A stretch of 64,000 nt of DNA, taken from positions 1 to 64,000 of the forward strand of contig NZ_JXQZ01000023.1 of assembly GCF_000878135.1 (NCBI RefSeq), read 5' to 3'. The stretch is from Frigoribacterium sp. MEB024 (GTDB lineage: Bacteria > Actinomycetota > Actinomycetes > Actinomycetales > Microbacteriaceae). The notes below the pieces were generated by a model, which was not told the DNA's origin, ran no database searches, and saw only the letters and a list, made by a program, of their open reading frames with translations. Below are positions 1 to 64,000 of this stretch, one piece after another. Position numbers and translations under genes: made by a program. Position 1 is the first letter of the stretch, and each line of letters begins with the position of its first letter.

Positions 1-85
1 AGGCCGGCGCGCGCCACGACCACGGCCCGCCCGACCGGGCGGGCCCGCCCTGGTCGGGCCCCGCGACCGTCGACACGAGCGCCAC
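1..85 (-). CDS. mtrB: Possible N-terminus of sensor kinase MtrB (partial)
   Basis: A minus-strand frame opens at GTG 85 (alternative in-frame GTG 76), just after the mtrA stop, and stays open to the window edge. MtrB, the membrane histidine kinase partner of MtrA, normally follows mtrA in actinobacteria, and that position is the only argument for the name. The roughly 28 visible residues are rich in Gly, Pro, Arg and Trp and show no recognisable domain. No convincing ribosome binding site precedes either GTG, so the true start may lie outside the window. Confidence 0.35.
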   Translation of the reverse strand, partial: MALVSTVAGPDQGGPARSGGPWSWRAPA

Positions 86-94
86 CCGACCGGG

Positions 95-775
95 CTACGA
101 ACCCGCGCCGGCGCGGTACCCGACGCCGCGCACGGTCGTGACGATGCGGGGCGCGTCGGGGTCGTGCTCCACCTTCGCGCGCAGCCGCTGCACGTGGACG
201 TTCACCAGCCGGGTGTCGGCTTTGTAGTGGTAGCCCCACACCTGCTCGAGCAGCATCTCGCGCGTGAAGACCTGTTGCGGCTTCGAGGCGAGCGCGAGCA
301 GCAGCTCGAACTCGAGCGGGGTCAGGGCGATCGGCGTGTCACCGCGTCGCACCTCGTGTGCCGCGACGTCGAGGCGCAGGTCGCCCACCGTGAGCACGTC
401 GTTGGTCGGCTCGGTGGCCGGGCGCAGCCGGGTGCGGATGCGCGCGACGAGCTCTTTCGGGTTGAACGGCTTGACGACGTAGTCGTCGGCCCCGCTCTCG
501 AGACCCCGGACCACGTCGGCGGTGTCGCCCTTGGCGGTCAACATGATGATCGGCACACCGCTCTCGGCACGGATGAGGCGACAGACCTCGATGCCGTCGA
601 GGCCCGGCAGCATCAGGTCGAGCAGGACGAGGTCGGGTGAGGCCTCGTGGAAGGCCTCGAGGGCACCCGCGCCGTCGCCGCAGAAGTGGGGGTCGAACTC
701 GTCGGCGCGTAGGACGATGCCGATCATCTCGGCGAGCGCCGGGTCGTCGTCGACCACGAGGATGCGCGGGTTCAT
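95..775 (-). CDS. mtrA: MtrA response regulator (OmpR/PhoB type)
   Basis: A 226-residue two-component response regulator closely resembling MtrA, which in actinobacteria links cell-wall metabolism to division. The receiver domain (about 1-118) has the acidic cluster D9-D11, the phospho-acceptor D53 in VLLDLMLPG, switch residue T80 and K102 in the VVKPF motif. A winged-helix DNA-binding domain follows (about 128-222), containing LTPLEFELL and the recognition-helix region RLVNVHVQRLRAKVE. The start ATG is preceded by a GGAGAA ribosome binding site. The gene is divergent from the membrane-protein operon starting at 925. MtrB would follow downstream outside the window. Regulation of wall genes is known for the family; no target site was identified here. 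Confidence 0.95.
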   Translation of the reverse strand: MNPRILVVDDDPALAEMIGIVLRADEFDPHFCGDGAGALEAFHEASPDLVLLDLMLPGLDGIEVCRLIRAESGVPIIMLTAKGDTADVVRGLESGADDYVVKPFNPKELVARIRTRLRPATEPTNDVLTVGDLRLDVAAHEVRRGDTPIALTPLEFELLLALASKPQQVFTREMLLEQVWGYHYKADTRLVNVHVQRLRAKVEHDPDAPRIVTTVRGVGYRAGAGS

Positions 776-924
776 GTTCTCCGTCTGGGCTGGGCCGCTC
801 GGGAGGCGGCACGTCAGGACAGATTAGTGCAGGAGGCGCGCATCGGCTGGCAGCGCCCGGTCCGGTGTGGAAACATGAACACACCCGTGAGGACGACCTC
901 ACGGTCAGGACGACCAGGGGGACC

Positions 925-2133
925 ATGACCGATCCGAACGCCTGGAGCACACCGGGGGGCGACACGTCCCATACGCGCTGGGGCGAGCGCGTCGACCCGT
1001 CGTCCGACGGCTCCGCATCCGTGCCCGTGGCGCCCCCGGGCGGGTCCACCCCGCCGCCGGCCCCTGGCTGGGCCCCGCCGCCGAGACCCGGCCTCGTGCC
1101 GCTGCGTCCCCTGACCTTCGGCGAGATCCTGGGCGCCTCGTTCCAGGTCTTCCGCCGCAATCCGCGCACCACGTTCGGCACGGCCCTGTTGTCGCAGGTC
1201 GTCCTGCTCGTGGTGACCGTGGCGATCACCGGCGGCAGCGCCTTCCTCGCCTTCGGACGGGTCGAACAGGCCCTGCCCCGCGACCGTGACGCGGTGCTGG
1301 CCGGCGCCGTCGCCATCGTGGCCGCGTCGGCTCTCGTGCCGATCGCCCTGCAGGTGATCGTCACGGCCCTGCTCCAGGGGCTCTTCGTGCTCGAGACCGC
1401 TCGTCAGACGCTCGGGGAGAAGCTCCGACTCGGCGGCCTCTGGGCACTGGCCAAGGGCCGTCTGGGGACGCTCGTCGGCTGGTCCGCCCTGCTGACCGCC
1501 GCCTACGTCGTGGCGCTGGCCCTCGTGGCGGGCGTCGTCGTCGTGGGCGTGGCCCTCGGTTCGGGCCCGAGCATCGCCGTCGGGGTCGGGGTCGGGGTCC
1601 TGCTCGGGCTGGGCCTCCTCGTGCTCGGCGTGTGGCTGACCGTCAAGACCTGCCTCGTGCCAAGCGCGATCATGCTCGAGCGGATGACGCTCGGTGCGGC
1701 GGTGAGGCGCTCGTGGTCGCTGACCCGCGCCTCCTTCTGGCGGACCTTCGGCGTGATCGCACTCGTGTTCCTCATGATCCAGGTCGCCTCGCAGGTCGTC
1801 GCGACGCCCTTCTCGGTGTTGTTCAGCGTCCTGACCAGCACGCTCGCGCCGACGGGCGACGTGACCGATCCGACCTTCCTCGCCCTGACGGCGGGCACCT
1901 ATGCCGTGACCCTGGGCATCACGGCGGTCATCGGCGCGATCGGCTCCGTCCTCCAGGCGGCGTCGGCCGGTCTCGTCTACGTCGACCGGCGCATCCGCAC
2001 CGAGGGGCTCGACCTCGAACTCGTCCGCTACGTCGAGCGCGGGGGCCGGTCGGCCGAGGGGCAACCCGACCCGTACCGCACGCCCGAGGCCCCGCTCGCC
2101 CCGACGACGCACCCGGGAGCACCCCGCTGGTGA
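925..2133 (+). CDS. Membrane protein, glycerophosphodiesterase membrane-domain-like
   Basis: A 402-residue polytopic membrane protein. The first ~60 residues are Pro/Gly/Ser-rich and low complexity. From LTFGEILGASFQVFRRNPRTTFG onward come about six hydrophobic segments, a pattern typical of the glycerophosphoryl diester phosphodiesterase membrane domain, although no catalytic phosphodiesterase domain is present. Start ATG 925 is preceded by an AGGGGG ribosome binding site; the frame is open further upstream, but that region overlaps the divergent mtrA promoter. The GTG of the next gene overlaps its stop codon, so it is the first gene of the operon that continues through DUF4129, DUF4350, MoxR and DUF58. 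Its biochemical function is unknown. Confidence 0.8.
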   Translation: MTDPNAWSTPGGDTSHTRWGERVDPSSDGSASVPVAPPGGSTPPPAPGWAPPPRPGLVPLRPLTFGEILGASFQVFRRNPRTTFGTALLSQVVLLVVTVAITGGSAFLAFGRVEQALPRDRDAVLAGAVAIVAASALVPIALQVIVTALLQGLFVLETARQTLGEKLRLGGLWALAKGRLGTLVGWSALLTAAYVVALALVAGVVVVGVALGSGPSIAVGVGVGVLLGLGLLVLGVWLTVKTCLVPSAIMLERMTLGAAVRRSWSLTRASFWRTFGVIALVFLMIQVASQVVATPFSVLFSVLTSTLAPTGDVTDPTFLALTAGTYAVTLGITAVIGAIGSVLQAASAGLVYVDRRIRTEGLDLELVRYVERGGRSAEGQPDPYRTPEAPLAPTTHPGAPRW

Positions 2134-2768
2134 GTCCCCTGCCCTTCGCCGCGGGGCCCCCGCTGACCCCCGACGCCGACGACGCCCGGCGCGAGGTCCT
2201 GCGCGAGCTCACCGGGCCCGAGTACGTGGCGGCGCAACCGTCCTGGCTCGACCGCGCGGCGCAGGCGTTCTGGGACTGGCTCGGTTCCATCCGGTTCGGG
2301 GGGACGGAGGGAGCGCCGGCGGTCGCGGCGATCGTGCTGCTCGCAGTCGTCGTGGTGGTCGTCGTGGTCGTGCTGCTCGTCTACGGGGTGCCGCGGCTCA
2401 ACCGACGGTCCGCCCGTGACCTCGTCCTCTTCGGCGACGACGACGTGCGTGACAGCGATGCCATGCGTGCCGCGGCCCGCGAGGCCGCCTCCCGGGGCGA
2501 CCTGACGCTCGCCGTCGCCGAGGCCTTCCGGGCGATCGCCCGCTCGCTGGCCGAGCGGGGCGACGTCGCGGTCTCCCCCGGCACCACCGCCCGCGACGTG
2601 GCCCGCCGGGCGGGCGACGTCTTCCCCGACCTCCGGGCAGGGTTCGCCGACGCCGCCACCGCCTTCGACGGCGTCCGCTACCTCGACCGCCCCGGCACCG
2701 ACGAGGCCTACCGGGCCGTCGTCGAGCTCGACCGGCGTGTGGCCTCGTCCCGGCGGGTGGACGCGTGA
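2130..2768 (+). CDS. DUF4129 domain protein
   Basis: A 212-residue protein with one strong transmembrane segment at about 68-90, unusually rich in Val. A DUF4129 domain follows at about 120-205, ending near the typical FDGVRYLDRPGTDEAYRAV. DUF4129 proteins are found beside MoxR ATPases and DUF58 proteins, as here, but their role is not established. The GTG start overlaps the upstream stop (GTGA) and the stop overlaps the next GTG, which implies translational coupling. The first ~60 residues lie outside the membrane and contain conserved-looking aromatic residues. Confidence 0.85.
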   Translation: MSPLPFAAGPPLTPDADDARREVLRELTGPEYVAAQPSWLDRAAQAFWDWLGSIRFGGTEGAPAVAAIVLLAVVVVVVVVVLLVYGVPRLNRRSARDLVLFGDDDVRDSDAMRAAAREAASRGDLTLAVAEAFRAIARSLAERGDVAVSPGTTARDVARRAGDVFPDLRAGFADAATAFDGVRYLDRPGTDEAYRAVVELDRRVASSRRVDA

Positions 2769-3949
2769 CCGTCACCGCGCCCTCCGCCGAGACCGGCACG
2801 GTCTCGACCCCCACCGTCACGGCGATGCTCCGACGTGCCCGGTTCTGGGCAGCCCTCGCCCTCGTCCTGGCGCTCGGCGTCGCGGCCACAATCCTCGTCG
2901 GCTCGGGCTCGGGCGAGGGGCGCGCCCTCGGCCCCGCGAACGCCGCCCCCGGTGGGGCGAAGGCACTGGTGGAAGTGCTCGGCCGGCAGGGCGTCGACGT
3001 GACCGTGACGACCACCCTCGGCGACACCCTCGACCGGCTCGAGGCCGGCGACGGCACGCTCCTCGTCGACGACGCCTCCGGGTTCCTGGTCGGCGACCAG
3101 TGGCGGCGCCTCGCGACGGCGACCTCCCACCTCGTGCTCCTCTCCCCCGGGTCCGCCGCACTCGACAGGGTGGCCCCGGGCGTCTCGACGGCCGCCCCGG
3201 TCGAGGACGGCACGGCCGCGCCCGCCTGCACGTCGCCGGCCCTCGGACAGGCGTCCCGGGTCGACGTCGCGGGTGTCGCCTACGCCGTCGACGCCCCGGG
3301 TGCCGTCCGTTGCCTCCCGTCCGACGACGGTTACGGTCTCGTCGAGCTCGACGACGGTGGCACGAAGGTGTCCGTCCTGGGTGCCACGGGCGCGTTGACC
3401 AACGGCGCCATCGCGACGGACGACGACGCGGCCTTCGCACTCGCCCTGCTCGGCGGATCCTCCGAGTTGACCTGGTACCTGCCCTCGGCCGGCGACCTGC
3501 CCGAGGGCCAGGGCACGCTCGCCACGCTCACGCCTCCGTGGGTGACGCCCTCGCTGGCGGTCCTGCTCCTGGCCGGAGTGGCCGCCATGGTGTGGCGGGG
3601 TCGACGCCTCGGTGCCCTCGTCGTCGAGCGACTGCCGGTGACCGTCAAGGCGTCCGAGACCACCGAGGGTCGCGCCCGGCTCTACGAACGGTCCGGGCAG
3701 CGCCGCCACGCCCTCGACCAGCTCCGCATCGGCACGTTCGGGCGACTCGCGCGAACGACGGGCCTGTCGTCGACCGCCTCGGTCGACGAGGTCGTCGCCC
3801 GGGTGGCCGCGCTCACCTCGGCCGACCCGCGGGGCCTGCGGTACGTGCTCGTGGATGCCGACCCGGCCGACGACCGCGAGCTCGTCTCGCTGAGCGACAG
3901 CCTGCTCGACCTCGAGCGCGAGGTGCGACGGGCGGTGGCTCCGTCGTGA
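2765..3949 (+). CDS. DUF4350 domain protein
   Basis: A 394-residue protein with a transmembrane helix near 25-45, a DUF4350 domain at about 55-240 and a second hydrophobic segment near 258-280. The domain has the GGAKALVEVLGRQGVDV signature and the LLVDDASGFLVGDQWRRL strand region. A cytoplasmic tail of ~110 residues follows. DUF4350 resembles a glutamine-amidotransferase-like fold, but I see no catalytic Cys in the expected place. It starts with GTG overlapping the previous stop. A copy of the 14-bp extragenic motif GACCCGCGCCTCCT begins 4 nt after its stop codon. Confidence 0.85.
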   Translation: MTVTAPSAETGTVSTPTVTAMLRRARFWAALALVLALGVAATILVGSGSGEGRALGPANAAPGGAKALVEVLGRQGVDVTVTTTLGDTLDRLEAGDGTLLVDDASGFLVGDQWRRLATATSHLVLLSPGSAALDRVAPGVSTAAPVEDGTAAPACTSPALGQASRVDVAGVAYAVDAPGAVRCLPSDDGYGLVELDDGGTKVSVLGATGALTNGAIATDDDAAFALALLGGSSELTWYLPSAGDLPEGQGTLATLTPPWVTPSLAVLLLAGVAAMVWRGRRLGALVVERLPVTVKASETTEGRARLYERSGQRRHALDQLRIGTFGRLARTTGLSSTASVDEVVARVAALTSADPRGLRYVLVDADPADDRELVSLSDSLLDLEREVRRAVAPS

Positions 3950-3952
3950 CCC

Positions 3953-3966
3953 GACCCGCGCCTCCT
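3953..3966 (+). repeat. Extragenic 14-bp motif, copy 1
   Basis: Exact GACCCGCGCCTCCT, starting 4 nt after the stop of the DUF4350 gene in the 70-nt gap before moxR. Confidence 0.75.
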
Positions 3967-4019
3967 GGGCCTCGTCCGTCCGTCCCCGCATCGATCCCCA
4001 CCCCGGAAGTGACCACCAG

Positions 4020-4973
4020 ATGAGCTCAGAACTGCAGCAGACCTTCGCCCGAGTCCGAACCGAGGTCGGGAAGGCCGTCGTGGCCCAGGACGGCGCCGTG
4101 ACGGGCCTGATCGTCACCCTGCTGGCGCAGGGGCACGCCCTGCTCGAGGGCGTCCCCGGCGTGGCCAAGACCCTGCTCGTGCGCGCACTCAGCCACTCGC
4201 TGTCGCTCGACACCGCACGGGTGCAGTTCACGCCCGACCTGATGCCCGGAGACATCACCGGGTCGCTCGTGTACGACGCGAAGTCGGGCGAGTTCGAGTT
4301 CCGCGCCGGCCCGGTGTTCACCAACGTCCTGCTCGCCGACGAGATCAACCGCACACCGCCCAAGACGCAGTCCGCGCTGCTCGAGGCCATGGAGGAGCGC
4401 CAGGTCTCGGTCGACGGGGTCAGTCGCGCACTGCCGACGCCGTTCCTGGTCGCGGCGACCATGAACCCCGTCGAGTACGAGGGCACCTACACGCTGCCCG
4501 AGGCCCAGCTCGACCGGTTCCTGATGAAGCTCACCCTCGACCTGCCGCCGCGCGAGGCCGAGGTCGAGGTGCTGAACCGCCACGCCGCGGGCTTCTCACC
4601 CCGCGACCTGCGGGCCGCCGGCGTCACCCCGGTGCTCGGCCCCGACGACCTCGCCCGCGCACAGGCCGAGGTGGCCCGCGTCGGTGCCTCCCCCGACGTG
4701 CTCGCCTACATGGTCGACCTGGCCCGGGCCACACGCGAGAGCCCGTCGGTGAAGATCGGCGTGAGCCCCCGCGGGTCCACGGCCCTGCTCGCTGCCTCGA
4801 AGGCGTGGGCGTGGCTGACCGGCTTCGACCACGTCACGCCCGACCACGTCCAGGCCATGGCCCTGCCCGTGCTGCGGCACCGCCTGCAGCTACGCCCCGA
4901 GGCCGAACTCGAGGGCGTCGACGCGGACGGCATCGTCCGCTCGGTGCTGCAGCAGGTCCGGGTGCCGCTCTAG
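4020..4973 (+). CDS. MoxR-family AAA+ ATPase
   Basis: A 317-residue MoxR ATPase. Walker A is GVPGVAKT (44-51) and Walker B is LLADE (104-108), followed by INRTPPKTQSALLEAMEE. The sensor region is in FLVAATMNPVEYEG, and the C-terminal lid domain contains the SPRGSTALL motif. MoxR proteins act as chaperone-like ATPases that typically work with DUF58/VWA partners, and a DUF58 gene follows 2 nt downstream. Length and motif order are normal for the family. The specific substrate complex is unknown. Confidence 0.93.
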   Translation: MSSELQQTFARVRTEVGKAVVAQDGAVTGLIVTLLAQGHALLEGVPGVAKTLLVRALSHSLSLDTARVQFTPDLMPGDITGSLVYDAKSGEFEFRAGPVFTNVLLADEINRTPPKTQSALLEAMEERQVSVDGVSRALPTPFLVAATMNPVEYEGTYTLPEAQLDRFLMKLTLDLPPREAEVEVLNRHAAGFSPRDLRAAGVTPVLGPDDLARAQAEVARVGASPDVLAYMVDLARATRESPSVKIGVSPRGSTALLAASKAWAWLTGFDHVTPDHVQAMALPVLRHRLQLRPEAELEGVDADGIVRSVLQQVRVPL

Positions 4974-4975
4974 CC

Positions 4976-6268
4976 ATGGCGATCACCGGTTGGTTCGTCG
5001 CGCTCGTCGCGCTCGGCGTCGTGCCCGTCGTCGTCACGGGCAGCGGATGGGCGATCGTGGGGTGGCTCGGTGTCGTCACCGCGCTGACCGTGGTCGACGT
5101 GGCTCTCGCGGCATCGCCCCGGTCGCTCACGATCCGGCGCGAGCTGCCCGGGGCGATCCGCCTCGGCGAGAGCGCGCCCGCCCGGCTGACCGTCGTGAAC
5201 GACGGTCGACGCACCCTGCGCGGACTCCTCCGGGACGCTTGGCAGCCGTCGGCCGGCGCCACCCCCACCCGCCGCCGTCTCTCCCTGCGGCCGGGAGGGG
5301 CCGCCACCCTCGCGGTCACGCTGACCCCGTTCCGCCGGGGCGAACGCCGAGCCGGAGGCGTCACCGTCCGGACCGTCGGCCCCCTCCGGCTGGCCGGTCG
5401 CCAGGCGACGCACGAGGTGCCCGGCGCGGTGCGCGTCCTGCCGCGCTTCTCGTCGCGCAAGCACCTGCCCTCCCGTCTGGCCCGGCTGCGCGAGCTCGAC
5501 GGCCGCACGAGCGTGATGATCCGCGGCCAGGGCACGGAGTTCGACAGCCTGCGCGAGTACGTGCGAGGGGACGACGTCCGTTCCATCGACTGGCGGGCGA
5601 CCGCACGCCGCGACGACCTCGTCGTGCGCACCTGGCGACCGGAGCGCGACCGCCGTGTGGTCGTCGTGGTCGACACCGGGCGCACCTCGGCGGCCCGCAT
5701 CGACGACGAGCCCCGGCTCGACACGGCCTTCGAGTCGGCCCTCCTGCTCGGGGCCCTGGCGTCGAGGGCCGGCGACCGGGTCGACGTCGTCCTCTTCGAC
5801 CGCCGGGTCCGGGGCCGCGTCCAGGGCGCGACCGGGCCCGCCCTGCTGTCGTCGATGGTCGAGACGCTGGCGCCGGTCGAGCCCGAACTCGTCGAGACCG
5901 ACTGGGCCGCCGTGCCGGCCCTCGTCCGGTCGGTGACGTCCCACCGGGCGCTTGTCGTTCTCGCGACGACGGTCGACAGCCCCGGTGCCTCACGGTCGAT
6001 GCTCGCGGCGATCCCCCAACTCACCCGCCAGCACCTCGTCGTCGTGGCGTCGGTCACCGATCCGGCGCTCGACGAGACGGTCCTCCGACGCGGCACCCGC
6101 GACGAGGTCTACCGAGCGGCGTCGGCCGAACGCGCCCGGCTCGACCAGGGTCGTGTCGGTGCCGCCCTGCGTCAACTCGGCGCCGACGTCGTGACCGGCG
6201 CGCCGGCCGACCTTCCGCCGGCGCTCGCGGATCGGTATCTCGCGCTCAAAGCGGCCGGCCGCCTCTGA
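4976..6268 (+). CDS. DUF58 / VWA-like protein
   Basis: A 430-residue protein with two N-terminal transmembrane segments (about 5-45), a periplasmic-type beta-rich region and the DUF58 core EFDSLREYVRGDDVRSIDW (188-206). A von Willebrand A-like domain follows with a MIDAS-type start VVDTGRTS (231-238). DUF58 proteins pair with MoxR ATPases, and the two genes are 2 nt apart. The ATG at 4976 was chosen because it follows the moxR stop directly and gives the usual membrane start MAITGWFVAL. Transcription runs convergently into the SpoIIM-type gene; I saw no strong terminator in the 33-nt gap. Confidence 0.9.
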   Translation: MAITGWFVALVALGVVPVVVTGSGWAIVGWLGVVTALTVVDVALAASPRSLTIRRELPGAIRLGESAPARLTVVNDGRRTLRGLLRDAWQPSAGATPTRRRLSLRPGGAATLAVTLTPFRRGERRAGGVTVRTVGPLRLAGRQATHEVPGAVRVLPRFSSRKHLPSRLARLRELDGRTSVMIRGQGTEFDSLREYVRGDDVRSIDWRATARRDDLVVRTWRPERDRRVVVVVDTGRTSAARIDDEPRLDTAFESALLLGALASRAGDRVDVVLFDRRVRGRVQGATGPALLSSMVETLAPVEPELVETDWAAVPALVRSVTSHRALVVLATTVDSPGASRSMLAAIPQLTRQHLVVVASVTDPALDETVLRRGTRDEVYRAASAERARLDQGRVGAALRQLGADVVTGAPADLPPALADRYLALKAAGRL

Positions 6269-6301
6269 CGCAGCGGAGGCGCCGGGGGCGATGACGCGGG
6301 A

Positions 6302-7297
6302 TCAGTCGGCGACGAGTTGCGTCGCCCCGGCCTCGAACTCGTCGAGGTCGCCTGTCTGACCGGCCCGGTGGGCCCGACCGCCGAGCAGCCACTGGTAGGC
6401 CAGGAAGCCGAGCAGGGCCACGGTGCCGATCCCGATCTTGATCGGCCACGGCCAGGCCTGCCGGGTGACGAACCCCTCGATGACGCCCGAGACCAGCAAC
6501 GAGAGCGTGAGTCCGACCGCGATGGTCACGAGTGCGCGTCCGTCCTGGGCCAACGCCTGCCCCCGCGTGCGGGCACCGGGAGCCACCCAGGACCAGAAGA
6601 TCAACAAGCCAGCCGCCCCGGCGACGAAGATGCTGTAGAGCTCGAGCTGGCCGTGCGGGGCGATGTACAGGAAGAACTGGTCCAACCGCCCCTGGTCGGC
6701 CATGAGCCCGGCCGAGATGCCGACGTTCATGGCGTTGCTGAGGATCGCGTACGGCACCCAGACCCCGGTGATCCCGAAGGCCACGCACTGGGCCGCGATG
6801 TACGCGTTGTTCGTCCACACCTGGCCGGTGAACGAGGTCGAGGCGCTCTCCGAGTAGTAGTTCACGAAGTCCTGCTCGGCGAACTGCCGACGGAACTCCT
6901 CGCTGCCGAACGAGGCCAGCAACGCGGGCGTGTTCGCCGCCCAGACCGCGAACACCGCCGCGACGACGACGGTCACGAGCGTCAGCACGAGCGACAGCCA
7001 CCGCACACGGTAGAGGGCGGCCGGCAGCTGCGCGACGAAGAAGGCGGGCAGTTGACTGAACAGGTTGCGGCCGGCTCCCGTGAACCGCAGGCGTGCGCGG
7101 GACAGGGACATCGAGAGGCGGTCGGCCACCACCGAGTCACCGGTCGCCGTCTTCAGCGCGGACAGCTGCCCGGCTCCGGACTGGTACAGGCGCACGAGCT
7201 CGTCGGCCTCGGGTCCGCTCGGTCGGTGGCGTCGGGCGAGGCGATCGAGCTCGGCCCAGTCGTGGCCGTGGGCGGCGGCGTAGGCGTCGATGTCCAT
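6302..7297 (-). CDS. Stage II sporulation protein M family membrane protein
   Basis: A 331-residue SpoIIM/DUF95-type integral membrane protein. The N-terminal ~95 residues are cytoplasmic and charged. About six transmembrane segments follow, including the family-typical loop with GITGVWVPYAILSNAMNVG and the APHGQLELYSIFVAGAAG segment. Non-sporulating actinobacteria often carry it beside an RDD protein and MoxR/DUF58 genes, as here; the function in those organisms is unknown. The ATG lies only 18 bp from the divergent RDD start. The hexamer TATCTA ends 6 nt before the ATG, suggesting a leaderless mRNA. Confidence 0.88.
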   Translation of the reverse strand: MDIDAYAAAHGHDWAELDRLARRHRPSGPEADELVRLYQSGAGQLSALKTATGDSVVADRLSMSLSRARLRFTGAGRNLFSQLPAFFVAQLPAALYRVRWLSLVLTLVTVVVAAVFAVWAANTPALLASFGSEEFRRQFAEQDFVNYYSESASTSFTGQVWTNNAYIAAQCVAFGITGVWVPYAILSNAMNVGISAGLMADQGRLDQFFLYIAPHGQLELYSIFVAGAAGLLIFWSWVAPGARTRGQALAQDGRALVTIAVGLTLSLLVSGVIEGFVTRQAWPWPIKIGIGTVALLGFLAYQWLLGGRAHRAGQTGDLDEFEAGATQLVAD

Positions 7298-7303
7298 TCT
7301 GCT

Positions 7304-7309
7304 TAGATA
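7304..7309. promoter_or_regulatory. Shared symmetric -10 element of two divergent leaderless genes
   Basis: The 18-bp gap between the divergent ATGs holds the hexamer TAGATA, which reads TATCTA on the other strand. It lies exactly 6 nt from each ATG (7297 minus, 7316 plus), the spacing expected for leaderless transcripts in actinobacteria. On the minus strand an overlapping TAGTAT (7307-7312) is a slightly better hexamer at 9 nt. Inferred from spacing only. Confidence 0.5.
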
Positions 7310-7315
7310 CTAGGC

Positions 7316-8200
7316 ATGTCCCGCACGAAGGCACGAGGCGCCTCCCCGGTGGTGCTGCGCCCCGACCAGGTCGAGGCCTTCGCGGCGGGTGGGGACGAGC
7401 TCGTCACGGGCGAGGCGGTGGCTCTCGACCTCCGGCCGACGAGCTTCGTGCTGCGGGCCGCCGGCGTGCTCATCGACTACCTGGCCTACGCCCTGTTGCT
7501 CGTCGGCGCGTTGCTGCTCGTCTCGCTGCTCAACGAGGGCGGGGTGCTGGACGACGCCCTGTCGCAGGCCTTCCTCGTCGCGTCGATCGCGATCTGCTTC
7601 ATCGTCGTGCCGACGGTGGTCGAGACGGCGAGCCACGGTCGGTCCCTGGGCAAGCTCGCCGTGGGTGCGCGCATCGTCCGCACCGACGGAGGGGCGATCG
7701 GCCTGCGCCACGCCCTCACCCGGGCACTGGTGGGGCTGCTCGAGATCGTCCTGACCAGTGGCGGCCTGGCCGTCGTCGTCGCCCTGCTGAACGGGTCGTC
7801 GCGCCGCCTAGGCGACCTGATGGCCGGCACCTACAGTCGCAACGAGCGCGTGTCCAAGGCCGCTCACGTGGTCTACGGCGTGCCGTCCCACCTGCAGGGC
7901 TGGGCCGAGATCGCGGACGTCGGGCGCCTGCCCGACGGCCTGGCCCGTCGCATCGCGTCGTTCCTGCAGCAGGCCCCGCAGCTCTCCCCCGCCAGTCGAC
8001 GACGTGTCGCCGACGACCTGGCGGCCGAGGCGACGCCGTACGTCTCGCCCGTGCCGTCGGGCGATCCCGAGTTCCTCCTGGCCGGGGTCTCGGCGCTTCG
8101 TCGTCAACGCGAGTCCGCGGCCCTGGCTCGTGAGTCCGCCCTGCTCGACCGCCTCACCCCGACCCTGACCGAGACCGTCCCGGGCTTTCCCCGGCGCTGA
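7316..8200 (+). CDS. RDD family membrane protein
   Basis: A 294-residue protein. An RDD domain at about 40-185 starts with SFVLRAAGVLIDYLAYALLL and holds three to four transmembrane segments, including SHGRSLGKLAVGARIV and the closing RRLGDLMAGT. A long soluble tail of about 110 residues follows. RDD proteins are proposed transporters, but no substrate is known for this type. It is divergent from the SpoIIM-like gene, a frequent pairing. The ATG was chosen because a -10-like hexamer sits 6 nt upstream and there is no room for a leader. Confidence 0.88.
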   Translation: MSRTKARGASPVVLRPDQVEAFAAGGDELVTGEAVALDLRPTSFVLRAAGVLIDYLAYALLLVGALLLVSLLNEGGVLDDALSQAFLVASIAICFIVVPTVVETASHGRSLGKLAVGARIVRTDGGAIGLRHALTRALVGLLEIVLTSGGLAVVVALLNGSSRRLGDLMAGTYSRNERVSKAAHVVYGVPSHLQGWAEIADVGRLPDGLARRIASFLQQAPQLSPASRRRVADDLAAEATPYVSPVPSGDPEFLLAGVSALRRQRESAALARESALLDRLTPTLTETVPGFPRR

Positions 8201-8240
8201 TCGTCGTCGCCGTCGTCGCGGTGAACCGTGGCCCGCAGGC

Positions 8241-8555
8241 TCACGACCGGACGAGCCTCGCGATCGCCGCGGACGCCTCGCGCACCTTGGCGTCCGCGAC
8301 GTCGCCTCCCTCGCGGGCGGCCTGGGCGACGCAGTGGGCGAGGTGGTCCTCGAGCAGCTGGAGCGCCACGGTCTCGAGGGCGCGAGTGGCCGCACTGACC
8401 TGGGTCAGCACGTCGATGCAGTACGTGTCGTCCTCGACCATCCGCTGGATGCCCCGCACCTGGCCCTCGGCGCGGCGCAGACGCTTGACGATCTGCTCTT
8501 TGTCGCCGCTGTAACCGACGTGCGTCGTCGTCGCGTGATCACCCTGCTGCGCCAC
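8241..8555 (-). CDS. csoR: CsoR-type copper-sensing repressor
   Basis: A 104-residue CsoR/RcnR-family repressor of all-helical fold. The Cu(I) ligand triad is present with exact family spacing: C46, H71 and C75 (25 and 4 residues apart). GTG 8555 was chosen as start because AGGAGG lies 5 nt upstream. A near-perfect palindromic CsoR-type operator lies 36 bp upstream (8591-8605), so the gene is probably autoregulated and derepressed by Cu(I). No CopA ATPase, CopZ chaperone or copper oxidase gene is adjacent, which is unusual; the regulated pump must be elsewhere if it exists. Confidence 0.92.
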   Translation of the reverse strand: MAQQGDHATTTHVGYSGDKEQIVKRLRRAEGQVRGIQRMVEDDTYCIDVLTQVSAATRALETVALQLLEDHLAHCVAQAAREGGDVADAKVREASAAIARLVRS

Positions 8556-8590
8556 CCGCGCCTCCTGCCTGTGTCGTCCGGTCGCCAGGA

Positions 8591-8605
8591 TACCCCCAGG
8601 GGGTA
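8591..8605. promoter_or_regulatory. CsoR operator
   Basis: TACCCCCAGGGGGTA is an inverted repeat of 7+7 bp around one central base, upstream of csoR. It matches the known G/C-tract, TA-flanked operator type of CsoR proteins, consistent with autoregulation. Confidence 0.8.
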
Positions 8606-8612
8606 ACGAGCT

Positions 8613-8634
8613 CGGCTCCGCGGCCGCGGAGCCG
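8613..8634. terminator. Palindromic hairpin after the phosphomannomutase gene
   Basis: A perfect 22-bp self-complementary sequence with half-site CGGCTCCGCGG, beginning 8 nt past the stop of the minus-strand phosphomannomutase gene. It is GC-rich with no T tract, as is common for actinobacterial terminators, and it separates that gene from csoR. Confidence 0.55.
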
Positions 8635-8642
8635 GTCGACCG

Positions 8643-10064
8643 TCAGCCGCGGATCAGCCCGAGGACGTCGTCACGGACGCGCTCCATGCCACCGGGCGTC
8701 GCCGCCTCGGCGTTCAGGCGCAGCAGCGGCTCGGTGTTCGAGGGACGGACGTTGAACCACCAGAACCCGTCGTCGGACGTCCCGCTGACCGTGAGCCCGT
8801 CGAGTTCGTCGAAGTCGCCGACCCCGGCATAGGCCCCGACGATTCGGGCGTACGCCGCCGGCACGTCGGTGACGGTCGAGTTGATCTCGCCGCTCGCCGC
8901 GTACGGCGTGTACCGATCGGTCAAGGTCGAGAGAGGCTCGGTCTGCGCCCCGAACTCGGCCAGGACGTGCATGGCGGCCAACATGCCGTTGTCGGCGCTC
9001 CAGAAGTCGCGGAAGTAGTAGTGCGCCGAGTGCTCGCCGCCGAAGATCGCGCCGGTCGCTCGCATCTCGTCCTTGATCAACGAGTGGCCGACTCGGGTGC
9101 GCACCGGGGTCGCTCCGGCGGCCTCGATGGCCTCGGGCACCGCGCGCGACGTGATCAGGTTGTGGATCACCGAGATCTCGGCGTCGGGCTCGGCGGCGCG
9201 GACGCGGGCGATCTCGCGGACGGCGACGATCGCGGCCACGGCCGACGGGGTCACGGCGTCGCCCTTCTCGTCGACGACGAAGCAGCGGTCGGCGTCACCG
9301 TCGAACGCCAGGCCCAGGTCGGCCCCGTGCTCGAGGACGGCCTTCTGGAGGTCGACGAGGTTGGCGGGATCGAGGGGGTTCGCCTCGTGGTTCGGGAAGG
9401 TGCCGTCGAGCTCGAAGTACAGCGGGATGATCTCGATCGGCAGCTTCGGCAGACCCGCGGCCTCGCCCAGCACCGCCGGGACGGTGAGCCCGCCCATGCC
9501 GTTGCCCGCGTCGACGACGACCGTGATCGGCCGGATGCCGGACAGGTCGACCAGTCCACGCAGGTAGGCGGCGTAGTCGGGCAGCGCGTCGTGCTCTCGC
9601 ACGGTGCCGGGTTCGGCGACGGCCTCGATGCCGTCGGCGAGGAACGAGGAGGCGCGGTCACGGATCGAGGACAGTCCCGTGTCGAGGCTGATGCCCTGGG
9701 CGCCGGCCCGACTCATCTTGATGCCGTTGTAGGTGGCCGGATTGTGGCTCGCGGTGAACATGGCCGCCGGGGCGTCGAGCGAGCCTGAGGCGAAGTACGA
9801 CTCGTCGGTGGAGCACAGGCCGAGTGCGACGACGTCGGCGCCCCGGGCGCGGGCACCCCGGACAAAGGCCTCGGCGAAGCCGGGCGAGGAGTCGCGCATG
9901 TCGTGGCCGACGACCAGGTCGCGGCCGGCGCCCTCGATCTCGTCGGCGAAGGCCGCCCCGAACGCCTCGACCACCTCGTCGGTGAGTTGGCTGCCGACGA
10001 GCCCACGGACGTCGTAGGTCTTGACGAAGGCGGTCAGGTCGACGGGGGTGTTCTCAGAGGTCAT
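8643..10064 (-). CDS. manB: Phosphomannomutase/phosphoglucomutase
   Basis: A 473-residue alpha-D-phosphohexomutase interconverting hexose 6-phosphate and 1-phosphate; with ManA at 17 kb it would supply mannose 1-phosphate for GDP-mannose. The catalytic phosphoserine loop is FTASHNPATYNG with S106. The metal loop is DGDADR (D255, D257, D259), the sugar-recognition loop GGEHSAHYYF lies near 350, and the phosphate-binding loop RPSNTEPLLR near 440. All four domains and the full length are present. The ATG has TAGTTT 6 nt upstream, so the mRNA is probably leaderless. Its first codons overlap the end of the DUF3499 gene by 11 nt. Confidence 0.93.
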   Translation of the reverse strand: MTSENTPVDLTAFVKTYDVRGLVGSQLTDEVVEAFGAAFADEIEGAGRDLVVGHDMRDSSPGFAEAFVRGARARGADVVALGLCSTDESYFASGSLDAPAAMFTASHNPATYNGIKMSRAGAQGISLDTGLSSIRDRASSFLADGIEAVAEPGTVREHDALPDYAAYLRGLVDLSGIRPITVVVDAGNGMGGLTVPAVLGEAAGLPKLPIEIIPLYFELDGTFPNHEANPLDPANLVDLQKAVLEHGADLGLAFDGDADRCFVVDEKGDAVTPSAVAAIVAVREIARVRAAEPDAEISVIHNLITSRAVPEAIEAAGATPVRTRVGHSLIKDEMRATGAIFGGEHSAHYYFRDFWSADNGMLAAMHVLAEFGAQTEPLSTLTDRYTPYAASGEINSTVTDVPAAYARIVGAYAGVGDFDELDGLTVSGTSDDGFWWFNVRPSNTEPLLRLNAEAATPGGMERVRDDVLGLIRG

Positions 10065-10266
10065 GGCCCAAAACTACCCGGCGCAGGACCTGCCAGCCCT
10101 GCGGGACCGACAACGTGCCCGCGTGGCGGGCACAGAGGTCGTAACCGTGCGGCTCGACGCGGTCGCTCAGGGGACCGACGACGACCATCGAGTCGGCGTA
10201 CACGTACGTCAGCGTCGCGACGGCCTCGTCGTGGCACGTCACCTTGCTGCAGGGTCGACCGTTCAT
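10054..10266 (-). CDS. DUF3499 family protein
   Basis: A 70-residue protein of the DUF3499 family, conserved in actinobacteria next to phosphomannomutase. It carries paired Cys/His residues in CSKVTCH near the N-terminus and CARH near 45-48, compatible with a small zinc-binding fold (inference). It overlaps the downstream phosphomannomutase start by 11 nt. TAGTCT lies 9 nt before the ATG as a possible promoter. Function unknown; it is shorter than many homologues but looks intact. Confidence 0.85.
   Translation of the reverse strand: MNGRPCSKVTCHDEAVATLTYVYADSMVVVGPLSDRVEPHGYDLCARHAGTLSVPQGWQVLRRVVLGHDL
10071..10076 (-). promoter_or_regulatory. -10 element of leaderless manB
   Basis: TAGTTT on the minus strand, 6 nt before the ATG of the phosphomannomutase gene, lying inside the upstream DUF3499 coding sequence. 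Confidence 0.45.
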
Positions 10267-10302
10267 CTGGCGGACAGACTATCGCGAGGTCCCCCGGGGG
10301 CC

Positions 10303-10316
10303 GACCCGCGCCTCCT
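10303..10316 (+). repeat. Extragenic 14-bp motif, copy 2
   Basis: Exact copy of GACCCGCGCCTCCT in the divergent intergenic region between DUF3499 (minus) and the zincin-like gene (plus), 10 nt upstream of that gene's -10 element. Confidence 0.75.
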
Positions 10317-10325
10317 CGGCGGGCC

Positions 10326-10331
10326 TACGAT
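10326..10331 (+). promoter_or_regulatory. -10 element of leaderless zincin-like gene
   Basis: TACGAT ending 6 nt before ATG 10338; there is no ribosome binding site between them. Confidence 0.55.
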
Positions 10332-10337
10332 GGGCGG

Positions 10338-10787
10338 ATGAGCAAGGCCCGCCGCGCACGCGTCACCGACCGGTCCCGTCGGCGCGACCGCCACGGACGC
10401 GGATTGCGGTCGTCCGCCGCCGGGCCCCACCTGCCCTTCCTGCGCACGCGGGTCGACCTCTTCGACGACATCGTCGCCGCCACCGCCGACTACTTGCGTG
10501 AGGCGTGGCCCGACGAACTCGCCGACACGTCGTTCGAGGTCGCCGGCCTCCCCGCCGAACCCGACCGCACCCGCGTCGAACGCTGGTCGGTCGACCGGGC
10601 CGCCGGCCGGGTGGTGCTGTACCGCCTGCCGATCGAACGACTCGCTCCGTCGCACGACCGACGGGGTGCCGCCGAGGACGAGTGGAACCACCGCGTGCTC
10701 GTCGAGGGCTACGTGTTCCGGGCCGTGGCCGACCTGCTCGGCAAGGATCCGTGGGAGCTCGCGCCCGATCGCTGGCGCGACGGCTGA
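10338..10787 (+). CDS. Zincin-like metallopeptidase family protein, catalytic motif missing
   Basis: A 149-residue member of the actinobacterial zincin-like (DUF1025) family. A basic N-terminus is followed by the conserved region VVLYRLPIERLA and the final helix VLVEGYVFRAVADLLG. In peptidase relatives this last helix carries HExxH; here the aligned stretch has no HExxH, so metal catalysis is unlikely. Synteny with DUF3499 and phosphomannomutase is conserved across actinobacteria. The start was fixed by the -10 hexamer 6 nt upstream. It ends convergently with the DUF5719 gene. Confidence 0.82.
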   Translation: MSKARRARVTDRSRRRDRHGRGLRSSAAGPHLPFLRTRVDLFDDIVAATADYLREAWPDELADTSFEVAGLPAEPDRTRVERWSVDRAAGRVVLYRLPIERLAPSHDRRGAAEDEWNHRVLVEGYVFRAVADLLGKDPWELAPDRWRDG

Positions 10788-10798
10788 ACCGGGCCCGT

Positions 10799-10818
10799 CC
10801 GGCCTCGGAGCAGGCCGG
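10799..10818. terminator. Candidate bidirectional terminator
   Basis: An inverted repeat CCGGCCT / AGGCCGG with a 6-nt loop between convergent genes. No T tract on either strand. Confidence 0.4.
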
Positions 10819-10874
10819 GACGTCCCGGGACACCCGAAGACACCCCGGACGCCCGCGGGACGGCGCCCACGTCG

Positions 10875-15114
<4,240 letters not shown>

Positions 15115-15185
15115 GACTCGTGCAGCCTAGGTCGCACCGACGCGGGCACCGGCTCGGCGCGCCGACGCGACGAGCGAGACGTGGC

Positions 15186-15199
15186 GACCCGCGCCTCCT
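15186..15199 (+). repeat. Extragenic 14-bp motif, copy 3
   Basis: Exact GACCCGCGCCTCCT between the large GT2 and whiB. With the opposite-orientation copy at 15270-15283 it forms a 14-bp inverted repeat 70 nt apart. Confidence 0.75.
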
Positions 15200-15269
15200 G
15201 GTCCTCTCGACCCGGGCCCGGGACGACGAAACGGCACCGACCCGGAGGGGTCGATGCCGTCGAGAGCCG

Positions 15270-15283
15270 AGGAGGCGCGGGTC
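15270..15283 (-). repeat. Extragenic 14-bp motif, copy 4
   Basis: Exact copy in inverted orientation, AGGAGGCGCGGGTC on the plus strand, overlapping the whiB stop codon (15282-15284) by two bases. Confidence 0.75.
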
Positions 15284-15617
15284 AGGCCCGCTTGCGGAGC
15301 TTGCGACGCTCGCGCTCGGACAGCCCGCCCCAGATGCCGAACCGCTCGTCGTTCTGCAGGGCGTACTCGAGGCACTGGGCCCGGACGTCGCAGGAGGCGC
15401 AGATCTTCTTGGCGTCCCGCGTGGAGCCGCCCTTCTCGGGGAAGAAGGCCTCGGGGTCGGTCTGGGCGCAGAGCGAGTCCGCCTGCCAGGCCAGCTGGTT
15501 CTCGTCGTCGGCGACGGTGGTTCGCGACGCCGACGATCCGACGCCGGGGACGCCCAGCTGGATCGGGTCGACGTGCCAGTCGTCCGGGACGCCGGCGCGG
15601 TTCTCGTGGATGCCCAC
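15282..15617 (-). CDS. whiB: WhiB-family iron-sulfur transcription regulator
   Basis: A 111-residue Wbl protein. Four cluster-ligating cysteines are present: C50, then C73-x2-C76, and C82. The GIWGG turn (94-98) and a basic C-terminal tail SERERRKLRKRA follow. It most resembles the WhiB2/WhmD group, which controls septation and differentiation, and the adjacent manA/galE genes support that. GTG 15617 was chosen because GGGGAG lies 7 nt upstream; an ATG 24 codons earlier would place the promoter palindrome inside the gene. A 24-bp near-palindrome lies 46 bp upstream. Confidence 0.9.
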   Translation of the reverse strand: MGIHENRAGVPDDWHVDPIQLGVPGVGSSASRTTVADDENQLAWQADSLCAQTDPEAFFPEKGGSTRDAKKICASCDVRAQCLEYALQNDERFGIWGGLSERERRKLRKRA

Positions 15618-15662
15618 AGCGCATCTCCCCTCGTGTCGATCGCCCGTGAATGTACGCGACAA

Positions 15663-15686
15663 GGTAATTACACCGGTGTCATTACC
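15663..15686. promoter_or_regulatory. whiB: Near-perfect palindrome in the whiB promoter
   Basis: Half-sites GGTAATTACACC and GGTGTCATTACC pair at 11 of 12 positions. On the minus strand TTGACG (-35-like) lies just upstream, and TGTAAT lies 18 bp further, inside the palindrome, so a protein bound here would cover the promoter. GACAC, the known WhiA core, is part of one arm, but the binding factor is not determined. Confidence 0.6.
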
Positions 15687-15802
15687 CATCCGTCAAGTCG
15701 AGGGCCAATAAACCCTCCACCCCCCGATCAGGGGCAAGGGGGCCCCGGCGTGTCGGGGGACGTTTCGGCAGGAACGGGTGATGTCGTGCGCGGAGTCGTG
15801 CG

Positions 15803-16762
<960 letters not shown>

Positions 16763-16768
16763 GGGGCC

Positions 16769-16774
16769 AACCTA
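16769..16774 (-). promoter_or_regulatory. -10 element of leaderless galE
   Basis: TAGGTT on the minus strand with a 6-nt gap (GGCCCC) to the galE ATG. Confidence 0.55.
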
Positions 16775-16844
16775 CCGGGTGCCCGACGGGTGGTGGCCCG
16801 CCCGGCACGGGCCGCGCGGGGCGGTCGGCGGCCCCGCCCCCGAC

Positions 16845-18011
16845 TCAGGCCGGCGTGGCCACGTACGCGGTCCCGTCGCCGGTCATCGCGAGCCGGACCT
16901 CGTCGGGCGTGACGAACGCGGATTCGCCACGGCCGAGCCGGATGGTGCCGTCCTGCCCCTTGACGTGGACCTCGCCGTCGGTGACCAGCACGATGCTCGG
17001 ACCGCCGATCTCGACGACGGCCCCGGGTCCCGAGGCGTCGACCCGCAACAGGGCGAAGGCCGTGCCGCCGGGGGCGAAGCGCTCGACCCCACGGGCGACC
17101 GGGACGGGCTCGAGGCGAGGCACCGGCAGGGGTTCGAAGTCGAGGACCTTCAGCAGTTCGGGGACGTCGACGTGCTTCGGCGTCAACCCGCCACGCAGAA
17201 CGTTGTCGGACGGGGCCATGAGCTCGACGCCGAAGCCACCCAGGTAGGCGTGCACGTTGCCGGCGGGCAGGAACAGGGCCTCGCCGGCCCGCAGCGTCAC
17301 CCGGTTGAGCAACAGCGAGAGCACGACGCCGGGGTCGCCCGGGTAGCGCTCGGCCAGGTCGACGACCGTCGCGACGCTGGCGCCCTCGGCCCGGTGGGCG
17401 GCGGCGAGCTCGCTGACCGCGGCGATGGTCGCGGCCGACTCGTCGTCGGCCCGGAAGAGGAACGCGAGGGTCGAGCGGAGGGACTCGCCCAGGTGGTGAC
17501 GGAGCCGGTCGAGGCGCCCCGAGCCGTCGTCGAGCAGGTCGACGTCGGCCAGGGTCTCGGTCGGCTCGCGGAACCCGCAGAGGGCGTCGAAGGTGTCGCT
17601 CAGGGCCACGATGATCTCGGGCTTGGCGGAGGAGTCCTTGTAGTTGCGCTCGGGGGCGTCGAGCGGGACGCCGGCGGCGTCCTCGCGAGCGAACCCCTCG
17701 CGGGCCTGCTCGGGGGTCGGGTGCGCCTGGATCGACAGCGGTCCGTCGGCCGCGAGCAGCTTGAGCAGGAACGGCAGGTGGTCCCGGTCGCGACCGAGGG
17801 CCCGGCCCGGCTCCGCGGCGAACCAGTCGGCGAGGGTGTCGGCACCGCCCACCACCGCCGGGGCCACCACGACGCTCGGCGAGCCCGGGTGCGCGCCCAG
17901 CCAGAGCTCGGCCTCGGGGCGGCCGCTCGGTCGACGACCGAGCAGGTCGGCGATGGCCGTCGTCGAACCCCAGGCGTAGTCGCGGGGCGTGTTGGTGATG
18001 GCGAGGAACAT
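16845..18011 (-). CDS. manA: Mannose-6-phosphate isomerase, class I
   Basis: A 388-residue type I phosphomannose isomerase converting fructose 6-phosphate to mannose 6-phosphate. Zinc-site regions are visible: LSIQAHPTPEQA near 95, KPEIIVAL near 131, and ALFLPAGNVHAYLGGFGVELMAPSDNVLRGGLT at about 246-278. Together with the phosphomannomutase at 8.6 kb it supplies mannose 1-phosphate. It is divergent from the acyl-CoA dehydrogenase gene. No strong ribosome binding site is visible before the ATG. Confidence 0.94.
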   Translation of the reverse strand: MFLAITNTPRDYAWGSTTAIADLLGRRPSGRPEAELWLGAHPGSPSVVVAPAVVGGADTLADWFAAEPGRALGRDRDHLPFLLKLLAADGPLSIQAHPTPEQAREGFAREDAAGVPLDAPERNYKDSSAKPEIIVALSDTFDALCGFREPTETLADVDLLDDGSGRLDRLRHHLGESLRSTLAFLFRADDESAATIAAVSELAAAHRAEGASVATVVDLAERYPGDPGVVLSLLLNRVTLRAGEALFLPAGNVHAYLGGFGVELMAPSDNVLRGGLTPKHVDVPELLKVLDFEPLPVPRLEPVPVARGVERFAPGGTAFALLRVDASGPGAVVEIGGPSIVLVTDGEVHVKGQDGTIRLGRGESAFVTPDEVRLAMTGDGTAYVATPA

Positions 18012-18094
18012 GGCTTTACCTGCTTGTCGAGGTCGTGCTTGGTCGCCCCCTACAAAGCCGTACGGTCGACGACGCCGGGGCGTTGACCAAAGCT

Positions 18095-18132
18095 ACCAAT
18101 CCCTTGGTCACGGCCGGAGCGCTGCCTAGGCT
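18095..18132 (+). promoter_or_regulatory. Promoter and candidate operator of the acyl-CoA dehydrogenase gene
   Basis: -35 TTGGTC (18104-18109), 17-bp spacer, -10 TAGGCT (18127-18132). The -35 is embedded in the inverted repeat ACCAA-TCCC-TTGGT (18095-18108), with a further TGACCAA half-site at 18084-18090. This looks like a repressor site covering the -35; the regulator is unknown. Confidence 0.6.
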
Positions 18133-18165
18133 CCTGTCGTCCCGACACGAAGCAATGGAGCACGG

Positions 18166-19362
18166 ATGTCATCAGCGACCCTCACCTCGTTCACCTCTCT
18201 CGTCAGCGACTTCTACGGCTACGAAGACCTGCTCTCCGACCGCGAGAAGGGTGTGCTGGCCGACCTGCGCCGCTACCTCGAGACCGAGGTCAAGCCCGGC
18301 GTGAACCGCCACTGGGCGGACGCGACCTTCCCGCACGAGATCGTCAAGGGCCTCGCCGGCCTCGGCCTGTTCGGCATGCCGTGGGAAGAGACGCGCCCGT
18401 TCGAGAACTCCGCCGTCTTCCGCGGCTGGGTCGCCCTCGAGCTCGCCCGTGTCGACGCGTCCGTGGCGACCTTCGTCGGCGTGCAGAACGGCCTCGCCAT
18501 GGGCTCGATCGGCGTCGGTGGTTCGCCCGAGCAGCGCGCCGAGTGGCTGCCCCGCATGGCGAGCGGCGACCTGGTGGGCGCCTTCGGCCTGACCGAGCCG
18601 TTGTCGGGGTCCGACTCGGCCCAGGGCCTCCGCACGATCGCCACGCGTGACGGCGACGACTGGGTGCTGAACGGCTCCAAGCGGTGGATCGGCAACGCCA
18701 CGTTCAGCGACATCACGATCATCTGGGCCAAGAGCGCCGAGGACGGCCAGGTCAAGGGCTTCATCGTCCCCACCGACACCGGGGGCTACACGGCGACCAA
18801 GATCGAGGACAAGCAGAGCCTCCGCATCGTCCAGAACGCCGACATCACCCTCGAGGACGTCCGCGTGCCCGAGCGCAACCGGCTTCAACAGGCCGACTCG
18901 TTCCGCAGCACGGCGGCCGTGCTGCGCCTCACGCGGGCCGAGGTCGCCTGGGCGGCCGTGGGCAACTCCATCGGCGCGTACGAGGCCGCCCTGGCGTACG
19001 CCAACGAGCGCGTGCAGTTCGGCAAGCCGATCGCCAAGCACCAGCTGATCCAGGACCTGCTGGTCAAGTGCATTGGCAACATCACCGCGTCGATCGGCAT
19101 GGTGGTGCGCTGCTCTCAGATGCTCGACGAGGGCACCCAGCGCGACGAGCACGCCTCGCTCGCCAAGGCGTTCACCACGGCGCGCATGCGCGAGACGGTC
19201 GGGTACGCCCGCGAGGTCATGGGCGGGAACGGCATCGTGCTCGACTACGACGTGGCCCGGTTCTTCGCCGACGCCGAGGCGCTCTACAGCTACGAGGGCA
19301 CCCGCGAGATGAACACCCTCATCGTGGGCCGCAGCATCACGGGCCAGGCAGCCTTCGTCTGA
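18166..19362 (+). CDS. Acyl-CoA dehydrogenase (glutaryl-CoA dehydrogenase-like)
   Basis: A 398-residue flavin acyl-CoA dehydrogenase. It has the FAD-binding signature GAFGLTEPLSGSDSAQGLRT (about 144-163), the WIGN motif near 176, the RxxFGKPIAKHQLIQDLL helix (about 282-299) and the catalytic base E377 in YEGTREMNTLIVGRSITG. The YEGT Glu position is that of glutaryl-CoA dehydrogenases, but decarboxylation specificity cannot be read with certainty. GGAG precedes the ATG by 5 nt and a clear -35/-10 promoter lies about 35-60 nt upstream. No beta-oxidation genes are adjacent. Confidence 0.92.
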   Translation: MSSATLTSFTSLVSDFYGYEDLLSDREKGVLADLRRYLETEVKPGVNRHWADATFPHEIVKGLAGLGLFGMPWEETRPFENSAVFRGWVALELARVDASVATFVGVQNGLAMGSIGVGGSPEQRAEWLPRMASGDLVGAFGLTEPLSGSDSAQGLRTIATRDGDDWVLNGSKRWIGNATFSDITIIWAKSAEDGQVKGFIVPTDTGGYTATKIEDKQSLRIVQNADITLEDVRVPERNRLQQADSFRSTAAVLRLTRAEVAWAAVGNSIGAYEAALAYANERVQFGKPIAKHQLIQDLLVKCIGNITASIGMVVRCSQMLDEGTQRDEHASLAKAFTTARMRETVGYAREVMGGNGIVLDYDVARFFADAEALYSYEGTREMNTLIVGRSITGQAAFV

Positions 19363-19413
19363 TCCGACGGGCGGGGTGGCCCCCGGTCGCCCCGCCGCGC
19401 CTCCCCCGTCGTC

Positions 19414-19419
19414 TAGCCT
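19414..19419 (+). promoter_or_regulatory. -10 element of leaderless O-antigen-ligase gene
   Basis: TAGCCT with a 7-nt gap to ATG 19427 (an in-frame GTG lies 6 nt before the ATG). Confidence 0.5.
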
Positions 19420-19426
19420 GGTGCCC

Positions 19427-20746
19427 ATGACCTCGACGCTGCCCGCGCGCCCCGCCCGAACGGCGCCGGCACGCGGAGCCACGACGTTCGCGACGCTCGC
19501 GTTCCTCGTGCTCTTCGGCGGCGACGTCCTGCGCAACGGCACCGGCTGGTGGGGCTGGGGGGCGACCTGCGTCGCGATGGTGGTCGCGGCGGTCGTCCTC
19601 GTCGTGCGGCACCCACCCCGGGTGCGGACCCTCCCGCGCCTCCTCGTCCTCTTCCTGGTCTTCGCCGTCGCCTCGATCGCGTGGTCCCAGTACCCGGCCG
19701 GGTCGGCGATCGGCATCGTCCTCACGTTGATGACGAGCGTGGGCGCCCTGGCGATCACCGTCGTCGCCCCGTGGCCGGCCATCGTGGCCGCTCTCGGACG
19801 AGCGCTGCGCATCCACGTCGTGGCCTCCTTGCTGTTCGAGGTCGTCGTCGGGCTGTTCGTCCGGCAGCCGGTCTGCCCGGTCTACCTGGACTGCACGGGG
19901 CGGCCTGCGGCGTGGTTCTGGTCGCGCGACGTGTTGTTCGAGGGCGGACGCATCCAGGGACTGCAGGGCAACAGCAACATCCTGGCGATCATCGCCTTGC
20001 TCGCCCTCATCGTCACGGCCGTCCAGGCGGCGGACCGGTCGATCACCCGCGGCTCGACGGTCGTCGGGCTCGCCGCCGCGCTGCTGGCGCTCGCGCTGAC
20101 CCGGTCGGCGACGGTCGCGGTGGTCGCGGTCGCCGTCGGCCTCGTCCTGCTGCTGGTGCTGGCGACCCGCCGTCGCGAGCCCGGTCGCCGCGCCCCCGTC
20201 TTCGGTGAGGCAGCGTTCGTCGTCGTCGTGGGTGTCGCCGTCGCCGTGTTCGCCCGCGGCCCCCTCCTCGCGGTGCTCGGCAAGAGCGGCGACCTGACGG
20301 GCCGCACGGACATCTGGTCGGCCGTCTACGACCTCGGCGTCGAACACCCCGTCGTGGGCTGGGGTTGGGTCAGCTACTGGTTCCCGTTCGTCGAACCGTT
20401 CAGCGACCTCGCCGAGCGCAACGGCGTCGTGTACCTGCAGGCGCACGACGCGTACCTCGACGTCTGGTTCCAGCTGGGCTGGATCGGCCTCGCGTTGTTC
20501 GGGCTCACGATCGTCGGCGTCGTCCTGAGATCGTGGTGGTGGGCCGTCGACCGGCGCATGCTCTCGCGCGAGGTCGCGGCCCCGTGGTCGGCCCTCGACC
20601 TCCTGCCGCTGCTGCTCGTGACGGCTCTGCTCGTCCACGGCGTGACCGAGTCCCGGCTGATCGTCGAGTGGGGCTGGGCCACGTTCGTGGTCGTCGTGCT
20701 CGTGACGCGCCGCGATCCCTTCGGCTGGACGGGCCACGACCGGTGA
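19427..20746 (+). CDS. O-antigen ligase/polymerase family protein, first paralogue
   Basis: A 439-residue polytopic protein with about eleven hydrophobic segments and the Wzy/WaaL-type C-terminal block: a large extracytoplasmic loop with GRTDIWSAVYDLGVEHPVVGWGW, then HDAYLDVWFQLGWIG. Such proteins polymerise repeat units or ligate glycans outside the membrane. The start was set by the -10 element 7 nt upstream. Its stop overlaps the GTG of a second protein with the same length and matching motifs, so the pair probably arose by tandem duplication. Polymerase versus ligase cannot be decided from sequence. Confidence 0.85.
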   Translation: MTSTLPARPARTAPARGATTFATLAFLVLFGGDVLRNGTGWWGWGATCVAMVVAAVVLVVRHPPRVRTLPRLLVLFLVFAVASIAWSQYPAGSAIGIVLTLMTSVGALAITVVAPWPAIVAALGRALRIHVVASLLFEVVVGLFVRQPVCPVYLDCTGRPAAWFWSRDVLFEGGRIQGLQGNSNILAIIALLALIVTAVQAADRSITRGSTVVGLAAALLALALTRSATVAVVAVAVGLVLLLVLATRRREPGRRAPVFGEAAFVVVVGVAVAVFARGPLLAVLGKSGDLTGRTDIWSAVYDLGVEHPVVGWGWVSYWFPFVEPFSDLAERNGVVYLQAHDAYLDVWFQLGWIGLALFGLTIVGVVLRSWWWAVDRRMLSREVAAPWSALDLLPLLLVTALLVHGVTESRLIVEWGWATFVVVVLVTRRDPFGWTGHDR

Positions 20747-22062
20747 CCTCCGGCCACGGCCACGGGTTCGACCACAGCCGCGATCCCCTGCGCCGGTACC
20801 TCTCGGCCTGGATCGGTTTCTCGGCCGGCGGGCACTTCTCGCAGGCCCTCTCGGTCGCCATCGTGCTCTACGCGTTCTCGACCCAGACGGTCCGGGCCTT
20901 GATGGGGTGGCCGGGCTCGCTCGCCGTCCTCGGCACCCTCGTCGTCCTCGCGGCCCTCTCGCTCGTCGGCGGTCGGCACCACATCGAGTGGCACGGCATC
21001 CTGCCCGTGTCACTGATCGCCCTCTTCGGGTTCATGGGCCTCAGCGTCTTCTGGAGCGACTACACCTGGGTCACCGTCGGCGGAGTCGCCTACGCCGTCG
21101 GGTTCGGCGCCCTGGGGCTCTACCTCGCCCTGGGACGCGACCTGGTCCAGGTCGTGCGGGCCTTCGGCGACGCTCTGCGCATCCTGCTCGTCGTCTCACT
21201 CTCCCTCGAGGTGCTGAGCGGGCTGCTCATCGACCAGCCGATCGCGTTCCTGGGCATCCAGGGCAACCTCGCCGCGGGCGGGCCCATCCAGGGCATCTCG
21301 GGCACCCGCAACTACCTGGGGTTCCTGGCGACGCTCGCCGTCATCACCTTCGCCGTCGAGTTCCTCACCCGGTCCGTCCCGCGACGTCAGGCCGTGGCCT
21401 CGGGCGTGCTCGCCCTCACGGCGCTCGGCTTCGCCCGCTCCCCCGCGACGGCGATCGCGGTCATCGTCCTCGTCGTGGCGGGCGTGGCGCTCGACGCGCT
21501 GCGGCGGGCCCCCGAGTCGAGACGGTCGCTCATGCAGTCGGTCTTCGCGGTGATCGTGGTGCTGGGGGGCGCGCTGGCCTATGCGGGCCGCTCGCGCCTC
21601 CTCGATGCCGTCGACGCCACGAACGACCTGTCGGTCCGGTCACTGCTCTGGGCTCGCATCCGCGAACTGGCCGCGGTACACGACATCGTCGGCTGGGGCT
21701 TCGTCGGGCAGTGGCCGACCGAGATCTTCCCCTACTCGACGATCATCGCCCCGAACGGCCGGCCACACGAGACGGGCCTGAACGCGTTCTTCGACATCTG
21801 GTTGCAACTGGGCCTCGTGGGGGGCCTGCTGCTCGTCGTGGCCGGCACCCTCGCGTTCGTGCGCAGCTGGATCACGGCCTCGGGCCACCCGATCGTTGCC
21901 TACGTCTGGCCGGCTCTCGTGCTGGTGCTGATCGGGGTGACGGCCGTCGCCGAGAGCTTCGTGCTCTTCGAGGGCACCCTCATGACCTTCGTCGCCATCG
22001 CGACGATCGCGGCCCGCAAGCGGTCCTGGCGCTCACGGTTGCCGCAGGCGGCCGGCCGGTAG
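20743..22062 (+). CDS. O-antigen ligase/polymerase family protein, second paralogue
   Basis: A 439-residue polytopic protein paralogous to the preceding one. Corresponding motifs are LEVLSGLLIDQPIAF, ISGTRNYLGFLATLAV, VRSLLWARIRELAAVHDIVGWGFV and LNAFFDIWLQLGLVGG. The GTG start overlaps the upstream stop (GTGA), indicating coupled translation and possibly a two-subunit or two-specificity arrangement (inference). A copy of the 14-bp extragenic motif overlaps its stop codon. The gene is convergent with the polyprenol-phosphate mannose synthase. Confidence 0.85.
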   Translation: MTSGHGHGFDHSRDPLRRYLSAWIGFSAGGHFSQALSVAIVLYAFSTQTVRALMGWPGSLAVLGTLVVLAALSLVGGRHHIEWHGILPVSLIALFGFMGLSVFWSDYTWVTVGGVAYAVGFGALGLYLALGRDLVQVVRAFGDALRILLVVSLSLEVLSGLLIDQPIAFLGIQGNLAAGGPIQGISGTRNYLGFLATLAVITFAVEFLTRSVPRRQAVASGVLALTALGFARSPATAIAVIVLVVAGVALDALRRAPESRRSLMQSVFAVIVVLGGALAYAGRSRLLDAVDATNDLSVRSLLWARIRELAAVHDIVGWGFVGQWPTEIFPYSTIIAPNGRPHETGLNAFFDIWLQLGLVGGLLLVVAGTLAFVRSWITASGHPIVAYVWPALVLVLIGVTAVAESFVLFEGTLMTFVAIATIAARKRSWRSRLPQAAGR

Positions 22063-22074
22063 GAGGCGCGGGTC
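22061..22074 (-). repeat. Extragenic 14-bp motif, copy 5
   Basis: AGGAGGCGCGGGTC, exact and in inverted orientation, starting in the last two bases of the upstream TAG stop codon. Confidence 0.75.
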
Positions 22075-22126
22075 GGGTCGGTCACCCCGACGCCGACCGC
22101 GAACGGCTCCGGTGCCCCGGTCGGGG

Positions 22127-22912
22127 TCAGTCCTCGACGACCCAGCGGGGCCCGGGGCGCTTGCCCAGCAGGGTCTGCAGGCGGCGCTGGACACCCCACT
22201 TCGTCACCCGGAGCATGGCCTCGACGACGATGGCCTGGCTCATCTTGGACTCGCCGAGCTCGCGTTCGCGGAACTCGATGGGTACCTCGACGACCCGGCC
22301 GCCGGCGTCGAGGACGCGGAGCGTCATGTCGACCTGGAAGCAGTAGCCCTTCGAGTCGATGCCGGTGAGGTCCATCGCCTCGAGGGCCTGGCGGGTGTAG
22401 GCGCGGAACCCGGCCGTGACGTCCTTGAGCTGGAGGCCGAGGGCGAGACGCGCGTAGAGGTTGCCGCCGCGGCTGAGGACCTGGCGGGAGACCGGCCAGT
22501 TGACGACCGAACCGCCCGGGACCCACCGCGAGCCGATCGCGAGGCTCGGGGCGGACGTACCGGCCGCGCTGACGAGCGAGATCATCTCGGGCAGCTTCTC
22601 GGGCGGGTGCGAACCGTCGGCGTCCATCTCGATGACGACGTCGTAATCGCGCTCGAGGCCCCAGCCGAAGCCCATGACGTAGGCGGAGCCGAGCCCGAGC
22701 TTGCCGGTGCGGTGTGCCACGTGGATGCGCTCGTCGTCCGCGGCCATCGTCTCGGCGAGCTCGCCGGTGCCGTCCGGGCTGCCGTCGTCGACCACGAGGA
22801 CGTGGACCTCGGGAACGGCGGCGAAGAGTCGACCCAGGATGATCGGGAGGTTCTCGACCTCGTCGTAGGTGGGGAGGACGACGAGGGCGCCGGCGCCGGA
22901 GTGGTGACTCAT
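22127..22912 (-). CDS. Polyprenol monophosphomannose synthase (GT2)
   Basis: A 261-residue GT2 enzyme of the DPM1/Ppm1 catalytic type, transferring mannose from GDP-mannose to polyprenyl phosphate. Motifs are LPTYDEVENLPIIL (14-27), VVDDGSPDGT (40-49), MDADGSHPPEKLP (about 95-107), GSRWVPGG near 128 and FRAYTRQALEAMD near 170. The length and lack of transmembrane helices match the soluble catalytic domain. An AAAGG ribosome binding site precedes the ATG. The lipid-linked mannose would serve GT-C enzymes such as the neighbouring membrane proteins. Confidence 0.9.
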   Translation of the reverse strand: MSHHSGAGALVVLPTYDEVENLPIILGRLFAAVPEVHVLVVDDGSPDGTGELAETMAADDERIHVAHRTGKLGLGSAYVMGFGWGLERDYDVVIEMDADGSHPPEKLPEMISLVSAAGTSAPSLAIGSRWVPGGSVVNWPVSRQVLSRGGNLYARLALGLQLKDVTAGFRAYTRQALEAMDLTGIDSKGYCFQVDMTLRVLDAGGRVVEVPIEFRERELGESKMSQAIVVEAMLRVTKWGVQRRLQTLLGKRPGPRWVVED

Positions 22913-22987
22913 TCTTGCCTTTCTGGTGACAACGCGTTCAGCCTAGACGGCACGGAGACCGTTCCGGCGACGACCGTGATGATGCGG

Positions 22988-24367
22988 CTACCGGCCGAAG
23001 CCGTCGCCGTCGAGGTCGGAACAGGCGACGTCGAGGCCCCACCCGGCCGGTGCCGAGGCGACGCGCACGACCCCTTCCGGGTTCGCCTCGCAGGCCACCC
23101 TGGCCGTCGCCACCGAGGCGGCCCAGTCGGGTCCCGAGATGCGAGTGTAGGAATAGGGCTCGAACTGTCGCGTCAGAGCCACGACCAAGAGCACCACCAG
23201 GAGCACCGCTCCCCCTCGGGAGACGAGGTATCTCGACGCCGCGAGTCGGTCGATGCCCGTCGCGAGCAGCGCGATGAGGAACATCGACGGCACCAGGGCA
23301 TAGCGTACGTACCCCATGTCGCGGGTCAGCCCCATGCCTCGACTGACGAAATCGATCGTCACGGTCGGGTTCGCGTAGACATCGGTCACCCAGACCGCCA
23401 CGACGCCGTACACGAGCACGGCGATAAGGAGGTTCCGGGCGCCTCCCCGACGCGCGAGACCGGCACCCAGGGCGATGACGAACGGGGCCGTGGCGGCGAG
23501 GGCCACCGCTACCCCGTGCGGCCCGGTCAGGAGGTCGGCGGCGCGTCCCGGTGAGACCCAGGAACCCATCACGGGCTCCGCGACGAAGCCGACGGCCGCG
23601 TTGACGACTTCGGGGAGGGGTGCGTCCCCGCGGACGCGTGGACTCGCCACGACGGAGGCGAGTTGGGCGACGCACGCCAGGACGAGGGCAGCGGCTCCCG
23701 ATCGGGTCACGCGCCGGAGCACCACGAGGAGCACCAGCGGCAGGAAGATGACCGACTGCACCTCGCTCAGCACGACGACGACGATCACGATCACCTGGAC
23801 GACGTGCCCGGGCATCCGACGCGGCCTCCAGATGACTGCGAACGGCAGCAGGTAGAGGAGGAACCAGTGCAGGTTGGCCGCGTTGCCCAGGGCCTCGAGG
23901 GCAGCCATCGGCGCCAGCACGGGAACGAGTGCGAGGGCAGCCCGCATGACCCTGCTCGTGACGAAGGACGCGCTGAAGAGGAAGACCAGAGCAGCGACGA
24001 GACCGACGACGGTGAGGCTCGCGATCGTCATGCCGAGCGCGAACTGGTCCTCGTCGGTCGCGACGGCCACGATGAGGTCCACGACGATCCGCGGAACGAG
24101 GTGGAGATATCCGTCGTAAGGCAAGAGGAGCGTGGCGAAGGGTCCCCGATCCAGACGCTGGACGAGGAAGAGCCCGGCGTCCTCGGCCCATGCCGTCCGC
24201 CTGACGAGGGGCGTCAACCTGTTCCAGCCGAGGACCACGGTGACGACGACGAGGCACGCCGCGACGGTCCGATCGAGCCACGCCGTCCTCGCCGGGACGT
24301 TCGGGGCCGCGTCATCGTCGAGAGACTCACCGGGGTAGCTCGCGGCGTCAGGCACGGGGATCGTCAT
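22988..24367 (-). CDS. Polytopic membrane protein, GT-C-like
   Basis: A 459-residue protein with about eleven hydrophobic helices from residue 32 and a short extracytoplasmic tail. The first loop contains AWAEDAGLFLVQRL followed by DGYLHLVPRI; an acidic pair in the first external loop is typical of GT-C lipid-sugar-dependent transferases. This is the basis of the suggestion, not a firm family match. It lies beside two polyprenol-phosphate-sugar synthases, which would make its donor. Function unproven. Confidence 0.65.
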   Translation of the reverse strand: MTIPVPDAASYPGESLDDDAAPNVPARTAWLDRTVAACLVVVTVVLGWNRLTPLVRRTAWAEDAGLFLVQRLDRGPFATLLLPYDGYLHLVPRIVVDLIVAVATDEDQFALGMTIASLTVVGLVAALVFLFSASFVTSRVMRAALALVPVLAPMAALEALGNAANLHWFLLYLLPFAVIWRPRRMPGHVVQVIVIVVVVLSEVQSVIFLPLVLLVVLRRVTRSGAAALVLACVAQLASVVASPRVRGDAPLPEVVNAAVGFVAEPVMGSWVSPGRAADLLTGPHGVAVALAATAPFVIALGAGLARRGGARNLLIAVLVYGVVAVWVTDVYANPTVTIDFVSRGMGLTRDMGYVRYALVPSMFLIALLATGIDRLAASRYLVSRGGAVLLVVLLVVALTRQFEPYSYTRISGPDWAASVATARVACEANPEGVVRVASAPAGWGLDVACSDLDGDGFGR

Positions 24368-24489
24368 GCGGCGCTTCCGATTGCGACGAACTGGCGTCTG
24401 GTGGGCTCTGGTCGACCGTCCCGACGACTCTAGACCGCAGAACGCGACGCCCGAACCCTGGCGTCCCCGGCTGCAGGCGGGGGCATTGC

Positions 24490-24495
24490 TATCAT
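24490..24495 (+). promoter_or_regulatory. -10 element of the leaderless GT2 operon
   Basis: TATCAT, 7 nt before ATG 24503; drives the five-gene overlapped operon 24503-29253. Confidence 0.55.
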
Positions 24496-24502
24496 CGAGT
24501 CC

Positions 24503-25240
24503 ATGTCATCGGCCCTGGCGCAGACTCTCATCGTCATGCCCGCGTACAACGAGGAGGCCGTCGTGGCCTCGGTGGTGGCCGAGGTGTTCGAGAAACTCCC
24601 CGGCGTGGCCGTGCTCGTCGTCAACGACGGCTCACGCGACGAGACCGTCCTCCGGGCGCGGTCGGCCGGCGCCATCGTGCTCGACCTGCCGTTCAACCTG
24701 GGGGTCGGCGGCGCGATGCGCACCGGCTTCAAGTACGCCCAGCAGCACGGGTACCGCTACGTCGTCCAGGTCGACTCCGACGGTCAGCACGATCCGTCCG
24801 GAGTCCCGTCGATCCTCGCAGCCCTCGAGACCGTCGACGTCGCCATCGGTGCACGATTCGCCGGCGAGGGCGACTACGAGGTCAAGGGGCCCCGCAGGTG
24901 GGCGATGGTCGTCCTGGCGTCGGTGATCGGCCGCATCGCCCGCACTCCCCTGACCGACACGACGTCGGGCTTCCGAGGCGCAGGACCGCGAGCCATCGCG
25001 ATCTTCGCCCAGCACTACCCCGCCGAGTACCTGGGCGACACCGTCGAGTCGCTCGTCCTCGCGGCACGGGCGGGGTGCACGATCACGCAGGTCCCCGTGT
25101 CCATGCGTCCGCGGGCGGGCGGCACCCCGTCCCACAACCCCGCCAAGGCGGCCGTCTACCTCGGCCGTGCCGCCCTCGCCCTCGTCATCGCGTTGTGGCG
25201 TCCGCCCTTGGCCCTGAGCATCGAGGCACCCACCGCATGA
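24503..25240 (+). CDS. Polyprenyl-phosphate sugar synthase-like GT2
   Basis: A 245-residue GT2 protein of the dolichol-phosphate-mannose/glucose-synthase-like group. Motifs are MPAYNEEAVVASVV (11-24), VVNDGSRDET (38-47), QVDSDGQHDPSGVP (about 90-103) and DTTSGFRG near 154. It is first in a five-gene operon in which each later start overlaps the previous stop. Its partner DUF2304 gene follows directly, an association common for such GT2s. The product is probably a lipid-linked sugar; which sugar is unknown. Confidence 0.85.
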   Translation: MSSALAQTLIVMPAYNEEAVVASVVAEVFEKLPGVAVLVVNDGSRDETVLRARSAGAIVLDLPFNLGVGGAMRTGFKYAQQHGYRYVVQVDSDGQHDPSGVPSILAALETVDVAIGARFAGEGDYEVKGPRRWAMVVLASVIGRIARTPLTDTTSGFRGAGPRAIAIFAQHYPAEYLGDTVESLVLAARAGCTITQVPVSMRPRAGGTPSHNPAKAAVYLGRAALALVIALWRPPLALSIEAPTA

Positions 25241-25617
25241 GCGTCACCACCTACGTCTTCGGCATCGTCTCCGCGATCCTCGTCCTCGTCATCGTCTTCG
25301 AGATGCTCCGACGGCGACGGGTGCGCGAGCGGCACGCTCTCTGGTGGATCTTCGCCGGGGTCCTGGCCCTGGTCGTCGCCGTCTTCCCGGGCATCCTGAC
25401 CGGAACGGCCACCGCCCTCGGCATCACGGCGCCGACCAACCTCGGCTTCTTCCTCAGCACGATCATCCTCTTCCTCGTGTCGGTTCAGAGCAGCGCAGAA
25501 CTCACCGTCCTCGAGGAGAAGACGCGCACCCTCGCCGAGAACGTCGCGCTGCACGACGAACGTCTGGCACGACTCGAGGCGTCGACGCAGGCACCGATCC
25601 GGGACGTCGACGCGTGA
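25237..25617 (+). CDS. DUF2304 family membrane protein
   Basis: A 126-residue protein with three hydrophobic segments (about 5-20, 34-56 and 66-84) and a C-terminal coiled-coil-like stretch AELTVLEEKTRTLAENVALH. DUF2304 proteins are regularly encoded next to GT2 enzymes making lipid-linked sugars. It has ATGA overlap with the upstream GT2 and GTGA overlap with the downstream GT2, indicating stoichiometric expression. A helper or anchoring role is inferred. Confidence 0.85.
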   Translation: MSVTTYVFGIVSAILVLVIVFEMLRRRRVRERHALWWIFAGVLALVVAVFPGILTGTATALGITAPTNLGFFLSTIILFLVSVQSSAELTVLEEKTRTLAENVALHDERLARLEASTQAPIRDVDA

Positions 25618-26636
25618 GCATCTCCCCGCGCGTCTCCGTCGTCATGCTGGCCTTCGGCGACGAGGCCTTCCTCGGCTCCGCCGTGGAGGCGGTGCTCGCA
25701 TCGGTGGGGGTCGACGTCGATCTCGTCCTGGTCGACAACGGATGCACCTCGGACGCCGTCCGGACGCTGCCGGGCGACCCGCGCCTCCTCGTGGTGACCC
25801 CCGACGAGAACCTCGGTTTCGCCGGAGGGGTGAACCATGGTGCGCGGTCGGCCCGTGGCGACTGGCTGGCCCTCGTGAACAGCGACGCCGAAGTGGCACC
25901 AGACGCCCTCGCGCGACTCGTGACCGTCGCGTCACGCCCCGGGGTCGGCATCGCCAGCGGCAGCATCCGCCTGGCGAGCGACCCTTCCACCATGAACAGT
26001 GCCGGCAACCCCTTGCACGTCGTCGGCCTGAGCTGGGCGGGAGGCCTGGGAGAGCCCGCGTCGTCCCACGCCGTCGAGGCGGACGTCGCCTCGGCCTCCG
26101 GGGCCGGTCTCGTGTTGTCGCGTGACCTCTGGCAGCAACTCGGGGGCTTCGCCGACGAGTACTTCGCCTACCACGAGGACGTCGACCTGAGCTGGCGGAC
26201 CTGGCAGGCAGGACTGCGCGTGGTCTACGTCCCCGACGCCGTGGTCGTGCACCACTACGAGTTCAGCCGCAACGCCCTCAAGATGTACCTGCTAGAGAAG
26301 AACCGCCAGGTCTTCCTCCGAACGGCCTACGGTCGTCGCCTTCGAGCCGCGACGTGGATTCCGGTGACGGCGCTCGACGTCGCGATGTCCGTCGTGGCCC
26401 GAGCGCAGGGTTGGTCGGCCGAGAAGCGCCGAGCCCACACCTGGCTCCGCGAGAACTCCGATTGGATCAGGGCTCGACGAGCACACATCCAGTCCACGCG
26501 TCGGGTCGGCGACCGCGACCTGCTCCACCTGTTGACGGCGAACCTCGACCAGCAGGTCTTTCCCCTCCCGCGGGGTGCCGGTGTACTCCAAGGCGCGATG
26601 CGCGCCTACTGGGCCGTCGCCAGGCGTCTCGTATGA
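25614..26636 (+). CDS. Rhamnosyltransferase-like GT2 glycosyltransferase
   Basis: A 340-residue inverting GT2 of the Wbb/rhamnosyltransferase type. Motifs are VSVVMLAFGDEAFL (7-20), LVDNGCTSDAV (38-48), NLGFAGGVNHGARSARGDWLALVNSDAEV (about 64-92), GAGLVLSRDLWQQLGGFADEYFAYHEDVDLSWR near 163-195 and a C-terminal basic helix region. dTDP-rhamnose is a plausible donor because rml genes lie in the same locus, but specificity is inferred. GTG start overlaps the DUF2304 stop. Confidence 0.86.
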   Translation: MSISPRVSVVMLAFGDEAFLGSAVEAVLASVGVDVDLVLVDNGCTSDAVRTLPGDPRLLVVTPDENLGFAGGVNHGARSARGDWLALVNSDAEVAPDALARLVTVASRPGVGIASGSIRLASDPSTMNSAGNPLHVVGLSWAGGLGEPASSHAVEADVASASGAGLVLSRDLWQQLGGFADEYFAYHEDVDLSWRTWQAGLRVVYVPDAVVVHHYEFSRNALKMYLLEKNRQVFLRTAYGRRLRAATWIPVTALDVAMSVVARAQGWSAEKRRAHTWLRENSDWIRARRAHIQSTRRVGDRDLLHLLTANLDQQVFPLPRGAGVLQGAMRAYWAVARRLV

Positions 26637-28858
26637 GCGGGTCGGACACGACGGTCCTCGGACCGAACGCGAGCACGACGGGAGGCACGGACCGTTCCGG
26701 TCGACGTCGATCGTGGCCCGTCTTGCCGGTCTCGCCTCGTGTGGTCCGGTGGCTGACGGTGGCGGTCCTCCTGGTCGTCCTCGAACTCGTCACGTTCTCC
26801 GGTTGGCTCTCGGGCGCCACGGCTCCCCAATGGGACTTCTACAACCAGTACAACACCGAGGCCTGGGCCTGGTGGCGCGACGGCGGCCTGTTCTCGCCAC
26901 CCCAGTGGATGCCCTACGCCTGGGGTGGCTACCCGGCACTGCTCGACGCGCAGAACAGCTCGTGGTATCTCCCCGTAGGCCTCCTCACGGCCGTCACCCC
27001 TCTGACCATCCACGCGTCGGCCGTCCTCTCGGCCCTCCACGTCGCCTTCGGAGCCCTGGGCGCGTTCGTCCTGCTGCGCTCCTTCCGGGTGTCCTTCGTC
27101 CCGGCCCTGCTGGGCCTCACCGTCTGGTTCTTCGCGGCCGGCTTCTACAGCAACGCCACCCACCTGGACATCAACCGGGCCTACGCGTGGATGCCCTGGA
27201 TCATCCTGGTCATCGGTGGCTCGTGGCGGTGGGATCGGTGGTGGCGATGGATCGCGGCGGGCGTCATCCTCTGGCAGGGGTGCCTGTCGTCCTACCCCGG
27301 CATACTCGTCGCCCTGGTGTACGTGGGCGCCGTCTACGTGGCCGTCACCCAGCTCACCCGTCGTCCACGACTCAAGGACTACCTCGTCCCCCTGGCGATC
27401 ACGGCCGTGGGCGCCGGCGCCATGTGCCTGCTCCGGTTCCTCCCGCTGTACCTGACCAGGGGTGCGGGGTCCCCCTCGAACGACGACGCGAGCGCGTTCC
27501 CGCTGCGCATGGTGGGCGCCTTCTTGTATCCCTACGGGAACGACACCCTGCTGAACGACATCACGATGCGCTCGTTCTTCCTCGCGGCGCCGGTGTTCGC
27601 ACTCCTTCCCTTCGTCGTCGTGTTGACACGTCGTACGACGCCGTTCATCGCACTCGCCGTCGCCGCAGCGGCTCTCGGCCTCCCGATCTGGCCCTGGCAC
27701 GAAGCGGTTCGATCCCTGCCGGGCATGTCGCTGAGCCGGTTCACCATGTCGGACTTCAAGCCCTTGCTGCTCCTCGGGCTCGTGCTGACCGCCGTGTCGG
27801 TGATCGACCGGTTGACGCAGCGTGGCCGCCCGGACGGTGCGCTGCCGGCCCTTCCGAAACGGCGTGTGCTCGGCGCCGCGGCTCTCGGCGTGCTCGTCTG
27901 CATCGTCTTCGCGGTCGTCGCCGTCGTGGGCGATTACGACCGGCTCGGATCCGTCACCCAGCTGACGTTCCTCGCCGTCTCGGTGGTGGCCGTCTGGGGA
28001 ATCGTGGTCCGGCCCCGCGCTGCCGGTGCTCTCGGGGCCGTCCTGATCGCCGTCGCTGCCGGATCAGGCCTCACCGCTGCCCTCGCGACCCCCCAGCCCT
28101 GGACATCCGACAGGGCAGCAGTCGAACAACTGTCGTTCGGGTCGAGCGTCTCCGACCTCATGGCCTCGTATCCGGCCATCGACCCGGACGCCGCTCAGAG
28201 GCCGGCGCGGTTGGCACCGGACGACGTCGCACAACCCGCGGAAGCCCTCTCGACCACCTGGGGACGCAGTTTCTACACGGGCGAGGCCGCCGTGATGGGC
28301 TACGTCAACCTCAAGGGAAGCGGCCCCTTCGAGCAGATCAACGACGACCTGTTCGACGGCGACGAGCGCCGAGAGGCACTCGCCTTCTGGTCAGCCCCGG
28401 GCGTGCTGATCCGTGAGTCCGACTCTCGGTTCCCCACGACCGGGCAGATGGACGCCTGTGCCGACTCAGGATCGTGTGGCACGGGTGTCGAGGTGACTCC
28501 GGACGGCTACTCGACGGGGTCCTTGCGGTACCGCGTGTCGACGTCGGACACCACGACCCTCGTCGCGAACGAGGCCTTCTACCCAGGGTGGAAGGCGAGC
28601 CTCTGCCCCAGCGACGCGGGAAAGGACTGCCAGGACCTCCCGGTCCGCGAGGCCGACAACGCCGGCCTGCGACTCGAGGTCCCGGCCGGCGACTGGACGC
28701 TCTCGCTCGACTACGGAATCCCGGGACAGACGGCATCCTTCGTCGCGTTCTGGGGCGGCCTCGCGCTGTTGCTCACCATGTCGGTCGGCGTCGAGGTCAT
28801 CCGCCGTCGACGGCGTCCCCTCGGCGCAGACCGAGTCGACTCCGGGGACAGAGCATGA
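26633..28858 (+). CDS. YfhO-like polytopic membrane protein
   Basis: A 741-residue membrane protein with a cytoplasmic N-terminus, about twelve transmembrane segments (40-490) and a C-terminal extracytoplasmic domain of ~190 residues closed by a last helix near 705-725. The loop WDFYNQYNTEAWAWWRDG and the TAYAWMPWIILVIG region resemble YfhO-type GT-C proteins, which glycosylate wall polymers using lipid-linked sugars. The external domain has YTGEAAVMGYVNLKG and a FYPGWKASLCPSDAG segment typical of YfhO ends. ATGA overlap on both sides places it in the operon with GtrA. Confidence 0.8.
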   Translation: MSGSDTTVLGPNASTTGGTDRSGRRRSWPVLPVSPRVVRWLTVAVLLVVLELVTFSGWLSGATAPQWDFYNQYNTEAWAWWRDGGLFSPPQWMPYAWGGYPALLDAQNSSWYLPVGLLTAVTPLTIHASAVLSALHVAFGALGAFVLLRSFRVSFVPALLGLTVWFFAAGFYSNATHLDINRAYAWMPWIILVIGGSWRWDRWWRWIAAGVILWQGCLSSYPGILVALVYVGAVYVAVTQLTRRPRLKDYLVPLAITAVGAGAMCLLRFLPLYLTRGAGSPSNDDASAFPLRMVGAFLYPYGNDTLLNDITMRSFFLAAPVFALLPFVVVLTRRTTPFIALAVAAAALGLPIWPWHEAVRSLPGMSLSRFTMSDFKPLLLLGLVLTAVSVIDRLTQRGRPDGALPALPKRRVLGAAALGVLVCIVFAVVAVVGDYDRLGSVTQLTFLAVSVVAVWGIVVRPRAAGALGAVLIAVAAGSGLTAALATPQPWTSDRAAVEQLSFGSSVSDLMASYPAIDPDAAQRPARLAPDDVAQPAEALSTTWGRSFYTGEAAVMGYVNLKGSGPFEQINDDLFDGDERREALAFWSAPGVLIRESDSRFPTTGQMDACADSGSCGTGVEVTPDGYSTGSLRYRVSTSDTTTLVANEAFYPGWKASLCPSDAGKDCQDLPVREADNAGLRLEVPAGDWTLSLDYGIPGQTASFVAFWGGLALLLTMSVGVEVIRRRRRPLGADRVDSGDRA

Positions 28859-29253
28859 CCCCGACCCGATCCGAACACCTGCGCACCCTTCTCCGCTTCG
28901 GCCTGGTCGGTGGCGGGAACAGCCTGCTCCATGCCGGCGTCGTGCTCGGTCTCGGCGCGATGGCGGGAGGAACGCCGGGATGGTTTCTCGTCCTCGTCGG
29001 TTGGGTCATCTGCATCCCGATCGGCTACGTGACCCAGGCGCGGCTCGTGTGGCGACGCCCTCTGACCTGGACAGGTCTGATCAAGATCTCCATCAGCCAG
29101 GTTCCGAGCGCCACGGTGAGCACGGCTCTGGCCGGCGTCGGAGGCGCACTGGGCTTCCCGCTGATCGCGCAAGAGGGCATGGCCCTCGTGAGCGGCGCGG
29201 TGATCAGCTATGTCCTCCAGCGGTTCTGGGTCTTCCGCGCCCCGGTTGCCTGA
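28855..29253 (+). CDS. GtrA family membrane protein
   Basis: A 132-residue GtrA-like protein with four transmembrane segments, the start LLRFGLVGGGNSLLHAGVV and the end ISYVLQRFWVF characteristic of the family. GtrA proteins are proposed to flip polyprenyl-phosphate sugars to the outer face of the membrane. The upstream GT2 (24503) could make and the YfhO-like protein could use that lipid. ATGA overlap with the preceding gene; last gene of the operon, convergent with an epimerase gene. Confidence 0.9.
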   Translation: MTPTRSEHLRTLLRFGLVGGGNSLLHAGVVLGLGAMAGGTPGWFLVLVGWVICIPIGYVTQARLVWRRPLTWTGLIKISISQVPSATVSTALAGVGGALGFPLIAQEGMALVSGAVISYVLQRFWVFRAPVA

Positions 29254-29303
29254 CGACGAAGAACCCCGGGGCTCGGTCAGGCACTGGTCACGGTCGCCCG
29301 TGA

Positions 29304-30266
29304 TCACCCTCGCCGTGCGCCGACGAACTGAGCGAACATGTCTCGCCATGTCGCGCCGATCCCCACGGCGAGTGGGGTCTCCTCCGATGCGCGGAGCGCG
29401 ACGGGTGACGGAACGAGGCGCAGGTCGTGAGTCTGCATGGACGTCAAGGGGGAAACGCCCTGGACGATCAACGGCTTGCTCCCGGCGACGGCGGCGACGC
29501 TGGTGATGACGGTGGCGACGGTGGTCGCCGACCCGCTCGCCAGAACGTGCAGTCCGGAGCGTGCCGACGACGACCGGTGCGCCCGGACCACGGCGAGGGC
29601 CATCCGAGCGGCGTCGTCCACGAAGACGTAGTCCCGGAGCGTGTCCAGAGGCACGAAGATCGACATGGGCCGCCGGTGGAGGGTACTGCGGCACAGGTGT
29701 GAGATCAGGCCCTGCTGCTTGTCGAGATCTTGACCGGGGCCGTAGATGTTCGAGAACCGGCCGACCACCGACGTGATCGATCCGTGCCCGTCCAGCGTGT
29801 CGAGGGCCGCCTCGAGTCGCAGTTTCGTCCGGCCGTACTCCCCGAGGGGAACGGCTGGTGACGCCTCCGAGAAGGGTGCACCGGTCGACCCGGCGAAGAC
29901 CCCGCCCGCCGAGGACGCGAGGAAGACGACGCCGTCTCCTTTGTGCGGTACAGCGGCGAGCCGCGACAAGAATGCCTCGAACTGCGCGACCTCCTGGTCG
30001 GCAGCTGCGCGGTCCATGCCGTTGACCCCGGCACCCGCGCACCAGAAGACCGCCCACGGCCCGCTTCGCTCGGCCAGGGCCGAGGCGATCACTGAGAGGT
30101 CCTCCGTGGCGGCGACCGGAGAACCCCACCGGACCCGCGGTGCGTCGTCGAGCATGAAGTGCTCGCTCGCCCGGATCGCTCTGACGACGGCCGATCCGAG
30201 CAACCCTCGGGCTCCGACGACGACACTCCCGACCTGTGTCGCCGTCGTGCTCGACCCGACGGTCAC
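29304..30266 (-). CDS. NAD-dependent epimerase/dehydratase family protein
   Basis: A 320-residue extended short-chain dehydrogenase. The NAD-binding motif is slightly unusual, VVVGARGLLGSAVVRA (about 14-29). Ser residues in VFLASSAGGVFAGS precede the catalytic-type YGRTK, and VGRFSNIYGPGQD and DYVFVDDAARM follow. Its GTG overlaps the stop of the GtrB-like gene (GTGA), suggesting it makes the nucleotide sugar used there. The exact reaction (epimerase, dehydratase or reductase) cannot be assigned. Confidence 0.82.
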   Translation of the reverse strand: MTVGSSTTATQVGSVVVGARGLLGSAVVRAIRASEHFMLDDAPRVRWGSPVAATEDLSVIASALAERSGPWAVFWCAGAGVNGMDRAAADQEVAQFEAFLSRLAAVPHKGDGVVFLASSAGGVFAGSTGAPFSEASPAVPLGEYGRTKLRLEAALDTLDGHGSITSVVGRFSNIYGPGQDLDKQQGLISHLCRSTLHRRPMSIFVPLDTLRDYVFVDDAARMALAVVRAHRSSSARSGLHVLASGSATTVATVITSVAAVAGSKPLIVQGVSPLTSMQTHDLRLVPSPVALRASEETPLAVGIGATWRDMFAQFVGARRG

Positions 30267-31291
30267 CGTGCGGAGGTCGGACGGTCGGATGCCGCTTGTC
30301 GGCCGAGGGGCCCGGCGGCGATGTCGTTCAAGATGACGTATGCCGGGCGCCCCATGGCACTGTTCACGGCGACGCCGATGTACTCGGCCACGATGCCGAG
30401 GAAGAACAGCACGGCCCCGCTCGCCACGAGCAGGACGATCATCAAGGACGCCCATCCGGGCTCGACGATGAGGTCGAAGAGCCTCGCGATCAGGACGAAG
30501 ACCGCGAAGACGGCGCCGACGAGGGCCAAGGCTGCGCCGACGATGCTGACGAGTCTCAACCCCTTGGTACCGGAGGTGAGGAACATGCGCCAGAAATGGG
30601 ACAGGAGCTTGCGAGGAGAGTACCCGGAGCGCCTGCCCCCCTCTTCCCGCAACACGACGTCGCACTGGGCGACGCGTGCCGTGATCCATCCGAGTGCGAC
30701 GTCGAGGTAGACACCCGTTCCCGCGTAGGCCGAGACTGCCCGCGCGACGTCCCCCAGAACCAGTCGATAGCTCTGGTAGACGGTCACGTTCGGGTCGCTC
30801 GACACGCCTGAGATGACCCTCTTCGAGAGCTTCGAGGCCATGTTGCGGAGCACTCCGTGGGGCGCGGCGTTGCGGGCCCTCGAATACACGAGGGCGGCCT
30901 GCTGGCTCATCGCCGTGTCGAGCATGTCCGGGATGAACGCAGGATCGTGCTGACCGTCTTCGTCCAAGGTCACGACCCATTCACCGCCGGACGACGCCAT
31001 GCCCGCAAGTGTCGCGGCGTGTTGTCCGTAGTTGCGGCTCAGCCAGACGGGTCGGACCTGAGGATACTTCGCGGCGAGTCGTCGGATTTCTCCGTCCGAC
31101 CCGTCGGGACCGTTGTCGAAGACCAGGAGCACCTCGTCGACGACGTACGCGTGGCCCCCGCCCGAGATCTGGACGTCGAAGAAAGGCGCGAGCTCGTCGA
31201 GGACCCCTCCGAGTGTGGTGCGACCCTGGTAGACGGGCACCACCACAGACATCCGGTGAGGATTGATGGTCTCTTCGTTCCCCGAATTCAC
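30263..31291 (-). CDS. GtrB/ArnC-like GT2 with two C-terminal membrane helices
   Basis: A 342-residue GT2 with MSVVVPVYQGRTTLGGVL near 14-31, VFDNGPDGSDGEI, TLDEDGQHDPAFIPDML, and two long transmembrane helices near 245-305, closing with GIVAEYIGVAVNSAMGRPAY. This is the architecture of undecaprenyl-phosphate glycosyltransferases (GtrB, ArnC), which work with GtrA flippases; a GtrA gene lies 1 kb away. GTG 31291 was chosen because TACCGT lies 8 nt upstream; an alternative is ATG 31252. The downstream epimerase is translationally coupled. Confidence 0.88.
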   Translation of the reverse strand: MNSGNEETINPHRMSVVVPVYQGRTTLGGVLDELAPFFDVQISGGGHAYVVDEVLLVFDNGPDGSDGEIRRLAAKYPQVRPVWLSRNYGQHAATLAGMASSGGEWVVTLDEDGQHDPAFIPDMLDTAMSQQAALVYSRARNAAPHGVLRNMASKLSKRVISGVSSDPNVTVYQSYRLVLGDVARAVSAYAGTGVYLDVALGWITARVAQCDVVLREEGGRRSGYSPRKLLSHFWRMFLTSGTKGLRLVSIVGAALALVGAVFAVFVLIARLFDLIVEPGWASLMIVLLVASGAVLFFLGIVAEYIGVAVNSAMGRPAYVILNDIAAGPLGRQAASDRPTSAR

Positions 31292-31299
31292 AGGACTCG

Positions 31300-31305
31300 A
31301 CGGTA
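31300..31305 (-). promoter_or_regulatory. -10-like element of the GtrB-like gene
   Basis: TACCGT on the minus strand, 8 nt before GTG 31291. The same 8-nt spacing and a GTG start occur in the next gene upstream. Confidence 0.35.
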
Positions 31306-31334
31306 GCACAGGGCCGTCCCTCCGCCTCGTCCGG

Positions 31335-32648
31335 TCAATGCCCGGACGTGCCGTCGGGCGGCGTCGTGGCGAGGCTCTCCTGGACCGCCGCGGGCGCCGC
31401 AACTCGGCTTGCCAGGACGACGGCGGCAACGAGGTTGATGGTGGAGCCCACCAGGAAGCCGAGGCTGCCTGCCTGGACACCCCAGGTCGGCGCCGCCACA
31501 GCCATCGTGACCACGCCCATCACGAAACCGGAGACGGTCGTCAGCGCGACGGCGCGTGACCTGCCGGACGCGAGGAGGAAGGCGGCGGGCACCAGGCCGA
31601 TCGAGAAGACGTAGACACCGACCATGAGGAAACGCAGCAGAGGGACGGCCTCGGCACCCTCGGCCGGATAGAAGAACGGCAGGTACCACGGCGCCGCCCA
31701 GGCGACCGCTCCGAAGACGATCGCCGCGACCGCCGCGAAACCGGCGAACAGCGCGAGGGGCCCGCGCTGGCGGAGGGTCGCTCCCCCGACGCGGTGCGCG
31801 AATGCCGGCACGACGATCTGGCTCACGGCCTGACCGAGCATGGATGCCGGTGTGGCCAGGGTGAACGCCGCCGCGTAGATGCCGGCTCGCGTTCCGGGCT
31901 CGACGACCTGGGCGGTGATCATGGCCAGTTGCAGCAACCCGTTCGTGGTCACACCCGCCAGGACGTTCCACCCCGCGAATGCGAGGGCGTCTCGGGTGAC
32001 GTCCGGAGCGACCTGCATCCCGCCCTCACGCACCGGGATCGACCTGGGCCACGACGCCACCGTGAAGACGGTGTAGCCGATCGAGAGGGGCACGAGGACG
32101 AGACCACCCTGTCCACTCACCATCACGACGACCAGCAGTCCGAGACTGAGCGCGGCGGACAGCGTGTCCCAGAGGGCGACACGCGCAGTACGGTGCCTGC
32201 CCAGCTGCCCGCCCCGCGTGTAGGCGTACGTCCCGTAGCCGATCACGAGCCAGGCGCAAGAGAGCGCGACGGGGAGGGAGTTGCCGAGGGCGAGGGCGAC
32301 CGGCACGGATGCCAGCGCCAGCACTGTGCCCGATCCGAGGACTGTGGCACCGAGAGCTCGATTGAGCCGCCGATCGTCGACCCGCCCCCTGAGCGCGAGC
32401 GCCAGGAACCTCGAGGCGGTGTTGCCCGCGGCGGTCGGCCACAGCAGCGCGGCGAAGATCGACAACGAGAGCAGGGTCGACGCGTGACCGAGCGCTTCGG
32501 TGCCGAAGGCAGCGCCGATCACGACGGTGTAGGCGAGACGGGACAGCCCCTGGACGCCGATTCCCCACGTCGACAGGGCGGCGGACAGCAGAACCGAGGT
32601 GGAAGGAGAGGAAGCATCAGCGGGAGACGTTCGATCCGGGCCACTCAC
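31335..32648 (-). CDS. Polysaccharide flippase-like membrane protein (MOP superfamily)
   Basis: A 437-residue protein with about twelve to fourteen hydrophobic helices. It has the pattern of Wzx/MurJ-type oligosaccharide flippases: a start with LLSAALSTWGIGVQGLSRL, and NVLAGVTTNGLLQLAMITAQVVEPGTRAGIYAAAF in the middle. It would move lipid-linked glycans across the membrane. GTG 32648 was chosen because TAAGCT lies 8 nt upstream and an earlier ATG (32732) would add a low-complexity tail. It is divergent from the DUF2142 gene. Substrate unknown. Confidence 0.78.
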   Translation of the reverse strand: MSGPDRTSPADASSPSTSVLLSAALSTWGIGVQGLSRLAYTVVIGAAFGTEALGHASTLLSLSIFAALLWPTAAGNTASRFLALALRGRVDDRRLNRALGATVLGSGTVLALASVPVALALGNSLPVALSCAWLVIGYGTYAYTRGGQLGRHRTARVALWDTLSAALSLGLLVVVMVSGQGGLVLVPLSIGYTVFTVASWPRSIPVREGGMQVAPDVTRDALAFAGWNVLAGVTTNGLLQLAMITAQVVEPGTRAGIYAAAFTLATPASMLGQAVSQIVVPAFAHRVGGATLRQRGPLALFAGFAAVAAIVFGAVAWAAPWYLPFFYPAEGAEAVPLLRFLMVGVYVFSIGLVPAAFLLASGRSRAVALTTVSGFVMGVVTMAVAAPTWGVQAGSLGFLVGSTINLVAAVVLASRVAAPAAVQESLATTPPDGTSGH

Positions 32649-32656
32649 GAGGGTCG

Positions 32657-32662
32657 AGCTTA
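32657..32662 (-). promoter_or_regulatory. -10-like element of the flippase gene
   Basis: TAAGCT on the minus strand, 8 nt before GTG 32648. Confidence 0.35.
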
Positions 32663-32759
32663 CGGGAGCGCTGGCACGGCGTGCGCCGGGAGCCGACGAC
32701 GAGTCATTACCATCGACACGGCACAACGCCACGCATCGCGACCGAAAGTCCCCTCACAC

Positions 32760-34343
32760 ATGACCCACAGCGCCCCGACCGAAGCGCCCTCCACGGAGGT
32801 CCGACAGACGAATCCGCCTCGTGCGGCACACCGACGAAATCCCCTGAAGGTGTTCGTCGGCGCCTTTCTGATCCTTTCGGCGGTCGGCACGAGCTGGGTC
32901 TTCGGCAGCCCCGTCATGGCCGTGCCGGACGAGCCCGCCCACGCGATCCACGCCGCTGCCGTCGTCCGCGGACAATGGACCGGCGAACGAACCGATCAGG
33001 GCGGCTGGACGAACGTCGAAGTGCCCGAGTACGTGGCCGAGAGTTACGACGTCCGCTGCTACGCCTTCAACCCTGCGGTGTCCGTCGAGTGCCAGGGTGA
33101 GATCCCCTCCGGCGAGTCTCCGACCGTGATCACGACCTCCGCAGGCTCCTACAACCCTGTCTACTACGCATTCGTCGGACTGCCCAGTCTCGTGCTGGAC
33201 GGAGCGAGCGCCTTCTATGCCATGCGCCTCGTCGGCGTCCTCCTGTGCGCCGCATTGCTCGCACTCGCCGTGGTGGCCCTGACGCAGCTTCGCCGCACGA
33301 GCTTCGTCGGCATCGCCTTCGTGGCGGCGACGACACCCATGGTGACCTTCCTCATGGCCGGCATAAACCCGAACGGCATGGAGATCGCGTCGGCCGTCAT
33401 GCTCTTCTGCTGGTTGCGCCTCCTCACGGATCGGATCGACGAGGGCATCCCGGCTCACCGCGTCGTCATGGTGGCGCTGGCCGCCGTGGCGGTCGCCAAC
33501 ACGCGGAGCATCGGACTGCTCTGGCTCCTCGTCATCGTGGTGGCCACGCTCGCGGACCTTCGTGTGCTCAGGCTGTTGGTCCGTTCACGGGCGTTCTGGA
33601 TCGGGACCGTCGGCATCGGCCTGGGCGTGGCCTTCAGCCTCGTCTGGCTCGCGTCGACCCAGAGCCTGGACGTCACGGTTCCGAACCCGGGTGCGGGCAC
33701 GCCCTTCCCCGCCGCGTTCCACATCATGGTCACCCAGACCTACGAGAACTTCCAGGGCTACGTGGGACTCTTCGGCTGGCTCGACACCCCGGTGCCGTCG
33801 ACGGTGGTGTTCCTCTGGACCTCGGTCGTGTTCGTGGCCGTCGTCGGAGGACTCTTCTTCGGTCGTGGCCCGAGTCGACGGGCCCTCATCGTCGTGCTCG
33901 CGGCGTTCTTGCTGGTCCCTCCTCTCGTCCAGGGCGCGACGGCCTTCGACTACGGCTTCATCTGGCAGGCCCGTTACGTCCTCGCGCTCTACGCCGTCAC
34001 CGTCGTGGCGGCCGGCGTGGCCCTGGACGTCGCCTTCCCGAACGGTCTCGCCGAACCGCGGGCACGGCGACTGGCGTTCGCCGTGCTCGGTCTCCTGGCT
34101 GCGCTCCACGTCTACTCGTTCCTCTGGAACCTCCGTCGTTACGTGGTGGGAACACCGGACGGCTGGCGGAAGATGTTGGCAGCTCCGGAGTGGCAGCCGC
34201 CGGGAACGTGGATGTTGTGGGCGGCGGTCCTCGTCGTCGCCGTCGGGGTGGGCGTCGAGGCGACGCGCCGCACGTTCCTGGCTCGTCCATCCCTTCTCGT
34301 CGACGAAGCCGGCAGAACCACGAGGCCAGTCACGACCTCGTGA
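32760..34343 (+). CDS. DUF2142 family membrane protein
   Basis: A 527-residue polytopic protein of the DUF2142 type, with about eleven transmembrane helices. The first external loop contains VPDEPAHAIHAAAVVRGQW and later AGSYNPVYYAFVGLP. The motif TPMVTFLMAGINPNGMEIASAV in the third to fourth helix region is typical of the family. DUF2142 proteins are GT-C-like and occur in surface polysaccharide clusters. The ATG follows a short leader with TACCAT (32708-32713) as likely -10. It ends convergently before a strong terminator shared with the repeat-containing secreted protein. Confidence 0.8.
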   Translation: MTHSAPTEAPSTEVRQTNPPRAAHRRNPLKVFVGAFLILSAVGTSWVFGSPVMAVPDEPAHAIHAAAVVRGQWTGERTDQGGWTNVEVPEYVAESYDVRCYAFNPAVSVECQGEIPSGESPTVITTSAGSYNPVYYAFVGLPSLVLDGASAFYAMRLVGVLLCAALLALAVVALTQLRRTSFVGIAFVAATTPMVTFLMAGINPNGMEIASAVMLFCWLRLLTDRIDEGIPAHRVVMVALAAVAVANTRSIGLLWLLVIVVATLADLRVLRLLVRSRAFWIGTVGIGLGVAFSLVWLASTQSLDVTVPNPGAGTPFPAAFHIMVTQTYENFQGYVGLFGWLDTPVPSTVVFLWTSVVFVAVVGGLFFGRGPSRRALIVVLAAFLLVPPLVQGATAFDYGFIWQARYVLALYAVTVVAAGVALDVAFPNGLAEPRARRLAFAVLGLLAALHVYSFLWNLRRYVVGTPDGWRKMLAAPEWQPPGTWMLWAAVLVVAVGVGVEATRRTFLARPSLLVDEAGRTTRPVTTS

Positions 34344-34418
34344 CGCGGTGAGGCAGCGGGGAGACCAGACATTCCTCGCCGCCCCCCTCGCCCGAACACC
34401 ACAGACACGGGGCAGACG

Positions 34419-34453
34419 ACGAAGGGCCAGGGCTGATCGCCCTGGCCCTTCGT
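34419..34453. terminator. Strong bidirectional terminator
   Basis: A perfect 14-bp stem, ACGAAGGGCCAGGG / CCCTGGCCCTTCGT, with a 7-nt loop, between the convergent DUF2142 (plus) and repeat-protein (minus) genes. Confidence 0.85.
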
Positions 34454-34469
34454 GTGTGCGCCGACCCGG

Positions 34470-36536
34470 TCAGGGGACGATGACCTGCCCGCAGAAGAGT
34501 TGCGGATTCGTCCCTCCGGCCGTGTCGAGAGCGTAGACGCACACCTGACGAGGTCCGGACGCAGCCGGGACGACGGCCTGGTATCCGTGCGAGCCCGTGA
34601 CACCGAAGACCCGGTTCACGTCAGGCCGGGGCTGGTCGGCCGAGAGGGCCGTGCCCTTGCCGTCCACGTAGACGTGCACCGGGATGGACGCCGCGGTGGC
34701 GTCGGGGTCGAAGGCCCATCCCTTGACGGACACTCCACCCGCCACTCCGACGACGGACTCGTTGCTCGCGGTCGGTGGGGCGTTGGTCGTGACGAAGGTC
34801 TGACAGCGCATCAGGACGGTCGCCCCGGCCCCTTGGTTGATCGCATAGACGCAGATCTCGTGCGAACCGCTCCGGACGGGAACCGTGGTCGAGAACCCGT
34901 GGGCGGCTCCGTAGGCGGGGAACGACCTCGCGATGTCACTTCGAGGTGCGTCGGCCGTGATCGCCCGTCCGACCCCGTCGACGTACACGTGAACCGGGAT
35001 GGACGCCGCTGTGTCCGGGTCGAGCGCCCAACCGCGCACGGTGACGGAGTCGCTGGACGCCGTGACGGCGTCGACGACGCCGATCGGAGAGCCGGACGGA
35101 ACCGACACCGAGGAGCATCTCATCGTGGTCGTGCTCCCCGCCCCGACGTTCAGCGCGTAGATGCAGACGTCATGTGCGCCCGGGGTCGCCGCAAGGGTGG
35201 TGGAGAACCCGTGGGCTGCACCGTACGCGGGGAAGTTGCGACCGATGTCGGGCCGGTTCTCGTTCGCCACGAGTGCGGTGCCCTTTCCGTCCACGTAGAC
35301 GTGCACGGGAATCGACGCCGTCGTGTCGTAGTCGAGGGCCCAACCCGAGACGACGATCTGACCGGGCCCGGCGGCCAGGGTGTCGACGACACCGACCGGG
35401 TTGGGCGGCAGCACGGTCACCGAGCGGCATCCGAGGGACGAGGTGTTCCCCGAGGCCACACCGATGGCGTAGACGCACACGTCCCACGTTCCGGGGGACG
35501 CCGCGACGCTCGCGGAGTACCCGTGGGCGGAGCCGAGAGCCGGGTAGACCGCACCGACGTCGGGCCGCGATCCGTCGGCTCGGATCGCCGTGCCCTGAGC
35601 GCCCACGTAGACGTGGACGGCGATCGACGCGGACGTGCTCGGGTCGGCGGCCCAGCCGCTCACCGTGACCTTGCCCACGCCGCCACTGAGCGACTCGATG
35701 CTGCCGAACGGTTTCGTGGGTCCGGTCGGCGAGCCGAACCAGTCGTTGAAGTAGACCCAGAAGTTCCGGTTGCCGTAGGCGGAACAGGCGTCTCCCGATC
35801 CGTTGAGGTTCGCCAGCGCCGCGGCATTGGGCGTGTAAGGCGTGTAGTAGTACAAGTTCGCCGTGGCCTGGTTCTTGATGAAGACGCTCTTCGAACCGCA
35901 CGCGGCATTGGGGTTGTACAGGACGTTGCGGTTGCCACCCGGGGCGTACTGGGTGAAGTAGTTGCTCGTCCCGGCTGGATTGGCGTAACGCTTGAACTGC
36001 CAGGACGCCTTGTAGAGCTGGTTGTAGACACCCGCGAACGACGGATCGCAGCCCCCGTTGGCACTGTCGGGGCACGCATAACCCATGGCTCGCTCGAGTC
36101 GTGCGTCCGACGGCCCCTTGGCGATGGAGCCCGTGACCAGGCTCTGCTCCTTCTGGAGCGTCACCAAGAGGACCTGGGGATTGATCCCGCAGGCCTGGGC
36201 GACCTTGGCGATGATGCGGGAGACGGGCTCCTGGGACGCCCCTTGGTACGCACCGCACATGGCGTCCGCCCCCCGGGACGAGGTGTCGAGCCTCTTGGCA
36301 CTCAGGCAGTTGGCATTCGTGCAGCTACCGATGCGAGAGGTCAGGAACGCCTGGATCTGGGCTTCGGACATCGCGGACGCGTTGAAGAACGTCTGATCCG
36401 AGATGATGTTCCCGGGATCGAAGTCGGCCCCGGACACCGCCTGGGCCGGTGGGGACGACGAACCCCACGCCAGGCCGGTCATCAGACCTGCTGCGACGGC
36501 GATGGCTGCTGCCATCGCGATGAACCTTCTCGACAC
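34470..36536 (-). CDS. Secreted protein, lysozyme-like domain plus four tandem repeats
   Basis: A 688-residue exported protein. The signal peptide (1-33) has a basic start MSRRF and a cleavage-like PPAQA. Residues about 37-270 form a Cys-containing domain with FDPGNIISDQTFFN and the helix GINPQVLLVTLQKEQSLVTG, which resembles the catalytic helix of lytic transglycosylase/lysozyme folds (inference). It is followed by four repeats of about 100-106 residues (near 277-380, 381-484, 485-590 and 591-688). Each has SGWAxDP, SIPVHVYVDGKGTA, RPDI, AHGFSTT and CVYA motifs plus two Cys. Probably a cell-wall hydrolase or wall-associated protein. AGAAGG precedes the ATG, and TAGAGT at 36645-36650 is a candidate -10, implying a leader of ~100 nt. 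Confidence 0.78.
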   Translation of the reverse strand: MSRRFIAMAAAIAVAAGLMTGLAWGSSSPPAQAVSGADFDPGNIISDQTFFNASAMSEAQIQAFLTSRIGSCTNANCLSAKRLDTSSRGADAMCGAYQGASQEPVSRIIAKVAQACGINPQVLLVTLQKEQSLVTGSIAKGPSDARLERAMGYACPDSANGGCDPSFAGVYNQLYKASWQFKRYANPAGTSNYFTQYAPGGNRNVLYNPNAACGSKSVFIKNQATANLYYYTPYTPNAAALANLNGSGDACSAYGNRNFWVYFNDWFGSPTGPTKPFGSIESLSGGVGKVTVSGWAADPSTSASIAVHVYVGAQGTAIRADGSRPDVGAVYPALGSAHGYSASVAASPGTWDVCVYAIGVASGNTSSLGCRSVTVLPPNPVGVVDTLAAGPGQIVVSGWALDYDTTASIPVHVYVDGKGTALVANENRPDIGRNFPAYGAAHGFSTTLAATPGAHDVCIYALNVGAGSTTTMRCSSVSVPSGSPIGVVDAVTASSDSVTVRGWALDPDTAASIPVHVYVDGVGRAITADAPRSDIARSFPAYGAAHGFSTTVPVRSGSHEICVYAINQGAGATVLMRCQTFVTTNAPPTASNESVVGVAGGVSVKGWAFDPDATAASIPVHVYVDGKGTALSADQPRPDVNRVFGVTGSHGYQAVVPAASGPRQVCVYALDTAGGTNPQLFCGQVIVP

Positions 36537-36669
36537 GGACGGCCTCCCTGGGGCGTGCGGTCGAGGCGTCTCCCTCCGCCGCTACCTGGCGGCGTGCCTC
36601 GTCGATCGAGCGGGAGTCGGATGCGAAGCCCGACCAGTTCTCAGACTCTAGCTGTACGTACCCCGTTCG

Positions 36670-37728
36670 TCAGGCAACGTCCCCCGAAGACGGGGCAGCA
36701 TCCGAGGAGGACAACGACCGCTCCACCCGAAGGCGATCGGCGCGAGAGACGCCCGAACGCCGCCGTGCCACGACGGCGGAGCGTGACGCGGTCACCAGCC
36801 CTCTCGACACCGCCGCCCAGTCTCGTCGGGTCAGAACAGCCGTGTCCGGTCGCGCGAGATCGATCAGGAGGCGCGCGAGGGTCCTCAGGACGACACGGAG
36901 AACGAATCCCCAGGATCCGTTGCGGAGAACCACCAGAAGACGGTTCCTCATGCTCTGACGGCGAACGAGAACACCGGCGTCGTCCGAACTGGCCGCGTGC
37001 CGGTGGACAGCCCGGGCCGAGGCCGCGTGGACGATCTCCTGCCCCGCCAGACGAAGCCTCCACGAGACGTCGAGGTCCTCGTAATACATGAAGAGCGACT
37101 CGTCGAAACCGCCGACGGCGGCCAACGCCGATCGCCGCAGGAAGGCAGCCCCTCCGGAGAAGCCGAAAGGACGACCCCCAGGGTCGGCGACGAGGTCGAC
37201 GGGTCGTAGCCAGTCGCGGTCACGACCGTTCCCGTCGGGTCCGAGCTCGATCCCGGTACCGTTCATCAAGGTCACGGCGTCGGCGTCGTCGGACCTCCGC
37301 CAGGCCACCCCCTCCCCGTCGACGAGCGCACGCCCGCCCCGGGACCCCGACGGGACGAAGCGCCCTTCGAGGGTCACCGTGGCCGAAGCCGCGGCCACGG
37401 TCTCCCCCCCGTCGCTCAGCGCCCGGAGGCCGGCGTCCAGGAACCCCGGTTCAGCGACGGCGTCGTTGTTCAGCAGGACGACGACGTCCCCGGTCGAGGC
37501 CTCGATGCCTCGACGAACGCCGCCGGCGAAACCGGCGTTCGTGGACTCCTCGACGACGACGAGATCGGGGAACGTCCGCCGGAAGATGTCGACGGCTCCA
37601 GGGCGCGCCTCGTTCTCGACCAGGACGACCTCGAACGACCACTGGGAGTCCTGGCCGATCAGCGAATGGAGACAACGCACGGTCAGTTCGGGTTGACGCC
37701 AGTTGACCACGATCACGGATGCGTCCAT
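36670..37728 (-). CDS. GT2 glycosyltransferase
   Basis: A 352-residue GT2 of the rhamnosyltransferase-like group. Motifs are MDASVIVVNWRQPELTVRCL, VVLVENEARPGAVD, NAGFAGGVRRGIEASTGDVVVLLNNDAV, and GGFDESLFMYYEDLDVSWRLRLAG, which is the usual acceptor-side signature. The C-terminal ~110 residues are basic and helical, possibly membrane-associated. ATG 37728 was chosen because it starts the conserved first strand. It is divergent from the GT2-GT4 fusion gene. Donor sugar unknown; rhamnose is plausible from context. Confidence 0.85.
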   Translation of the reverse strand: MDASVIVVNWRQPELTVRCLHSLIGQDSQWSFEVVLVENEARPGAVDIFRRTFPDLVVVEESTNAGFAGGVRRGIEASTGDVVVLLNNDAVAEPGFLDAGLRALSDGGETVAAASATVTLEGRFVPSGSRGGRALVDGEGVAWRRSDDADAVTLMNGTGIELGPDGNGRDRDWLRPVDLVADPGGRPFGFSGGAAFLRRSALAAVGGFDESLFMYYEDLDVSWRLRLAGQEIVHAASARAVHRHAASSDDAGVLVRRQSMRNRLLVVLRNGSWGFVLRVVLRTLARLLIDLARPDTAVLTRRDWAAVSRGLVTASRSAVVARRRSGVSRADRLRVERSLSSSDAAPSSGDVA

Positions 37729-37773
37729 CCGATCATTGTGACAGCGGGAGGAGAGCTGTCGGCGACGCCCTCG

Positions 37774-37779
37774 TATAGT
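37774..37779 (+). promoter_or_regulatory. -10 element for the GT2-GT4 gene
   Basis: TATAGT about 57 nt before the GTG start at 37836; that start has its own TTGGAG ribosome binding site at 37823-37827. Confidence 0.45.
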
Positions 37780-37835
37780 GGGACCGCACTCGCGGGGCCC
37801 TCCGGCCCGCCCCACCGTCCCTTGGAGTACCCACC

Positions 37836-40391
37836 GTGCCTGTTTCCACGTCGAGCGTCGTCTCGGTCGTCATCGTCAATTTCCGCGGTACGGACGACAC
37901 GCTCGAATGCGTTGCACGTCTCAACGAGGTGGACTGGCCGAAGGACCAGCTCGAGATCGTGGTGGTCGAGAACGGCTCGGGCGACGACAGCCGTCAACGC
38001 CTCGAGGCCGAGCTCGGCGGCCGGAGCAACGTCACGATCGTGGTGTCGAAGGACAACCTCGGGTTCACGGGCGGCAGCAACCTGGGCGCCAAGAAAGCCA
38101 AGGGCGAGTTCGTCGCGTTCTTGAACAACGACGCCAAACCGCACCCGGGCTGGGTCCGAGAGGCGCTCGACCAGTTCAACGTGAGCCCCCGCGTGGCAGC
38201 GGTCGGCAGCAAGGTCCTCGACTGGGACGGCAAGGCGATCGACTTCGTCCAGGGCAGCCTCACGTGGTTCGGCATGGGGTACAAGGACCGCGTCACCGAG
38301 GTCGACGACGGGTCGTTCGACACACCCAAGGACCTCCTCTTCGGCACCGGCTCCGCCCTCTTCGTCCGCAAGGCCGTCTTCGAGCAGGTGGGCGGCTTCG
38401 ACGAGAAGCTCTTCATGTTCTACGACGACGTCGATCTCGGGTGGCGCCTCAACATCCTCGGATATCGCGTCCGCTTCGCCCCCTCGTCGATCGTCTTCCA
38501 CAAGCACCACGGTTCGATGAAGAGCTTCGGCGAACACCGCGAGATGTACCTGCTCGAGCGCAACGCGTTGATGTTGCTCTTCAAGAACCTGTCCGACGAG
38601 AGCCTGGCCAAGTTCTTGCCGGGAGCGCTCGCCCTGCTCGCACGACGGGCGGTGGCGAAGAGCGGCCTCGACTCCGAGATGTTCGACATCCGCCGGTTCG
38701 TGGGCGCCCCGGACGAGTTCGACCGAGACACTCCCGTGTCGAAGGACACCATGGCCGGCCTGTTCGCACTCGACCAGTTCGTCGCCGAACTCCCCGAGCT
38801 CCAGGCCGCGAGGGACGATCTCCAGGCTCGCCGCACGAAGACGGACGCCGACGTCTTCCGCCTCTTCGGCGACATCTTCAAGCCTCTCTTCGGTGACCCT
38901 TATTACCTCGAGGGATTCCGATCGATCGTCGATGCCTTCGACATCCGGGAGCACACCCAGCGGACCAAGGTGCTGGTCATCACGGGTGACGCGATCGGCG
39001 AGAAGATGGCCGGCCCGGCCATGCGCGCCTGGAAGATCAGCGAAGCCCTCTCTGAGCACAGCGACGTCCGGCTCCTCACCTGGAACGTCGCCGCTCGCAA
39101 GTCGGACCGCTTCGAGGTGAGCCGGGTGCGCCTCCAGAACGAGCACGAGATGAAGGCCCACGAAGAGTGGGCTGACGTGATCGTGTTCCAGGGTCACGCC
39201 CTCCATCACTTCACGACCCTCAAGAAGTCGCACAAGATCATGGTCGCCGACCTCTACGACCCCATGCACCTCGAACAGCTCGAACAGGGTCGCGAGTGGG
39301 GGCTGGCCCAGTGGAAGAACCAGGTCGCCTCGGCGACCGACGTGCTCAACGAGCAACTCCTGCGAGCAGACTTCTTCCTCTGCGCCTCCGAACGCCAGCG
39401 TCTCTTCTGGCTCGGCCAACTCGCCGGCCTCGGGCGCATCAATCCGGAGAACTACGCCGCGGACGAGAACCTCGAGAAGCTGATCGCCATCGCCCCGTTC
39501 GGCATGGATTCCACTCCTCCGGCGCACACCCGCAAGGCGATCCGAGGCGTGGTCCCCGGCATCGGCGAGGACGACAAGGTGGTCATCTGGGGAGGTGGGA
39601 TCTACAACTGGTTCGACACCCTCACCCTGATCCGCGCGATCGCGGTCTTGGCCGAACGACGCCCCGACGTGCGACTCTTCTTCCTCGGTGTGGCCCACCC
39701 GAATCCGGACGTCCCCGAGATGGCCATCGTCGCCCGCACGCGCGAGCTCGCGGCGGAGCTCGGCGTCGCCGGCAAGAACGTCTTCTTCAACGAACAGTGG
39801 GTCGCACTCGACGACCGGTCGAATTACCTCCTCGAAGCGGATGCCGGTGTCAGCACCCACTACGACCACATCGAGACGACTTTCTCCTTCCGGACGCGCA
39901 TCCTCGACTACATGTGGGCCAACCTGCCCATCGTGACGACTCGTGGGGACAGTTTCGGAGACCTCGTAGGAGCCGAGGGCATGGGCGTGGCCGTGCCCGA
40001 GCGCGACGTCGACGCCCTGGCCGATGCCCTCGAGGCCGTGCTCTACGACCCCGAGGTGCGGGCCGACACACGCGCCGCCGTGTCACGGGTGCGCGAGGAC
40101 TTCACATGGGAGAAAGCCCTCGAACCGCTCGTCGAGTTCTGCCGCGACCCTCAGGTCGCCGCGGATCGCGCGCTGGAGAGCACCCCGGTCACCACGGTCA
40201 GAGCGCTCCGGGGCAAGGTGGCGCGGTCGAGCGAGGAGAAGTTCCACGAGATCGCCAATCGACGCCACGGAGTCGTTCGTGACATCGCCCTCGCTCGCCA
40301 CTACGTGACGGACGGCGGCGGTCTCCAGGTGCTGCGCGACAAGGTCCAGAACCGTCTCGCCACCATGCGAGCCAGCAGATACGGCAAATAG
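37836..40391 (+). CDS. Bifunctional GT2-GT4 glycosyltransferase fusion
   Basis: An 851-residue protein with two transferase modules. Residues about 8-300 are a GT2 domain: VSVVIVNFRGTDDTLECV, VVVENGSGDDS, NLGFTGGSNLGAKKAKGEFVAFLNNDAKP, and GGFDEKLFMFYDDVDLGWRL. After a linker (300-390), residues about 395-780 form a GT4-like retaining domain with KVLVITGDAIGEKMAGPAMRAW, VIWGGGIYNWFDTLTLIRAI and ADAGVSTHYDHIETTFSFRTRILDYMW. A basic tail follows. Its position directly before wzm-wzt suggests it builds the exported glycan. GTG start with a GGAG ribosome binding site. Specificity unknown. Confidence 0.88.
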   Translation: MPVSTSSVVSVVIVNFRGTDDTLECVARLNEVDWPKDQLEIVVVENGSGDDSRQRLEAELGGRSNVTIVVSKDNLGFTGGSNLGAKKAKGEFVAFLNNDAKPHPGWVREALDQFNVSPRVAAVGSKVLDWDGKAIDFVQGSLTWFGMGYKDRVTEVDDGSFDTPKDLLFGTGSALFVRKAVFEQVGGFDEKLFMFYDDVDLGWRLNILGYRVRFAPSSIVFHKHHGSMKSFGEHREMYLLERNALMLLFKNLSDESLAKFLPGALALLARRAVAKSGLDSEMFDIRRFVGAPDEFDRDTPVSKDTMAGLFALDQFVAELPELQAARDDLQARRTKTDADVFRLFGDIFKPLFGDPYYLEGFRSIVDAFDIREHTQRTKVLVITGDAIGEKMAGPAMRAWKISEALSEHSDVRLLTWNVAARKSDRFEVSRVRLQNEHEMKAHEEWADVIVFQGHALHHFTTLKKSHKIMVADLYDPMHLEQLEQGREWGLAQWKNQVASATDVLNEQLLRADFFLCASERQRLFWLGQLAGLGRINPENYAADENLEKLIAIAPFGMDSTPPAHTRKAIRGVVPGIGEDDKVVIWGGGIYNWFDTLTLIRAIAVLAERRPDVRLFFLGVAHPNPDVPEMAIVARTRELAAELGVAGKNVFFNEQWVALDDRSNYLLEADAGVSTHYDHIETTFSFRTRILDYMWANLPIVTTRGDSFGDLVGAEGMGVAVPERDVDALADALEAVLYDPEVRADTRAAVSRVREDFTWEKALEPLVEFCRDPQVAADRALESTPVTTVRALRGKVARSSEEKFHEIANRRHGVVRDIALARHYVTDGGGLQVLRDKVQNRLATMRASRYGK

Positions 40392-40432
40392 CCGTCATCC
40401 CGGACTGGACCGGTCCGCACAGGTCGACCGGA

Positions 40433-40438
40433 TATAGT
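40433..40438 (+). promoter_or_regulatory. -10 element of the wzm-wzt operon
   Basis: TATAGT about 34 nt upstream of ATG 40472; no clear -35 is visible. Confidence 0.4.
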
Positions 40439-40471
40439 GCTTCAGTTTTGACCACGAAGGGGTCCACGCCC

Positions 40472-41398
40472 ATGACCACCACGACACCGAGCACGACCTC
40501 GGGGGAACGCTTCCAGCGTCTCGCGACAGAGCCCATGGTCGTCGCAGGCCAGCCCTCCAAGGTCTTCAGCGGCACGTTCGGCATCGTCCGCGAGATCCTC
40601 GCGCACCGTCAGCTGCTCGACCTCCTCATCCGCCGTGATCTCAAGTCGCGTTACAAAGACAGCGCCCTGGGGTTCCTCTGGACCCTCATCCGCCCCATAA
40701 CGCAGCTCATCATCTACTACGTGGTGCTCGGACAGATCCTCGGAGCAGCCCGCAACATCCCCGAGTTCGCGGTCTACATCTTCTCGGGTCTGACCATCTA
40801 CGGTCTGCTGAGCGAGATCATCGCGGGCTCGACGTCGTCCATCGTCAGCAACGGTGGCCTGATCAAGAAGGTCTACACGCCTCGGGAGATCTACCCTCTG
40901 GCGAGCATCGGCTCCGCCCTCTTCAACTTCGGCATCCAGATGGTCGTATTGATCGGTGCCACGATCGTCACCGGGTCGTTCCCCTGGCACCTCGACGTCC
41001 TCTATTTCTTCCCGTCGGTCATCCTCATATTGATCTACGGCACGGCCTTCGGTCTGCTGTTGGCGGCTCTGAACGTCTATCTCCGCGACATGCAGTACCT
41101 GGTCGAGGTCTTGCTGATGCTCGCCATGTGGGCCTCGCCCATCGTCTACGCGTGGACGATGGTCTCCAATGCGCTGACGGACGGGCGTGGGTGGCTGCTC
41201 GGTCTCTACACCGACAACCCCGTCACCCTCGCGGTCCTGGGTTTCCACCGCGCCTTCTGGATCGCGGGCGACGAAGCGTCGTACCCCGAGGACCTCCTTC
41301 TGCGCATGGGCATTGCCGCCTTGATCGGACTCGTCCTCCTCTACGCGTTCCACCGTGTCTTCGCCCGGCTGCAGGGCAACTTCGCCCAAGAGCTCTAG
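40472..41398 (+). CDS. wzm: Polysaccharide ABC exporter permease (Wzm type)
   Basis: A 308-residue ABC-2 type permease with an amphipathic N-terminal segment, LLDLLIRRDLKSRYKDSALGFLWTLIRPITQL and six transmembrane helices. This is the Wzm/TagG pattern for export of lipid-linked polysaccharides or teichoic-acid-like polymers. ATG 40472 was chosen because GAAGGGG lies 9 nt upstream; a TTG eight codons earlier has no ribosome binding site. The wzt gene follows after 23 nt. Confidence 0.93.
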   Translation: MTTTTPSTTSGERFQRLATEPMVVAGQPSKVFSGTFGIVREILAHRQLLDLLIRRDLKSRYKDSALGFLWTLIRPITQLIIYYVVLGQILGAARNIPEFAVYIFSGLTIYGLLSEIIAGSTSSIVSNGGLIKKVYTPREIYPLASIGSALFNFGIQMVVLIGATIVTGSFPWHLDVLYFFPSVILILIYGTAFGLLLAALNVYLRDMQYLVEVLLMLAMWASPIVYAWTMVSNALTDGRGWLLGLYTDNPVTLAVLGFHRAFWIAGDEASYPEDLLLRMGIAALIGLVLLYAFHRVFARLQGNFAQEL

Positions 41399-41421
41399 AA
41401 ACGAACGGACATCCCGCTCCA

Positions 41422-42666
41422 ATGAACACGGACCAGCCGTCGCCCCTCCACGCATCAGTCACCTCCCCGACCGACCCGCCGACCGTCGTGTCGATCGAGA
41501 ACGTCTCGAAGAAGTTCGTCATCCGGAAGGACAACTCCCTCAAGGAACGCCTCGTCACCCTCGGTCGGGCAGGCCGCCGGAACAGCGAGGAGTTCTGGGC
41601 CCTCAGCGACGTCTCGCTCGAGATCCCCGCTGGCAGCACCATCGGGCTGCTGGGACCGAACGGGTCCGGCAAGAGCACCTTGTTGAAAGCCATCGGTGGC
41701 ATCATCGAGCCCACCTCCGGGTCGATCAGACGACGAGGTCGACTGGCGGCCTTGCTCGAGCTCGGAGCAGGCTTCCACCCCGACCTCACAGGCCGGGAGA
41801 ACGTCTTCCTCAACGCCTCGATCCTGGGCCTCAGCCAGGCCGAGACGGAGGACAAGTTCGACGACATCCTCACGTTCTCGGGGATCGGGGACTTCATCGA
41901 CACCCAGGTCAAGTTCTATTCGTCCGGCATGTACGTCCGCCTGGCCTTCGCCGTGGCGATCCACACCGATCCCGACGTGCTGTTGGTGGACGAGGTGCTG
42001 GCGGTCGGCGACGAGGCCTTCCAGCGGAAGTGTCTCGACAAGATCCGGGAGTTCCAGCAGCAGGGTCGAACGATCATCCTCGTGAGTCACTCGTTGGGGC
42101 AGGTCCAAGAGCTCTGTGATCGTGCCGTCGTCCTTTCCAAGGGCGAGGTGATGTTCCAGGGATCGGCGGCCGACGCCGTCAAGAACTTCCGAGACATCCT
42201 CGAGGGCCGCCGGGTAGCCGAAGCAGAGGCGCAGTCTCCCGACGTCGAAGCGACACCAGGGCACGTCACGGCGACCGAGGTCCGCGCCGAGGGGCGCGCG
42301 CCGGGCGAGGAGTTCCAACCGGGCGACACGCTCGTGGTCCGAATGGAGTTCAGCCACACCACTCCGCTGGAGCGGTGGCACTCGGGTTTCAAGATCGAGA
42401 CCAACCTCGGCACGCAGGTGTACGGCACCGACAGCCGGATGCTCGGACTCGACCACGAGCCCCTGCGCGGAACCGCCGCAGTCGAATACCGGCTCGACAA
42501 CATCCAATTCGGTGGAGGCCCCTACTTCGTGCACAGCTTCATGGCCGAGCCGAACGGAGCACACATCGCCATCCAGCGCCAGGCGGCTCGGTTCGTCATG
42601 GCCGACGACGATCACGCCTCGGGCGTGGTGAGGGTCGACGCCACGGTCAGAGCTCTCAGCGCCTGA
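41422..42666 (+). CDS. wzt: Polysaccharide ABC exporter ATPase with glycan-binding domain (Wzt type)
   Basis: A 414-residue ATPase. Walker A is GPNGSGKST (78-86), the signature is YSSGM (166-170) and Walker B is VLLVDE (186-191). The Q-loop region LLELGAGFHPDLTGRENV is typical of Wzt/TagH. Residues about 255-410 form an additional beta-rich C-terminal domain like Wzt-C, which in characterised systems recognises the terminal modification of the glycan before export. Its presence suggests that a capping group on the polymer is read before transport. Confidence 0.93.
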   Translation: MNTDQPSPLHASVTSPTDPPTVVSIENVSKKFVIRKDNSLKERLVTLGRAGRRNSEEFWALSDVSLEIPAGSTIGLLGPNGSGKSTLLKAIGGIIEPTSGSIRRRGRLAALLELGAGFHPDLTGRENVFLNASILGLSQAETEDKFDDILTFSGIGDFIDTQVKFYSSGMYVRLAFAVAIHTDPDVLLVDEVLAVGDEAFQRKCLDKIREFQQQGRTIILVSHSLGQVQELCDRAVVLSKGEVMFQGSAADAVKNFRDILEGRRVAEAEAQSPDVEATPGHVTATEVRAEGRAPGEEFQPGDTLVVRMEFSHTTPLERWHSGFKIETNLGTQVYGTDSRMLGLDHEPLRGTAAVEYRLDNIQFGGGPYFVHSFMAEPNGAHIAIQRQAARFVMADDDHASGVVRVDATVRALSA

Positions 42667-42668
42667 CA

Positions 42669-43820
42669 ATGACGAGCATCCTCCCCGTCCTCGTCGATGC
42701 CACGTCCTTGCCACCGAACAAGGGGGGCGTGGCTCGGTACATCGCGGGGCTTCTCCGGGGCTTGACCGATCTCGGTGTCACGGTCAACGTGGTGGTCAAA
42801 CCGTCGGACCGTGCCTGGCTCCTCGACCAAGCACCTGGTCACCACGTGCTGGAGGCACCGCCGTCGGTGTCGTCACGCCCGCTGCGACTGCTCTGGGAAC
42901 AAATCGGTCTTCCGATCCTCGCGAGGCGCCTCAGGGTCGACGTCATCCACTCGCCGCATTACACGTTCCCCTTCTTCGCCCGACGAAAAGTGGTCGTCAC
43001 GGTCCATGACGCGACCTTCTTCAGCGCACCCCACGACCACGCCGCAAGCAAGCGCATCTTCTTCTCGACGTGGATCCGCCTCGGACGTCGATGGGCTGCT
43101 GCTTCCATCGCCCCCAGCGCGGCCACGGCGTCCGAGATGACGACGTGGGCGGGAAGGGCTCGTGGGCCGGTCTCCGTAGCCCATCACGGTGTCGACCCGT
43201 CCGTGTTCCGTCAGCCTCTCGACACCGAGGTGGCCTCGTTCGCCGCTGCTCACGGACTCTCGACCGAGGTCGGGTGGTTGGCCTTCCTCGGCACGGTCGA
43301 GCCTCGGAAGAGCGTGCCTGCGCTCGTCGAAGCCCATCGGAGGCTCTCCGCCGCCGACGCATCGACGCCCCCGCTGCTGGTCGCCGGGGGTCTCGGTTGG
43401 GACGAGGACGCACGTCGACTCCTGGAAGCGGCCGGTGACGAGCCGGGGTCGGCCCTTCGTTACGTCGGCTACTTGCCACTCGCCGAACTTCCGTCCTATC
43501 TCGGAGGAGCCACGATCGTCGTGTACCCCAGCACCGGCGAGGGTTTCGGCTTGCCGGTACTCGAGGGCATGTCGTCGGGGGCCACCGTCCTCACGACCCG
43601 TCGGCTGGCCCTGCCCGAGGTCGGAGGCGATGCCGTGAGTTACTGCGAGCCGGACGTCGACGGGATCGAAGGGGGTCTGCGCGAACTCCTGGCCGACGCA
43701 GGCCGGCGTCGTCGACTGGCTGCCGCAGCTCTCACGAGGTCATCCGGGTTCACATGGGAAGCGTGTGCAGTCGTTCATCGACGGAGCTGGGCGACGACGG
43801 CCGGAAGGCCATCCGTCTGA
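42669..43820 (+). CDS. GT4 glycosyltransferase
   Basis: A 383-residue GT4/GT-B enzyme. The N-terminal domain starts PVLVDATSLPPNKGGVARYIAGLLRGL and carries DVIHSPHYTFPF and VTVHDATF. The C-terminal domain has LAFLGTVEPRKSVPALVEA, LRYVGYLPLAELPSYLGGA and the EGFGLPVLEGMSSG nucleotide-binding motif. It starts 2 nt after the wzt stop and so is part of the exporter operon. Mannosyl- or rhamnosyltransferase activity is likely, with the donor not determinable. Confidence 0.88.
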   Translation: MTSILPVLVDATSLPPNKGGVARYIAGLLRGLTDLGVTVNVVVKPSDRAWLLDQAPGHHVLEAPPSVSSRPLRLLWEQIGLPILARRLRVDVIHSPHYTFPFFARRKVVVTVHDATFFSAPHDHAASKRIFFSTWIRLGRRWAAASIAPSAATASEMTTWAGRARGPVSVAHHGVDPSVFRQPLDTEVASFAAAHGLSTEVGWLAFLGTVEPRKSVPALVEAHRRLSAADASTPPLLVAGGLGWDEDARRLLEAAGDEPGSALRYVGYLPLAELPSYLGGATIVVYPSTGEGFGLPVLEGMSSGATVLTTRRLALPEVGGDAVSYCEPDVDGIEGGLRELLADAGRRRRLAAAALTRSSGFTWEACAVVHRRSWATTAGRPSV

Positions 43821-43943
43821 GTCGGGGGGACGCCCTCGCGTCCATGCCAGACTGTAAGAGGATGCCGAGTTCGCCGGTCGGCGACCAGTCGTCAGGACGC
43901 GCGTCCGGCGGCCCGCCCCGGCCGACCATCACCAGAAGAGATC

Positions 43944-44813
43944 ATGACGAACGAGATTCCGAACCGCCTCGCGCCGACGCTCGCGGTCGTGACCGTGAGC
44001 TACAACTCCGGCCACCACCTCGCCACGTTCCTCGAATCGACGAAGCAGGCGTCCGCACTCGGCGCAGGGGTCCTCGTCGTCGTAGCCGACAACCAGTCGA
44101 CAGACGCGGACGCTGCACGTCGGACCACGGAGAGCGCAGGCGCCCGTTTCCTCGATGTCGGTTTCAATGCGGGCTACGGCACTGCGGCGAACGCGGCTCT
44201 GGCGACCCTCCCCGAGACGGTGCGGTACGTTCTCGTGTCCAACCCCGACGTCGTCCTGTCACCCGGCTCACTCGACGTCCTCGTCGAGACGGCTCAGTCG
44301 AATCCCCGGACCGGCGCCGTCGGGCCCGCCGTTCTGGAACCGGATGGCTCGGTCTACCCGTCGGCTCGAGCCGTTCCCTCGCTGCGGACCGGGCTCGGGC
44401 ACGCTCTCTTCGCCAACGTCTGGCCGTCGAACCCTTGGACACAGCGCTACCACCAGGAACATGCCGCGACGGGCACTCGTGAGGTCGGATGGCTCTCCGG
44501 CGCGTGCGTTCTTTTCCCTCGCGATGTCCTCGACGCTCTGGACGGGTTCGATTCCGGCTATTTCATGTACTTCGAAGACGTCGACCTGGGGTGGAGGATC
44601 GGTCGCGCGGGCTACATGAACGTCTACCAACCCTCTGCCGTGGTCACCCATGTCGGAGCCCACGCCACTCGTGATTCCTCCGATGCGATGCGACGCGAAC
44701 ACCACCGGAGCGCCTACCGGTTCCTCTCGACCAAGTACTCCGCCTGGTGGCTCTGGCCTCTGCGCGTAGCCCTGCGTGCGGGTCTGAGCATCAGAGCTCG
44801 TCTCCACGGCTGA
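43944..44813 (+). CDS. GT2 glycosyltransferase
   Basis: A 289-residue GT2 of the rhamnosyltransferase type: LAVVTVSYNSGHHLATFL, VVADNQSTDAD, NAGYGTAANAALATL, VLVSNPDVVLSPGSL and FDSGYFMYFEDVDLGWRIGRAGY. AGAAGAG precedes the ATG by about 3 nt. A 123-nt gap separates it from the upstream GT4 gene and holds no obvious terminator. The next gene begins after a short tandem repeat. Length and motifs are complete. Confidence 0.86.
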   Translation: MTNEIPNRLAPTLAVVTVSYNSGHHLATFLESTKQASALGAGVLVVVADNQSTDADAARRTTESAGARFLDVGFNAGYGTAANAALATLPETVRYVLVSNPDVVLSPGSLDVLVETAQSNPRTGAVGPAVLEPDGSVYPSARAVPSLRTGLGHALFANVWPSNPWTQRYHQEHAATGTREVGWLSGACVLFPRDVLDALDGFDSGYFMYFEDVDLGWRIGRAGYMNVYQPSAVVTHVGAHATRDSSDAMRREHHRSAYRFLSTKYSAWWLWPLRVALRAGLSIRARLHG

Positions 44814-44820
44814 ACGCCCT

Positions 44821-44845
44821 CCCGACCCGACCCGACCCGACCCGA
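44821..44845 (+). repeat. Tandem 5-bp repeat (CCCGA)5
   Basis: Five perfect CCCGA units between two glycosyltransferase genes, ending 2 nt before the GGAG ribosome binding site (44848-44851) of the downstream gene. Confidence 0.85.
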
Positions 44846-44857
44846 CTGGAGAACAAC

Positions 44858-45952
44858 ATGACCCTGGCCGTCACCGCTATGGTCCGAGACGAGTCCGACG
44901 TCATCCGCCAGTGGGTGGAGTATCACCTCGCCCAGGGGGTCGACGTGATCATCGTGACCGACAACGCCTCCACGGACGGAACCGCTGAGATCCTCCAGTC
45001 CTTCGCCGAGTCCGGTGTCTTGACCCTCCACCATGATCCAGTCCACCGGAAGCAGCAGGGCACCGTGGTCACCGCCATGGCAAGGGAAGCTGCGACGGTC
45101 CATGGCGCCGACTGGGTCATCAACGCCGATGCCGACGAGTTCCTGATGCCCGTCGATCGGTCTCTCACCCTCGCGGATGTCTTCTCACGGCTCGACGAAG
45201 GGCTCGGTTCGTTCGGTGTTCCCGTCGTGAACATGGTCGGACCCGTCGCCGAGAGCGGCGCCGGCTGGGATCGGCTCGTCTGGCGTGACCAACGGGACAA
45301 CGATCAATTGAGGAACGTCGGCGTCCTCGCGCAGCCCACGTCGAACGCCGTCCACGTCGGCCGACCTGACGTCACGGTCGTCCAGGGCAATCATCTCGTG
45401 AGCATCGCGAGCACAGGTTCGCCGCCGGACGCGCTGGCACTCGAGGTGCTCCACCTACCGTGGCGTTCGTGGCACCAGTTCGAGCACAAGGTCAGCATGG
45501 CCGGAGCTGGGTACGAGGCCAATCCCGACCTCCGCCCCAGTCCGAACCACCACGGCATGAGGGACTGGGCCCGTCTCGGCCAGGGGGTCCTGTTGCCGTT
45601 CTACGCCGCTCGCCACATCTCCGCTGACGAGGCCGAAACGGGTCCGTTCACCGAGGACACGAGCCTGCCGGACTTCCTGCGTCGTCAGGGGATCGCGTTG
45701 GGTGAGCCGGATGTCCCCATCCCGGTAGAGAGGGCCGAGGAACTCGCGGGGTGGGGTCGGGCCCAGGTCTGGCTCGAGAACGACGTCGCGCGACTGCAGT
45801 CCGTCCTGGATCGTCTGGAAGACGAACGCCGTGCCCGAGAGCGGGAACTCATGGACGAAGTCGCGGCTCTGCAACGCGAGGTCGCGGCGATCACGTCACG
45901 CAAGGTCGTCCGCCTGACCGACACCATCGCGAATCGACTCAGACGCGGCTGA
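44858..45952 (+). CDS. GT2-like glycosyltransferase with C-terminal coiled coil
   Basis: A 364-residue protein of the Glyco_tranf_2_4/GT92-like type: MTLAVTAMVRDESDVIRQWV, VTDNASTDGT, WVINADADEFLMP (the metal-binding DxD region) and, after it, LEVLHLPWRSWHQFEHKV. The C-terminus (about 300-350) is a coiled coil with LENDVARLQSVLDRLEDERR. Start ATG 44858 follows GGAG by 6 nt. The upstream (CCCGA)5 repeat abuts the ribosome binding site. Such enzymes often act on surface glycans; donor unknown. Confidence 0.82.
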   Translation: MTLAVTAMVRDESDVIRQWVEYHLAQGVDVIIVTDNASTDGTAEILQSFAESGVLTLHHDPVHRKQQGTVVTAMAREAATVHGADWVINADADEFLMPVDRSLTLADVFSRLDEGLGSFGVPVVNMVGPVAESGAGWDRLVWRDQRDNDQLRNVGVLAQPTSNAVHVGRPDVTVVQGNHLVSIASTGSPPDALALEVLHLPWRSWHQFEHKVSMAGAGYEANPDLRPSPNHHGMRDWARLGQGVLLPFYAARHISADEAETGPFTEDTSLPDFLRRQGIALGEPDVPIPVERAEELAGWGRAQVWLENDVARLQSVLDRLEDERRARERELMDEVAALQREVAAITSRKVVRLTDTIANRLRRG

Positions 45953-45955
45953 CGG

Positions 45956-45991
45956 CGACGGTTCGGGTGTTCGACGTCACGAAGACCGTCG
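45956..45991. terminator. Candidate bidirectional terminator
   Basis: CGACGGTTCG pairs with CGAA-GA-CCGTCG (10 bp with a 2-nt bulge, 14-nt loop) between convergent glycosyltransferase genes. Confidence 0.45.
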
Positions 45992-45993
45992 GG

Positions 45994-48024
45994 TCACCGT
46001 CGGTCGCGTGATGCGTCACGTCCGTTCTCGGTGACGACACGGAGGACGTCGTCCACGAGGACCGAGGCACGACGAGCGAAGGAATGCTCGTTCGCGATGG
46101 CCGCGGCTGACGAGGCGCGAGCGCCGACGTCATCCACCCACGCATGCTGCGAGAGGCGGCGAAGGTCCTCGACGGTGCGATAGGTCCTGACTGCGGGCCC
46201 GAACACGTCGACCAGGCCTTCGGCCTCGTCGCTGATGACCGCAGCTCCCGATGCGACGGCATCGAACAACCGGTTCGAGATGAATCCTTCTCGAGCCATG
46301 TCTCGCCAATGGTCGTTGAGGACGAGTCGCGCACTTCGGTAGGCAACGGCGAGTTCGTCGTTGGACAGGAACGTGCCGCGGACGTGCTCATCCGAGATGA
46401 ACCGTGTCCATCCTTCGCCCCAGACGCTGAGGTCCAGGCCCGCCTCCACGGCGTCTCGCACGACGGGCCGGAAGACCTCGCGTGTCTTGCCGACGAAGAG
46501 GACGTCGGACGCCAGGCCGGGGTCGACCGGACCAGGATGGAATCGCGAGGGGTTGGTCGCCTGAAGCAAGGGTTCGATCGGAAGACTCGTTCGTCGTGCC
46601 GTCTTCTGGGCCCACCGGGGCCCTGCGGAGTAGCGCAAGTCGTACCCGGCCAATTCGACGTCGGACACGCGATCGGGATGACTGATGACCCAGAGGACGT
46701 TCATCGCCCAGGGGTTGAGCGGCACTCGGTCGAGACCTCGCAGAACGAGCGAGACATCGTCGAGATGCTCGGACTCGGGACGGACACTCGACTCCCGATT
46801 GTCGATGACGACTTCTTGGCCCACACCACGAAGAGCCTCTGCCAGATCGCGTGCGAAGAAGACGTCTCCCCAGTCGTCGCCGCGTTCCCCGGCCCAGGCG
46901 GCGGTCTTGATGGACCAGCGAAGACGAGGAGTTCCTTCGACGACGGAGACACCGTCCCTGCGCTCGATGCGGGGCCGGGTGACCCTCGCCGGCACGGCCC
47001 CCGCGGGCTGCACGGAAGGAGTCCCCAGCCGGAATCCCGCAGCGGCGAGCACGACGGGCGATCGACCGTCGACCAGGGTGGCCCAGACCTGCAGCAGGTC
47101 TTGAGCGATCACGTCGAGACGACGCGCGGGCTCCCGTGCCTGGTAGACGCGGCCGAGTGGAACGGCGACCACGCGGTCGCTCCCGGGCTCCGAGAGGGAG
47201 GCCCGTGCGGAGACGGACAACGACAATGCCGTGACGGCCAGGGGGACGTCCGTCGTGGCCGGCGGGACGACGAGATACCTGGTCCTCACGGCGAACGCTG
47301 GACGGTCCGCGGCCATGATGTCGACGACTCCCAGGGCTTCGGCGTCCTCCGGGGGGAAACCGCCCAACAAGGACCCGGGGGCGCTGAGAGGCATGTCGAA
47401 CACGGCCCCCACGCTGACGATCGTCTCGTTGGGATGCCTGAGCACCGCCTGCGCCAGCGCCACTCCCCCTCGAAGCTCGTCCGCGAGCCCGAGGACCACC
47501 CTGACGTCCGCCTTCACGGTGGAATCCACGACGACCGTCCGCGTACCCGTGAGATGAGGCAGGACCTGTCCCACCCCTGCCGACCAACCCCGCATGACGT
47601 GCGGCACGACCAGCGGAAGTGCCTCGGGCAGACGAGGGAGCACATGCGTGCGTCCGACCGATTCTTCGACCTGATAGACCACGGCGGTGACGACCACACC
47701 CCGGGATGTCGCCTCGGACGCCAATCCGGCGAGTTCCTCGACGACGTCCGGACGTCGTTCGAGGTCGTCCACATCGATCGTCACCACGAGATCGACGATC
47801 GATTCCAGCAGGTCCTCTCGGACGCCCGGCTGAGGGCCGTCGGCGAGGGGCACGGCGACGTGTCTCGGGGGCTCTCCACCGGGGGCCAGGATCGGGGCTG
47901 CCCCGGCCGACGCCGCACCACGAACGAACGCCGACACCTCAGACGCGGTCCGACGAGGATGCTCGACACCGCGTGAAGCCAGTCGAAGGACCCTCGCGAC
48001 CTGCCGACGGACTCCGTGAAGCAC
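45994..48024 (-). CDS. Large glycosyltransferase with unknown N-terminal half
   Basis: A 676-residue protein. The C-terminal ~300 residues look like a GT-B Glyco_trans_1_2 (CgeB-like) domain: VLWVISHPDRVSDVELAGYDLRY, DVLFVGKTREVFRPVV, RSARLVLNDHWRDMAREGFISNRLFDAVASGA. The N-terminal ~370 residues contain VVTIDVDDLERRPDVVEEL and a Rossmann-like alternation but match nothing I recognise. GTG 48024 lies 3 nt after the rmlA stop, so the gene is the third member of the rmlC-rmlA operon. Use of dTDP-rhamnose is a reasonable inference. Confidence 0.75.
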   Translation of the reverse strand: MLHGVRRQVARVLRLASRGVEHPRRTASEVSAFVRGAASAGAAPILAPGGEPPRHVAVPLADGPQPGVREDLLESIVDLVVTIDVDDLERRPDVVEELAGLASEATSRGVVVTAVVYQVEESVGRTHVLPRLPEALPLVVPHVMRGWSAGVGQVLPHLTGTRTVVVDSTVKADVRVVLGLADELRGGVALAQAVLRHPNETIVSVGAVFDMPLSAPGSLLGGFPPEDAEALGVVDIMAADRPAFAVRTRYLVVPPATTDVPLAVTALSLSVSARASLSEPGSDRVVAVPLGRVYQAREPARRLDVIAQDLLQVWATLVDGRSPVVLAAAGFRLGTPSVQPAGAVPARVTRPRIERRDGVSVVEGTPRLRWSIKTAAWAGERGDDWGDVFFARDLAEALRGVGQEVVIDNRESSVRPESEHLDDVSLVLRGLDRVPLNPWAMNVLWVISHPDRVSDVELAGYDLRYSAGPRWAQKTARRTSLPIEPLLQATNPSRFHPGPVDPGLASDVLFVGKTREVFRPVVRDAVEAGLDLSVWGEGWTRFISDEHVRGTFLSNDELAVAYRSARLVLNDHWRDMAREGFISNRLFDAVASGAAVISDEAEGLVDVFGPAVRTYRTVEDLRRLSQHAWVDDVGARASSAAAIANEHSFARRASVLVDDVLRVVTENGRDASRDRR

Positions 48025-48027
48025 GAG

Positions 48028-48891
48028 CTACTCGGCGATCAGCTTCTGGAGGTAGACCCCGTATCCGCTCTTCGCGAGAGGGGCGGCCAAGGACGCGAGG
48101 TGCTCATCGTCGATCCAACCGTTCCGCCAGGCGATCTCCTCGATGCAGCCGATCTTGTGGCCTTGCCGATCTTCGATCACCCGCACGTATTCGGAGGCCT
48201 GCATCATGGATTCGAACGTGCCGGTGTCGAGCCACGCCGTTCCCCGGTCGAGGACCTGCACCTGGAGGTGACCCGCCTCGAGATACCGCTCGTTCACGGT
48301 CGAGATCTCGAGTTCACCTCGAGGACTGGGCTCGATGGTCTTGGCGATCTCGACGACGCGGTTGTCGTAGAAGTAGAGCCCGGGGACGGCGTAGTTGCTC
48401 TTGGGGACGGCCGGCTTCTCTTCGATCGAGACCGCTCTGAACGACTCGTCGAACTCGACGACGCCGTACGCTTTGGGGTCCGAGACGTGGTACGCGAAGA
48501 TCGTCGCCCCATCGACGTCGGCGTTCTTCTTGAGGTTCGAGCCGAGCCCCACGCCGTGGAAGATGTTGTCTCCGAGCACGAGCGCGACGCTGTCGTCCCC
48601 GATGAATTCCTCGCCTATGACGAACGCCTGAGCGAGACCGTCGGGTGACGGTTGGACCGCGTACTCGATGTGCATGCCGAGTTGCGAGCCGTCACCGAGG
48701 AGGGCACGGAACTGGTCGTTGTATTCCGGGGTCGTGATGACGAGGACCTCGCGGATTCCGGCCATCATGAGCGTCGACAAGGGGTAGTAGACCATCGGCT
48801 TGTCGTAGATGGGCATCAACTGCTTCGAGATGCCCTTGGTGATCGGCCAGAGACGGGTCCCGGAGCCGCCGGCGAGGATGATTCCCTTCAT
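48028..48891 (-). CDS. rmlA: Glucose-1-phosphate thymidylyltransferase
   Basis: A 287-residue RmlA, making dTDP-glucose from dTTP and glucose 1-phosphate, the first step of dTDP-L-rhamnose synthesis. The nucleotide-binding GGSGTRLWP (8-16) with K23, the [17 protein letters not shown] region and VLGDNIFHG are present; the end GYGVYLQKL is typical. ATG 48891 gives the standard N-terminus and lies 4 nt after the rmlC stop. The operon is rmlC-rmlA-glycosyltransferase; rmlB and rmlD lie 3 kb away on the other strand. Confidence 0.96.
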
Positions 48892-48895
48892 GCGC

Positions 48896-49507
48896 TCAGA
48901 CCTCCTTCGAATCGAGGCTTCGGTAGAACGAACGCATGTCGTCCCAGGTGGGCAGGAGTCCGGCGTCGGCTGCCTCGCGGAGACCCGGCGCATCGGTGTC
49001 CTTGGGTGAGAGGAGCGCCTCGCCTGCTTCGGGCGGGAAGACCAGACCGATCTCGGGATCGAGGGGGTCGATGCCGTGTTCACGCTCGGCATTGAACGTG
49101 TCCGTGACGAGGTAGCTGACCGTGGCGTCGTCCGTCAGCGCGACGAACGCGTGCCCCAGCCCCTCGGAGAGATAGATGGCGCGACGGTCACGGTCGTCGA
49201 GGAGGACGGAGTCCCATTCACCGAATGTCGGCGATCCGACGCGGATGTCGATGACGTAGTCGAGCACCGCGCCGTGCGTCGCGGTGACGTACTTGGCCTG
49301 TCCGCGAGGCACGTCCGCGAAGTGGATGCCCCGCACGACGCCACGTCGGGACACCGACGTGTTGGCCTGCCGGAGGTCGATCGGGTGCCCGACGACCTCT
49401 GCGAGACGGTCGAAGCGGTACCACTCGAGGAACACGCCACGATCGTCACCGAACATCTTCGGCGTGATCTCGTAGCTGTCAGGGATCTTCAGTTCGCGGA
49501 TCTGCAC
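48896..49507 (-). CDS. rmlC: dTDP-4-dehydrorhamnose 3,5-epimerase
   Basis: A 203-residue cupin-fold epimerase, third step of dTDP-L-rhamnose synthesis. Catalytic residues fall at canonical positions: H62 in RGIHF, K72 in QAKYV, and Y132 in SYLVTD. The dTDP-binding arginines lie in SRRGVVRG, and [12 protein letters not shown] is near the C-terminus. GTG 49507 was chosen because TAGGCT lies 6 nt upstream, so the mRNA is probably leaderless although the gene directly follows another glycosyltransferase gene. Confidence 0.94.
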
Positions 49508-49513
49508 CCGGGA

Positions 49514-49519
49514 AGCCTA
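49514..49519 (-). promoter_or_regulatory. -10 element of leaderless rmlC
   Basis: TAGGCT on the minus strand, 6 nt before GTG 49507. Its first three bases are the TAG stop codon of the upstream glycosyltransferase gene. Confidence 0.55.
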
Positions 49520-50677
49520 GCAAGCCGGTGGGGAGGACGGGCGAGCCGTCCGGCCACGACGCAGCACGTCGGCCCACGTCGTGCTGCAACCGAGGAGGCG
49601 GTGACCGCTCACGTACGACGCCGCCGCTTCGGAGGGCCCCTCGTCCACGGCGGCCAGAATGGCACGACGCCAGTCGTCGGTGCTCGATGCGGTGCGCCCG
49701 CCGTGATCCGGCACCGTGGCGTAGCTGGTCGATCTCGATGCCACCGTCGGCAGTCCCAACATCGTGTACTCCAGGAACTTCAGGTCGCTCTTGGAGGTGT
49801 TGAACGGATCGTCGGCCAACGGCGCCAGGCCCACCGACCATCGTCCGGACTCACCCCGCAGCCACCGGACGAATTCGGGGTGATGGCCCTCGGGGATGTC
49901 CACACGCTCGAACCACCCGGGGTCTCCGCCCGTGACGCCGACGACGTCGAGCACGACCGGGCGCCCGTCCTTCGTGGCCAGGCCGTCGAAGACCGGTCGC
50001 AGCAGCTCGAGGTCGTCCTGGTGTGTCGCGGACCCCATGTACAGCGCATGGACGCGACCGTCCGCGTCGGGCCGCCCTCCGGTCCACGGCTCCCGAGGAG
50101 ACGTCGGGCCGGGTTCGCCGCCCCAGAACTCCGGGTCGAGCTCGTTGGGGACGACCACCACCTCCGACGCGAACTGCCTCACCACCCGGGCGAGGGCTTC
50201 CGTGCTGACGATCACGGCGTCCGCCGCTCTCACGACGGCCTCGACGGAGTCGATCCGGGCCTCGTCGTACTCGGCACGCACGAGACGCCGACGCGCGTCC
50301 ACGCTGAAGAAGTCGTCGTCGACCTCGGCGACCAGACGGGCTCCGGATGCGCGAACGGCCTGCAAGAACAGCGCGCTCGCCGAGGCGGGGACGGCATCCC
50401 TCTGGACGAGGACGACGTCGTAGGGAAGCCCCTTCTCGCCAGCTGCGACCGCCGACGGGTCGATCTGCTCAGCCGACATGCGACCCGCCACCACCTCGCG
50501 GTTGACCCGGCGGGTCACCCGGATGTGGGCGGACCCCGGATGGACGCCCGCCGCGCCGAGGACGACGTATCCGAGCCGCGGCGCGGGGGCGTCGTCGACG
50601 GGGTGGACGTTCGCCCTCCTCTGCCTCAGGACGCGCGAGACGACCGCACCGAGCACGGAGCGGCGTTGCTCCGTCAC
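49517..50677 (-). CDS. Glycosyltransferase (GT-B, group 1 type)
   Basis: A 386-residue GT-B-like enzyme. The N-terminal half has YDVVLVQRDAVPASASALFLQAV, VAEVDDDFF and AVIVSTEALARVVRQF; the C-terminal half has HALYMGSATHQDDLELLRPVFDGL, GLAPLADDPFNTSKSDLKFLEY and MLGLPTVASRST. Such proteins occur in rhamnan and teichoic-acid-type loci. GTG 50677 overlaps the stop of the small duplicated-domain gene (GTGA), so the two are translationally coupled. Donor unknown. Confidence 0.82.
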   Translation of the reverse strand: MTEQRRSVLGAVVSRVLRQRRANVHPVDDAPAPRLGYVVLGAAGVHPGSAHIRVTRRVNREVVAGRMSAEQIDPSAVAAGEKGLPYDVVLVQRDAVPASASALFLQAVRASGARLVAEVDDDFFSVDARRRLVRAEYDEARIDSVEAVVRAADAVIVSTEALARVVRQFASEVVVVPNELDPEFWGGEPGPTSPREPWTGGRPDADGRVHALYMGSATHQDDLELLRPVFDGLATKDGRPVVLDVVGVTGGDPGWFERVDIPEGHHPEFVRWLRGESGRWSVGLAPLADDPFNTSKSDLKFLEYTMLGLPTVASRSTSYATVPDHGGRTASSTDDWRRAILAAVDEGPSEAAASYVSGHRLLGCSTTWADVLRRGRTARPSSPPAC

Positions 50678-50904
50678 CTCGCCGAGTAGTCGGCGCCGGA
50701 CGTGACAGCCGAGTGCGGGATGGACAACGACGTGAGGATGTCGAGGAACGCCGCAGCACTGACGGCCCTGGGTGGCTGACCGATGGACCGCAGCGCCGTC
50801 ACCGTGCTCTCGGTCAGGACGTGTTTCAGCATTCGCGGGGCGACGACGCAGACGTAGCCGCTCCCGACCCCCGGTAACGATCCGGTGCACAGCAGGACGA
50901 TCAT
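50674..50904 (-). CDS. Small stand-alone paralogue of the carboxypeptidase C-terminal domain
   Basis: A 76-residue protein that aligns without gaps to residues 224-298 of the upstream VanY-like protein, with about 32 of 75 positions identical by eye. Shared motifs include CT-x2-L-x2-VG, R-x-LKH-x-LT, ALR-x2-G-x-P, FL, SAVT and ADY near the end. It has no signal peptide, unlike its paralogue, which is a Tat substrate. AAGGAAA precedes the ATG by about 8 nt. The gene lies 22 nt after the carboxypeptidase and overlaps the next glycosyltransferase start. The family is not recognised; function unknown. Confidence 0.8.
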   Translation of the reverse strand: MIVLLCTGSLPGVGSGYVCVVAPRMLKHVLTESTVTALRSIGQPPRAVSAAAFLDILTSLSIPHSAVTSGADYSAR

Positions 50905-50926
50905 GTTCGGTTTCCTTCCGTGGCGC

Positions 50927-51823
50927 TCAACGACGCCAATAATCCGCACGGACCGTGACGGCCGACCGGGGAACAGAGATGCCGTCGAGCAGCGCGAGGA
51001 ACTGCACTCTCGACAATTCGTAGTAGGGAACGCCGACGGCCCGCAACGCGGAGATCTGGTCGAGCGTGAGCAGGTGCTTGAGCGTCCTCATGCCGAGGAG
51101 AGCGGTGTAGACGAGACCGACTTGATCGAGGTTCTCGGTGCATCGCACCACGACGAGACCGCTGTCGACGAGGAGTGTGTTGCCGGGGCCCGGGTACGCG
51201 GCCACGTAGTCGAAGTGCCAGGGCTCCGGCCGGGAGAATCCGTTCCCGGTGGGCTGCCATCCATATGCCGGTGCGTTCGCGTCCATCCACCGCTTGGCCG
51301 CGGTCCCGGCGGTCTGGACGCCGGATCCGAAGTCGCACGAGATGCCCCAGCCGTGGTTGGAGGTTCCGGGGTAGGCGGCCAGGTTTCCGGTGCCCGCCTG
51401 GTAGGCGTTCCAGTAGGAGACCTGACGCCCGTAATCCCGATACCCCTCCGTGATCGCCAGTGGCGTGCCGAAGGTCGAGGAGAACGCCAAGCTGAGCGAG
51501 AGGAACTGACGGGCTGCGTCGTCCCGGAGGTACCCGGAGCCCGCGACGGATGCCTGGACGGGCGTCAGGGCGTTCGTCGGGATCTGCCCGTTGGCGTAGC
51601 CACCCCACGCCTGCAGTGCGGCGACCGCGAGTGCCTCGGCGACGGTGTCGACCGCCCCGGTGGTCTCGCCGAGCTGCACGGAGGCACGGGCACCGAGCGA
51701 CGGGTGCAGGACGACGGGAGCCGCGAGCGCCACGGACGTGGCCGCATAGGCGAGGAGACGGCGGCGGTCGAAGGATGCGGGACCGTCCGCCTCGTCCGAC
51801 GTCGGTGGTTCGTCACGATGCAT
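50927..51823 (-). CDS. Tat-exported VanY-like D-alanyl-D-alanine carboxypeptidase with extra C-terminal domain
   Basis: A 298-residue M15B metallopeptidase. The N-terminus has a twin-arginine-like DRRRLLAYAATSVALAAP (19-36). The peptidase domain (about 85-215) carries zinc/catalytic residues H157 and D164 in SNHGWGISCD and E200/H203 in EPWHFDY. It would trim D-Ala from peptidoglycan stems. Residues 224-298 are an additional domain with no name known to me, duplicated as the separate next gene. It is divergent from rmlB and first of a three-gene unit. Confidence 0.88.
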   Translation of the reverse strand: MHRDEPPTSDEADGPASFDRRRLLAYAATSVALAAPVVLHPSLGARASVQLGETTGAVDTVAEALAVAALQAWGGYANGQIPTNALTPVQASVAGSGYLRDDAARQFLSLSLAFSSTFGTPLAITEGYRDYGRQVSYWNAYQAGTGNLAAYPGTSNHGWGISCDFGSGVQTAGTAAKRWMDANAPAYGWQPTGNGFSRPEPWHFDYVAAYPGPGNTLLVDSGLVVVRCTENLDQVGLVYTALLGMRTLKHLLTLDQISALRAVGVPYYELSRVQFLALLDGISVPRSAVTVRADYWRR

Positions 51824-51893
51824 GGACTGACGTTCGCACGCCGTCCGCCGTGGTCGGAGCCTCCGGGGCGGCGATTCATCACATCGGCTCCGG

Positions 51894-51899
51894 TAACAT
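51894..51899 (+). promoter_or_regulatory. -10 element of rmlB
   Basis: TAACAT about 38 nt before GTG 51937, which has AAGGGA 5 nt upstream. Confidence 0.45.
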
Positions 51900-51936
51900 C
51901 GTACGAACCCTCCGCGATCGACCCCAAGGGACCACT

Positions 51937-52920
51937 GTGAAAATCCTCGTCACCGGCGGAGCCGGCTTCATCGGCTCCAACTTCGTCCGCCGCACGCTCG
52001 AAGACGCCTACCCGGGCCTCGAGGGGGCCGAGGTCGTCGTCCTCGACGCTCTCACCTACTCGGGCAACGAGGCCAACCTGGCGAGCGTCGCCGACTCCCC
52101 CCGCTACACGTTCGTCAAGGGCGACATCCGTGACGGGGCCCTGCTCGACACGCTCTTCCCCGAGGTGGACGCCGTCGTCCACTTCGCCGCGGAATCACAC
52201 GTCGACCGCTCGGTCCGCGACGCCTCGATCTTCGTCGAGACCAACGTGCTCGGCACCCAGCAGCTGCTCGACGCCGCCCTGCGCAACGACCTGAAGCGCT
52301 TCGTCCACGTCTCGACCGACGAGGTCTACGGTTCCATCGCCGAGGGCTCCTGGGCTGAAGACCGCCCGCTCGAGCCGAACTCGCCCTACTCCGCCTCGAA
52401 GGCCGGCAGCGACCTGCTCGCCCGCAGCTACCACCGCACGCACGGGCTGAACGTCTCGATCACGCGCTGCAGCAACAACTACGGCACGTACCACTTCCCC
52501 GAGAAGGTCATCCCGCTCTTCGTCACGAACCTGATCGACGACGTGCACGTCCCGCTCTACGGCGAGGGCAACAACATCCGTGACTGGCTGCACGTCGACG
52601 ACCACACCCGCGGCATCGCCATGGTGCTCGTCAACGGCCGCGCCGGCGAGATCTACAACATCGGCGGCGGCACCGAGCTCACCAACAAAGAACTGACCGA
52701 GATGCTGCTCGAGGCCACCGGCAAGGACTGGTCGTACGTCGACCGCGTCCAGGACCGTCTGGGCCACGACCTGCGGTACTCCGTCGACATCTCCAAGATC
52801 CGCGACGAGCTCGGCTACGAGCCCCAGGTCCCCTTCGAGAAGGGCCTCGCCGACGTCGTCCAGTGGTACCGCGACAACCGCGAGTGGTGGCAGCCGCTCA
52901 AAGAGCGCGCCGCCCTCTGA
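51937..52920 (+). CDS. rmlB: dTDP-glucose 4,6-dehydratase
   Basis: A 327-residue RmlB, second step of dTDP-L-rhamnose synthesis. NAD motif GGAGFIG (7-13), catalytic T127-D128-E129 in VHVSTDEVYG, and Y151/K155 in SPYSASK; RCSNNYGTYHFPEKVIPLF and RDWLHVDDHTRGI follow as in the family. GTG start with a good ribosome binding site. The stop overlaps the rmlD start by one base. It is divergent from the carboxypeptidase gene. Confidence 0.96.
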   Translation: MKILVTGGAGFIGSNFVRRTLEDAYPGLEGAEVVVLDALTYSGNEANLASVADSPRYTFVKGDIRDGALLDTLFPEVDAVVHFAAESHVDRSVRDASIFVETNVLGTQQLLDAALRNDLKRFVHVSTDEVYGSIAEGSWAEDRPLEPNSPYSASKAGSDLLARSYHRTHGLNVSITRCSNNYGTYHFPEKVIPLFVTNLIDDVHVPLYGEGNNIRDWLHVDDHTRGIAMVLVNGRAGEIYNIGGGTELTNKELTEMLLEATGKDWSYVDRVQDRLGHDLRYSVDISKIRDELGYEPQVPFEKGLADVVQWYRDNREWWQPLKERAAL

Positions 52921-53810
52921 TGGCCGCCGCCCAGAACTCCAAGTACCTCGTCACCGGGGCCCGAGGCATGCTCGGCACCGACCTCCTCGAAGCCCTCTTC
53001 GGACGTGACGTCACGGTGCTCGGTCGTGCCGACCTCGACGTGACCGACCGGGACGCCGTCTTCGCCGCCGTCCAGGGGCACGACGTCGTGATCAACGCCG
53101 CCGCGTACACCGCCGTCGACGCGGCCGAGACCGACGAAGAGGCCGCGCTGGCCGTGAACGGCACCGCAGCCGGCCTCCTGGCCGGGGCCACCGCATCGGT
53201 CGGGGCGAAGCTCGTCCAGGTCTCGACCGACTACGTCTTCGACGGCGACGCCACCGAGCCCTACCCCGAGGACGCCACCATCGCGCCGGTGAGCGCCTAC
53301 GGCCGCACCAAGGCCGAGGGAGAACAGCTCGCGCTCGCCGCCAACCCCGAGGGCACCTACGTCGTGCGCACGGCGTGGTTGTACGGCGCCCACGGGGGCA
53401 ACTTCGCGAAGACCATGGTCAAGCTCGCGGCATCGCACGACACGGTGAAGGTCGTCGACGACCAACTGGGGCAGCCGACCTGGACGGCCGACCTCGCGAC
53501 GCAGATCGTCGCGTTGCTCGACTCCGACGCCCCTGCCGGCGTCTACCACGGCACCAACTCGGGCAGTGCGAGCTGGTTCGAGTTCGCCCAGGCGGTCTTC
53601 GACGAGGCCGGGCTCGATCCTGCCCGGGTCCTCCCGACGGACAGCTCGGCCTTCGTCCGCCCCGCACCGCGACCGAGCTACAGCGTCCTCGGCCACGACG
53701 CCTGGGCACGAGCCGGACTGACGCCCATGCGTCCGTGGAGAGAAGCGCTGGCCGAGGCCGCGAACAGGGGAGTGTTGCAGACCGATGACCACGCTGCGAG
53801 TAGTCGTTGA
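52920..53810 (+). CDS. rmlD: dTDP-4-dehydrorhamnose reductase
   Basis: A 296-residue RmlD, last step of dTDP-L-rhamnose synthesis. The cofactor motif is VTGARGMLG (11-19), the catalytic region QVSTDYVFDG (100-109) and the Y127/K131 pair in SAYGRTK; RTAWLYGAHGGNF follows. The ATG overlaps the rmlB stop, and the gene overlaps the downstream glycosyltransferase by 26 nt, so rmlB-rmlD-GT form one coupled operon. Confidence 0.95.
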   Translation: MAAAQNSKYLVTGARGMLGTDLLEALFGRDVTVLGRADLDVTDRDAVFAAVQGHDVVINAAAYTAVDAAETDEEAALAVNGTAAGLLAGATASVGAKLVQVSTDYVFDGDATEPYPEDATIAPVSAYGRTKAEGEQLALAANPEGTYVVRTAWLYGAHGGNFAKTMVKLAASHDTVKVVDDQLGQPTWTADLATQIVALLDSDAPAGVYHGTNSGSASWFEFAQAVFDEAGLDPARVLPTDSSAFVRPAPRPSYSVLGHDAWARAGLTPMRPWREALAEAANRGVLQTDDHAASSR

Positions 53811-54924
53811 CCAGATCCTGGCTCCCATCCCCGGAGGCATCGGGCGCTACACCGAAGAACTGACCCGCGCCCTCGTCGAGACCGCTCCCCGAGGTTGTGA
53901 GGTCGAAGGGGTCGTGGCGGCCCATCCGCAGACCGACTACGACCGGTTGACCGATCTGCTGCCCGGCCTGTCCCATGTCACCAAGTCACCGCTCGGTCGC
54001 CGTGAGTTGGCACTGGCGTGGCAGGGTGGCGTCGTCGGCCTCCCCGGGCGCGGCATGGTCCATGCCACGAGCCTGTTTGCCCCCCTCTACCGGCACGATC
54101 GCACGCTCGACCCGGGAACGCAGACGGTCGTCACCATCCACGACACCGTCCCGTGGACTCACCCTGAGACCCTCACCCCGCGCGGCGTCCGTTGGCACAA
54201 GGCCATGGCCAAGCGCGCCTTCAAGCATGCCGACGGCGTCGTCGTGCCGACCCACAGCGTGGCCCGCGAACTGGCCGAGCTGTTCCCCTTCGGCGACCGC
54301 CTCCGTGTCATCGGCGGCGCCGTCAGTCCCAAGCTCGCCGTCCCCGCGGACTCCGACGACGTCGCCGACTCCCTCGACCTGCCCGAGCGCTACGCACTGA
54401 GCGTCGGCACGCTCGAACCGCGCAAGGGCATCGAGCCGCTCATCCAGGCTCTCGCCCACCCCGACGCCCCCGACCTGCCGTTGCTGATCGTCGGGCCCGA
54501 GGGGTGGGGAGACGTCAAGGTCGCCGACCTGGTGGCCGCTGCCGGCCTGCCCGCCGACAAGGTCCGGACGATGGGTTTCGTGTCGGACGAACAGCTGGCG
54601 GTGCTGTTGCAGCGAGCCGCGGTCTTCGTGTTCCCCAGTCTCGCCGAAGGGTTCGGGCTGCCGGTCGTCGAGGCCTTCAGCCTGGGCACGCCCACCATCG
54701 TCTCGGACGCCCCTGCCCTGCTCGAGGTAGCGGCCGACGCGGCCGTCAGCGTGGCTCGGGAGGACGCTGCGGGTTACCCGGAGCGTCTCGCGCAGGCCAT
54801 GTTCCAGGTCGTCACCGACGTCGAGCTGTCGACGCGTCTCGGCATCGCCGGGATCGACCGCGCACGGGCCTTCAGCTGGCGGGACTCGGCCGACAAGGTG
54901 TGGCAGCTCCACGCCGATCTCTGA
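53785..54924 (+). CDS. GT4 glycosyltransferase
   Basis: A 379-residue GT4 enzyme with VVVDQILAPIPGGIGRYTEELTRAL, MVHATSLFAPL, TVVTIHDTVPWTHPETL, ALSVGTLEPRKGIEPLIQAL and the AEGFGLPVVEAFSLGTP motif. It resembles actinobacterial mannosyl-/rhamnosyltransferases encoded with rml genes. It starts inside the 3' end of rmlD (26-nt overlap), which ties it to dTDP-rhamnose supply. The downstream 136-nt convergent gap holds a partial copy of the 14-bp motif (CCGCGCCTCCT at 54990-55000). Confidence 0.9.
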   Translation: MTTLRVVVDQILAPIPGGIGRYTEELTRALVETAPRGCEVEGVVAAHPQTDYDRLTDLLPGLSHVTKSPLGRRELALAWQGGVVGLPGRGMVHATSLFAPLYRHDRTLDPGTQTVVTIHDTVPWTHPETLTPRGVRWHKAMAKRAFKHADGVVVPTHSVARELAELFPFGDRLRVIGGAVSPKLAVPADSDDVADSLDLPERYALSVGTLEPRKGIEPLIQALAHPDAPDLPLLIVGPEGWGDVKVADLVAAAGLPADKVRTMGFVSDEQLAVLLQRAAVFVFPSLAEGFGLPVVEAFSLGTPTIVSDAPALLEVAADAAVSVAREDAAGYPERLAQAMFQVVTDVELSTRLGIAGIDRARAFSWRDSADKVWQLHADL

Positions 54925-55060
54925 ACCACGGGGCGACCCGAGCGGCGACGCGGATGCCCCCGGAGCCGTGGGCGCCCTGCGGTGACGCACCGCGCCTCCT
55001 CGTCCGGTCGGCGCGCGCCGTCAGGCGGCGAGCCTCGGGGGCACGATCCGAGGTCGTCCG

Positions 55061-56404
55061 TCAGGGCGCGGGAGCCGGGGTGGTGGCCTGGGCCACCGCG
55101 GCCCGCATCGCGTCGTAGTCGGGGTAGACGTTGTCGTAGGTCGGCGGGACGAGTTCGAGACTCGTGATCTGCTGGGACTTGGCCTTCACGGCCAGGTCGA
55201 CGAAGGCTGCCAGCGCGCCCTGCGGGATGTCGGTGTCGACGGTCTGCACCCCTGCCGACGCGACGGCCTGGAACTTCGACAGGACCGTCGCCGGTTGGAA
55301 CTGCGACAGCAGCGCCTGCTGCACCTCGCGCTGACGAGCCATGCGGTCGTAGTCGCTGGTGCCGTGCCGCGCCCTCGCGTACCAGAGGGCGTGGTAGCCG
55401 TCGAGCTTCTGTTCGCCGGGCTCGATCCACCCGTCGACGTTGATCGGCTGACCGTTGCCGTCGACGCCTCCGTTGATCGGGATGCGTTGTTGCACGTCCA
55501 CCTGGATGCCGCCGAGCGCATCGATGAGATCGACGAAGCCCTGCATGTCGATCAGGGCGTAGTACTGCACGGTCAGGCCCGTGATGCCCTCGACGGCGTC
55601 ACGCATCGCCTCGACACCGGGATTGCTGCCCTTCGACTCGGCGTCGGGGTAGAGGTCGGGGTGCTCTTCCCCGTAGGTGTACAGGAAGCTCACGAGGCAG
55701 TCGTCGCCGCAGTCGTAGCCGTCCGGGTAGTCGCCGTACAGCGGCGACCCCGCGACGAAGGGTGCGTCGTACAGGTTGCGCGGGATGCCCACGATGGTGG
55801 TCGCACCGGTCTCGGCGTCGATGCTGGCGACCGAGATGCTGTCGGGGCGCAGACCGGTGCGGTCCGCCCCGGCGTCCCCTCCGAGCAACATGATGTTGTA
55901 GCGCCCGTCCACGGGAGGCGCGGCGTCGGCCCTCGAGGTGAACAGACTGTTGAGCAGACCGTGCTGCACACCGGCGAGGTAGGCCCCGTAGGCGGCGGGT
56001 CCGACGGTCACCACCATCAACAGCACCATCGCCCCGGCGAGAAGTCCCCGGGCCGACGGGGCCGTCCGGACGATGCGGGCCAACCGCAGCGTGTCGACGG
56101 TCAGCACCACCCACAGCACCGCGTAGTACGCGAGGAAGACCTGGACGACGGTGAGGGCGACGACGTTGGTCGCGATCTCGATCAGGGGCGAGCGGAAGGC
56201 GAATGCCAGGACGACGACGACGACCGCGACCGCCCAGAAGACGAGGGTGGAGGCGAGCCCCCACCGGCCGAGTCGGCGACTGCCCGCGAGCACCTGCGCG
56301 GACCCGGGCACGACCACGTTCAGCAGGACGAGCACCCACGCCCTCTTCGTCATGAACGGCTCGGAGGTGATGTCCGGATGACGGACGGGCAGGGAGGTGC
56401 TCAC
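55061..56404 (-). CDS. LytR-CpsA-Psr (LCP) family protein
   Basis: A 447-residue membrane protein with four N-terminal transmembrane segments (about 18-135) and an extracytoplasmic LCP domain (about 165-420). Motifs are [37 protein letters not shown], the acidic loop near CGDDC, and [23 protein letters not shown] proteins attach undecaprenyl-linked polymers to peptidoglycan, fitting the polysaccharide locus just upstream. Four helices rather than one are unusual. GTG start overlaps the purE stop (GTGA). Confidence 0.9.
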
Positions 56405-56937
56405 AGTGATCGACGCAGGTCGTCGTTCTTCTGCTCGACCAGCTCGGCGAGGGACTCGGCGTGGCGGGCCAGCCGCTCGGCGACCACCGGGTCGTGCGAG
56501 CCGATGATGCGGGCCGCGAGCAGACCGGCGTTCACCGCGCCTCCGATCGAGACCGTCGCCACGGGGATGCCGGCCGGCATCTGCACGATCGAGAGCAGCG
56601 AGTCCAGGCCGTCGAGCTTGGCCAAGGCGACGGGCACACCGACCACGGGGAGGGTCGTGACCGATGCGATCATGCCGGGCAGGTGCGCTGCTCCCCCGGC
56701 CCCGGCGACGATGACGGAGAGTCCGCGACCTGCCGCGTCGCGACCGAAGGCGATCATCTTGTCCGGTGTGCGGTGGGCCGAGACGACCTCGACCTCGTGC
56801 GGGATGCCCAGCTCGGTCAGGATCGTCGACGCCCCCTGCATGGTGGGCCAGTCGCTGTCGGAGCCCATGACGATGGCGACCTTCGCGGGTACGGCGGGGT
56901 CGTTCGGGCGCACGTCGGTGCTCTTCGGGTCGGACAC
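56401..56937 (-). CDS. purE: N5-carboxyaminoimidazole ribonucleotide mutase
   Basis: A 178-residue class I PurE in de novo purine synthesis. It has [10 protein letters not shown] (25-34), SAHRTPDKM (53-61) with H55, and [12 protein letters not shown]. The GTG at 56937 is 17 nt after the purK stop. TATCCT lies 7 nt upstream of it, so purE may also have its own leaderless promoter inside the purK-purE-LCP unit. Confidence 0.95.
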
Positions 56938-56944
56938 GGACTAG

Positions 56945-56950
56945 AGGATA
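56945..56950 (-). promoter_or_regulatory. Internal -10 element before purE
   Basis: TATCCT on the minus strand with a 7-nt gap to GTG 56937, in the 17-nt space after purK. Confidence 0.4.
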
Positions 56951-56954
56951 GCCG

Positions 56955-58094
56955 TCAGTCGGTGAAGAACTCGACAGCGGCACGCGCCCGGAAGACGGCC
57001 TCGTCGAGGTCGTCGCCGACCACGGTGACGTGGCCGACCTTGCGCCCGGGCCGGGGGTCCTTGCCGTAGTCGTGAACCTTGACCGCCGGCTGGTCGGCCA
57101 TCAGGGCGGGCAGACGGTCGGCCATCGACCCCGTCGCCGGCCCGCCGAGCACGTTCAGCATGACGCTCCAGGGACGGTGGCAGTCCGTGTCGCCGAGCGG
57201 CAGGTCGAGCACGGCCCGGAGGTGCTGTTCGAACTGGCTCGTGGTCGACCCGTCGATCGTCCAGTGCCCCGTGTTGTGCGGCCGCATGGCGAGTTCGTTG
57301 ATCAGGAGGCGCTCGTCGGTCGTCTCGAAGAGCTCGACGGCCAGGACGCCGGTGACGTCGAGCCGCTGGGCGACCGTCCGCGCGATCTCGTCGGCGGCGT
57401 CGGCCAAGCGACCGGCGCTCGAGGGTGCCGGGGCGAAGACCTCGGAGCACACCCCGTCGCGTTGGACGGTCTCGACGAGAGGCCAGAGGGCGATGTCACC
57501 GCTCGGCCGACGGGCCACGAGCTGTGACAGTTCGCGCCGGAACGAGACGAGCTCCTCGACCAGGAGCGCGCCTCCGTTGCCGTCCTCGGCCAGGGCGCCG
57601 AACCAGTCGTCGGCGTCGTGGGCCGCCGAGACCACGCGAACGCCCTTGCCGTCGTAACCACCCCGCGCGGTCTTGACGACCGCCCGGCCACCGTGGTCGG
57701 CGAGGAACGCCTCGAGCTCGGTGGCGTCACGGACGGCCGCCCAGTCGGGAACGGGCAAGCCGAGCTCGGAGAGCCGTCGACGCATGACGATCTTGTCCTG
57801 CGCGACGGCCAGTGCGGACGGCCCGGGGTGCACCCGCACGCCCGCGTCGACGAGGGCGGCGAGGACGTGTTGGGGGACGTGCTCGTGGTCGAAGGTGACC
57901 ACGTCGACCGTGCGCGCGAAATCGAGGACGACGTCGACGTCGTGGTAATCGCCCACCCGGGTCGCTGCCAACCGGGCCGAACTGCCCTCGGTCTCGGCGA
58001 GGACGCTGATCTCGATGCCGAGGTGGACGGCGGGCGGGATCATCATGCGGGCCAGCTGGCCGCCGCCGATGACGCCGACACGGAGAGCCGTCAT
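56955..58094 (-). CDS. purK: N5-carboxyaminoimidazole ribonucleotide synthase
   Basis: A 379-residue ATP-grasp enzyme converting AIR to N5-CAIR. The N-terminus VGVIGGGQLARMM and the ATP-grasp motifs VVKTARGGYDGKGVRVV, LLVEELVSFRRELS and NELAMRPHNTGHWTIDGSTTSQFEQ are present. The ATG overlaps the stop of the lipoprotein gene (ATGA). PurE, its pathway partner, follows directly. Confidence 0.95.
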   Translation of the reverse strand: MTALRVGVIGGGQLARMMIPPAVHLGIEISVLAETEGSSARLAATRVGDYHDVDVVLDFARTVDVVTFDHEHVPQHVLAALVDAGVRVHPGPSALAVAQDKIVMRRRLSELGLPVPDWAAVRDATELEAFLADHGGRAVVKTARGGYDGKGVRVVSAAHDADDWFGALAEDGNGGALLVEELVSFRRELSQLVARRPSGDIALWPLVETVQRDGVCSEVFAPAPSSAGRLADAADEIARTVAQRLDVTGVLAVELFETTDERLLINELAMRPHNTGHWTIDGSTTSQFEQHLRAVLDLPLGDTDCHRPWSVMLNVLGGPATGSMADRLPALMADQPAVKVHDYGKDPRPGRKVGHVTVVGDDLDEAVFRARAAVEFFTD

Positions 58095-58567
58095 CGGACG
58101 ACCGTCCCGCTCAGCTGCGGCGAGTCCGGAGTGCCTCCGACCGTGCACCGGTAGGTGACGTTGGCGACGCCGACGTCACCGCCCGAGTAGAGGCCGGCGA
58201 CGTCGATGCTCCGCCCCCCGGAGCCCTGCACGAGGATCTGCGACGAACGGTCGTTCCAGGTGTAATCGGCACCCTGCGACCTCGTGGCCTCGTTCCGGCA
58301 GGCATCGTAGGCGCGGGCGTCGGTCCAGCCGTCCGCCTCGTCGGACGGTACGGGGACGGGCGTCTCGACGGTGCCGGTCGGGTCGTCGGCCGGCGCCGTG
58401 GGGGCGGCCGTCTCGGCCCCCGTGTCGGGCGCCGAGGGCGATGCGGTCGACGTGGGGCTGAAGCTCGACATGGTCGGCGTCGGGTCGTCGCCGCCGCTCG
58501 TGCACGCGGAGAGGGTGAGGGCCAGGGCCCCGGCGGTCAGCACGGCGATGAGGGCCCGGTTCGTCAT
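58091..58567 (-). CDS. Small lipoprotein
   Basis: A 158-residue exported protein. The signal MTNRALIAVLTAGALALTLSAC ends in a lipobox LSAC, so it is probably lipidated at C22. A Ser/Thr/Pro-rich linker (about 25-78) and a C-terminal domain of ~80 residues with two Cys (in AYDACRNEA and VTYRCTVGG) follow. No named family recognised. TACGAT lies 6 nt before the ATG, indicating a leaderless start of the lipoprotein-purK-purE-LCP unit. Confidence 0.8.
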   Translation of the reverse strand: MTNRALIAVLTAGALALTLSACTSGGDDPTPTMSSFSPTSTASPSAPDTGAETAAPTAPADDPTGTVETPVPVPSDEADGWTDARAYDACRNEATRSQGADYTWNDRSSQILVQGSGGRSIDVAGLYSGGDVGVANVTYRCTVGGTPDSPQLSGTVVR

Positions 58568-58573
58568 GCGGTC

Positions 58574-58579
58574 ATCGTA
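58574..58579 (-). promoter_or_regulatory. -10 element of the leaderless lipoprotein gene
   Basis: TACGAT on the minus strand with a 6-nt gap to ATG 58567; same hexamer and spacing as at 10326-10331. Confidence 0.55.
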
Positions 58580-58665
58580 TCGGTGGCACCTCGTCGGACG
58601 GCGTCGACCTGCCGGAGGGGGCCGGACACCGGCACGGGACCAGGCGCCCTCTGACCGGCACTCGG

Positions 58666-59970
58666 CTACGGGCGCCCGAGTCCTCGGAACTCGAAGCCGG
58701 CCTCGCGCCACTCGGCGGGGTCGAACACGTTGCGGGCGTCGACGATGCGTCGGCCGGAGACCAGGGCGGCTACCTCGGCCGGACGCAGTGCCTTGAACTG
58801 CTTCCATTCGGTGAGGACCAGGACGATGTCGGCGTCACGGAGAGCGGTCGGGACGTCATCGACGTAGGTGAGGTCGGGAGCCAGCCGGGCGGCGGTCTCG
58901 TTGGCCTCGGGGTCGTGGACGACCACGTCGGCACCGGCGGCGTGCAGTCGGCGGGCGACGTCGAGGGCGGGCGAGTCGCGGACGTCGTCGCTGTCGGGCT
59001 TGAACGCCACGCCCAGCACGGCGACGCGCGCACCACGCACCTCGCCGAGCAGCTCGCCCGCGAGGTCGACGACGCGGTCGCGGCGGCGCAGGTTGACGGC
59101 GTCCACGTCGGCGAGGAAGTCGAGGGACTCGAGCCCCAGTTCGCGCGAACGGGCGCGGAAGGCCCGGATGTCCTTCGGCAGGCACCCGCCGCCGAAGCCG
59201 AGGCCGGCGTTGAGGAACCGGCGACCGATGCGGGCGTCGTGCCCGATCGCGTCGGCCAGTTGCGTCACGTCGGCACCGGTGGCCTCGGCGATCTCGGCCA
59301 TCGCGTTGATGAACGAGATCTTCGTGGCGAGGAACGCGTTGGCCGAGACCTTGACCAGCTCGGCCGTCGCGTACCCGGTCACGAGCCGGGGCGTGCCCGT
59401 CGCCAGAGCCGTCGCGTAGACCTCGTCGAGCACGGCCGTCGCACGCTCGCCGGCGTCGCCGGAGGGCACCCCGTAGACGAAGCGGTCGGGTGCGACGGTG
59501 TCGGCCACGGCGAACCCCTCGCGGAGGAACTCGGGGTTCCAGGCCAGGTCGGCCCCCGAGGAGGCGCGGACCAGGTCGGCGAGTCGGCTCGCGGTGCCGA
59601 CGGGAACGGTGGATTTGCCCACCACGAGGTCGCCGTCGGCGAGGTGGGGCAACAGCCCCTGGACCGCGGCGTCGACGTAGGTCAGGTCGGCGGCGTCGCT
59701 GCCCGCGGTCTGCGGGGTGCCGACGGCGACGAAGTGGACCTGGGAGCCCGCGGCGTCGGCGGGGTCGGTCGAGAACCGGAGTCGCCCCGAGTCGATGGCC
59801 CGGCGGAGGGCCTCGGGCAGACCGGGCTCGAAGAACGGGGCGTGACCCGACGACAGCAGGGCGATCTTGCCCGGGTCGACGTCGATGCCGACCACGTCGT
59901 GCCCGAGGTCGGCCATGCACGCGGCGTGCACGGCTCCGAGGTAACCGCAACCGATGACTGAGATTCGCAT
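58666..59970 (-). CDS. ugd: UDP-glucose 6-dehydrogenase
   Basis: A 434-residue nucleotide-sugar dehydrogenase oxidising UDP-glucose to UDP-glucuronate. NAD motif GCGYLG (7-12), catalytic K207 and N211 in LVKVSANAFLATKISF, and nucleophile C263 in GFGGGCLPKDIRAF. The C-terminal UDP-binding domain has GVAFKPDSDDVRDSPAL. The product could feed surface glycans. TAGGAT lies 6 nt before the ATG, so the mRNA is probably leaderless. Confidence 0.95.
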   Translation of the reverse strand: MRISVIGCGYLGAVHAACMADLGHDVVGIDVDPGKIALLSSGHAPFFEPGLPEALRRAIDSGRLRFSTDPADAAGSQVHFVAVGTPQTAGSDAADLTYVDAAVQGLLPHLADGDLVVGKSTVPVGTASRLADLVRASSGADLAWNPEFLREGFAVADTVAPDRFVYGVPSGDAGERATAVLDEVYATALATGTPRLVTGYATAELVKVSANAFLATKISFINAMAEIAEATGADVTQLADAIGHDARIGRRFLNAGLGFGGGCLPKDIRAFRARSRELGLESLDFLADVDAVNLRRRDRVVDLAGELLGEVRGARVAVLGVAFKPDSDDVRDSPALDVARRLHAAGADVVVHDPEANETAARLAPDLTYVDDVPTALRDADIVLVLTEWKQFKALRPAEVAALVSGRRIVDARNVFDPAEWREAGFEFRGLGRP

Positions 59971-59976
59971 TGTAAT

Positions 59977-59982
59977 ATCCTA
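59977..59982 (-). promoter_or_regulatory. -10 element of leaderless ugd
   Basis: TAGGAT on the minus strand with a 6-nt gap (ATTACA) to ATG 59970, within an AT-rich patch that stands out from its surroundings. Confidence 0.6.
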
Positions 59983-59998
59983 TGTCACGCGCGTCGGG

Positions 59999-60559
59999 TC
60001 AGACGACCCGGTCGTCGCCCCACGAGGTGGTGTCGGAGTGTCCGACGGACTGCTCGTGCTGGCGACGCTGGGCGACGCTGTTGAGGTTCGACTCCATCAG
60101 GTCGTGCAGGGTCGATTGGACGAGGTCGGCCGACGGCACGTCCCAGAGGACGAGCGGACGGTCGAGGCCGGTGTTGATCAGGACGTCTCCGCTGCGGAAC
60201 GCGCTCTGCACCGAGTTCTTGCGCACCGTGAGGTCGTACCCACGACTGTGCAGCAGCTCTTGACGGGTGCGCACGAACAGCCCCTTGCGCACGACGAGGC
60301 GCCGCGAGGTGATGACGTAGCGCTTGCCGAGCCAGATGAGCACGGGCACCAGCCAGAGCAGCACGATCAGGGCGACGGCGGCGCCCAACACGACGTAGTT
60401 CTGCCACTCGACGTCGAAGCGACCACCGAAGAAACCGGTCGCGGCGCAGATGCCGACGAGCGCGAGCGACGGCCAGAACAGCACGCGGCCGTGGGGCCGC
60501 AGCCGCGCGACGACGTACTCGGTCGGCTGCGGTCCGTCGGTGCTCACAGGCTCATTCAT
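59999..60559 (-). CDS. PH-domain (bPH2) membrane protein
   Basis: A 186-residue protein with two transmembrane segments (about 25-70) followed by a bacterial PH-like domain: GKRYVITSRRLVVRKGLFVRTRQELLHSRGYDLTVRKNS and ALF-type end LVQSTLHDLM. Usual for actinobacterial YdbT/DUF304-like proteins, whose function is unknown. The ATG lies inside the end of birA (8-nt overlap), indicating coupling. Confidence 0.87.
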   Translation of the reverse strand: MNEPVSTDGPQPTEYVVARLRPHGRVLFWPSLALVGICAATGFFGGRFDVEWQNYVVLGAAVALIVLLWLVPVLIWLGKRYVITSRRLVVRKGLFVRTRQELLHSRGYDLTVRKNSVQSAFRSGDVLINTGLDRPLVLWDVPSADLVQSTLHDLMESNLNSVAQRRQHEQSVGHSDTTSWGDDRVV

Positions 60560-61331
60560 ACCGCAGATGCGTGACGTCACCCGAAGCGACGGCCGTCAGC
60601 GCGCCGGTCGAGGCGGAACGCACGACCAACCGGCCCGCCTCGTCGACGTCCACCGCCTCGCCGACCAGGGCCGCGCCTCCGGGGAGTTCGACGCGGACTC
60701 CGCGTCCCAGGGTCGCGCAGTTCGCGCGGACCGACGCCAGGGCGCCGCTCGCGACCGCGTCGCCCCGGGCCGCGGCGAGGTCGCCGACGAGTCGTGCCAG
60801 GCCCGAGACCCACGACGACGTCACGGCGTCCGCGAGTTCGAGGGCGGTGCCCCGCGCTCCGTGCAGACCGAGCGACGTCGAGGTCGGGGTGGGCAGGTCG
60901 CCGGCGGGCACCGTGAGGTTGACCCCGGCACCCACGACGACGGCGCTCGCGTCGGACCGCAGCTCGGCGAGCAGGCCACTGACCTTGTCACCGTCGACCT
61001 GCACGTCGTTGGGCCACTTCAGCGTGACGTCGCCGCTCTCGACCACACCCCGGACGGAGGCGCGCATGGCCACCCCGGCGAGGAGCGGCACCCAGCCGAG
61101 CGAGTCGACCGGCAGGTCGCCCCGGTGCAGCAGCACGCTGACCGCGAGGGAACGACCGGGCGCGGTCTCCCACCGTCGGTCGAGCCGGCCCCGCCCCGCG
61201 GACTGGTCGAGCGTCAGCCAGGTCGCCAGGTGCGGCTCGTCGACGGCTGCGAGCAGGTCGGCGTTGGTCGACCCGGTGGACTCGAGCACCACGAGTCGGG
61301 GACTGACGGACGTGCTGAGGGGGAAGGCCAT
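60552..61331 (-). CDS. birA: Biotin--[acetyl-CoA-carboxylase] ligase
   Basis: A 259-residue biotin protein ligase that biotinylates acyl-CoA carboxylases. It has [10 protein letters not shown], the biotin-AMP loop [13 protein letters not shown], and [21 protein letters not shown], followed by VVGAGVNL and a C-terminal SH3-like domain. There is no N-terminal helix-turn-helix, so it is a group I ligase without repressor function. ATG 61331 was chosen because TAGGCT lies 6 nt upstream. It is divergent from the acyl-CoA carboxylase beta gene, a functional pairing. Confidence 0.94.
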
Positions 61332-61337
61332 CAACTC

Positions 61338-61343
61338 AGCCTA
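61338..61343 (-). promoter_or_regulatory. -10 element of leaderless birA
   Basis: TAGGCT on the minus strand with a 6-nt gap to ATG 61331. Confidence 0.55.
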
Positions 61344-61425
61344 GGGGGCCGCCGTTGACGACTCCTACGACGTCCGGGGGCGTCCACGCGTGGAAACCTC
61401 CAACGGATGGCTGCGGGTCGGTCAG

Positions 61426-61431
61426 TAGAGT
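61426..61431 (+). promoter_or_regulatory. -10 element of leaderless accD
   Basis: TAGAGT with a 7-nt gap to GTG 61439. Confidence 0.55.
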
Positions 61432-61438
61432 GAGGCGC

Positions 61439-63052
61439 GTGACTCCTGACTCCGCGCCCCTCACCGACGCCGCGCCCGACCTGCACACCACCGCGGGCAA
61501 GCTCGCCGACCTCAAGGCCCGCTATCACGAGGCCGTGACGGCCAGCGGCGAGGCCGCGATCGCCAAGCAGCACGCCAAGGGCAAGAAGACGGCCCGAGAG
61601 CGCATCGACGAGCTGCTCGACCCGGGCTCGTTCGTCGAGCTCGACGAGTTCGTCCGGCACCGCACCCACGCCTTCGGCATGGAGGCCAAGCGACCCTACG
61701 GTGACGCGGTCGTCACGGGCACGGGCACGATCCACGGCCGCCAGGTCGCGGTCTACTCGCAGGACTTCACCATCTTCGGCGGCTCGCTCGGCGAGGTCGC
61801 GGGCGAGAAGATCATCAAGGTCATGCAGCTGGCCCTCAAGACCGGGGTGCCCATCATCGGCATCCTCGACTCGGGCGGGGCGCGGATCCAGGAAGGCGTC
61901 GTCGCCCTCGGCAAGTACGGCGAGATCTTCCGGCTGAACACGGCCGCCTCGGGCGTCATCCCCCAGATCTCGCTGATCATGGGCCCGGCGGCCGGAGGCG
62001 CGGTGTACTCCCCCGCGCTGACCGACTTCGTGATCATGGTCGACAAGACGAGCCACATGTTCGTCACCGGGCCTGACGTCATCAAGACCGTGACGGGCGA
62101 GGACGTCGGCTTCGAGGAACTCGGCGGAGCCCTGACCCACAACAAGGTCTCGGGCGTCTCGCACTACCTCGCGAGCGACGAGGACGACGCCCTCGACTAC
62201 GCCCGGGCCCTGCTGTCGTACCTCCCCGACAACAACCTGGCCGACCCGCACGTCTTCGACGTACCGGTCGAACTCGAGACCACGGACCACGATCGACAGC
62301 TGAACACCCTGATCCCGGACAGCCCGAACCAGCCCTACGACGTGATGACGGTCATCGAGCACGTCGTCGACGACGGCGAGTTCCTCGAGGTCCAGCCGCT
62401 CTTCGCGCCCAACATCGTCGTGGGCTTCGGCCGGGTGGAGGGCCGCCCGGTGGGTGTCATCGCCAACCAGCCGTCCGCCATGGCCGGCACCCTCAACATC
62501 GAGGCGGGTGAGAAGGCCAGCCGTTTCGTGCGCTTCTGCGACGCGTTCAACATCCCGATCCTCACCCTCGTCGACGTGCCCGGATACCTGCCCGGCACCG
62601 ACCAGGAGTGGACGGGTGTGATCCGTCGCGGCGCCAAGCTGCTCTACGCCTACGCCGAGGCCACGGTCCCGCTCGTGACGGTGATCACCCGCAAGGCCTA
62701 CGGCGGCGCCTACATCGTCATGGGCTCGAAACAGCTGGGCGCGGACATCAACCTCGCCTGGCCGACGGCAGAGATCGCCGTGATGGGCGGGCAGGGTGCC
62801 GTCAACATCCTGTACCGCAACGAGATCAAGGCGGCGGCCGAGGCCGGCGAGGACGTCGCAGCCGTGCGCACGCGGCTCGCGAACGAGTACACCTACAACG
62901 TCGCGAGCCCCTTCCTCGCCGCCGAGCGGGGCGAACTCGACGGCGTCGTCGAACCGGCGGCGACCCGGGTCGCCGTGATCAAGGCGCTGCGAGCACTCAA
63001 GACCAAACGGGCGACCTTGCCGCCGAAGAAGCACGGGAACATCCCCCTGTGA
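61439..63052 (+). CDS. accD: Acyl-CoA carboxylase beta subunit (AccD/PccB type)
   Basis: A 537-residue carboxyltransferase subunit of acetyl-/propionyl-CoA carboxylase. The N-terminal half has the acyl-CoA site region [20 protein letters not shown] and [16 protein letters not shown]; the C-terminal half has biotin-site motifs [21 protein letters not shown] and [14 protein letters not shown]. The length is typical. The GTG start was fixed by the -10 element 7 nt upstream; an earlier ATG has no support. AccE overlaps its stop. It is divergent from birA. The biotin-carrying alpha subunit is not in the window. Confidence 0.95.
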
Positions 63053-63330
63053 GCGGGCGCCACGCAGCCGCGTCCCCCGACGCGACGGACCGCCCCACCG
63101 CCGCGGTCGAGCAGCCGTCGGCACCCCTGCTCAGGATCGTCGCCGGAGATCCGACGCCCGACGAGCTCGCGGCGGTGACGGCACTGCTGGCCGCCGTCGA
63201 GGCAGGCCGGGCCGAGGCGGCGGCGACGACGTCCTCGCGAACCGCGACGTCGGCCTGGACGCGTTCGGCCCGTGCTCCCCGTCCGTCCATCGTGTCCGGC
63301 GAGGGCCGTTGGCGGGGTTTCGCGGGTTGA
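63049..63330 (+). CDS. accE: Acyl-CoA carboxylase epsilon subunit
   Basis: A 93-residue AccE-like subunit with [26 protein letters not shown], the family's conserved core, and the short C-terminal SAWTRSAR and WRGFAG. Epsilon subunits stabilise the carboxylase complex in actinobacteria. The GTG overlaps the accD stop (GTGA). In many relatives maf and accA follow; here two hairpins and an opposing gene follow instead. Confidence 0.9.
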
Positions 63331-63382
63331 CGCCCCGGGAACGGCGATGGGCACGGCCGTCCTCACCCATCTGTCCTCCTAA

Positions 63383-63475
63383 ATGACGACTGCATACGCG
63401 TCCCGGAACGACCATGCTTGCTGGTGCCGGGTGTCTCGTCGAGTCACACCACCGAGCAGGGGCCGACCAGGGTGA
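63383..63475 (+). other. Possible 30-codon mini-ORF in the region after accE
   Basis: ATG 63383 opens 30 codons with a Cys-Trp-Cys run (HACWCR) and an Arg/Pro-rich end, ahead of two strong hairpins. No ribosome binding site or well-spaced -10 is visible and there is no plus-strand gene downstream, so it is only a candidate. Confidence 0.2.
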
Positions 63476-63493
63476 ACGGGTCGCTGTCGGGGG

Positions 63494-63528
63494 GAGTCAG
63501 GGCGGCATTCGGGTTGCCGCCCTGACTC
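63494..63528. terminator. Hairpin 1 after accE
   Basis: A perfect 14-bp stem, GAGTCAGGGCGGCA / TGCCGCCCTGACTC, with a 7-nt loop TTCGGGT. It could be a terminator or part of a small structured RNA. Confidence 0.6.
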
Positions 63529-63537
63529 GAGGTCTCG

Positions 63538-63565
63538 GAAGGGCCGGACGATCGTCCGGCCCTTC
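63538..63565. terminator. Hairpin 2 after accE (28-bp perfect palindrome)
   Basis: A fully self-complementary 28-bp sequence with half-site GAAGGGCCGGACGA, starting 9 nt after hairpin 1. On the plus strand TTCTT extends from its end. It is placed to terminate both accD-accE and the opposing partial gene. Confidence 0.75.
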
Positions 63566-63607
63566 TTCACGTCGTGGGTGCCGGCCGCGCCGAGAGCCGC
63601 CGGACGA

Positions 63608-64000
63608 TCAGGGGGCCGAGCGAGGGATCTGCAGCCAGAGCTGGACTTCGTCGCCGTCGTCGTCCTCGTCCGCGTCGGCCGAGACCCCGCGGCCCAGCGC
63701 GCTCGACGACAGGTCTGCCGAGCCGAGCCCGACGACCGTGACCGCGTCGTCTCCCCCGCCCTGAACGGTCCGGACGATGATGCGATCGGCGACGGATTCG
63801 CGCAGGGCCCCGGCGAGCACGCCATGCACCCGTCGCAGATCCGTCGGTCCGAGGTCGTCGATGCCTCCTTCGTCGAGGAGACTGACGACGGCTCCGCGGC
63901 GGCGCGCCGCCATGACCTCGTGACGGACGTCGTCGTCGAGGAGGCGCCGGCCCCGGATCTCGTCCCGGATCGCTCCCTCGAGGTTGAGGCACTCCTGTCG
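63608..64000 (-). CDS. Unidentified protein, C-terminal part
   Basis: The minus-strand frame is open from the window edge to a TGA at 63608, giving the last 130 residues of a gene that starts outside. Visible are LNLEGAIRDEIRGRRLLDD, a helix with VRHEVMAARRRGAVVSLLDEGGIDDL, a strand region RIIVRTVQGG, and an acidic run of Asp/Glu near the end before VQLWLQIP. The layout faintly recalls the ATP-binding end of degenerate sensor kinases, but no N, G1 or G2 box is clear, so no function is assigned. Confidence 0.7.
   Translation of the reverse strand, partial: RQECLNLEGAIRDEIRGRRLLDDDVRHEVMAARRRGAVVSLLDEGGIDDLGPTDLRRVHGVLAGALRESVADRIIVRTVQGGGDDAVTVVGLGSADLSSSALGRGVSADADEDDDGDEVQLWLQIPRSAP

Follow-up and report, generated by a model that had tools for sequence, protein, structure and literature searches.

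The closest described systems to the locus analysed here are phage endolysins in which an enzyme is accompanied by separate wall-binding domains. In PlyC of the streptococcal phage C1, the gene of the binding subunit lies beside that of the enzyme according to excerpts of two reports (PMC7098653, PMC4777826), an arrangement also seen here. PlyCA is described as associating with eight PlyCB, whereas the enzyme here keeps one domain copy fused; PlyC serves phage lysis, whereas the present pair is chromosomal and of Tat type. LysIME-EF1 and Lys170 of enterococcal phages have one C-terminal binding domain in both fused and free form, as at our locus, and assemblies of one enzyme with three free domains are reported for this type in portions of PMC7098653 and PMC9430671. 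Both of their products, however, come from one gene by means of an internal start and not from two genes, and the LysIME-EF1 enzyme is CHAP where ours is M15. In CTP1L and CD27L of clostridial phages, the full enzyme associates with a free binding domain, and CTP1L becomes monomeric when its internal start is knocked out (both from extracts of PMC4777826); these are single-gene systems and were absent among the structural matches listed. A C-terminal domain homologous by profile is found in lysin A of Microbacterium phages (Phorgeous, Goodman, Hubbs and others), many of which have a VanY-like catalytic part, as here, but in these lysins no signal peptide was seen and a start at the domain border takes the place of a second gene. 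The Tat hitchhikers HybOC and PaoABC of E. coli provide a parallel for export, as a signal-less partner leaves with a signal-bearing one (excerpt of PMC4273604); they are cofactor enzymes, whereas hitchhiker export of the pair here is a proposed route. The pair was not found described in the literature searched, outside which lay most subscription papers and preprints, and no paper found there brought Frigoribacterium and a carboxypeptidase together.

The window, a stretch of 64,000 nucleotides from Frigoribacterium sp. MEB024, carries on its minus strand a gene for a VanY-like (M15) peptidase of 298 residues with one fused copy of the domain (50927-51823), followed by a gene for a free copy of 76 residues (50674-50904). 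We read the pair, with a probability of about 0.5, as a domesticated two-gene multimeric phage endolysin that would be exported by Tat and would draw extra wall-binding subunits from a separate gene, in the manner of PlyC. The peptidase belongs to the VanY family PF02557 (8e-13, 48.8 bits against a curated cut-off of 25), with the matching catalytic domain at 51200-51532. Residues H157, D164, E200 and H203, which we take to be the zinc ligands and catalytic Glu of VanY, were invariant in all seven aligned relatives. The N-terminus holds a probable Tat-type signal (51680-51823, approximately residues 1-48, extent judged by eye) with RRRLL at residues 20-24. With the Tat-type motif defined as RRx[FLIVM][FLIVM] and the hydrophobic stretch after it judged by eye, the motif occurred in all 14 domain-bearing VanY proteins and all four domain-bearing M23 proteins, compared with none of the seven domain-less VanY relatives checked. 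Plain RR pairs were present in domain-less VanY signals too, but without the fuller motif. In a second genus, the same domain sits on an M23 peptidase with a Tat-type motif. The domain-bearing VanY and M23 proteins are, by their twin-arginine motif, predicted Tat substrates, and the association of the domain with exported peptidoglycan peptidases, which the sequence-only reading had drawn from the VanY carrier, appears to extend to both enzyme types.

Alignment of the two copies showed that they are homologous. Residues 1-76 of the free protein matched VanY residues 223-298 (50930-51157, minus strand) without gaps and with 32 of 76 identical, giving a BLOSUM62 score of 150 against a mean of 24.3 (sd 4.5, maximum 54) in 2000 shuffles. 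The gapless match first proposed by eye (residues 224-298, about 32 of 75 identities) was borne out, and the LKH, ALR, SAVT and ADY motifs and one common cysteine (C6) were found in both copies. Cys6 and Cys19 were invariant as a pair in the free copies (14/14) and present as such in none of the 14 fused copies. The free copy has no signal, and in some genomes there is no room for one; judged from these motifs, the initial description of a fused copy with a Tat-type motif (RRRLL) and a signal-less free copy stands. On the basis of its homology, its conserved adjacency to VanY and its cysteine pair, we propose that the free copy may act as an extra wall-binding subunit.

The fused copies formed a single clade (support 98/96), which places the free/fused split before the genus and led us to reject a recent duplication or gene conversion. 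It is scarcely credible that the free gene is the decaying remnant of a duplication. Such a remnant could be small and variable, as this gene is, with a mean pN/pS of 0.67 over pairs at nearly saturated synonymous sites; against this, the gene was open in 14/14 genomes, the six least diverged non-identical pairs of free copies gave dN/dS of 0.04-0.14, indicating purifying selection, two cysteines were invariant, and both copies have been retained since before the genus split.

Conservation was analysed in 16 Frigoribacterium genomes. The PlyC-type layout, in which a putative binding subunit has its own gene beside that of the enzyme, was found in 14 of the 16, with VanY and the free copy side by side, and the remaining two had neither gene; the pair therefore behaves as one cassette. 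The spacing between the two genes was 15-106 nt in all 14 pairs, and 22 nt separate the VanY stop from the free-gene start in the window. An order-wide search gave a match in one of 396 genomes, the window's own. All 14 pairs lay within an rml locus, adjoining RmlB in 10 genomes and following RmlA in 4, while the genes after the free copy varied, the conserved unit being VanY and the free copy. In the window, the following gene encodes a glycosyltransferase (49517-50677, minus strand), whose in-frame GTG overlaps the free-gene TGA as GTGA (50674-50677), an overlap not counted as part of the system. Translational coupling, which the sequence-only reading had put forward, is thus possible in this genome; it is not general, as this glycosyltransferase directly follows the free gene in only 1 of the 14 pairs. 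A cassette linked with the glycosyltransferase was rejected on the 13 other pairs, and the idea of a module tied to this wall-polysaccharide enzyme found no support among the variable downstream genes. These observations also bear on the alternative that the free copy binds a cytoplasmic wall-polysaccharide precursor or lipid-linked intermediate and tunes the rhamnose/glycosyltransferase locus, with VanY using its domain outside. This explanation would suit the constant rml setting and the overlap in this genome, but we consider it improbable, because the rml locus is retained without the pair in 2 genomes, the downstream neighbour varies, and the pair travels as a unit with VanY and not with a glycosyltransferase.

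Family searches were performed to place the domain. As first supposed, it has no named family: nothing in Pfam, NCBIfam or PHROGs exceeded its cut-off. When 26 domains and 10 phage tails were scanned against Pfam and PHROGs, weak matches alone came back, and DUF5477, matched below cut-off by one member of the 26 (E 0.0034 for the fused copy), was not accepted as the family of the domain. Scans of viral contigs returned nothing, whether the query was the free protein, the G210 lysin tail or a tight alignment, and neither did tblastn of the 76-residue protein against phages and plasmids or of the G210 tail against phages. The sequence search of solved structures (queries A2 and A8) reached best E values of 0.018 (an immunoglobulin) and 0.49, and in the PDB search PlyC gave no sequence match to the domain.

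Profile comparison revealed a similarity to phage tails. The domain profile matched the C-terminal domain of Microbacterium-phage endolysins with an hhalign probability of 93% (E 3.4e-7), while 60 column shuffles reached no more than 1.1%, and an HMM placed 11 of the 12 Microbacterium lysins over 540 decoys. The lysins of Fizzles, Min1 (gp60), G210, Serenabean, Shayna, Squall and CN77 were not above decoys, the last four being lysins from outside the Microbacterium group, and the tails of these lysins other than Fizzles and CN77, the latter not being in that comparison, also lay within shuffle scores. The layout in Min1 is of two genes, and the catalytic domain is the one found in the fused lysin of Fizzles. 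A search of 249 genomes from the family, among them this one, gave no match to the phage profile at E <= 0.001, and the bacterial-phage link is therefore distant. Reciprocal profile searches, which the sequence-only reading had named as its check, held in that HMMs run both ways placed most relatives of the other group over shuffled decoys, and failed in the blank return of the phage profile from the family genomes. By profile, the domain is a probable homologue of the Microbacterium-phage endolysin wall-binding domain, wall binding by these tails being itself putative.

The predicted fold of the free protein was compared with solved structures. Its best match was PlyCB (Z 5.7, 56 aligned), with LysIME-EF1 at Z 4.5 and Lys170 at Z 4.2; all three scores are weak, and the three binding domains ranked within the top five PDB entries by Z. 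Foldseek gave no match at E <= 0.001 in the PDB or the viral library, and the structure model of the whole VanY protein was too poor for use. The multimeric-endolysin idea predated the first structure result. The repeat domains of EccB, a component of type VII secretion, reached Z 3.3-3.7 and have a similar small fold, but they belong to a membrane secretion component without a peptidase; an EccB1 repeat is reported in part of PMC4769845 to resemble PlyCB (Dali Z 5.0). The profile match and these weak Z scores suggest that the domain lies near the type of endolysin wall-binding domain seen in PlyCB, LysIME-EF1 and Lys170, so that a match to a family described before and of known function, the outcome that was to count against the original proposal, came about by half. 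That proposal was of a dimerisation, targeting or regulatory module; targeting and oligomerisation fit the relatives, and endolysin-type wall binding is a more specific reading than regulation. A rather unlikely explanation is that the free copy is a cytoplasmic chaperone or inhibitor, which either silences VanY by pairing with the fused domain or proofreads the enzyme ahead of Tat export, and is then released without being exported. Its missing signal, its divergence from the fused copy and its strict co-occurrence with the adjacent VanY gene (14/14) would agree with such a role, but its nearest known fold relatives are binding subunits of active complexes, and a cysteine pair limited to free copies is at least equally in keeping with a protein that is exported and oxidised.

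Internal starts at the domain border yield free binding subunits in other endolysins, as described in excerpts of PMC9430671, PMC7098653 and PMC4777826. Among Microbacterium-phage lysins, the border start had the strongest ribosome-binding-like site of the internal starts in 11 of 12; outside that group, the Serenabean lysin has a strong internal GTG (pairing -8.1). Half of the 14 fused genes lacked a start codon between -12 and +6 codons from the border, and the other seven had starts at differing positions (pairing -2.1 to -6.0); a conserved internal start with a ribosome-binding site was not found at the border in these 14 genes. As seven of them keep a near-border start, the exchange of an internal start for a separate gene is not clean. 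In the second genus, a border ATG occurred in 4/4 genes, and the five invariant linker residues preceding it (D, L, E, R, D) had identical codons in 5/5 against a gene background of 61/150; pairing at this ATG was -2.6, the strongest in the gene in 0/4. This pattern is no more than suggestive of an internal start in that genus.

Under the preferred reading as a domesticated endolysin, the VanY-like peptidase would bring one wall-binding domain and the neighbouring gene would supply further copies, as PlyCB does for PlyC and internal starts do in Lys170, LysIME-EF1 and CTP1L. We infer that the signal-less free copies would join the fused one while still in the cytoplasm and that Tat would export the folded complex by means of the one signal that the peptidase carries. 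Outside, several binding domains would hold the complex to a ligand in the wall while its presumed substrates, the stem peptides of peptidoglycan, were trimmed. A more specific version, in which a diverged, cysteine-paired subunit of a chromosomal multimeric endolysin assembles in the cytoplasm, exits through Tat as a complex and is locked by disulphides outside, is possible but doubtful. The cysteine pair conserved in free copies only, together with the binding-domain relatives, would also accord with a free copy that is exported alone, by a route that needs no classical signal, and binds the wall as a protein in its own right, for instance masking VanY sites. We regard this as highly improbable, since no route is known here for so small a signal-less protein and the gene is strictly coupled with VanY.

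If the endolysin reading is correct, the bacterium uses on its own wall a multi-subunit architecture retained from a phage lysis enzyme, with the export of a complex solved through Tat and the extra subunits provided by a duplicated gene. The need for assembly ahead of export would then explain the use of Tat by these wall peptidases. An unnamed domain would gain a function, and two bacterial genera would be linked with many Microbacterium phages. Two questions would become testable, namely the reason for Tat-type signals on some wall peptidases and whether avidity gained from extra binding domains is put to use outside lysis.

The free copy of the domain, a 76-aa protein (50674-50904, minus strand), could be aligned gaplessly with residues 223-298 of the VanY-like peptidase (50927-51823, minus strand; PF02557, 8e-13), with 32 of 76 residues identical. 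The BLOSUM62 score of this alignment was 150, whereas 2000 shuffles averaged 24.3 (sd 4.5) and peaked at 54; this confirms the gapless homology between the free protein and the VanY C-terminus claimed by the sequence-only reading. The third-best match in the same genome, after the free and fused copies, had an E-value of 0.06. No Pfam, NCBIfam or PHROG family was found above cut-off, in line with the earlier description of the domain as unnamed.

All six matches in public records belonged to Frigoribacterium. The profile search of relatives suggested earlier detected the domain in 14 of 16 Frigoribacterium genomes, each with one free and one fused match (two-row profile), and in 14 of 398 genomes across the family. 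The latter represented 2 of 85 genera, namely ten Frigoribacterium genomes and all four genomes of a second genus, in which a single domain per genome was located C-terminally on a peptidase assigned by eye to the M23 type. The order-wide search matched one of 396 genomes, that of the window.

The free gene was located downstream of VanY on the same strand, 15-106 nt apart, in all 14 genomes. Across these 14, the window's genome among them, RmlB adjoined this pair in ten and the pair followed RmlA in four; the pair therefore keeps together while its position within the rml locus shifts. In two genomes without domain matches (G206 and G209), RmlB and RmlC were neighbours spaced about 100 nt apart, and neither VanY nor the small gene could be found in the 12 kb read at the rml locus. 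Genome-wide, the VanY catalytic domain gave no match in G206 and a single distant match in G209 (E 3.8e-6). Downstream of the free gene, the 13 other genomes presented RmlC directly (six), RmlC beyond a 1.6-kb stretch (one), a convergent glycosyltransferase (four) or nothing recognised (two). Among the 14 pairs compared, a glycosyltransferase with a GTGA overlap followed the free gene in the window's genome only, and the proposed tie to this neighbour was not upheld.

A maximum-likelihood tree of 32 domains (76 columns, six forks open) split off the 14 fused copies along a branch with good support (98/96). The M23 copies, four in all, formed a separate, long branch (100/100) attaching among the free copies, which are therefore not one side of any branch. 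Both kinds were represented throughout the 14 genomes, and nothing pointed to a recent duplication. Among the free copies, dN/dS was 0.04-0.14 in the six closest pairs that were not identical, rising to 0.2-0.7 in more distant pairs; the mean pN/pS was 0.67, with synonymous change near saturation. Cys6 and Cys19 were invariant in 14/14 free copies, while none of the 14 fused copies had both, five had one and nine had neither. The two residues, invariant in the free copies alone, sit on two strands of a predicted hairpin, and may form a disulphide or hold a metal; such a pair would be apt for subunits whose final location is oxidising.

The AlphaFold model of the free protein, obtained from 14 sequences, was usable (pLDDT 86.9, pTM 0.71; the five models ranged down to 59.9), and the poor model of full VanY (45.6) was left out of the fold comparisons. 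An endolysin binding domain that also exists in free copies had been proposed, on reading the tail of a lysin in G210, a relative's genome, before the first structure search gave its result. That search ranked LysIME-EF1 first and second and Lys170 44th, with weak E-values (1.9, 2.4 and 8.0). In a second comparison of 210 chains, PlyCB was the top match (Z 5.7, rmsd 2.4, 56 aligned), followed by a Streptococcus mutans domain (5.5), LysIME-EF1 (4.5), Lys170 (4.2) and four EccB entries (3.3-3.7); as all Z values fall under the tool's caution level of 8, the fold argument stands on the consistency of the match list. An EccB1 repeat has been likened to PlyCB with a Dali Z of 5.0 (PMC4769845). The S. 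mutans entry (3l9a, the C-terminal domain of a hypothetical protein) reached almost the PlyCB level with 68 aligned residues, and may be another unrecognised binding domain. In a viral structure library, the best match came from Microbacterium phage Min1, a 111-aa protein (E 0.013, probability 1.00, TM 0.74) assigned by eye to gp60 via its sequence, since gp60 and gp69, an annotated HTH protein, are equal in length.

A tblastn search with whole VanY matched 141 phage records; among the 40 matches listed, the alignment extended into the C-terminal domain in Microbacterium and some Curtobacterium lysins. The tail of the Phorgeous lysin matched 101 records, exclusively from Microbacterium phages, and among the 40 matches listed all lay within genes annotated lysin A or endolysin. 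Twelve Microbacterium-phage lysins were picked for spread and the tails of ten were aligned. The hhalign comparison of the bacterial and tail profiles gave a probability of 93 (E 3.4e-7), against at most 1.1 for 60 column-shuffled profiles and 0.3 for the reversed profile. The Phorgeous tail alone scored 36.8 (maximum of 40 shuffles, 14.0), and Min1 gp60, the G210 tail, Serenabean, Squall and Shayna scored within their own shuffles. In a HMMER search with the bacterial profile and filters off, 11 of 12 Microbacterium lysins outranked every one of the 540 decoys, and six of these passed the inclusion threshold; the best decoy was not surpassed by Fizzles, Min1 gp60, the G210 lysin, CN77, Shayna, Squall and Serenabean. 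In the reverse search against 28 bacterial domains and 840 decoys, the 21 matches listed were all real domains, eight above threshold. Counting against the link, the tail profile had no match at E <= 0.001 in 249 family genomes, including that of the window. As to whether a described family would be matched, which the sequence-only reading had left to be checked, the profiles link the domain distantly to phage endolysin tails, and the family databases yielded no name.

In 11 of the 12 Microbacterium lysins, the internal start with the strongest Shine-Dalgarno pairing was an in-frame ATG or GTG situated at the domain border (in DannyDe a GTG two codons further along pairs equally strongly); for Hubbs the border start ranked second of ten. 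The pairing energies ranged from -4.8 to -11.2, as in aaggaggacgacATG of Phorgeous, and since several of the phages are closely related these are not 12 independent events. These 12 genes probably each encode two polypeptides. The strong border site was found on two different catalytic domain types. Internal starts are reportedly predicted in about half of endolysins from phages of Gram-positive hosts, and heteromultimers of 1:3, 2:2 and 1:5 have been reported (PMC9430671). LysIME-EF1 is described as one enzyme with three free domains, where contact-breaking mutations nearly abolish killing (PMC7098653). Seven of 14 Frigoribacterium fused genes had no start codon at -12 to +6 codons from the border, and the remaining seven had starts at varying places (pairing -2.1 to -6.0, strongest in G207, G210 and G203). 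Such weaker, non-conserved starts fit a takeover by the separate gene, without proving it. In the second genus, the border ATG of the Tat-type M23 peptidase gene was preceded by a conserved codon stretch, gacctcgaaaggcNcgacATG; an internal start is possible there, with weak pairing.

In Min1 (NC_009603, 35913-36694), gp60 comes directly after gp59, and the two are annotated only as hypothetical or membrane associated; gp62 is listed as a probable holin. The tail-less gp59 shared 64% identity over 130 residues with the catalytic region of the Fizzles lysin (3e-46), and a BLAST comparison of gp60 with the Fizzles tail gave no match, leaving the fold as the sole link. The two genes possibly form a two-gene endolysin, with gp60 as the missing binding domain. 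In G210, a second VanY-like gene was 60% identical to the catalytic domain of the pair's VanY over 142 residues; its tail begins at a Met, and a signal was not recognised by eye. This signal-less lysin, another M15-like gene and a gene for a membrane protein occupy about 9.5-11.5 kb of the locus read (G210:C1:453001-473000), an island that appears lysis-cassette-like; clear phage structural genes were absent from the 20 kb read around it.

The most parsimonious interpretation has the free protein providing the peptidase with additional wall-binding domains. In G201 and G202 the previous in-frame stop lies just five codons before the free-gene ATG, and in four further genomes 8 to 14 codons before it, leaving no room for an N-terminal signal in those genomes. 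The motif RRx[FLIVM][FLIVM] preceded a hydrophobic stretch in 14/14 domain-bearing VanY and 4/4 domain-bearing M23 proteins, and was found in none of seven domain-less VanY-family relatives, two of them from the window's genome (two further loci, L090, too short to read, and L093, lie outside this set). Simple RR pairs are frequent across these arginine-rich proteins, domain-less ones included, and hence the fuller motif alone counts. Its presence in both domain-bearing peptidase families, set against its absence from the domain-less VanY relatives, agrees with assembly followed by Tat export. With a signal-less free protein and a Tat-type signal on the peptidase, assembly would precede export: the free subunits would join VanY and leave as hitchhikers on its signal, much as the signal-less PaoB and PaoC are exported with PaoA (PMC4273604). 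The placement in a rhamnose locus suggests a rhamnose polymer as the putative wall ligand. The components, an M15 peptidase, an endolysin binding domain, a multimeric endolysin and hitchhiker export, are of already known kinds. No description of their combination in a bacterial chromosome was found in the open-licence literature, and this combination, with its proposed assembly and export, would represent a new variant.
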